This document shows positions 1-33,891 of a stretch of 33,891 nt of DNA, piece after piece; the stretch's first letter is position 1, and every line of letters begins with the position of its first letter. Source of the stretch: Sulfurimonas sp. (GTDB lineage Bacteria; Campylobacterota; Campylobacteria; Campylobacterales; Sulfurimonadaceae); NCBI GenBank assembly GCA_027019325.1, contig JALUWT010000017.1, positions 1-33,891 on the forward strand. The letters are read 5' to 3'. A program made the position numbers and the translations under genes. The notes under the pieces were generated by a model. It was given only the letters and a program-made list of their open reading frames with translations. It was not told the origin of the DNA and did not search any database.

Positions 1-420
1 GCATACGGAAGTTTTGGAGCGTTTATTTTGGCAGATGAGCATATTGTAGAGTATCTGCTCAACCGTGCAAAACCCATTATTTATGCAACATCACTCTCTT
101 TGTATGATACGCTTTTGGCACATAATTCTCTACGTTATATTTTGGCTCACGCAGAGGAATTACGTGAGAAGATAAAAGAGCGCCAGCAGATAGTCGCTGA
201 TATTCTCGGCATACAAATTGATGGATTAATCGTTCCTATTCCTGTCGGAGACAACAGAAAAGTAATAGCTATGAAGGAGGCACTGCTACAAAAAGGCTAT
301 GGCGTAGGTGCAATTCGTCAACCGACAGTACCGAGTGCTATCATTCGTCTTATAGCTCGTTTGGGTGAGAGCAAAGAAAGCTTGCAGGCAGTTTGCAAAG
401 AGTTGGTAAAACTATTATGA
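1..420 (+). CDS. bioF: 8-amino-7-oxononanoate synthase-like / class II PLP aminotransferase, C-terminal part (5' truncated by window edge)
   Basis: Frame is open from base 1 (AYGSFGAFILADEHIVEYLLNRAKPIIYATSLS...); matches the BioF/KBL family C-terminus (GVGAIRQPTVP...IIRLIARLGES). Confidence 0.75.
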   Translation, partial: AYGSFGAFILADEHIVEYLLNRAKPIIYATSLSLYDTLLAHNSLRYILAHAEELREKIKERQQIVADILGIQIDGLIVPIPVGDNRKVIAMKEALLQKGYGVGAIRQPTVPSAIIRLIARLGESKESLQAVCKELVKLL

Positions 421-1109
421 TAAAAGTAAAAAAACTGCAAATATTTTTTCAGGAAAAATGCCTGCTTGATATCGCTTTTACGATTGACTCTTCTCTAGCG
501 CTCATTGGTCAAAGCGGGAGCGGAAAGAGTTTGACCCTCAAAGCACTGTTAGGTATGTTACCAAATAGTATGAAATGCACGTTAAAATATGAGAGTGACT
601 TTAAACTTATAACGGGAAAGAGCATAGGTTTTGTCCCACAAAACCCTTTTACAGCACTCTCTCCGCTTACAAAGATAAAAAAACAGTTTTTTGTTAATAA
701 GGCACGTCTTGAAGAACTTTTTGGCGAAGTGGGTTTAGATCTTGAACTCTTGGAACGATTTCCACCGGAACTCTCAGGCGGACAGCTGCAGCGTGTTGTC
801 ATAGCCATGGCTCTGGAAAATCGGCCGCAGTTACTGCTTTTGGATGAGCCGACAACAGCATTGGACCCTCGTACAAAAAAAGTTATACTTGCACTGTTGC
901 GTGAGTTGCAGAAAAAAGAGCACTTTATAATGCTTTTTGTAACACATGATATACTCTCTGCAAAAGAGTTATGTGAAGATATCTGTGTCATTAAAAATGG
1001 TGTTTTAATAGAAAATGGTAAAATGCAAGAGATTATTCGTGCACCAAAAGAACAATATACAAAAATATTAATAGAAGCAAATTTTGCAAACAGGGATTTT
1101 AGACAATGA
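417..1109 (+). CDS. ABC transporter ATP-binding protein (oligopeptide/nickel DppD/NikD-like)
   Basis: Walker A GQSGSGKS, Q-loop VPQNPFTALSP, signature LSGGQLQR, Walker B LLLLDEPTTALD. ATG at 417 overlaps the bioF stop (ATGA), preferred over the 393 start in the ORF track. Confidence 0.88.
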   Translation: MIKVKKLQIFFQEKCLLDIAFTIDSSLALIGQSGSGKSLTLKALLGMLPNSMKCTLKYESDFKLITGKSIGFVPQNPFTALSPLTKIKKQFFVNKARLEELFGEVGLDLELLERFPPELSGGQLQRVVIAMALENRPQLLLLDEPTTALDPRTKKVILALLRELQKKEHFIMLFVTHDILSAKELCEDICVIKNGVLIENGKMQEIIRAPKEQYTKILIEANFANRDFRQ

Positions 1110-3112
1110 TAAAAAAGATATTTCTTACACTTTTTATTTTGGGATTTTTATCTCCTTTTATGATAGTAGCTTACTACTACTTTGCATATGATTATGATAT
1201 TTCATCATTGGTAAATTATAAGCCAGCACAAACGAGTAGAATCTATGATAAAAATGGAGAAAAAATAGCTAACATTTTTGATAAGCAGCACCGTTACTAT
1301 GCATCGTTTGAAGAGATTCCTCCTCGCATCGTAGAAGCACTGGTCGCCATAGAAGATACAACTTTTTTTGAACACTCCGGTGTTAATTTTGATGCAATTT
1401 TTCGTGCAGTCATCAAAGATCTTAAAGCCGGAAAAATGGTTGAAGGTGCTAGTACAATCACCCAGCAATTGGTCAAAAATAAACTCTTGACACGTGAGAA
1501 AAAACTCTCACGCAAGATAAAAGAGCTCATCTACTCTTTTAAATTAGAACATGCCCTGACAAAAGAGCAGATTTTAGAGCGTTACCTCAATGAGATCTAT
1601 TTCGGACATGGTTATTATGGTGTAAAAACTGCAGCAGATGGTTATTTTCACAAAAAACTCTCTGATTTGACACTCAAAGAGATGGCTATTTTGGTAGGAC
1701 TTCCAAAAGCACCATCGACTTATGCCCCTACAAAAAATTATGAAATCTCTATGGGGCGTGCAAATCGTGTAATCACTAGAATGCATACTTTGGGCTGGAT
1801 AGATGATGCAACTTTTGAAAAAGCACTTGCAGAGAGACCGACTGTGTATAATGAAACGCTGACGCAAAACAAGGCACCTTTTATTGTAGATGAAGTGGCA
1901 CGTCGTTTTAGAAAGATGGGAATTAATGACCTTAAAACTGGTGGGTATGAGATATATACAACTGTTGATTTGCGACTGCAGCAGGCCGGCCGTCAATCAT
2001 TAAAATATGCCTATAATTTAGCTCTGAAGCGTATCGATAAAGATAAAATAAAAGAGCAGCGAGAGTTGAAAAAAGCAGAAGCCGAAGGGGATACAGAGTT
2101 TAAACTCCAAGATGTGAATGTTTCACAGCTTAATGGGGCACTTGTTTCTCTTGACTCAAAGACAGGCAATATTTTGGCACTTGTTGGCTCAGTAGATTAT
2201 AAAAAAAGTTCTTATAATCGTGCAACACAAGGGAGACGCCAACCGGGTTCTGCTTTTAAGCCTTTTATTTATCAGGTGGCTATTGATTTGGGTTATTCGG
2301 GAGCTACACAACTTGTAGATATCGCAAAAACATACGAGTATGAAAAAAATGGTGAAGAGATGAAGTGGCGTCCAAGAAATTATGAGAAAAATTACAAAGG
2401 TTTAATTAGTCTCAGAGATGCTTTGGTGCACTCTCGTAATCTTGCAACTATCAACCTTGTTAACGATATAGGGCTGAACGAACTGCTTAAAGATTTGAAA
2501 AAATTTCATATCAAAAATATTCCAGATGATCTCTCTATTGCGCTTGGAACTATGTCTGTTTCACCTTTAGAATTAGCACAGTATTACACCTCCTTTTCAA
2601 ATTATGGGGAGCAGGTTGTTCCGCATCTTATTTCTTCTATTGACAAACGCAATGAGACGATTTATGAAGAAAAACCGGTTTCTTACTTTATTACGGAGCC
2701 AACGCAGTCTTTTATAATGACAACAATTTTACGTGATGTTGTTAGAAGAGGTACAGGTCGTAGAGCAGGGGTAAAAGGTATAGAACTTGCAGGAAAGACA
2801 GGAACGACAAACAATAATATTGATGCCTGGTTTGCAGGTTACTCTCCAACGATAGAGACAGTTGTATGGTTTGGTAATGATGACAATACGCCAATGTATC
2901 ATAAAGAAACGGGAGGGCGGGTTGCTGGCCCTGCTTTTGCAAATTATTTTAGAGATGTCCTAAAGCTCTATCCACAGATAAAAAGAAAATTTGATGTTCC
3001 TGAGGGGATTATTGAAGTAAATATAGGCAAGAGAAAAGAGTACTTTAGCGACATATCAAAACCGCCAAGGTCAGAGCAGATCAATAACCCAGAAGAGGAG
3101 TTACTATTTTAG
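1106..3112 (+). CDS. pbpA: Penicillin-binding protein 1A (transglycosylase/transpeptidase)
   Basis: GT51 motifs EDTTFFEHSGVN, EGASTITQQLVKN; transpeptidase motifs SAFKPF, SRN, KTGTTNN; N-terminal TM anchor. Confidence 0.93.
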   Translation: MIKKIFLTLFILGFLSPFMIVAYYYFAYDYDISSLVNYKPAQTSRIYDKNGEKIANIFDKQHRYYASFEEIPPRIVEALVAIEDTTFFEHSGVNFDAIFRAVIKDLKAGKMVEGASTITQQLVKNKLLTREKKLSRKIKELIYSFKLEHALTKEQILERYLNEIYFGHGYYGVKTAADGYFHKKLSDLTLKEMAILVGLPKAPSTYAPTKNYEISMGRANRVITRMHTLGWIDDATFEKALAERPTVYNETLTQNKAPFIVDEVARRFRKMGINDLKTGGYEIYTTVDLRLQQAGRQSLKYAYNLALKRIDKDKIKEQRELKKAEAEGDTEFKLQDVNVSQLNGALVSLDSKTGNILALVGSVDYKKSSYNRATQGRRQPGSAFKPFIYQVAIDLGYSGATQLVDIAKTYEYEKNGEEMKWRPRNYEKNYKGLISLRDALVHSRNLATINLVNDIGLNELLKDLKKFHIKNIPDDLSIALGTMSVSPLELAQYYTSFSNYGEQVVPHLISSIDKRNETIYEEKPVSYFITEPTQSFIMTTILRDVVRRGTGRRAGVKGIELAGKTGTTNNNIDAWFAGYSPTIETVVWFGNDDNTPMYHKETGGRVAGPAFANYFRDVLKLYPQIKRKFDVPEGIIEVNIGKRKEYFSDISKPPRSEQINNPEEELLF

Positions 3113-4041
3113 AGTTTTAATGAGACGCTAAACATTGCGCCTTTATTGACATTGCTCACAGTAATGGAGCCGTTGTGCTTCTGTACAATCTGTGAGCTCA
3201 TATAAAGTCCGATACCTGTTCCTTTACCATCTGCTTTTGTTGTGACATTAGGCTTGAAAATAGAGTTAATAACATGTTGTTCAATTCCGCCGGCATTATC
3301 TTCAAACTCAATAATTCCATAATTCTCATTTTTATAGGTTCGTATTGCTATTGTTCGGTTCGTGCTCTCTTTTTCATTAAAAGCATCAATGGTATTACTG
3401 ATGAGATTTAAAAAAAGATGTTTAAACTCATTGATTTGTCCATGGAGTGTAAGATCTTCTTGAACATCAACACTTATGGCAATGGTGTTTTTTAAGAGTT
3501 CATCTTTCATCAGAACCTGAACGCTCTCAAGACACTCTGCAACAGAAAAATCTTGCGTGTCTTTTGATGGTCTAAAGAAGGTTCTAAATTCATTGAGCGT
3601 GTTTATCATATGGGCAATCTGCATATGGGTCATCTCAGTCACATCTTGGATGTAGGTCTCATCTACAAGGCCGTTTCTAAAATCATCCATGAGCATGTCA
3701 TTCATCATGCTCAGAGAGTTTAAAGGCTGTTTCCACTGGTGAGCTACAGCATCCATCATCTCACCCATAGCTGCCATTTTAGACTGCTGTCTGAGCATCC
3801 TGTCTTTTTTTTGGCTGGATGCATTGACTTTTATGGTGCGTTGGTCTATTTGCTTGATAAAGTAGGATTGATTTTTTATGGTCTTTGCATCTCTTTTTTT
3901 TTGCTCTTCAAAGGAGCTAACAAGATCCATGATCTTTTGAGGAAGTTGGTCACAAGAACTCGCATGGAGCTCTTTGACCTTTGCGCGTTGAAAAAGTAAG
4001 TTTATCTCAGCTAGGAGTGCTTGACTTTTATCTTTTGGCAT
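3109..4041 (-). CDS. Sensor histidine kinase, apparently cytosolic
   Basis: H-box AHQWKQPLNSLSMM, N-box NLISNTIDAF, G-boxes DNAGGIE and GKGTGIGLYMS; no TM segment visible. Confidence 0.9.
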   Translation of the reverse strand: MPKDKSQALLAEINLLFQRAKVKELHASSCDQLPQKIMDLVSSFEEQKKRDAKTIKNQSYFIKQIDQRTIKVNASSQKKDRMLRQQSKMAAMGEMMDAVAHQWKQPLNSLSMMNDMLMDDFRNGLVDETYIQDVTEMTHMQIAHMINTLNEFRTFFRPSKDTQDFSVAECLESVQVLMKDELLKNTIAISVDVQEDLTLHGQINEFKHLFLNLISNTIDAFNEKESTNRTIAIRTYKNENYGIIEFEDNAGGIEQHVINSIFKPNVTTKADGKGTGIGLYMSSQIVQKHNGSITVSNVNKGAMFSVSLKL

Positions 4042-4050
4042 AAAAAAGCT

Positions 4051-5709
4051 TTACGAAAATGCCCTGTTAAGCGCACAAAACATCGCTTTTATAGAAGCAA
4101 TAGTAATGTCATTGTCTGCACCGACTCCAAAACATGAGAGAATACTTTTATTTTGAATCTCTATGTATGCCACTGCTTTTGCAGAGCTTTTGTCACCGCA
4201 GGAGTGCTCTGAGTATGATTTAACAGTAAAATCATTTGTATACTTTTGCATCAAAGCATTTTTACAGGCATCTATAGGTCCATTGCCTGTACCTTCAGAA
4301 GTGATTTCTCTGCCATTATAGAGATAGCTGAGTGTGCATGTAGATTTTCCGTTATCACTGTTTAAAGATACATCTTTGAATGTGATATGCTCTTGAACCC
4401 TAAAGTAGGTGTTTTTAAATACCTCTAAAATCTCTTCGGGGCTTAATTCTCTCCCTTTTTCATCGCTGAGTGCCTGCACAGCACGTCCAATTTCAGGATG
4501 CATCGCTTTAGGAAGATGGTAGCCATAATTTTTTTCTAAAATATAAGCGACACCGCCTTTTCCAGACTGTGAGTTGATACGAATGATAGACTCATAGGTA
4601 CGTCCAACATCAGCCGGGTCTATTGGCAAATAGGGTACTTCCCAAAAAGGGTTATCCTTTGCCTGTTGATATGCTAAACCTTTGTTGATCGCATCTTGGT
4701 GTGAACCGGAAAATGCAGTATAAACAAGCTCTCCAACATAAGGATGACGAGGGTGTGTAGGCAATTCAGTGACCTTTTCTACGACTGCTACAACTTCATT
4801 GACATCTGAAAAATCAAGTCCTGAATCAATCCCTTGACTTGTCATGTTGAGTGCTAAGGTAATAATATCGACATTTCCTGTTCGCTCACCATTACTAAGA
4901 AGTGTTCCCTCAACTCTATCTGCTCCAGCTAAAAGTGCAAGTTCTGTTGCAGCGATGGAGGTGCCTCTGTCATTATGAGTGTGTGTTGAGATGATTACAT
5001 TTTCTCTGTTATCCAAATGTCTGCTCATCCACTCAATTTGATCTGCATAAATATTTGGTGTTGCCATCTCTACCGTTGCCGGCAAGTTGATAATCACTTG
5101 TCTCTTATCTGAAATACCCCAGCGTGCTGTTACTTCATTTGAGATGCGTGCTGCAAACTCTAACTCTGTTCCTGTAAAACTCTCAGGTGAGTATTCCAAA
5201 AAGATTGTACCCTCGTGATTTGCTTCATATTTTTTGACCAAATCAACACCATCAAGGGCTAGTCCAATAATCTCTTCTTGCGATTTTGAAAATACTATTT
5301 TTCTCTGCGCAACAGAGGTAGAATTATACAAATGTACAGTTGCCTTTTTAACACCGCGCAAAGCTTCGAAAGTCTTTTCTATCAAATGCTCACGTGCCTG
5401 AACAAGAACCTGTACGGTTACATCATCAGGAATGAGTTTGTCGTCGACAAGTCTGCGTAAAAAGTCATATTCTATTTTTGAAGCGGAAGGAAATCCGACC
5501 TCTATCTCTTTAAATCCGAGTTTGAGTAAGAGTGCAAAAAGTTCAAGTTTTTTATTCATGTCCATAGGGTTGATAAGTGCTTGGTTTCCGTCGCGTAAAT
5601 CGACACTACACCAACGTGGAGCTTCTGTAATTGTATTGTTCGGCCATCTTCTGTTTGGCAAGTCTATTTTTGGATACGGCTTGTATTTGCCTTTTGGAAT
5701 GTGATTCAT
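4051..5709 (-). CDS. leuA: 2-isopropylmalate synthase
   Basis: RWCSVDLRDGNQALINPM, HTHNDRGTSIAATELALLAGADRVEGTLLSNGERTGNVD, C-terminal LeuA allosteric-like domain. Confidence 0.95.
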   Translation of the reverse strand: MNHIPKGKYKPYPKIDLPNRRWPNNTITEAPRWCSVDLRDGNQALINPMDMNKKLELFALLLKLGFKEIEVGFPSASKIEYDFLRRLVDDKLIPDDVTVQVLVQAREHLIEKTFEALRGVKKATVHLYNSTSVAQRKIVFSKSQEEIIGLALDGVDLVKKYEANHEGTIFLEYSPESFTGTELEFAARISNEVTARWGISDKRQVIINLPATVEMATPNIYADQIEWMSRHLDNRENVIISTHTHNDRGTSIAATELALLAGADRVEGTLLSNGERTGNVDIITLALNMTSQGIDSGLDFSDVNEVVAVVEKVTELPTHPRHPYVGELVYTAFSGSHQDAINKGLAYQQAKDNPFWEVPYLPIDPADVGRTYESIIRINSQSGKGGVAYILEKNYGYHLPKAMHPEIGRAVQALSDEKGRELSPEEILEVFKNTYFRVQEHITFKDVSLNSDNGKSTCTLSYLYNGREITSEGTGNGPIDACKNALMQKYTNDFTVKSYSEHSCGDKSSAKAVAYIEIQNKSILSCFGVGADNDITIASIKAMFCALNRAFS

Positions 5710-5849
5710 AATGAACCCTTTAACTTGAAATTTTGATAGTACACTCTTACATAACTATCTTGACGGAATTATAGCGAATTTGGAAGTTTTTAAAAAGAAT
5801 TTTTAGAGTTAGTTTTTATTTTAAAGGATAAATATTATTGTTTAAAGAG

Positions 5850-5874
5850 ATTTTCTCCCAAAAAGGGAGAAAAT
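5850..5874 (-). terminator. Hairpin immediately downstream of glnA
   Basis: Perfect 10-bp inverted repeat ATTTTCTCCC-AAAAA-GGGAGAAAAT, 1 nt past the glnA stop; weak U-tract. Confidence 0.6.
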
Positions 5875-5875
5875 A

Positions 5876-7306
5876 TTAGCACTGGTACGTAGTTTTAAAC
5901 TCGTAAGCAGTTGGACGTCCTTCATCAGGAATAACGTCACGCTCAAATCTGTACTCAAGATACGTTTTAACAAATGTTTCAGAAAATACAGGCTCTAAGA
6001 ATTTGTAATCTTGTGCAAGACCTTCTAATGCTTCACGAAGTGTGTGCGGCATTTGAGGAATTCCACGTTCAGCAATCTCTGCTTGAGAAAGTTCGAAAAG
6101 ATCTTCATCAAGTGGACCAACAGGAACATCTTTGTTAGAAATACCATCAAGACCAGCCATCATCATAGCAGCAAATGCAAGATAAGGACAAGCAGTACTG
6201 TCTGGGAATCTCATCTCAATACGAGTTGCTTTTTCACCAGCTCCATACGGAACACGACAAGCAGCTGAACGGTTTTTAGCAGAGTAAGTTAAGATACTTG
6301 GCGCTTCAAAACCTGGAAGAAGTCTTTTGTATGAGTTTGTTGTCGGATTTGTAAAAGATGCAACAGCAGCAGAGTGCTTAAAGATACCTGCAGCGTAGTT
6401 TACAGCTAATTCTGAAAGGTTACCATAGTTTCCTTCTTTGTAGAAAAGGTTTTTACCATCTTTCCAAAGTGATTGGTGCACGTGCATACCGTTACCATTG
6501 TCACCATAAAGTGGTTTTGGCATAAATGTACATGTTTTACCATTTAAGTGTGCAATCATTTTACAAACATATTTGTATTTTTGAACATTGTCACCGGCAG
6601 TGATGATGTCGCCAAAAACAATACCAATCTCACCTTGACCCTGTGCAACTTCGTGGTGACCAAGAATAACTTCAAGACCAACTTGCTCTAACACTTGCAT
6701 CATCTCTGCGCGCATATCTACCATAGAGTCTGTTGGTGCAACTGGAAAGTATCCACCTTTAGTTCCTGGTCTGTGACCTGTGTTATACATATCATCATAA
6801 GAAGTGTTTGAGTTCCACTCACCCTCTTCAGTATCTACTTTGAAACCAATTTCATTCATATTATCAACAAATTTTACATCGTCAAAAATGAAGAACTCAT
6901 TTTCAGGTCCAAAGTATGCAGCATCTGCAATTCCGTGGTCACTAGCATACTGAAGTGCTTTTTTAGCTATTGAACGTGGACATCTTTCATACAGTTCATT
7001 TTTGTAGATGTCATATACATCACAAAATAGAATAACAGTAGGATCAGCAGTAAAAGGATCTAAGAATGCAGTTGTAGCGTCAGCTTTTAAAAGCATATCA
7101 GATTCATTGATTGGCTGCCAGTTTTCGATTGAAGAACCGTCAAATGGGAAACCATTCTCTAAATTTTCTACATTTACCGCACTATAACGGTAACTAAGAT
7201 GGTGCCAAGCACCTTTGATGTCTGTAAATCTTAAATCTACGAATTGAACGTCGTTCTCGTTACAATATGTAAAGAACTCTTCTATGTTATTAACGAATTT
7301 TCCCAT
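5876..7306 (-). CDS. glnA: Glutamine synthetase type I
   Basis: [75 protein letters not shown]. Confidence 0.97.
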
Positions 7307-7412
7307 TAATTTTCTCCTGAATTTTATCTATGTATAGTATATCTCAATAATCTGTAATCTTTTATGTACTAATGCTTAAAAAATATGCACAACGCTAATA
7401 TGTTTCAAATAA

Positions 7413-9164
7413 TTACAATAGAGAGCTCATGCAGAGATGATTTTTCTCTGATTTGGCCGTTTTTTTCTGTAATGATAAGATATTGTTGATAGTATTAGTA
7501 TATTGCGATTGTTTTTTGACATGTGTAAAGAGTACAGATGCACTTACAGTTAAAATGGGAAATCTCTTTTGATTGCCTGCTCTGTCTTTAGCGACTATGT
7601 AGCCATTTTTCTTATCTTCTTGCGAATAAAATTCTCGTGCATTGTCTTCAAATGTTGTGATTATGTCTGTTAATTGTTTTAAATGGTTTTCTTGCGACTC
7701 TTCAATAGTGCTTGCAACAAAGAAGTCGTCTCCTCCAATGTGACCTTTGAAAAAAGAGTTTGGAAGTTTTTTGGAGATTGTATCTGCAAAGAGTTGGATT
7801 ATCCTGTCGCCATTTCTAAAACCATAGACATCATTGAAAGCTTTAAAATTATCTAAGTCATAATAGCATAACAGTGTTGGTTTATTATTTTGCACGCTTT
7901 GAGTGATGTAAGACTCTACGAGTCTGTTCCCAGGCATTTTAGTAAGAGGGTTTTGATCCCTTGCGACAATAAGATTCTCTTCATTAATAAGTTGAATAAT
8001 GTCTTTTGAGGATAAAAAACCGTAATACTGACTATTTTTTGTAATCAGTATTCCATGCCCATCACTATTGTTTGAAAAGAGTTCGATTATCATAGTAATA
8101 TCGCTGTTTATGTCTATTGAGGGGCAGTAAGTGATAAGATGTTTCAATTTAGATTTTTCTTTTCCATTATTTAGCAGCAGAGAAATCCCATAGGGAGAGT
8201 AGAGATACTCTTTTATTTGTGCTTCAGCGAGAATACCGATAGGTTTAGCATCTTTGTTTATGATAGGGGCATAAGGAATATTGCTGTTTGTTTTGAAATA
8301 ATCTACTACTTCATGCATTGTTGAAGATTTTTGTATAGGTGTGATCTTTTGAGCATGTTTTTTGATGTTGGAGTTGTTCTCTTGCCTTTTTGAACTTTTT
8401 AAAAGTTGGGAAATATGTTGGTAATTTGTTGCTATATCTTGTGTGTTTTTTGTTGGATGTTGGATAAAATAACCCTGAACAAGTGTACATCCTATCTCTT
8501 TGCAGGTAAGATATTCCTCTTTTGTCTCTACTCCTTCTGCTAAAACATCAATGCCTAGCTGAATCGCTAAATGAGTGATACTTTTGACCATCACTTTTCT
8601 TTTTATGTCTTTATCTATGTTTTGTAAAAAGTATCGATCTAGCTTGATGATGTCAGGTGTTGAATCAAAAAGGAGTTTATACCCTGAATATCCAACACCA
8701 AAATCATCAATGGCAATATAGAATGCTTCTTCTTTATAATGTTGTAGTATCTTCTCCATTGAAGTCTGATTAGATATTTCATGCCGCTCGGAAATTTCAA
8801 AGCATAGATTCTCTTTGCGTATGTCGTATTCTTTTAAAAGAGCGTTTGTGTTGCCTGAAGAAAAATCCGGCATTTCAAAGAGCCTGTTATCTAGGTTATA
8901 AAAGAGCTTCATTGTATCATAATTACTGATTTGTGTGAATTTTTTAAAAGTTTTTTCACGCAGTGCCAAATCAAAAGAGTAAAGAATATTTTCTCTATAA
9001 GTAGTATCAAAAACATCGAAGATGGAACGAAATCCAGCGTCAAGATAATTTCTCAGGAGTGCTTCAACCGCATAAATCTCTCCTGTATTGATATTTAGGA
9101 TGGGTTGAAAAGCGATATCTAGAACATCTAAGCGTTCTTGCCATATTTGTGATAATTTTTCCAT
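7413..9164 (-). CDS. EAL-CBS pair-GGDEF protein (c-di-GMP turnover/sensing)
   Basis: EAL motifs VEALLRNY, AIDDFGVGYSG, VLAEGVET, QGYFIQHP; two CBS-like segments; GGDEF-like site HIGGDDFFVAS. Confidence 0.88.
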   Translation of the reverse strand: MEKLSQIWQERLDVLDIAFQPILNINTGEIYAVEALLRNYLDAGFRSIFDVFDTTYRENILYSFDLALREKTFKKFTQISNYDTMKLFYNLDNRLFEMPDFSSGNTNALLKEYDIRKENLCFEISERHEISNQTSMEKILQHYKEEAFYIAIDDFGVGYSGYKLLFDSTPDIIKLDRYFLQNIDKDIKRKVMVKSITHLAIQLGIDVLAEGVETKEEYLTCKEIGCTLVQGYFIQHPTKNTQDIATNYQHISQLLKSSKRQENNSNIKKHAQKITPIQKSSTMHEVVDYFKTNSNIPYAPIINKDAKPIGILAEAQIKEYLYSPYGISLLLNNGKEKSKLKHLITYCPSIDINSDITMIIELFSNNSDGHGILITKNSQYYGFLSSKDIIQLINEENLIVARDQNPLTKMPGNRLVESYITQSVQNNKPTLLCYYDLDNFKAFNDVYGFRNGDRIIQLFADTISKKLPNSFFKGHIGGDDFFVASTIEESQENHLKQLTDIITTFEDNAREFYSQEDKKNGYIVAKDRAGNQKRFPILTVSASVLFTHVKKQSQYTNTINNILSLQKKTAKSEKNHLCMSSLL

Positions 9165-9170
9165 TAAATG

Positions 9171-10886
9171 TTATTCTCCAAAGTATCTTTTTTTCTGTTT
9201 CTCTTTAACCTTATCGATGGAGACAAGAATGAAACTGTCCACACAGTCGGAGAAATCTTTATCTATATTGTACGCACAAAAATGAATGCCTCCCTCCTCG
9301 CATAGATCTGCATACTGTTTATAGAGTGTAGGAACACTTAACTCTAAAAATCCGAGTGCTTTTTTGAGAAGTTTAAAATCTTTACTGTAGTCATTGCCAT
9401 CAAGTTCAGAGATGAACTGCTGTAAATATTCATCATCGAGATTTATTTTATAAGGAAGTCTTGCACTGACTAGACCCTCTTTATCTCTAAAATAGTAATC
9501 ATAAAAGTATAGAATCATATCTTTTGCAACTTTTGGATAATTTCTTGAGATACTGACCGGACCATACATATATTTTATTTGTGGATTGTTTTTTAGATAT
9601 GCACCAATTCCCTGCCAGAGGTAATCAAGTGCACGAGAACCCCAGTACTTTGGCTGCACGAAACTACGACCAAGTTCGATGGAGTCATTGAGGTAATCAT
9701 TGAGCTTATCATTGTACTCAAAGAGTGTATTTGTATAGAGTGCAGCATCGCCGAGCTTTGTGCGTATATCTTCTGTGAGCCCAATGCGGTAGGCACCGAC
9801 AATCTCAAGTGCTTCATCATCCCAGAGAATGATGTGTTTGTAGTATCTGTCATATTTGTCGATGTCTCGTTTTTTATTTGCACCTTCTCCCACCTTGCGA
9901 AAAGATATCTCACGCAGGCGGCCAAGTTCATTTAAAATAGCGCTGTTTTTAAGAGAGTACTCATACAAATATATCTTTTTATTGTCCTTGGTTAAACCAA
10001 GAAGAGAGGACTTTTTTAGCTCTTTTTTTAAATCCCTTCTGTCCTCAGGAAGCGCAATGGACTTTTGTGTCGCAAAGAGGCTGATTCCTTTTTTGAGATT
10101 GTAGAGATGCTTTTTATAAAGGCGTACAAGCTGCTCTTGTTCTATGCCTTTTGGTACGACATTCTCATAAGGAATAAGCTCGCCGACAATCATCTCGATA
10201 GATCTGTTCTTTTGTTTGAACATCTCATTGGAAAGCAGGAACATAGAGAGCTTTTTGTTAAGCGCAGAGACAGAGTAGAATGTTTTGGAGTTTTTCCCGC
10301 CTATGAAAACAGGCAAGATAGGACTGTTTGAGCGCTTTGCAAATTTCAAGAAGCCCTTATGCCATTTTTTGTCTTTTATGCCTGTCGGTGTTGCGCGACT
10401 GACCTCTCCAGAGGGAAAAATGATAACAGCCTCCTCGGAGTTTAAAGTGTCGTAAATCTTATGAATAGCCTCTTTTGACTGCTTGTTTTTGAAGTTGTTG
10501 ATATCAAGCAACATTGGTCTGAGTGGTGTGAGTGTGTTGAGAAAATCATTTGCGATTATTTTGACATCTTTACGGACAGAGCTGATGAGCTTGATAAGAG
10601 CGAGTGCATCGAGTGCACCTAAGGGGTGGTTCGCGATAATGACCACACGTCCTTCAGTAGGAATATTCTCGAGATATTTATCTGAGACAAAATAGTTAAA
10701 CTGTAACTCATCAAGCACATGCTCCACAAACTCCAAAGGAGCAAGATGACTGTTCTTTTTTAAAAACTTGTTTATCTCATCTTGATGAATGACAGAGTCG
10801 GCAAACTTTGAAATAGCACCTTTGATGATTTTATTGTTTTGGAGTTTAGGATATTTTTTTTGTATCATTTTTTTAACATCTAACAC
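9171..10886 (-). CDS. olsF: Bifunctional acyltransferase: N-terminal PlsC-like plus C-terminal GNAT/OlsB-like domain (OlsF-type ornithine lipid synthase candidate)
   Basis: N-terminal IIANHPLGALDALALI and IIFPSGEVSR (lysophospholipid acyltransferase type); C-terminal EIVGAYRIG...SIELGRSFVQPKYWGSRALDYLWQGIGAYL (Acetyltransf_5/OlsB-like). GTG start overlaps the upstream ORF stop (TAGTG). Confidence 0.75.
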   Translation of the reverse strand: MLDVKKMIQKKYPKLQNNKIIKGAISKFADSVIHQDEINKFLKKNSHLAPLEFVEHVLDELQFNYFVSDKYLENIPTEGRVVIIANHPLGALDALALIKLISSVRKDVKIIANDFLNTLTPLRPMLLDINNFKNKQSKEAIHKIYDTLNSEEAVIIFPSGEVSRATPTGIKDKKWHKGFLKFAKRSNSPILPVFIGGKNSKTFYSVSALNKKLSMFLLSNEMFKQKNRSIEMIVGELIPYENVVPKGIEQEQLVRLYKKHLYNLKKGISLFATQKSIALPEDRRDLKKELKKSSLLGLTKDNKKIYLYEYSLKNSAILNELGRLREISFRKVGEGANKKRDIDKYDRYYKHIILWDDEALEIVGAYRIGLTEDIRTKLGDAALYTNTLFEYNDKLNDYLNDSIELGRSFVQPKYWGSRALDYLWQGIGAYLKNNPQIKYMYGPVSISRNYPKVAKDMILYFYDYYFRDKEGLVSARLPYKINLDDEYLQQFISELDGNDYSKDFKLLKKALGFLELSVPTLYKQYADLCEEGGIHFCAYNIDKDFSDCVDSFILVSIDKVKEKQKKRYFGE

Positions 10887-11113
10887 TATGCAATCCTTTG
10901 CATATTGACATACCAGTCTTCGTTAAAGTATCTTGCAGAATCTATGAGTTTGACATATAAAGAGTCTCTTAGTAGTTCGAGTTTTTTAATATATTCTTGG
11001 GGAACATCAAGTTCTTGACAGAGATACTCTTCCACGATATCTAGATTAAGGTCACTTTGTGCATATCCAAGTTCAAGATTTTCGGTTTTTATATTAAATT
11101 CACGCAGTTTCAT
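10886..11113 (-). CDS. Small uncharacterised protein (75 aa), first gene of the olsF-like operon
   Basis: ORF with GGAG Shine-Dalgarno about 7 nt upstream of ATG; translationally coupled to the acyltransferase; preceded by a Pho-box-like promoter. Confidence 0.7.
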   Translation of the reverse strand: MKLREFNIKTENLELGYAQSDLNLDIVEEYLCQELDVPQEYIKKLELLRDSLYVKLIDSARYFNEDWYVNMQRIA

Positions 11114-11141
11114 TCTTTGTCTCCATTAAATGGTATGAAGA

Positions 11142-11174
11142 ATGATAAGATAGCTTGATTACAATTATATTACA
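11142..11174 (-). promoter_or_regulatory. Predicted Pho-box promoter of the 75-aa ORF/olsF-like/EAL operon
   Basis: Minus strand TGTAATA-TAAT-TGTAATC (11174-11157), 9 bp, TATCAT (11147-11142). Confidence 0.7.
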
Positions 11175-11192
11175 TTAGATTTTCTCTTTCTC

Positions 11193-11450
11193 TCACTTTT
11201 TTGTTTTCGCAAAACCAGCACCTTTTTTTGTTTTTGCTTCAAGTCCCAATGATTCAATCTTCGTTCTATAATCAAGTCCTTTTGTATGCATCGCAGCAAA
11301 ACACTTTGCAATGACAGCAATGGTGTTTGGTACTTCGCCTTTTTTTTTATAAGACTGAATGTTCTTTTCACTTACTTTTATGAGTTTGCTAAATTTTGGC
11401 AGACTAATCTCTGCATCTAACAGCAGTTTTTTAAATTCTATAAATGTCAT
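11193..11450 (-). CDS. Small HTH/XRE-like protein with Lys-rich C-terminal tail
   Basis: ISLPKFSKLIKVSEKNIQSYKKKGEVPNTIAVIAKCF resembles a lambda-repressor-like HTH; tail AKTKKGAGFAKTKK. Confidence 0.65.
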   Translation of the reverse strand: MTFIEFKKLLLDAEISLPKFSKLIKVSEKNIQSYKKKGEVPNTIAVIAKCFAAMHTKGLDYRTKIESLGLEAKTKKGAGFAKTKK

Positions 11451-11518
11451 CTAATTGCTCCTAAAACGAAACATATTATAGTATTTCTATCTTAACTCTA
11501 TATTTTATAGGGATTTTG

Positions 11519-11547
11519 TTGACAAAGTTAAATAAATTATATATAAT
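11519..11547 (+). promoter_or_regulatory. Consensus sigma70 promoter of the H1-like gene
   Basis: TTGACA (11519-11524), 17-bp spacer, TATAAT (11542-11547). Confidence 0.8.
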
Positions 11548-11599
11548 AGTCATAATTTATTACTATTAGTAATGAAATTGAAATTCAAAGGAGCCTCAA

Positions 11600-11824
11600 A
11601 TGGCAAAAGTCTTAAAGAAAAAAGTTGTAAAAGCAGTTGCAAAAAAAGCTGTAAAAAAAGCGGTAGCGAAAAAAGCTGTACCGAAAAAATCAGCGAAAAA
11701 AGTTACAAAAAAAGTTGTTAAAAAAGCGGTAAAAGTAAAACCTACTGCAAAAAAAGCTGTAAAAAAAGTTGCTAAAAAAGTTGTGAAAAAAGCAGCTCCA
11801 AAAAAAGCTACTAAAAAGAAATAG
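11600..11824 (+). CDS. Histone H1-like Lys/Ala/Val-rich DNA-binding protein
   Basis: 74 aa composed almost entirely of KKAVKK/KKVVKKA-type repeats; AAGGAG Shine-Dalgarno at about 11589. Confidence 0.85.
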   Translation: MAKVLKKKVVKAVAKKAVKKAVAKKAVPKKSAKKVTKKVVKKAVKVKPTAKKAVKKVAKKVVKKAAPKKATKKK

Positions 11825-13190
11825 TGAAAATAGACCCTTCGTTTACTTTTGAACTTATTTTGAGTTGAAAGTGATGAAGGTTTACTATTTTATTGACCAA
11901 AAAGAGACCGAGCCCTAGAGAGTTGTTCCAGCGTTGTTGCTGTACTCTGTAAAATTTTTCGGTAATGTTTTGTAAGTCTTGCTCACTGATACCGACACCG
12001 GTGTCTTTTACTTCAAACTGTTTGTCTGAAACGACTACATGTACTTCATCTTCAGAGTACTTTATGGCATTTTCTATCAAGTTATTAATGACAATACTAA
12101 AAAGTGTCGGGTCAATTTCTACCTCTGCATCTGTGCCCCCCTCAACCATAACACTGCGTCGCGGATAGTTTAACTGTAGGTTCTGTGCACACTCTTGCGT
12201 GAGTGTGAAGAGATTTGTCTTTTGTGTCGTGATAGACTGATGGTCTCCATCAAGTTTCATAGAGAGTCTGAGTGTATCAATGAGATTACTGAGTTTTTGA
12301 CCATTGTTGTGAATTTTACCAAGAAATTTTTTACGGATAGTGGTATTGAGATTTTCATCCTCAAGCAGTGTCTGCGAGTAGCCATTAATGATGGCAATAG
12401 GATTTTTAAACTCATGGCTGATGGCAGAGAGGATGTCATCTTTTTGTTTGTTAGAAGCTTTGAGCTCATCTGTGTATTTTGTTTTTTTCTTCTCTTTTTT
12501 GACGATAATCTGTGCAACTTTTGTAAGCAACTTGGTAATGAGAGCAAACTCTTGAGAATAGTCCGAAGAGATGTAGGTTGATTTTTTCTTTTTGGCAAGA
12601 GATTTTAAAAACTCTACTATTTTTCCTGTTTCATACTCTATTTGAGTATTTATTTTATAGGTAACGACAAAAATTGCTATAAAAAAGATGATGAGAGCAC
12701 CGAGAATTTTCATACCGAGTGAAAATATCTCTGCCTGAATGCCTTTTATCTCTCTTGCAAGACGAATGTAAACTACTTTTCCGTTAAGGGTGTACTTTTT
12801 TACTACATAGAGCAGGTCTTTATCGACAGTATGAGAGTGGCGTATTTTAAAACCAAACTCACTCTTGTCAGACTGCATAATCTCATCACGGTAGCGATGG
12901 TTTTCCATCTCTTTTTTATCTTTGTCTGATTCGGCTAAGACTTTTCCATCGGCTCCTATCAGTGTGATACGAGCATGGAGTTTTTCTTTGACTATTTGCA
13001 CAAATGTGTCTAGGTTTGTGTGAGGATTTATTTGAAGAGAGAGGAGTTCTATGTCTTGCTTGAGTGCCTCTTTGGTTGTGTCGATGTAAAATTCATAGAC
13101 CCAGTAGTAAACGATAGTACCAATAATGACAAAGAGGGCAAGAAAAAGTGTTAAAAATTTTCTAAGTACGATTTGATGAAATTTTAACAC
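11811..13190 (-). CDS. phoR: PhoR-like membrane sensor histidine kinase
   Basis: Two TM segments flanking a periplasmic domain; SAISHEFKNPIAIINGYSQTLLED H-box; NLIENAIKYSE; LGLGLFLV; last gene of the pst-phoU cluster. Confidence 0.8.
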   Translation of the reverse strand: MLKFHQIVLRKFLTLFLALFVIIGTIVYYWVYEFYIDTTKEALKQDIELLSLQINPHTNLDTFVQIVKEKLHARITLIGADGKVLAESDKDKKEMENHRYRDEIMQSDKSEFGFKIRHSHTVDKDLLYVVKKYTLNGKVVYIRLAREIKGIQAEIFSLGMKILGALIIFFIAIFVVTYKINTQIEYETGKIVEFLKSLAKKKKSTYISSDYSQEFALITKLLTKVAQIIVKKEKKKTKYTDELKASNKQKDDILSAISHEFKNPIAIINGYSQTLLEDENLNTTIRKKFLGKIHNNGQKLSNLIDTLRLSMKLDGDHQSITTQKTNLFTLTQECAQNLQLNYPRRSVMVEGGTDAEVEIDPTLFSIVINNLIENAIKYSEDEVHVVVSDKQFEVKDTGVGISEQDLQNITEKFYRVQQQRWNNSLGLGLFLVNKIVNLHHFQLKISSKVNEGSIFTISF

Positions 13191-13203
13191 TTATGACCTC
13201 TTT

Positions 13204-13866
13204 TTAGTTGCGAAGACTTCCGCCGACTTTGATGTATACGAGCAGATTTGCAACACTGATGGCGCGACCTGCAATCTTTTCACTTTTACGGAGTGCACGA
13301 AGCATTTTATGAAACTTTTCAAAACTAGTCGAACAGTTCTCTGCTTGTGCAACAAGTTTTCTCTCTATCATCTCGTATAAATCATCTGCTTTGTTCTCTT
13401 CTATAAGAACCTCTTCATACATCTCTTGAAGTTCATCTACATCATCAACACTTAACATGGTGATACTAGTCTTGATTGCTTTGACTGTTGAAGCTTGCAT
13501 AGGGACAGTGTATTCGTTGATGGTCTTTACATCTAAGTCTTCGCAGACATCTGTAAAACCGCGGATGAAGCTGCGTGTATTTGAACAGGCGCGTGCTACC
13601 TCATTTGTGATTTTAAAATAAGCGACAACCTGACGTAGATCTCTTGCTTCTGGTGTATAGAGTGCCAAAATCTTAATGATGGCATTATCTATTTCATCTG
13701 TTCGCGATGTAATATTTTTAATAGTGTTTCTTGCTTCATTAAACCGCTCTTGATTACAATCTTTTAATGCACCAAGAATTAACTCATTGGCTTTGACGAG
13801 GTCCTCCCCAATCTCTGTAATCTTTTTTGTCACTTCATCTAAGTTTTGTTTGAATGTCTTTACCAT
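13204..13866 (-). CDS. phoU: Phosphate transport system regulator PhoU
   Basis: PhoU helical repeats (FNEARNTIKNITSRTDEIDNAIIKILALYTPEARDLRQVVAYFKITNEVARAC); downstream of pstB. Confidence 0.9.
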   Translation of the reverse strand: MVKTFKQNLDEVTKKITEIGEDLVKANELILGALKDCNQERFNEARNTIKNITSRTDEIDNAIIKILALYTPEARDLRQVVAYFKITNEVARACSNTRSFIRGFTDVCEDLDVKTINEYTVPMQASTVKAIKTSITMLSVDDVDELQEMYEEVLIEENKADDLYEMIERKLVAQAENCSTSFEKFHKMLRALRKSEKIAGRAISVANLLVYIKVGGSLRN

Positions 13867-14648
13867 TATCCGAATCTCCCTGTGATGTAATCTTCCGTTT
13901 GTTTCTCTTTTGGATTTAAAAATATGTTTTCTGTTTTGTCATACTCGATTAAATCGCCTAAATACATAAAAGCTGTATAGTCGCTAATACGACTTGCTTG
14001 CTGCATATTGTGTGTAACAATAGCAATGCTTACATCGTTTTTCAGCTCAACGATGAGCTCTTCGATGGCTCCTGTTGAGATGGGATCAAGTGCAGAAGTT
14101 GGTTCATCAAACAAAAGTATTTCAGGTTTTACCGCAACTGCTCTAGCAATACACAAACGCTGTTGTTGTCCGCCTGAAAGTCCCATAGCAGATTTCTCTA
14201 GTCTGTCATGTACCTCTTTCCAGAGTGCTGAGCCTTTGAGTGCGGCCTCGACACGGTCAGAGAGTTCACTTTTGTTCTTGATACCGGTGATTCTTAGACC
14301 ATATGCGACATTATCAAAGATGCTCATTGGAAATGGTGTCGGTTTTTGAAAAATCATTCCCACTTTTTGGCGTAACTCTATAAACTCATTCTCTTTTTTA
14401 ATCTCTAAAATATTGTTGTACTTTCCACTCTTAAAATCAAGTAACTCTATTTTTCCCTCATATTTGTTTCCAGGGTAGAGATCATGGATTCTGTTCATTG
14501 AGCGAAGTAGCGTTGATTTACCACAACCACTAGGACCTATAAGTGCTGTTATTCTATTTTTCTTAATAGGTAGTGTAATATCTTTTAGTGAAGGGTCACT
14601 TACCCCTGGATATGTAAAAGAGAATTTTTTAATATTCATAACTGGCAT
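13866..14648 (-). CDS. pstB: Phosphate ABC transporter ATP-binding protein PstB
   Basis: [64 protein letters not shown]. Confidence 0.97.
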
Positions 14649-14660
14649 GGTAATTTGTCC

Positions 14661-15467
14661 TTATTTTTTGTTTCTTGTAATAAATTTACCGGTAAGGTTA
14701 ATCACTAAAACCATAACAGTAAGTATGAATGATGCTGCCCAAGCTAAATCTCTACTACTTGTTTGCACATCACTTGCGAGATCATAAATACTCACACTAA
14801 GCGATGGAAATGCATGTGTTAAATCAAGCGTAAAGTAGTTACTTGTTTGTGAAGTAAAAAGAAGTGGTGCAGTCTCTCCAACAATTCTTGCAAATGCAAG
14901 AAGTATTCCTGTCATAATTCCCACTTTTGCAGATTTTATAACAATATCAAAGATAACTTTGTATTTGCTGGCACCAAGTGCAATTCCCGCTTCACGCAGC
15001 TCTTGTGGAACAAGTGAAAGCATAGAGTCTGTTGTGCTGATGACGATGGGAATCATCATAATTGCAAGGGCAATAGAGCCTGCAAAACCACTGGTATGCC
15101 CTGTTGGAACAACAATGATGGCATAAACAAACGCACCAATGACAATAGAAGGTGCACTCATCATAATATCGCTCAGATTTCTAATAAGGTTTGCATAGCG
15201 TCCTTGTCCATATTCTCGAATGTAGATACCTGCGACCATTCCAAGAGGAATACCAATAAGACTTGCCATCCCTGCTAAAATAAACTGCCCTATGATAAGG
15301 TTACGAAGACCGTTGTTTATAAGGTCATTTACAAAAAGTGAAAAGTGAAATGAACTTAAGCCTTTTATGAAAAGTGTTACTAAAATCCACGTTAAAAATG
15401 CAAGCCCTATAAGAGCAGAGATTGTAGAGAGTGTTAAAATGATTTTGTTGATAAGCAACCTGCTCAT
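14661..15467 (-). CDS. pstA: Phosphate ABC transporter permease PstA
   Basis: Multiple TM segments; IREYGQ, LREAGIALGASKYKVIFDIVIKSAKVGIMTGILLAFARIVGETAPLLFT. Confidence 0.95.
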   Translation of the reverse strand: MSRLLINKIILTLSTISALIGLAFLTWILVTLFIKGLSSFHFSLFVNDLINNGLRNLIIGQFILAGMASLIGIPLGMVAGIYIREYGQGRYANLIRNLSDIMMSAPSIVIGAFVYAIIVVPTGHTSGFAGSIALAIMMIPIVISTTDSMLSLVPQELREAGIALGASKYKVIFDIVIKSAKVGIMTGILLAFARIVGETAPLLFTSQTSNYFTLDLTHAFPSLSVSIYDLASDVQTSSRDLAWAASFILTVMVLVINLTGKFITRNKK

Positions 15468-16450
15468 TAGTTAGCCTTTCTTAGAAAATAGAATTTTGCA
15501 AAAGAGATAATTGCAAAACTCATAACAAAGAGGATAAGTGCAAGATAGAAAAGAGAACTCATACCAAGTCCGCTTGCCTCTCCAAAGTTATTTGCTAGCG
15601 CAACTGGAATGGAAATAGTTGGGTCTGTAATCTTATGTGGCAATTCAAAGATAGAACCAATCAAGAATGCTACTGCCATTGTCTCACCAAGTGCACGTCC
15701 TAAAGAGAGGATGATAGAGCCAATAATTCCAACTTTTGAGTATGGAAAAATAACATCTTTAATGACCTCAAATTTTGTTGCACCAAGTGCATACGCAGAC
15801 TCTTTTAAAATATCTGGTGTGGTGTTCATAGAATCTCTTGTGATTGCTGCCATAAATGGAAGAATCATAACTCCTAAAACAAGCCCAGCTGTAAGGAGTG
15901 AGACTTGAAAACCTCCAAAGAGATTGGCTACAATAGGTGCAAAATAGTAAAGTCCCCACATACCAAAAATAATACTCGGAATAGCAGCAAGTAGCTCGAT
16001 AGCACCCCCGACAAAGGTTGCAATTTTTTTTGGAGCAATTTCAGCTAAAAAGATTGCAATACCCATAGCAATTGGCATAGCAAACGCAAGTGCTATAAAA
16101 GTTGAGAAAATAGTTCCTACAAGTGGCACTAAACCACCATAAATAGTCTTTGTGAGTGTGTTATCTTCATCTTCTAGCATCATATCATCAGAATTGTCGC
16201 CAAAGTCATTTACATCGACTGCTTCATCATCTGTATCTGAAACAGCACTTTGTGTAACACTCTTGTTGGTTTTGGCTTGAGGCATTGTAAGAGGAACCTC
16301 TTTATTCCATGCAGGGTCAACTATAAAGTTCAAACCAAACTCATTAATTGCGGGTCTAGCTGCATTAAAAAGTGTGATAAAAATTCCAAGCAGAATGATA
16401 AACACTAAAGTAGCACTAGAAAAGGCGAACTTTTGAAAGATTTTTTCCAT
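15467..16450 (-). CDS. pstC: Phosphate ABC transporter permease PstC
   Basis: LKESAYALGATKFEVIKDVIFPYSKVGIIGSIILSLGRALGETMAVAFLIG; PstC order before PstA; acidic insertion after TM1. Confidence 0.95.
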   Translation of the reverse strand: MEKIFQKFAFSSATLVFIILLGIFITLFNAARPAINEFGLNFIVDPAWNKEVPLTMPQAKTNKSVTQSAVSDTDDEAVDVNDFGDNSDDMMLEDEDNTLTKTIYGGLVPLVGTIFSTFIALAFAMPIAMGIAIFLAEIAPKKIATFVGGAIELLAAIPSIIFGMWGLYYFAPIVANLFGGFQVSLLTAGLVLGVMILPFMAAITRDSMNTTPDILKESAYALGATKFEVIKDVIFPYSKVGIIGSIILSLGRALGETMAVAFLIGSIFELPHKITDPTISIPVALANNFGEASGLGMSSLFYLALILFVMSFAIISFAKFYFLRKAN

Positions 16451-16479
16451 TGAATAGACCTAGTTAAATTGATAACGAT

Positions 16480-16512
16480 ATTATATAAGAATTTAATTAC
16501 AAAGAGATTACA
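16480..16512 (-). promoter_or_regulatory. Predicted Pho-box promoter of pstC operon
   Basis: Minus strand TGTAATC-TCTT-TGTAATT (16512-16495), 9 bp, TATAAT (16485-16480). Confidence 0.78.
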
Positions 16513-16520
16513 GAATGGGT

Positions 16521-16585
16521 GCCCCCCTATAAAAAGAGGAGAATTTGAAGAAAATGAAATTGTGAAATTTGTTTTATAGAGGGGC
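16521..16585. repeat. 14-bp inverted repeat with 37-nt loop between pstS and pstC
   Basis: GCCCCCCTATAAAA (16521-16534) vs TTTTATAGAGGGGC (16572-16585), one mismatch. Confidence 0.75.
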
Positions 16586-16601
16586 CAAAGAAGAGAAGAA
16601 G

Positions 16602-16617
16602 GGGATTATTTAATCCC
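16602..16617 (-). terminator. Small hairpin overlapping the pstS stop codon
   Basis: GGGATTA-AA-TAATCCC (minus strand) followed by pyrimidine-rich TTCTTCTCTTCTTT; possible weak terminator. Confidence 0.35.
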
Positions 16618-17610
16618 TTTTTCTTCCCAGTATTTTCTTATTTTGTTTGTTAGTGCGTTTGGTAATGGAACATAACCAAGGCTAGAAGCGATATCTGCAC
16701 CGTTTTTGTATGACCAATTATAGAATGCTGTTACTTTCTTATCCATAGCTTTATGCTCTTTTGGAAGAAGAATAAATGTTGCTGCTACGATAGGGTAAGA
16801 TTTTGCACCTGCAGGATCTGCGATAACTGCATAGAAATCTTTTCTAGGATCAAAACTAGCTTTTGCCGCACTCTCTTGAAATGCTGAAAGTTTTGGTTTG
16901 ATGTAGTAGCCTTCTCTATTTTCTAGTGTTGCCATAGAAATACCATTTGATTTTGCATCCGCATAGTCCATATAACCTACAGAGTATGGAGTTTGCTTGA
17001 TAAGTGCGCCAACACCTGGATTACCTTTACCGCCTACATGATGATTACCTGGCCATGTTACAGATTTTTTAGCACCAAATGTGTTTCTCCATTCTAAGTT
17101 ACTTTTTGCAAGGTAGTAAGTAAAGTTAAAAGTTGTACCACTCGCATCTGAACGATGAACAAAAGTTAGTTTTTTGTGTGGTAAGTGTGCATTTGGATTG
17201 CTCATTGTGATAAGTTTGTTATCCCAGTATTTAATGTGACCTAAAGCTATCTCAGCAATTGCTGCACGACTTAGTTTGATATTATTGTGGTTTGGAATAT
17301 TGTATGCCATAGTAATTGCACCAACAACTGCTGGGAATTGGTAAAGATTATGTTTTTTTAGTGTTCTTGGAGTAAGAGGTTTATCGCTACCACCGAAGTT
17401 TGATTGTCTTGCTTCGATATGTTTGATACCAGCACCAGAACCCTCACTAATATAGTCAATTTTGATACCAGTATCTTTGTTATATGCCTTAATCCATTGT
17501 TGATACACTGAATATGGAAAAGAAGCTCCACTTCCTTTGATTACATCATTAGCCATAAGACCACCAGCTAAAACTGAAGTTGCAAGAGCAAGTTTAAGTA
17601 CTTTTGTCAT
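16606..17610 (-). CDS. pstS: Phosphate ABC transporter substrate-binding protein PstS
   Basis: Signal peptide; IKGSGASFPYSVYQQWIKAY, DYISEGSGAGIKHIEARQSNFGGSDKPL, HRSDASGTTFNFTYYL, KQTPYSVGYMDYADAK. Confidence 0.96.
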   Translation of the reverse strand: MTKVLKLALATSVLAGGLMANDVIKGSGASFPYSVYQQWIKAYNKDTGIKIDYISEGSGAGIKHIEARQSNFGGSDKPLTPRTLKKHNLYQFPAVVGAITMAYNIPNHNNIKLSRAAIAEIALGHIKYWDNKLITMSNPNAHLPHKKLTFVHRSDASGTTFNFTYYLAKSNLEWRNTFGAKKSVTWPGNHHVGGKGNPGVGALIKQTPYSVGYMDYADAKSNGISMATLENREGYYIKPKLSAFQESAAKASFDPRKDFYAVIADPAGAKSYPIVAATFILLPKEHKAMDKKVTAFYNWSYKNGADIASSLGYVPLPNALTNKIRKYWEEKGIK

Positions 17611-17640
17611 TTATTACACCTTTTAAATTTAAGTTGTGGA

Positions 17641-17673
17641 AGTATAAAACACTAAGGTTACAAATTGATTACA
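17641..17673 (-). promoter_or_regulatory. Predicted Pho-box promoter of pstS
   Basis: Minus strand TGTAATC-AATT-TGTAACC (17673-17656), 9 bp, TATACT (17646-17641). Confidence 0.8.
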
Positions 17674-17693
17674 TACAATTTGCAATTTTTGTA

Positions 17694-18836
17694 TTAAAAC
17701 TTTATGATAGCATCTAACTGCACACGCTCATAATCTGCTGCTGGCTTTGTAGCTTTTTTCCCTGCAAAAAGTGTATCAAAAAAGAATGTTCCAGCAAGGT
17801 ATGTGTTTTTGCCAAATTTATATTTTGCTCTTATGGCATGTCCTTTAGCAGCACTACCACCACCAAAATTATCAGAGTCACTATGCGCACCGAGTACTGC
17901 ATCCGCTTGAAGATAAGTATAAGAATACTTCACTTGCCAATCATAAACACGTTTTGCTTTACCAAATTGTACTGCCACATCATATCCAAAGTTTTTATTA
18001 CTTGCGGCAGAGTTATATACTGTTGAAGCGGCAAATGCAAGTGGCTTACTTATTACATCTTTTAATTTGAATTCTCCAAATGCTTCTACAATATGGTAAT
18101 TATTTTCAAAGACACCATTTACTAAAGTGTTCCCCATGCCTGTATTTTTATTAGTGCCATAAATAGGCGTATTTCCTTTAATACCAGTGTAGTAATAAAC
18201 AGCTGCACCTAAGTTTAACTGAGAATTTTCTAATTTCATTTTTTGTACATATTGTGCAAAAAAGAGGTTGATACTGTTTTTTGCAGTAACCTGCTCCGCA
18301 TATGTTGGCTGATTGACACCTAAGTTGATGATGCGAGAGTCATTTTCATAGTTATAACTTATACCATTGAATGAGATGTCATTATCCCAAATAAGCTGAG
18401 ACTTTATCGGTCTATATAGCATATAGGGATGTCTTCCAGCTTTTAATGTAGAGTCTCCTTTTTTATATGTAATATCTAAAATGTTAAATCTTAGTGACTG
18501 CCAAAAGTAATCACTTAAAGGTTTGTTATCTAAAAATGTTTGATTACCAGAAGTTGGATTTCCGTAGCCACTTCTCATACCAACGTCAAATTTGAGATTT
18601 TTAGTTAAATCAAAAGCTGATACTAGTCTTAATCTATATCTATTGTGATACGTTGATTTGTTTGTACTTTCAGTTGCATCTTTATAAAAAGTTTCTTTAC
18701 TCTCATAGCGTAATCTGAGATCACCTTTGAAATGAAATCTATCTAGAAATTTTTCTTCTGTAGTTGTTATTGTCTCTGCGTTCATAGCAGTTCCTAAAGT
18801 GAGTACAGCTAAAGCTGATAAAACGATTTTTTTCAT
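17694..18836 (-). CDS. Outer-membrane porin-like beta-barrel protein
   Basis: Signal peptide MKKIVLSALAVLTLGTAMNA, so ATG at 18836 is preferred over the 18938 start; alternating amphipathic strands; terminal Phe (VQLDAIIKF). Confidence 0.8.
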   Translation of the reverse strand: MKKIVLSALAVLTLGTAMNAETITTTEEKFLDRFHFKGDLRLRYESKETFYKDATESTNKSTYHNRYRLRLVSAFDLTKNLKFDVGMRSGYGNPTSGNQTFLDNKPLSDYFWQSLRFNILDITYKKGDSTLKAGRHPYMLYRPIKSQLIWDNDISFNGISYNYENDSRIINLGVNQPTYAEQVTAKNSINLFFAQYVQKMKLENSQLNLGAAVYYYTGIKGNTPIYGTNKNTGMGNTLVNGVFENNYHIVEAFGEFKLKDVISKPLAFAASTVYNSAASNKNFGYDVAVQFGKAKRVYDWQVKYSYTYLQADAVLGAHSDSDNFGGGSAAKGHAIRAKYKFGKNTYLAGTFFFDTLFAGKKATKPAADYERVQLDAIIKF

Positions 18837-18990
18837 CTTCTGTTTCCTTGTTATATTGTTAAGTATTATAGTTTTATGTTTTGTATATATTGCAAAGTTG
18901 AGCCCATAGGCAAAGAATTTGAAAAAGTGAACAAACAAATATAAAACAATATCTATGAGTTCAAACTTTGAATATATAAAGGGTTAGTGT

Positions 18991-19308
18991 TTACGAGTGT
19001 AATATGGGAGGTTTGTATAATGAATAGTTGTTTTTATATGAATAGAGATAGAGTTGATAACCTGGTTGTGGAGTAGAAAAAGTGTTAAAAACATAAGTTA
19101 TAAAAGCATCAAAAAGCATTGTTGTCTTTGCTTTTTCTTCGAGTTTGTCTTCAAGATCTTTGTCAAGCTCTTTGTCCTGTGTGTCTACACTCTTTTCACT
19201 GCAGTTTTCTATCATATTAGCATCTACAACAGGAGCAGCGAGGACAAATAATGAAAAAACTATCATCATAACATGAAGTAAACGTTTTACATCTGTATGT
19301 ATTGTCAT
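18991..19308 (-). CDS. Uncharacterised small secreted/membrane protein (105 aa)
   Basis: N-terminal hydrophobic segment VMMIVFSLFVLAAPVVDA, acidic/charged central region, Tyr-rich C-terminus; own Pho-box-like promoter and GGAGCT SD. Confidence 0.65.
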   Translation of the reverse strand: MTIHTDVKRLLHVMMIVFSLFVLAAPVVDANMIENCSEKSVDTQDKELDKDLEDKLEEKAKTTMLFDAFITYVFNTFSTPQPGYQLYLYSYKNNYSLYKPPILHS

Positions 19309-19339
19309 GCTGAGCTCCTATGTGAAAATTGATGTCGTA

Positions 19340-19372
19340 ATAATAGAGAAAGAAGATTACGAGAAGGTTACA
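19340..19372 (-). promoter_or_regulatory. Predicted Pho-box promoter of the 105-aa protein gene
   Basis: Minus strand TGTAACC-TTCT-CGTAATC (19372-19355), 9 bp, TATTAT (19345-19340). Confidence 0.7.
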
Positions 19373-19387
19373 AGAACACACTTATTT

Positions 19388-19420
19388 TGTAACCTTCTTG
19401 TAATCAAGTAATTTTATACT
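19388..19420 (+). promoter_or_regulatory. Predicted Pho-box promoter of the OprO/P-like porin
   Basis: TGTAACC-TTCT-TGTAATC (19388-19405), 9 bp, TATACT (19415-19420). Confidence 0.8.
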
Positions 19421-19457
19421 TCCGCCGAACAAACGAAAAACAAAAAGGAATTCACAA

Positions 19458-20702
19458 ATGAAAAGAATCGTTTTATCAGCTTTAGCTGCTTTAACTCTAG
19501 GCTCAGTTGCTGCAAATGCAGGAGTTACAAAATTATACCAAGATGCAAATGGTCAAGTTTTTACTAAGGCGGGTGAAGGTCGTACTTTACTTAAAACACC
19601 AACACCTGTTTTTTCTCATGCAGATAAATTGAAGTTTTCAGGCCAAACTTTTATAGGATATAAAAGTACACATTATGCAGATAGTAATACACCAAGTCAG
19701 CAAGACTTTGAAATTCGTCGTGGTTATTTTCAACTAAAAGCATATCTTTTAGATGATCCAAAATCTTACTACCGTGTTACGATGGATGTAACTAGAGAAG
19801 GAGCAACAACAGCTACAACTAATGGAAGTATGATAGTTCGTGCAAAATATGCTTACTTAAACCTACATAATGTTTTACCTGTAACAAGTCTTGAAATAGG
19901 TCTTGCACATCGTCCTTGGCATGATTATGAAGAGCACAACTCTTGGATGTACAGAAGTATTTCAGAAATTTTGATTGAAAATCACAACTCTGCTCACCTT
20001 TCTAGCTCAGCTGACTTTGGAGTAATGGCTAAAACTAGAACAAAATACTTTGATGCAGATTACGGTGTGTTTAACGGTGAAGGGTATCACTCTGCACAAG
20101 TATCAAATGGTATGAGTTTAGAGTGGAGATTCACAGGCCACTTGCTTGGTACTCAATCACATCATCATCCTGAAAAGCATACATACTTTGATGCATCATT
20201 CTTTGGTCAATTGAACTATAAACACTCTGCAGTAACTCAAGATACAAGCTATGTTCTTACAGATACAAATGGTAATACTCATAATGTTAGTGCTTCAAAA
20301 ACAATTGGTTATGATGATTTAAAATTTTATGGACTACATAGTGTATTTAATATGCCGGCATTTCTTATATCAGCTCAGTATGTTACATCGACAAATACAT
20401 CTAAGAATCAAGCAACACATGCTTCTAAAGGTTCGGGTAGAGGTTATAGTGTAAATGCAGGGTATCGTATGGGTAGTGAACATCAATACAAAGTATTTGC
20501 TAGATATGACAAGTGGACTCCAGATGTAAAAACTGGTGCTATAGAGTATGCTAGAAAAACAGAAATTGCGGGTGCAGCATGGAGACAAAATAGTAATGTT
20601 GAATGGATAGCTAATGTTACTATTGATAACAATCAATATGCTGCAAATACTGCTAATCCTAAATCAACTGCTTATATGTTGACAACGCAAATAGATTTCT
20701 AA
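19458..20702 (+). CDS. Phosphate/polyphosphate-selective porin (OprO/OprP family-like)
   Basis: Signal peptide MKRIVLSALAALTLGSVAANA; QDFEIRRGYFQLKAYLLDDPKSYYRVTMDVTRE...YLNLHNVLPVTSLEIGLAHRPW; terminal Phe (TQIDF). Confidence 0.75.
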   Translation: MKRIVLSALAALTLGSVAANAGVTKLYQDANGQVFTKAGEGRTLLKTPTPVFSHADKLKFSGQTFIGYKSTHYADSNTPSQQDFEIRRGYFQLKAYLLDDPKSYYRVTMDVTREGATTATTNGSMIVRAKYAYLNLHNVLPVTSLEIGLAHRPWHDYEEHNSWMYRSISEILIENHNSAHLSSSADFGVMAKTRTKYFDADYGVFNGEGYHSAQVSNGMSLEWRFTGHLLGTQSHHHPEKHTYFDASFFGQLNYKHSAVTQDTSYVLTDTNGNTHNVSASKTIGYDDLKFYGLHSVFNMPAFLISAQYVTSTNTSKNQATHASKGSGRGYSVNAGYRMGSEHQYKVFARYDKWTPDVKTGAIEYARKTEIAGAAWRQNSNVEWIANVTIDNNQYAANTANPKSTAYMLTTQIDF

Positions 20703-20747
20703 ACTAAAACACAAATTTCAAATTTCATTTCTCCCCTTGTTTATGAT

Positions 20748-20768
20748 TGAAGCCCAAAAAGGGCTTCA
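20748..20768. terminator. Possible bidirectional hairpin between convergent porin and desaturase genes
   Basis: TGAAGCCC-AAAAA-GGGCTTCA perfect 8-bp stem between the two stop codons; no strong U-tract. Confidence 0.5.
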
Positions 20769-20771
20769 TGA

Positions 20772-21974
20772 TTAAACTCCTTCTACGCGTAAAACTTTCG
20801 TATTTCCGACCATTAATTCAATAGTCATAAAAAATCTTTTCCAGACTGATTCTTGACGATATTCTAAGTTGTGTTTTTTACAGATCTCTTTTACAATGGG
20901 CTGCATTTTTTGATAAAAAGAGTGGGGCATATTTGGGAAAAGATGATGCTCTACCTGATAGTTTAAAAAGCCATGTAAAAAATCGATGAGGTCCGTTCCT
21001 GTATTGTAATTAACACTACCCATGATTTGACGTAGATAGTACTCACCTTGTGATTTGTGTGGTGTTTCAAATTGATAGATATCTTCTGCAGAGTGATTCG
21101 GAACGATAACTAAAAAGGAGTGCAGATTTGCAAAAAATTCTCCTAAAAGTAAAAATCCAAAAACGATACTAACGGTATGCCATCCAAAAGGTAAAAAGAG
21201 CAAAGGTAAAAAGAGAAACTGAAAAAGCCCATAAGGAAGATAATACTCTAACCAAAGCTCACGCCCACTTTTTGTAAAAGGAGAGTATTCAAGATGCTGT
21301 GTCTCACGCAATTTTTGAACTTTTGCATCTTTGTTCTTTAAGATTCTGAGTGTATTTGGTGCATAGTAGAGTATTTTCCAAAAAGCGGCAAAAATGTAAA
21401 TAACGGTATATTTCATCCACATAGGAATCTTTTTTTTATGCAACCATTCGAGATTTTTTTCTACATTGTCAGGGTCATCAAGTTCACCTAAATGGTAGTG
21501 GTGCATAATGTTGTGCTCATATGCCCAAGCATCGGGTTTTATCCAGTCTAGCCAGTCAATATATCTACGATTTCCTGCTGCAAAACCAGCTTTTGTATAT
21601 CTGTATGGAATGTTAGGCACCTTGTCATAAGCACCATGCAGAATTGGGTGTGTGACATTGGACCACCTTGCGACATTACCAACACCGATTAAAAAAGCAC
21701 CTAAAATGCCAACTGTATAGAAAATAAAAGATGAAAAAGAGACATTGAAAAAACTTGTGATGCCAATAAAAGCTATAAATAAAAAGCCTGAGATTGTTGC
21801 AAAACGTCCCCAACGTTCTAGTTTTAAAAGATGTTCAAAATCTTTTTGTCCGACTTGAATGCTTTTTTTGATTGTATCTATATCACGCTGAAGCTGCCAC
21901 TGGTCAACTTTATGATAGGGTGAATATTCTTTATCTTTGTTTGCTAATGTTTCCTGAGAGGTAAATTTTGACAA
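20772..21974 (-). CDS. Fatty acid desaturase
   Basis: Three His boxes: HPILH, HNIMHH, QVEHHLFPNMPH; TM segments. Confidence 0.9.
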   Translation of the reverse strand: MSKFTSQETLANKDKEYSPYHKVDQWQLQRDIDTIKKSIQVGQKDFEHLLKLERWGRFATISGFLFIAFIGITSFFNVSFSSFIFYTVGILGAFLIGVGNVARWSNVTHPILHGAYDKVPNIPYRYTKAGFAAGNRRYIDWLDWIKPDAWAYEHNIMHHYHLGELDDPDNVEKNLEWLHKKKIPMWMKYTVIYIFAAFWKILYYAPNTLRILKNKDAKVQKLRETQHLEYSPFTKSGRELWLEYYLPYGLFQFLFLPLLFLPFGWHTVSIVFGFLLLGEFFANLHSFLVIVPNHSAEDIYQFETPHKSQGEYYLRQIMGSVNYNTGTDLIDFLHGFLNYQVEHHLFPNMPHSFYQKMQPIVKEICKKHNLEYRQESVWKRFFMTIELMVGNTKVLRVEGV

Positions 21975-22116
21975 TATTTCTACTCCATTTTTTTTGGAAT
22001 TATATATAAATAATATTTAAGTTACGTATAATTAAAGCATATAGTAAAAAATATTTTATGGAATGTAAATACCATTTTGGATAAAATAGCATTACTTATA
22101 ATAATTGGAGATTTTA

Positions 22117-23037
22117 ATGGACGCAGCCAAATATATTTGGATGAATGGAGAATTTGTAGCTTGGGAAGATGCTAAAGTACATGTTTTAACACATACTATT
22201 CATTATGGAAATGGTGTTATTGAAGGAACAAAAGCATATAAAACAGAGAAAGGGTATGCAATTTTTCGTTTAAATGACCATACGAAAAGATTAAAAGAGT
22301 CAGCAAAAATGACACTTATTGACATACCTTATACGGTTGAAGAGTTGAATTTAGCACAGATAGAGTTAGTACGTAAAAATGAGTTCACGGGGGACAATGT
22401 CTATTTGCGTCCTTTTTCATTTTTGGGCTATGGCGTTATGGGTCTGTACCATAAAGATGCTCCGGTTGAGACTGCGGTTGCTGCGTGGGAGTGGGGTGCG
22501 TACCTTGGCGAAGAAGGTATGCGCAAAGGCATTCGTCTTAAAATTGTCTCTATGACACGCCCTGCAAATACTTCAAACATGGGAAAAGCAAAAGCAACAG
22601 CGAACTACCTTAACTCACAAATGGCAAAATATGAGGCTATTGACTGTGGTTATGATGAAGCACTGTTACTTGATGACCAGGGTTATGTTGCAGAAGCGAG
22701 TGGCGCTTCATTTTTTATGATAAAAGATGGTGAGATAATTACACCGCCAAGTGACAATGCCCTCGCATCCATTACACAAAAAATGGTCATAGAGATGGCA
22801 GAAGATATGGGCTACACGGTAACACGCCGAAGAATTACAAGAGAAGAAGTCTATGTGGCAGATGAGGCGTTTTTAACAGGGACAGCGGCTGAGATTACAC
22901 CTATTGCTCTTGTAGATGCAAGAGAGATTGGATGTGGCTCACGCGGAGAGACAACAGCAATTATTCAAAGTTCTTACTTTGACATTGTTTTTGGAAGAAA
23001 TAAAAAATACGAACACTACTTAACATACGTAGATTAA
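22117..23037 (+). CDS. ilvE: Branched-chain-amino-acid aminotransferase
   Basis: IWMNGEFVAWEDAKVHVLTHTIHYGNGVIEGTKAY, class IV PLP signature region EASGASFFMIKDGEIITPPSDNALASITQKMVIEMA; ATG at 22117 with TTGGAG SD. Confidence 0.95.
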   Translation: MDAAKYIWMNGEFVAWEDAKVHVLTHTIHYGNGVIEGTKAYKTEKGYAIFRLNDHTKRLKESAKMTLIDIPYTVEELNLAQIELVRKNEFTGDNVYLRPFSFLGYGVMGLYHKDAPVETAVAAWEWGAYLGEEGMRKGIRLKIVSMTRPANTSNMGKAKATANYLNSQMAKYEAIDCGYDEALLLDDQGYVAEASGASFFMIKDGEIITPPSDNALASITQKMVIEMAEDMGYTVTRRRITREEVYVADEAFLTGTAAEITPIALVDAREIGCGSRGETTAIIQSSYFDIVFGRNKKYEHYLTYVD

Positions 23038-23050
23038 AAAAGGAAAAAAT

Positions 23051-24160
23051 TTGAAAGAAAACATACTAATGGCATCAGATATGAATGACTATTTTAACAA
23101 AAAAAAGAGTGAAGGCGGTGGCTATAAGCAATCAAACTCAGGCGGTAACAGTGGAGGCCCAAGCGGTCCGCAAATGCCAAATATGAACTTTAATTTCGGT
23201 GGCGGTAAAGCGGCTTTTTTATATGTTCTTATTGGTTTAGTGATAGTTTTGATTTTGGCAAAACCTTTTACAATTATTCAAGAGGGTGAACGCGGGATTT
23301 TAAGTACAAATGGTAAATATCAGGAACAGGCACTGCTGCCGGGACTTCATTTTATAGTTCCTATCATCCAAAAAGTCTATACAGTCGATACGAAAGTCCG
23401 TATCATTAACTATGCATCTCACTTGGAAACAAATACAGGCAGAGAGTCAGGTATTGTCGGTAAACGTGCCATAACAGTTCTTGATAAACGTGGACTTCCT
23501 GTCTCCATCGAACTTACGGTGCAGTATAGACTCAATGCACAATTTGCAGCGCAGACTATCTCTAATTGGGGATTTACATGGGAAGACAAAATCATCAATC
23601 CTGTCGTGCGTGATGTTGTACGTAATGTTGTCGGTCAGTATGATGCAGAATCACTCCCTATGATACGTGATAAAATTGCAGCAGAGATAGAGGCAGGCTT
23701 GAGAAAGAACATCGCAAGTTTGAAAAACTCTCCTGTTATTTTACAATCAGTACAGCTGCGTGATATTATCTTGCCTACAAAAGTAAAAGATCAAATAGAG
23801 CGTGTCCAAATCGCAAAACAAGAGGTTCAAAAAGCAGAGCAGGACGTACAGCGTGCAAAACAAGACGCACTGAAAAAAGCGGCTCAGGCGCAAGGTGTGG
23901 CAGATCAGGCAAGAATTGAAGCCAAAGGTAAAGCAGATGCTATTACTATAAATGCTGATGCACAAGCAAAAGCGAACCTGCTTATTTCAAAATCATTAAC
24001 AACAAAACTGCTTCAATTAAAGCAAATACAGGTACAAGGAAAGTTCAATGATGCATTGCGTGATAACAAAGATGCTAAAATCTTCTTAACGCCTGGTGGT
24101 TCTACTCCAAATATCTGGGTAGATACGAAAGATGTGAAACAAAGAACAACGGCACGCTGA
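23051..24160 (+). CDS. SPFH/prohibitin-like membrane protein (HflK/stomatin-like)
   Basis: Gly-rich N-terminus, one TM, IQEGERGILSTNGKYQEQALLPGLHFIVPIIQKVYTVDTKV, Ala/Gln/Lys coiled coil. TTG start with AGGA SD, or ATG at 23069. Confidence 0.88.
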   Translation: MKENILMASDMNDYFNKKKSEGGGYKQSNSGGNSGGPSGPQMPNMNFNFGGGKAAFLYVLIGLVIVLILAKPFTIIQEGERGILSTNGKYQEQALLPGLHFIVPIIQKVYTVDTKVRIINYASHLETNTGRESGIVGKRAITVLDKRGLPVSIELTVQYRLNAQFAAQTISNWGFTWEDKIINPVVRDVVRNVVGQYDAESLPMIRDKIAAEIEAGLRKNIASLKNSPVILQSVQLRDIILPTKVKDQIERVQIAKQEVQKAEQDVQRAKQDALKKAAQAQGVADQARIEAKGKADAITINADAQAKANLLISKSLTTKLLQLKQIQVQGKFNDALRDNKDAKIFLTPGGSTPNIWVDTKDVKQRTTAR

Positions 24161-24162
24161 GA

Positions 24163-24843
24163 ATGGAAGAAATTTTAAATAGAGTAGACTGGCAAAAGCA
24201 GGAGCTTCTGCCAGTTATCATTCAGGACTCTACAACAAATGAAGTGTTGATGATGGCTTACATGAACCGTGAGGCCTTGGAGCTTTCACTCAAAACAAAA
24301 ATCGCACATTATTTCTCACGCTCGAAACAGCGTATCTGGAAAAAAGGTGAAAGCAGTGGACATACGCAGGAGATAGAATCTTTTAACATCGACTGCGATA
24401 ATGACACACTGCTTATAAAAGTAAAACAAAATGGTGTAGCATGCCACACTGGCAGAAAATCGTGCTTTTTTACAGAACTTGAAAGTGGCACAGTTGCCAG
24501 TGAAGTTGAAATAAATACACAAGCTGCCTATGGCATTATAGATACACTTTACCATACAATCCAAGAGCGTAAAAATGCAGACCCAGAAACTTCTTGGACA
24601 GCGAAACTTTTAAGTAAAGGTGAAAATACGATACTTAAAAAAGTTGTAGAAGAAGCTGGAGAGTACTGTTTCGCACATAAAGATAATGATGAGCCAGAGA
24701 TGGTTTATGAAGCAGCTGACCTTACATACCATATGCTTGTAGCGCTTGCTTCAAAAAATATTTCGCCCGATAGAATTAAACAAGAGCTTGCTCGTAGATT
24801 TGGTATGAGTGGCATAGAAGAAAAAAATTCGAGAGTAGATTAA
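24163..24843 (+). CDS. hisIE: Bifunctional phosphoribosyl-AMP cyclohydrolase/phosphoribosyl-ATP pyrophosphatase
   Basis: HisI: AYMNREALELSLKTKIAHYFSRSKQRIWKKGESSGHTQ...CDNDTLLIKVKQNGVACHTGRKSCFF; HisE: KKVVEEAGEYCFAHKD...EAADLTYHMLVAL. Confidence 0.96.
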   Translation: MEEILNRVDWQKQELLPVIIQDSTTNEVLMMAYMNREALELSLKTKIAHYFSRSKQRIWKKGESSGHTQEIESFNIDCDNDTLLIKVKQNGVACHTGRKSCFFTELESGTVASEVEINTQAAYGIIDTLYHTIQERKNADPETSWTAKLLSKGENTILKKVVEEAGEYCFAHKDNDEPEMVYEAADLTYHMLVALASKNISPDRIKQELARRFGMSGIEEKNSRVD

Positions 24844-24852
24844 GTAAACCAT

Positions 24853-25365
24853 ATGAAAGTGAACATAAAGAACTTTATAGATGGACTTATACCCTATGAT
24901 TACATTTTATTTGGTACTTCCTTTGCACTTTTTATACTCTTTATCATTTTAGCGATTTTACTTAGAAGAAAAGTAGCTGCTGCACTCTTTTTTGTTTTAC
25001 TTGCATTTGCTTCTTTCTTGCTTGGTCCTACCTTAGGGTACCTGCAGATGCACAAACTTTTGTTTAAAAATAAAACAGAGCTTATTTCACAAAAAAAACT
25101 CCATTTTTCTCAAGCAGTGATTGTCAAGGGAACGCTGACAAATGAATCACATCGTGATTTTCAGTCGTGCAAGATTACAGCAAGTGCTTACAAAGTTACA
25201 GGTAATAAATACAAAAATTATATACTGAAGTTAAAACCTTTTAAAAAGATGTCGATTTTTGAAAAAGATATAAAAAAGGGCGAAACCCGTGAATTTAAAA
25301 TCATAGTGGAACCTTTTACATATAAACGGGATTATAATATCTCTTTAGGAGCAAGTTGCAAATGA
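24853..25365 (+). CDS. Membrane protein, DUF2393-like
   Basis: Two N-terminal TM segments then a soluble beta-rich domain; tandem with a similar downstream gene. Confidence 0.6.
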   Translation: MKVNIKNFIDGLIPYDYILFGTSFALFILFIILAILLRRKVAAALFFVLLAFASFLLGPTLGYLQMHKLLFKNKTELISQKKLHFSQAVIVKGTLTNESHRDFQSCKITASAYKVTGNKYKNYILKLKPFKKMSIFEKDIKKGETREFKIIVEPFTYKRDYNISLGASCK

Positions 25366-25907
25366 CACTACTTAATATTTGGCACTATGTGGTGCTTGGA
25401 ATTATCTTACTTATTTTTATCGGTGGTGTCGTTGCTTCATTAAAACAGAGTGATGCGAAAATGAAGTATTCTATGCTCTTTTCTATTACACTCATTACGC
25501 TTTTTTTAGCTGTTTTTTCTGTCTTTGTTGTTGACAAATATACTAAAAAAGTCACACTGAGTAAAATGAAAAACAAACGTCTTTTGAGTACAGAAAAAAT
25601 CATCTATACTGGGATTGTGACTAATGTTGGAAATTATCCAATAGGGCAGGTGACTTTTGATATTAAACTAGTAAACAAAGGGCATGCAACGGGAAATGTA
25701 AAAGGCGGGAACTTTTATAAACCAAGTGGTATTGTTGCCTTCTTTTCTGGAGGGTTTAATAGAAGTGATAAGCCTCAGACAATTGAAAAAAAATTTATTG
25801 TGGCAAAGAATTTAAAACCGGGGCAGTCTACTCCTTTTCGAGTCTACTTTGGCTATCCACCCTATTTTAGTTCAACGGCACAGTTTGCAAAAGTTTGGGG
25901 ACATTAA
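25356..25907 (+). CDS. Membrane protein, DUF2393-like (second copy)
   Basis: Same architecture as the preceding gene, 10-nt overlap with it. Confidence 0.6.
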   Translation: MQMTLLNIWHYVVLGIILLIFIGGVVASLKQSDAKMKYSMLFSITLITLFLAVFSVFVVDKYTKKVTLSKMKNKRLLSTEKIIYTGIVTNVGNYPIGQVTFDIKLVNKGHATGNVKGGNFYKPSGIVAFFSGGFNRSDKPQTIEKKFIVAKNLKPGQSTPFRVYFGYPPYFSSTAQFAKVWGH

Positions 25908-25919
25908 GTTTTGAGAGCT

Positions 25920-26879
25920 TTAGTACTTTAAACCAATCTTTTTTAAAGCATGGTTTATGTGCCTTATCTGCTGATTTTTGTCTCTGCACCATTGTGGAGC
26001 TAAAAGAGAATCATCATCTATCCCTGCTGTTACTCTCTGTACGCTTACATTTTCTGGTTTCATCTCTAAAGCTTTGAGTAGGGTGTTAAGGTAGAGCTCT
26101 TCACTAATCGGCTGAAATTCTCCACGTGCATATTCATTAGCAAGTGCTGTTCTTTTTACCACATAAAGAGGATGGTATTTAACAGAATCAATTCCCCATT
26201 CATAGGCCTCTTTTGCAGTTTCAAGCATCATCTTCTGTGTCTCACCTGGAAGACCAAAGATAAGATGCCCACAGACATTGAGTCCTGCTTCTTTTGATTT
26301 GAGAATCCACTCTTTTACATTAGCGCTATCATGGCCGCGGTTGATTTTTTTCAAGGTGGCATCATACACTGACTGTATGCCAAACTCAAGCCATATCTCT
26401 TTTTCTTTGTTGAGCTCTTTGAGGTACTCTAAAGTCTCCTCTGTGATGCTGTCAGAGCGTGTTCCGATGCTCAAACCGACTACATTGTCAAATGAAAGTG
26501 CTTTTTCATAGAGTGCCTTAAGCGTTTGAAATGGGGCATAGGTATTTGTAAAAGATTGAAAGTAGACAAGAAATTTCTCTGCGCCATACTCCCTTTTTTG
26601 CCGTGAAGAGATAGCATCAAACTGCTGTTTGAGTTGTAGTAACTGTTTGTCAAGAAAAGGGTTTTCATCGGAATCAAGATTGAGATGAAAACCTTTGAGT
26701 GCCTGAACTGTTTGGGTACTTGCAGAAAAGGAGTCGTTTTCACAAAAAGTACAGCCACCTTTAGCCACTGTGCCGTCAATGTTGGGACAGGTAAAACCTG
26801 AAATATTGATGCCGACTTTGTAAACTTTAACACCAAACTTTTCACGCAGGTAGCTACCGTAGGTATATATTTGTTTCAT
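25920..26879 (-). CDS. Radical SAM protein, YhcC/TIGR01212-like
   Basis: YLREKFGVKVYKVGINISGFTCPNIDGTVAKGGCTFCENDSFS, LVYFQSFTNTYAP, EFGIQSVYDATLKKINRGH, HLIFGLPGET. Confidence 0.92.
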   Translation of the reverse strand: MKQIYTYGSYLREKFGVKVYKVGINISGFTCPNIDGTVAKGGCTFCENDSFSASTQTVQALKGFHLNLDSDENPFLDKQLLQLKQQFDAISSRQKREYGAEKFLVYFQSFTNTYAPFQTLKALYEKALSFDNVVGLSIGTRSDSITEETLEYLKELNKEKEIWLEFGIQSVYDATLKKINRGHDSANVKEWILKSKEAGLNVCGHLIFGLPGETQKMMLETAKEAYEWGIDSVKYHPLYVVKRTALANEYARGEFQPISEELYLNTLLKALEMKPENVSVQRVTAGIDDDSLLAPQWCRDKNQQIRHINHALKKIGLKY

Positions 26880-28222
26880 TAAATTATGTATTTACCTGTG
26901 AAGCAAGCAGTACAGTAGCTATCATCTATGGCATTGACACTACGCAGAAGTGAAGCTTCATCAAGGTAAGCAAGAGAATCCGCTTCGATAAACTCACAAA
27001 TCTCTTGTGTGCTCATATTTGCCGCGATGAGTTTGTCTTTGTCAGGTGTATCTACACCATAGTAGCACGGGTCTGTTGTAGGAGGAGAAGATATGCGCAT
27101 ATGTACTTCGCTCGCACCTGCCTCTTTTAACATCTTAATAATTCTCTTGGATGTCGTGCCTCGAACAATGGAGTCATCAACAACAATGACACGTTTTCCT
27201 TTGATGATGTCTGTCATCGGCGAGAGCTTCATTTTTACTTTCAAATCACGCATCTCTTGTGTCGGTTCAATGAATGTACGGCCAATGTAGTGATTTCTCA
27301 TAATTCCCATCTCGTATGGGATACCGCTGGCTTGTGCATAACCAATCGCAGCAGGAACACCGCCGTCTGGTACAGGAACAACCAGGTCAGCTGCAATAGG
27401 TTCAATACGAGCTAACTCTTTTCCCATATTTTTACGTGTTTCATAGACAGATTGACCAAAAACAGATGAATCAGGACGTGCAAAGTAGACATACTCAAAG
27501 ATACAGTGTTTTGGAGTAGGCTCGTAAACCTTGATGCTTTGTGGTGCTTTGCCCTCTTCAAAAACGAGCAGCTCCCCTGGCTCCACATCACGGACAAATG
27601 TAGCACCGACAAGGTCAAATGCACAGGTCTCACTCGCTACAATGTAGCCGCCGTTTGGAAGACGACCAAGACTTAAAGGACGAAAACCAAATCTGTCACG
27701 CATAGCAAACATTTTTGTTCGGCTTAAAAAGACCAAAGAGAATGCCCCTTCAATTCTTTGGACTGCATCAATGATTCTGTCAAGAAGATGGTTTTTTGTA
27801 CTTTTTGCGATGAGGTGAATGAGGTTTTCTGTATCCATAAATGTTTGGAAAATCGCCCCTTTTTTAATCAAGGCATTGCGTACTTCTTCTGCATTTGTGA
27901 GGTTACCGTTGTGTACTATTGCCATTTCACCAAGGTCATAACGTGCAAAAACCGGCTGTGCATCAAGTATAGAATCATCACCTGCTGTAGAGTAACGTGT
28001 GTGTCCGACAGCGCTTGAACCTTGTAGTGTTTTTAAGTTGTTTTCATTAAAAACTTTCATAACCAAACCACGGTTTTTAATAGTATGAACTTTTTTCCCA
28101 TCAGCTGAAGAGATACCAGCTGCCTCTTGTCCACGATGCTGTAGAGCATGTAGAGAGAAGTATGCGAGTTTAGAAGCTTCCTCGTGACCAAAAATACCTA
28201 CAACAGCACATTTTTCATTCAT
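26879..28222 (-). CDS. purF: Amidophosphoribosyltransferase
   Basis: CAVVGIFGHEEASKLAYFSLHALQHRGQEAAGI, GHTRYSTAG, VVDDSIVRGTTSKRIIKMLKEAGA; MNEKC start preferred (28222) over 28234. Confidence 0.96.
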   Translation of the reverse strand: MNEKCAVVGIFGHEEASKLAYFSLHALQHRGQEAAGISSADGKKVHTIKNRGLVMKVFNENNLKTLQGSSAVGHTRYSTAGDDSILDAQPVFARYDLGEMAIVHNGNLTNAEEVRNALIKKGAIFQTFMDTENLIHLIAKSTKNHLLDRIIDAVQRIEGAFSLVFLSRTKMFAMRDRFGFRPLSLGRLPNGGYIVASETCAFDLVGATFVRDVEPGELLVFEEGKAPQSIKVYEPTPKHCIFEYVYFARPDSSVFGQSVYETRKNMGKELARIEPIAADLVVPVPDGGVPAAIGYAQASGIPYEMGIMRNHYIGRTFIEPTQEMRDLKVKMKLSPMTDIIKGKRVIVVDDSIVRGTTSKRIIKMLKEAGASEVHMRISSPPTTDPCYYGVDTPDKDKLIAANMSTQEICEFIEADSLAYLDEASLLRSVNAIDDSYCTACFTGKYII

Positions 28223-28392
28223 ATTTTCGCGCAAATTTTATCCTTAAAAGGGGTAATAAATTAATAGTGCAATTATACTCAAATAATCTATAAATTAGCT
28301 CAAAGCTATCTTAATTCTTCAGAATACTTTTCTTTTAAAGTGGAACTTTTTTTGCTATACTAAAATAAAATAATGTGAAAAAGGGTGTGAAG

Positions 28393-29199
28393 ATGGATAT
28401 CGTTTTACGTAATAACCTTATTCTTATCACTACTGGATTTGATGCTCTTAACTCAGAATGGATGAAAGAGTTTTTAAATCAGCACACCAGAGGTATGCTT
28501 TTTTTACCCAAGGCGGTACTTGTCTTTAGAAATGAAACACTCAAAGAAGTGCGCGAAGAGTTCCTTCGAAATTTGAGTAAGTTTCATGCCGAGGCACATG
28601 ACTTTAACCATGAGTTTTTTCTTCGCTCCATGTTAAAGTACGGTACACAGCCCATTAAAATAGAACTCGACAAACTTCAAGAGCCCGAAGTTGTTAAAGT
28701 ATATTTGTATGCGTATGATAAAAACACAGTTCTCATCTCGCTGAAATCTCCAAATGCATGGGTGACAAACTACCTTCGTTCGCAGCTTGAAGTTTATGTG
28801 GAGCGGGGGACAGATATTTCACTAGTTATAGATGTTAGTGATTTTAAAGCCAAAGCAAGACTCGAAAAAGCACTTAACAAACGCCACATTCTGCATTATC
28901 AAATTCAGTACTCCTACGACAACCATTTTATGTCAAAACTCTACTCTGATTTTGCAAATTTTTCCTTTGGTGATCTTTCAAAAGCAGATGAATTAGAAGA
29001 GAAAAAAGATTTTTATACCATCCTTGAGTGCCCTGTCGGAGCTTCGCAGGATGCTTTACGAAAAAGTTATAAAAAACTTACAAAAGTCTACCATCCCGAT
29101 AAAATCATTCATGAAAGCCCGCATATGGTAGAGCACTACACACACAAGTTTCAGCTCCTTCAAGAAGCCTATCAGGCATTGCGTGTGATTAATGGGTAG
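28393..29199 (+). CDS. DnaJ-domain protein with C-terminal J domain
   Basis: C-terminal DFYTILECPVGASQDALRKSYKKLTKVYHPDKII with HPD motif; ATG at 28393 preferred over GTG 28375. Confidence 0.88.
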   Translation: MDIVLRNNLILITTGFDALNSEWMKEFLNQHTRGMLFLPKAVLVFRNETLKEVREEFLRNLSKFHAEAHDFNHEFFLRSMLKYGTQPIKIELDKLQEPEVVKVYLYAYDKNTVLISLKSPNAWVTNYLRSQLEVYVERGTDISLVIDVSDFKAKARLEKALNKRHILHYQIQYSYDNHFMSKLYSDFANFSFGDLSKADELEEKKDFYTILECPVGASQDALRKSYKKLTKVYHPDKIIHESPHMVEHYTHKFQLLQEAYQALRVING

Positions 29200-30119
29200 A
29201 GCTGCTCTTTTGGTTTCGTTTTTACAAGTGCTTTAAAGTCTTCACTACTGTAGAGTGCGAGATTACTCCCTTGTAGCTGTAATAACTCATTTGAAAAACC
29301 ACGTTTGGAAAAAAAGACGATTTGCGTTGGTTCGATTCCTAATTTCTTACATTTGTCATGAATTTTATGTAACTCTTTTTTATTGATTTTATGATTTGTC
29401 CATTTACACTCACCAACATAGCTGCGCCCATTTTTTGTCAGTGTCAAGATGTCTATTTCGATATTTGCATCCCAGTAGCTTCCGGAACTTACAATGTGTG
29501 CATCGCGAAGATTATAGTTGAGCAGCACTTCTGAGAGTTCTTCATAGACAAGACTGGTGTAACTGTTATGGCGCATCTCAAAATCTTTTAAAAAAGCATC
29601 ATATTTCCCTGCTTCAATCTCTTTGATATGCGGAATGATAAAGTAAAACCAAAAACGAATAAAGGGATGCGTGAAAAGAACTTTATGCGAGATACGATGA
29701 CGTGCCTCTTCGCGTTTGAGTTTTGTTTTAACAGAGCGTTCACGCGGATGCTCTTCACGCGAGTATTCAAGCTGAATAAGTCCCTTTTCCTGCAGGTAAT
29801 TGAGTGCCGCACCACCGTTTCCATTGTTTAATCCTGCTTTGTTAAAAGCTTTAAATATTCTTCTGTCTCCAGTAGCAAGTGCTTTGAGCAGTTTTCTGTT
29901 GAGTGTTTCATTAAGTGTAAGCTCACGCATCTTTGCATCGATGGCTTCAAAATTGTCTAAAATGAGAGACTTGATGAGCTCTGAGATGGGCTTTGTAGTG
30001 TCAATATCCCAATCAAGTCCGCCAAAAACGGCAAAGTAAGAAATCTGTGTTTCCATATCATCAGGATAATTTTTAAAATAAAAAGAGCGAAACTGCTCCA
30101 GAAGCTTTGTGTTTGTCAT
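29172..30119 (-). CDS. DUF234-like protein with nuclease-like domain (no ATPase domain)
   Basis: SGSYWDANIEIDILTLTKNGRSYVGECKWTNHKINKKEL resembles the DUF234 C-terminal domain usually fused to archaeal-type ATPases. Confidence 0.6.
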   Translation of the reverse strand: MTNTKLLEQFRSFYFKNYPDDMETQISYFAVFGGLDWDIDTTKPISELIKSLILDNFEAIDAKMRELTLNETLNRKLLKALATGDRRIFKAFNKAGLNNGNGGAALNYLQEKGLIQLEYSREEHPRERSVKTKLKREEARHRISHKVLFTHPFIRFWFYFIIPHIKEIEAGKYDAFLKDFEMRHNSYTSLVYEELSEVLLNYNLRDAHIVSSGSYWDANIEIDILTLTKNGRSYVGECKWTNHKINKKELHKIHDKCKKLGIEPTQIVFFSKRGFSNELLQLQGSNLALYSSEDFKALVKTKPKEQLYPLITRNA

Positions 30120-30152
30120 GGGTGTTATTGTAGCATAGATTAGAACTATTGC

Positions 30153-31421
30153 TTACATTTCACTGCCAAATTTTAAAGTATCTATACCATAACGCTCACG
30201 TAGTTTTTGTGTAGACTTACTTAGAGTCTGCATCTTTTTTTCTTCCTCAAAACCAATAAGTGAGAGCTCTTTGTGTGAGTCTCTTGTAAAGCTTGAGCAG
30301 TTTATGCTCAGGCGAATCAGATGCAACCTTTTTTGTGTGTCTGCTTTATGAAACATCTCCAAACAGAGTGCATCAAACTTCTTCTCAGTGAAAATTTCTG
30401 CTTTTGATACATTGATATGTGACTTTTGATTCATCTCATAATTGATACTGAGGTGAAAAACAGTTGGAATGACATCGAGTTTAAAGATGGCGAAGCTGAG
30501 ATGTCGGGCTAATATATGAATACGCCTATGCAGTTCTCTACGATCAGAAAGAGGATCAAAAGTTCTCGATATGCCGATGGATTTTCTCTTTTGTTTGGTG
30601 TTAATTGCTGCATCACTCTCCCCGTTTACCCGCTTGTAGAGCTCTTTTGCATATGGACCCCATGATTCAAGAGTTCCTCTGCGTTGTCGCAATTCTCCAA
30701 GTGTGCGGATTTGTCCTGCATGAAGCTTCTGTTGCATACTCTTTCCAATACCTGCAAAATTTTCGACTTTTATAGAGTTGACAAAGCTGTCAAAATTCCA
30801 AGGGTAAATAATTTTACACCCAAAAGGTTTGGCATAGGTTGTGGCGAGTTTGGCGATGTAACGTGTTTTTGCCGCACCAATAGATACAGGGAGTTGCAAC
30901 TCTTTTTTTATCTCATGACGCAGAGTGTCAATAAAGTGAGGAATATCTTCATCATTGACCCAACCGCTGAGGTCTCCGTAGAACTCATCAATGCTCGCCT
31001 GCTCGATGAGTGGAATTTTGCGTGAGAGAAAATCATGCAGTTTATGAGAAAGATCCTGATAAAGGGACATATTGGGTGCTTTAATGATAACATCGGGACA
31101 GAGATCTTTTGCCTCACGTAGACTCATTGCGGTTTTGATGCCGTATGCCCGCGCTTCATAACTTGCCGTCGTCAAAATCCCCCGCAGGCGTCCATTTTCC
31201 ATAAATGATGCGATGTCGTCATCTCTTTCTTCATAGGCTTTATAAAAGGTAGGAACAAAACTGCCTGAGTTTTCAAAATTTACTGTTTGGTTTTTTGCAC
31301 TGCGTGAGAATATCTTTGTATCACTCCGCCCGCCGATAACAACGGGTTTGTGCTCTAAAAATTTATATGCTATGCGCGCAGCACTGACAAAAAAACAGTC
31401 TATATCTATATGGATTTTCAT
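30153..31421 (-). CDS. dinB: Y-family DNA polymerase (DinB/Pol IV-like)
   Basis: IHIDIDCFFVSAARI, SYEARAYGIKTAMSLREAKDLCPDVI, ASIDEFYGDLSGW, SIGAAKTRYIAKLATTYAKP; ATG at 31421 (MKIHIDID) preferred over 31448. Confidence 0.88.
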   Translation of the reverse strand: MKIHIDIDCFFVSAARIAYKFLEHKPVVIGGRSDTKIFSRSAKNQTVNFENSGSFVPTFYKAYEERDDDIASFMENGRLRGILTTASYEARAYGIKTAMSLREAKDLCPDVIIKAPNMSLYQDLSHKLHDFLSRKIPLIEQASIDEFYGDLSGWVNDEDIPHFIDTLRHEIKKELQLPVSIGAAKTRYIAKLATTYAKPFGCKIIYPWNFDSFVNSIKVENFAGIGKSMQQKLHAGQIRTLGELRQRRGTLESWGPYAKELYKRVNGESDAAINTKQKRKSIGISRTFDPLSDRRELHRRIHILARHLSFAIFKLDVIPTVFHLSINYEMNQKSHINVSKAEIFTEKKFDALCLEMFHKADTQKRLHLIRLSINCSSFTRDSHKELSLIGFEEEKKMQTLSKSTQKLRERYGIDTLKFGSEM

Positions 31422-31532
31422 GTCTATATCATAATAGAATAAAAACAAGGAATGTAAAATCTTTGCAATTTGTCAACAAAAAATGTATAATGTTCTTTAT
31501 TAGGAATTTAACTTTTTTGGATTGAATCGGGT

Positions 31533-33686
31533 ATGAATATTGTAACTAAGACAAGGTCTATCATGTTAATCTTGACATTTTTTGTCTTGATAGTAACTAT
31601 GGGGTTAAGTTATCTGTTTTTAAAATACAAATTTGATGAAAATCTCAATAAAAGGTTTAATGAAACCTCCCAGTATTCAAAAGAATTTTTTACAACAGAA
31701 CTGCAAAATGAAAAAGAAAAATTATCTTTAGAATTGAGATGTATCTTATCTTTAGATGGTCTGTCTGCTGCTGTTGCTAGTAAAAATCATGATGCACTCA
31801 ATATTATTGTCTCTCCCTACTACGCTAAATTAAAGCAAAAATATAAAGATGCTTTTATTCTCACCTTTCGCTCAAAAAAAAATATTTCTCTGTATCGTGC
31901 ACATAAACCTGTATTTTACGGGGATACATTAAATAAAAAAAGAAAGCTGATACGAGATACTGGAAGATTACAAGCCTCTCTGAGTGGATTTGAAGTTGGT
32001 AAATTTGCCTTGACATATCGGGTAACAGAGCCAATTTTTTACAAACACAGATATGTTGGAAATGTTGAATTAGGCTTAAATATAGCCCACTTCTCAAGAG
32101 AACTGAATTTTGTTATGAAAATCCAAACAGCTACAGCCATTAAAAAATCTTTTCTAAATGTTATGTTGCATCCAAAAGTGATTTCCATTAATAAAAACTA
32201 TGCTTTTCTCAGTGGAAGCAAGTTACTCAAAGAGTATTACATCAAACATAACAATGTACTAAAAGTAAAGATGGATATTGCTTTAAAAAACCATCTTGAT
32301 GAGACTGTAGGTTATCTTATTATAGGCTTTAATACAGCAAAAATTGTGAAACAAAATAATACGTTTTTAATGGAGTTATTACTAGGACTTGGTATTGCGA
32401 TGATACTGGTAGGAATAGTTTTACATCAAGGGTTTAACATTCTCTTAGAGCATTTTAAAAAACAGGCATATACTGACCAGTTAACTCAACTCAATAACAG
32501 ACAGGCACTCGATGAAGCACTTAAAGATGCAAAAAATAGAGCACTTATCTTGAGTAATATTAAAGATTTCAGTCTTCTAAATGAGATTTATGGTGTAAAT
32601 AAGGGAAATGAAATTCTTCAGGAAGTAGCAAAAGAGTTTCAACGTTTTGCACACGAGTTTGGATTTAGTGTGTATAGAATTTCTTCGGATGAGTACGTAT
32701 TGTTAGAAGAAAAATATCATAAAGATGCAGATTATTATTGTTCATTAGTGGAACAGTTAACGAAAAGAGTATATGCTCTTGCTATTGATGGTTTTGGTGA
32801 GAGTATTAATATTGAAATTTATTCCGGAATTGTTATGTATGGAAATAATCCTTTGGAAGATGCACACATGGCATTACGAAAAGCGAGAATGAAATTTTTA
32901 GTTTATGTTGTTTACACCCAAGAACTCGACAGTAAAAAAGAGTCTGAAGCGATTATAAGTATGAAACATAAAATTTATTATGCTCTTGAATATAATAATG
33001 TTGTTCCATTTTTTCAACCTATTACAGATTCAGATGGTAAAATCATTAAATATGAAGCATTGGTAAGGATTCTTGATTTTGAAAATGGTGAAATGAAAGT
33101 TTTATCACCATTTGTCTTTTTAGATATAGCGATTAAGAGTGGACTTTATTTTGATATATCAAAGAAAATGTTGCGACAGAGTTTGGGATTTTTTCAAGGA
33201 AAAACGGAAAAAATATCTGTTAATTTTTTGCCAAATGATTTTTATAATAAAGCTATGGCGGATATGTTTTTAGAACTCATCAAAGATTATGAAAACAAAG
33301 ATCAGATAGTTGTAGAGGTTACAGAACAGGAAAGTTTGGAAGATTTTAACGACTTTGCAGAGGTGATTAATGAGTTTAGAAAAGTTGGTGTCTTGATAGC
33401 AATTGATGATTTCGGAAGTGGTTATGCAAATTATCAGCATATTTTAGCACTGAAGCCGGATTATATAAAGATAGATGGTTCTTTGGTTAAAGATGTTGTA
33501 AAAGATAAAGAGTCACAAATTTTGATTAAAAGTATAGTTAATTTTGCTCAAGAGTTGCATATAACGGTTATTGCAGAGTTTGTAGAGAATAAAGAAATTT
33601 TTGATTTGTTGAAAGAGTACGGCGTAAATGAATTTCAGGGATACTATTTTGGGAAGCCTGAAAATCTCTTAAATGCTAAAGTATAA
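31533..33686 (+). CDS. Membrane GGDEF/EAL protein with periplasmic sensor domain; degenerate GGDEF
   Basis: TM-periplasmic-TM, then TDQLTQLNNRQALDEAL and degenerate RISSDEYVLLE; EAL motifs YEALVRI, AIDDFGSGYANYQ, FVENKEIFDLLKEYGVNEFQGYYFGKP. Confidence 0.9.
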   Translation: MNIVTKTRSIMLILTFFVLIVTMGLSYLFLKYKFDENLNKRFNETSQYSKEFFTTELQNEKEKLSLELRCILSLDGLSAAVASKNHDALNIIVSPYYAKLKQKYKDAFILTFRSKKNISLYRAHKPVFYGDTLNKKRKLIRDTGRLQASLSGFEVGKFALTYRVTEPIFYKHRYVGNVELGLNIAHFSRELNFVMKIQTATAIKKSFLNVMLHPKVISINKNYAFLSGSKLLKEYYIKHNNVLKVKMDIALKNHLDETVGYLIIGFNTAKIVKQNNTFLMELLLGLGIAMILVGIVLHQGFNILLEHFKKQAYTDQLTQLNNRQALDEALKDAKNRALILSNIKDFSLLNEIYGVNKGNEILQEVAKEFQRFAHEFGFSVYRISSDEYVLLEEKYHKDADYYCSLVEQLTKRVYALAIDGFGESINIEIYSGIVMYGNNPLEDAHMALRKARMKFLVYVVYTQELDSKKESEAIISMKHKIYYALEYNNVVPFFQPITDSDGKIIKYEALVRILDFENGEMKVLSPFVFLDIAIKSGLYFDISKKMLRQSLGFFQGKTEKISVNFLPNDFYNKAMADMFLELIKDYENKDQIVVEVTEQESLEDFNDFAEVINEFRKVGVLIAIDDFGSGYANYQHILALKPDYIKIDGSLVKDVVKDKESQILIKSIVNFAQELHITVIAEFVENKEIFDLLKEYGVNEFQGYYFGKPENLLNAKV

Positions 33687-33731
33687 TAAATAAAAATTTG
33701 ACTATAATTTCAAAAAAATTATGGAGATAAT

Positions 33732-33891
33732 ATGGCACAAGTACCAGAAAATATTGGATGTGAAAATTCAGAATGTATTGCAAAAGATGAGTGTAAAAGA
33801 CAGGTGATTGCTAAAAATGGCACAGCAGTTGAGGTAAGAGAGTTCGGTGGAACAGCTGCAAAGAAATGTGGTAAATTTTTACCAAAAGACT
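33732..33891 (+). CDS. Small Cys-containing hypothetical protein (3' truncated by window edge)
   Basis: ATG at 33732 preceded by GGAG; MAQVPENIGCENSECIAKDECKRQVIAKNGTAVEVREFGGTAAKKCGKFLPKD open to the window end. Confidence 0.6.
   Translation, partial: MAQVPENIGCENSECIAKDECKRQVIAKNGTAVEVREFGGTAAKKCGKFLPKD

Follow-up and report, generated by a model that had tools for sequence, protein, structure and literature searches.

Three adjacent genes in a 33,891-nucleotide stretch of Sulfurimonas DNA (hereafter the window) very probably form one operon of the Pho regulon, predicted to yield ornithine lipid together with a co-transcribed putative phosphodiesterase. These genes encode a 75-aa protein, a bifunctional ornithine lipid synthase (olsF), and a protein with EAL, CBS and GGDEF domains (eal). 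The host genome, of 2.04 Mb in 218 contigs (94% complete, 7.7% contamination), has Sulfurimonas MAGs as its closest named relatives. On the minus strand of the window the genes are transcribed in the order pstS, pstC, pstA, pstB, phoU, a PhoR-like kinase gene, an 85-aa ORF, the 75-aa ORF, olsF, eal and glnA (Table 1), and the arrangement porin-pstSCAB-phoU-phoR-(small)-olsF-eal-glnA is kept in many relatives. The initial annotation had placed olsF and the 75-aa ORF at the correct coordinates; the range that it covered also took in positions 7413-9164, and the eal gene of the operon was left there uninterpreted.

Table 1. Coordinates of the genes and promoters discussed in the text
Feature	Position	Strand	Evidence
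eal, EAL-CBS-GGDEF protein, predicted c-di-GMP phosphodiesterase	7413..9164	-	Pfam EAL 164, GGDEF 53, CBS 28 bits
olsF, bifunctional ornithine lipid synthase	9171..10886	-	NF052615 full-length match; PF19576, PF13444, PF01553 over cut-offs
75-aa protein, uncharacterised family, conserved core ...ELEIP...YFNDDWYVNLQR	10886..11113	-	homologues, alignment, own Pho-like box when unlinked
Pho-type promoter of the 75-aa ORF/olsF unit: TGTAATATAATTGTAAT, 10 bases, TATCAT	11142..11174	-	architecture common to pstC, pstS and 19388; kept in relatives
phoR-like kinase, phoU, pstB, pstA, pstC, pstS	11811..17610	-	profile matches; order with olsF-eal-glnA kept in relatives
PhoR-like kinase	13190-11811	-	
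pstS	17610-16606	-	
Pho-type promoter of pstC: TGTAATCTCTTTGTAAT-N10-TATAAT	16480..16512	-	box and -10 spacing
Pho-type promoter of pstS: TGTAATCAATTTGTAAC-N10-TATACT	17641..17673	-	box and -10 spacing
Pho-type promoter of gene 19458-20702: TGTAACCTTCTTGTAAT-N10-TATACT	19388..19420	+	box before 15/17 orthologues

The OlsF protein and its neighbourhood

The olsF gene has a GTG start at 10886 and a stop at 9171, and its product of 571 residues aligns from residue 1 to 569 with positions 1-569 (of 570) of the NCBIfam equivalog model NF052615, with a score of 808 bits (cut-off, 620). The N-terminal half is a PlsC-like O-acyltransferase (PF19576, residues 9-266) and the C-terminal half a GNAT N-acyltransferase (PF13444, residues 324-425); both Pfam matches exceed their cut-offs, as does that of PF01553. 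The OlsF-like identity proposed in the initial annotation was therefore borne out, and the profile search that it had suggested as a check assigns the protein to the OlsF equivalog family: with the models for glycine lipids, NF053697 (GlsA) and NF053696 (GlsB), it gave 199.1 and 199.2 bits, below their cut-offs of 260 and 300, and the OlsB models scored far below theirs. On all the sequence features examined, the predicted protein belongs to the OlsF family.

OlsF is widespread: of the 397 Campylobacterota genomes that are largely complete, 118 exceed the cut-off. Within the genus, a match at E <= 0.001 was obtained in 48 of 72 genomes of good quality, a count that includes weak PlsC-only matches. 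A gammaproteobacterial homologue from Glaciecola is 45% identical and reaches 838 bits on NF052615 (L014). Several genomes of the genus (G008, G010, G013, G030, G032, G047, G082 and G093) carry a second OlsF of around 41% identity; the loci of this type, which include L106, L107, L108 and L109, score close to the equivalog cut-off, L106 for instance at 651 bits, and no Pho box was found before the three copies examined (L106-L108).

Between phoR and the putative operon, the 85-aa ORF (11193-11450, minus strand) encodes an XRE-like protein and has no box; it is conserved in close relatives, and in other genomes it lies upstream of eal. A gene for a 74-aa Lys/Ala-rich, histone-H1-like protein (11600-11824, plus strand) is convergent with the end of the phoR-like gene and has a perfect TTGACA-17-TATAAT promoter at 11519-11547. 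A generic sigma-70 scan of positions 7200-11600 gave 18 matches against 15.6 in shuffled sequences, i.e., no excess, and no RNA family was found in 7000-12000.

A Pho-type promoter shared with the pst genes

Classical Pho boxes are direct repeats with an 11-bp period that replace the -35 element, and in E. coli the half-site is of the TGTCA type. The half-site is different in the window, where four promoters (11174-, 16512-, 17673- and 19388+) have the architecture TGTAAY-N5-TGTAAY-N10-TATNNT with identical spacing. That of the olsF unit reads TGTAAT-N5-TGTAAT-N10-TATCAT, the box itself occupying 11174-11158 on the minus strand. It had been claimed from the sequence that the 75-aa ORF is preceded by the same box, at the same spacing, as pstS and pstC, and this likeness stands far above chance. 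Across the whole genome the repeat TGTAAY-N5-TGTAAY has five exact matches, four of them in the window; the fifth was discounted, since it sits within a valS-like coding sequence. When the -10 element was included, four exact matches were obtained genome-wide, all in the window, and a reversed-pattern control gave none. Among 85 genomes of the genus, the full box with its -10 was matched in 69 and the control pattern in only two. The one perfect box (19388-19404) outside the pst-olsF group precedes the gene at 19458-20702 (plus strand), which encodes a 414-aa protein with a signal-peptide-like start and no Pfam match, possibly a phosphate-regulated envelope protein.

The box was also counted in relatives, allowing one mismatch, demanding a -10 at precisely the spacing given above and considering 350 bp before each gene; the expected counts were derived from dinucleotide shuffles. 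It was present before olsF in 40 of 79 distinct related loci, against 0.03 expected, and also before pstS (18/21), pstC (12/13) and the orthologues of gene 19458 (15/17). By these rules pstB had a box in 3 of 14 cases, and none was found before the control genes, which comprise internal genes of the operon and unrelated neighbours: pstA (0/17), phoU (0/13), phoR (0/13), glnA (0/14), the leuA-like gene (0/11) and the 85-aa ORF (0/9). Where olsF is the first gene of its unit, the box is mostly located 50-67 bp upstream of it; where the 75-aa gene intervenes, as in the window and in L044-L046, the distance is 288-293 bp. One olsF-bearing family of the phylum is mostly devoid of the box (most of L146-L164). 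As a sequence element, the Pho box upstream of olsF is thus real and phylogenetically conserved, and it shows the traits by which a Pho regulon is recognised in sequence, i.e., a repeat with an 11-bp period, a fixed distance to the -10, occurrence in the pst promoters and conservation. At the level of sequence, the predicted Pho control of olsF has good support, because the box accompanies olsF at 40 loci and is absent from controls such as pstA, phoU and glnA.

No gene for a phosphate response regulator was found in the window, including the phoU/phoR junction (13190-13204), the place where some relatives (L010, L011 and L126) have one. The best candidate lies on another contig (G000:C201:2632-3300) and is 53% identical to the regulator that a relative encodes between phoU and phoR; given this location, its pairing with the box is tentative.

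The small protein and the EAL-CBS-GGDEF protein

The 75-aa ORF ends in a TAG whose last base is also the first of the olsF GTG (TAGTG), an arrangement that makes plausible the translational coupling of the two genes that had been suggested earlier. Homologues of the 75-aa protein occur in 29 of 120 genomes of the genus, and no significant match was obtained in Pfam, NCBIfam or PHROG. An AlphaFold2 model, for which only four sequences were eligible, was too weak for a fold search (pLDDT 60, pTM 0.45). When linked to olsF, nine out of ten of these genes have a box, including copies located after olsF (L048 and L033). Unlinked copies (n=19) have it in 6 cases with up to one mismatch and in 15 with up to two, against expectations of 0.000 and 0.055. 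Several homologues are found beside an alaS-like gene (L095, L098, L100, L101, L102 and L104), often with a degenerate Pho-like box some 60 bp upstream. A role of the 75-aa protein as a subunit of OlsF was rejected as the default reading, because in many relatives its homologues sit elsewhere, several of them by the alaS-like gene, and several olsF loci lack one.

The eal gene starts after a gap of 6 bp from the end of olsF and is likely the last gene of the operon. The catalytic motifs of the EAL domain are intact in the window protein (EALLR, DDFG, K-x-D, EGVET and QGY) and kept in most relatives; in place of GGDEF, this protein and every relative checked have GGDDF. Orthologues of eal are present in 61 of 120 genomes, many of them with no olsF nearby. 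Those that directly follow olsF never have a box of their own (0/12), and those apart from olsF have it in 15 of 23 cases, mostly 41-43 bp before the start and with the -10 at N10; in L011, where other genes lie between olsF and eal, the latter has its own box. At many unlinked small and eal genes the second half-site is degenerate (TGAAAT, TGCAAT), so that their regulation may be weaker. Putative Pho-type control thus shows on separate evidence for each of the three genes, which in the window appear joined behind one box.

Proposed mechanism, alternatives and known systems

Under phosphate scarcity, a regulator of the PhoB/PhosR type would bind the conserved TGTAAY-N5-TGTAAY repeat, whose 11-bp period would take the place of the -35 element, and would activate transcription. 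As expected for a member of its family, OlsF would N-acylate ornithine with a 3-hydroxy fatty acid and then O-acylate the product, and the resulting phosphorus-free ornithine lipid would replace phospholipid; this organism may remodel its membrane in this way during phosphate starvation, a response with a direct precedent in V. cholerae (PMC12186959). The EAL protein encoded on the same transcript probably lowers c-di-GMP in parallel and, more tentatively, this drop might couple starvation to a change of lifestyle such as detachment; the 75-aa protein would be a further Pho-responsive product. Low-phosphate induction, ornithine-lipid synthesis, c-di-GMP hydrolysis and binding of a PhoB/PhosR-type regulator are all predictions from sequence. 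The linkage of the small gene and eal to olsF is not constant across relatives, and we give an even chance to the complete scheme, in which phosphate starvation would act through one operon to promote ornithine-lipid remodelling, lowering of c-di-GMP by a CBS-containing phosphodiesterase and production of a small protein that is Pho-regulated and belongs to an undescribed family.

The natural substrate of a Pho-controlled OlsF could be another amino acid (glycine, glutamine or lysine), and the product an aminolipid other than ornithine lipid; related acyltransferases do take other amino acids, and both halves of the protein are also matched by the GlsA and GlsB models. Nevertheless, these matches are below the cut-offs whereas the score on the OlsF equivalog greatly exceeds the one set for that model, and the genus is already known to make ornithine lipids (PMC9789136), which makes a different substrate improbable. 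A doubt of another kind concerns expression. In Sulfurimonas gotlandica, ornithine lipids represented approximately 40% of the lipids when the medium contained 0.2 mM phosphate (PMC9789136), so that their production may be partly constitutive, and the second OlsF of V. cholerae answers to salinity (PMC12186959). From this it could be argued that expression of olsF is constitutive or follows a stress other than phosphate scarcity (salinity, temperature), with the box driving mainly the small gene and minor read-through into olsF. We hold this to be quite unlikely: where relatives lack the small gene, the box directly precedes olsF, its longer distance in the window and in L044-L046 is only due to the intervening small gene, and the overlapping stop and start argue for a single transcript.

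It could also be that eal is unrelated to olsF and driven by a promoter of its own, its place behind olsF reflecting mere shared synteny, given that many of its orthologues lie away from olsF and that glnA and the leuA-like gene are neighbours conserved to an equal degree. The distribution of its box, frequent in unlinked copies and absent from directly linked ones, is what would be expected if the olsF promoter were shared, and an independent eal is accordingly considered rather doubtful. The preferred reading thus remains that of one Pho-controlled operon, and under it the locus would give a genetic explanation for the ornithine lipids previously observed in the genus, whose members have been described as ranking with the most abundant sulphur oxidisers of the sea (PMC9789136). 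The signature TGTAAY-N5-TGTAAY-N10-TATNNT also offers a simple means to find Pho-regulon genes genus-wide, and the promoter shared with a putative phosphodiesterase and a small protein leads to the testable prediction that phosphate starvation alters surface lifestyle as well as lipids.

In the open-access literature, to which the search was confined (subscription papers being outside it), there was no account of a Pho-controlled olsF in Campylobacterota, of an olsF operon with an EAL-CBS-GGDEF gene, of the small-protein family, or of a Pho module joining lipid, c-di-GMP and a small protein. OlsF and its Pho control are themselves of known kinds. The OlsF of Serratia proteamaculans and VC0489 of V. 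cholerae belong to the same bifunctional two-acyltransferase family according to the NCBI equivalog model, and VC0489 makes PhoB-dependent ornithine lipids (PMC12186959), the kind of promoter control that is predicted here. The boxless paralogues of around 41% identity recall V. cholerae too, where only one of the two OlsF copies is phosphate-controlled (PMC12186959). In contrast to the Serratia and V. cholerae genes, olsF is located here beside pst-phoU-phoR, with the small-protein gene before it and the EAL-CBS-GGDEF gene after it. The N- and O-acyltransferase halves are homologous to GlsB and GlsA of Bacteroides, but are here fused in one chain that scores below both cut-offs. Within the same phylum, the two-component system PhosS/PhosR of Campylobacter jejuni responds to phosphate and controls the pst genes (PMC3197622, PMC4415409). 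Finally, RapA of P. fluorescens is a c-di-GMP phosphodiesterase induced by the Pho system (PMC3032545), a control by phosphate starvation like the one predicted for eal; unlike RapA, the protein described here has the EAL-CBS-GGDEF architecture and its gene shares an operon with a lipid synthase. If the prediction is true, the EAL arm would represent a link from phosphate to c-di-GMP as in Pseudomonas, with a new part.
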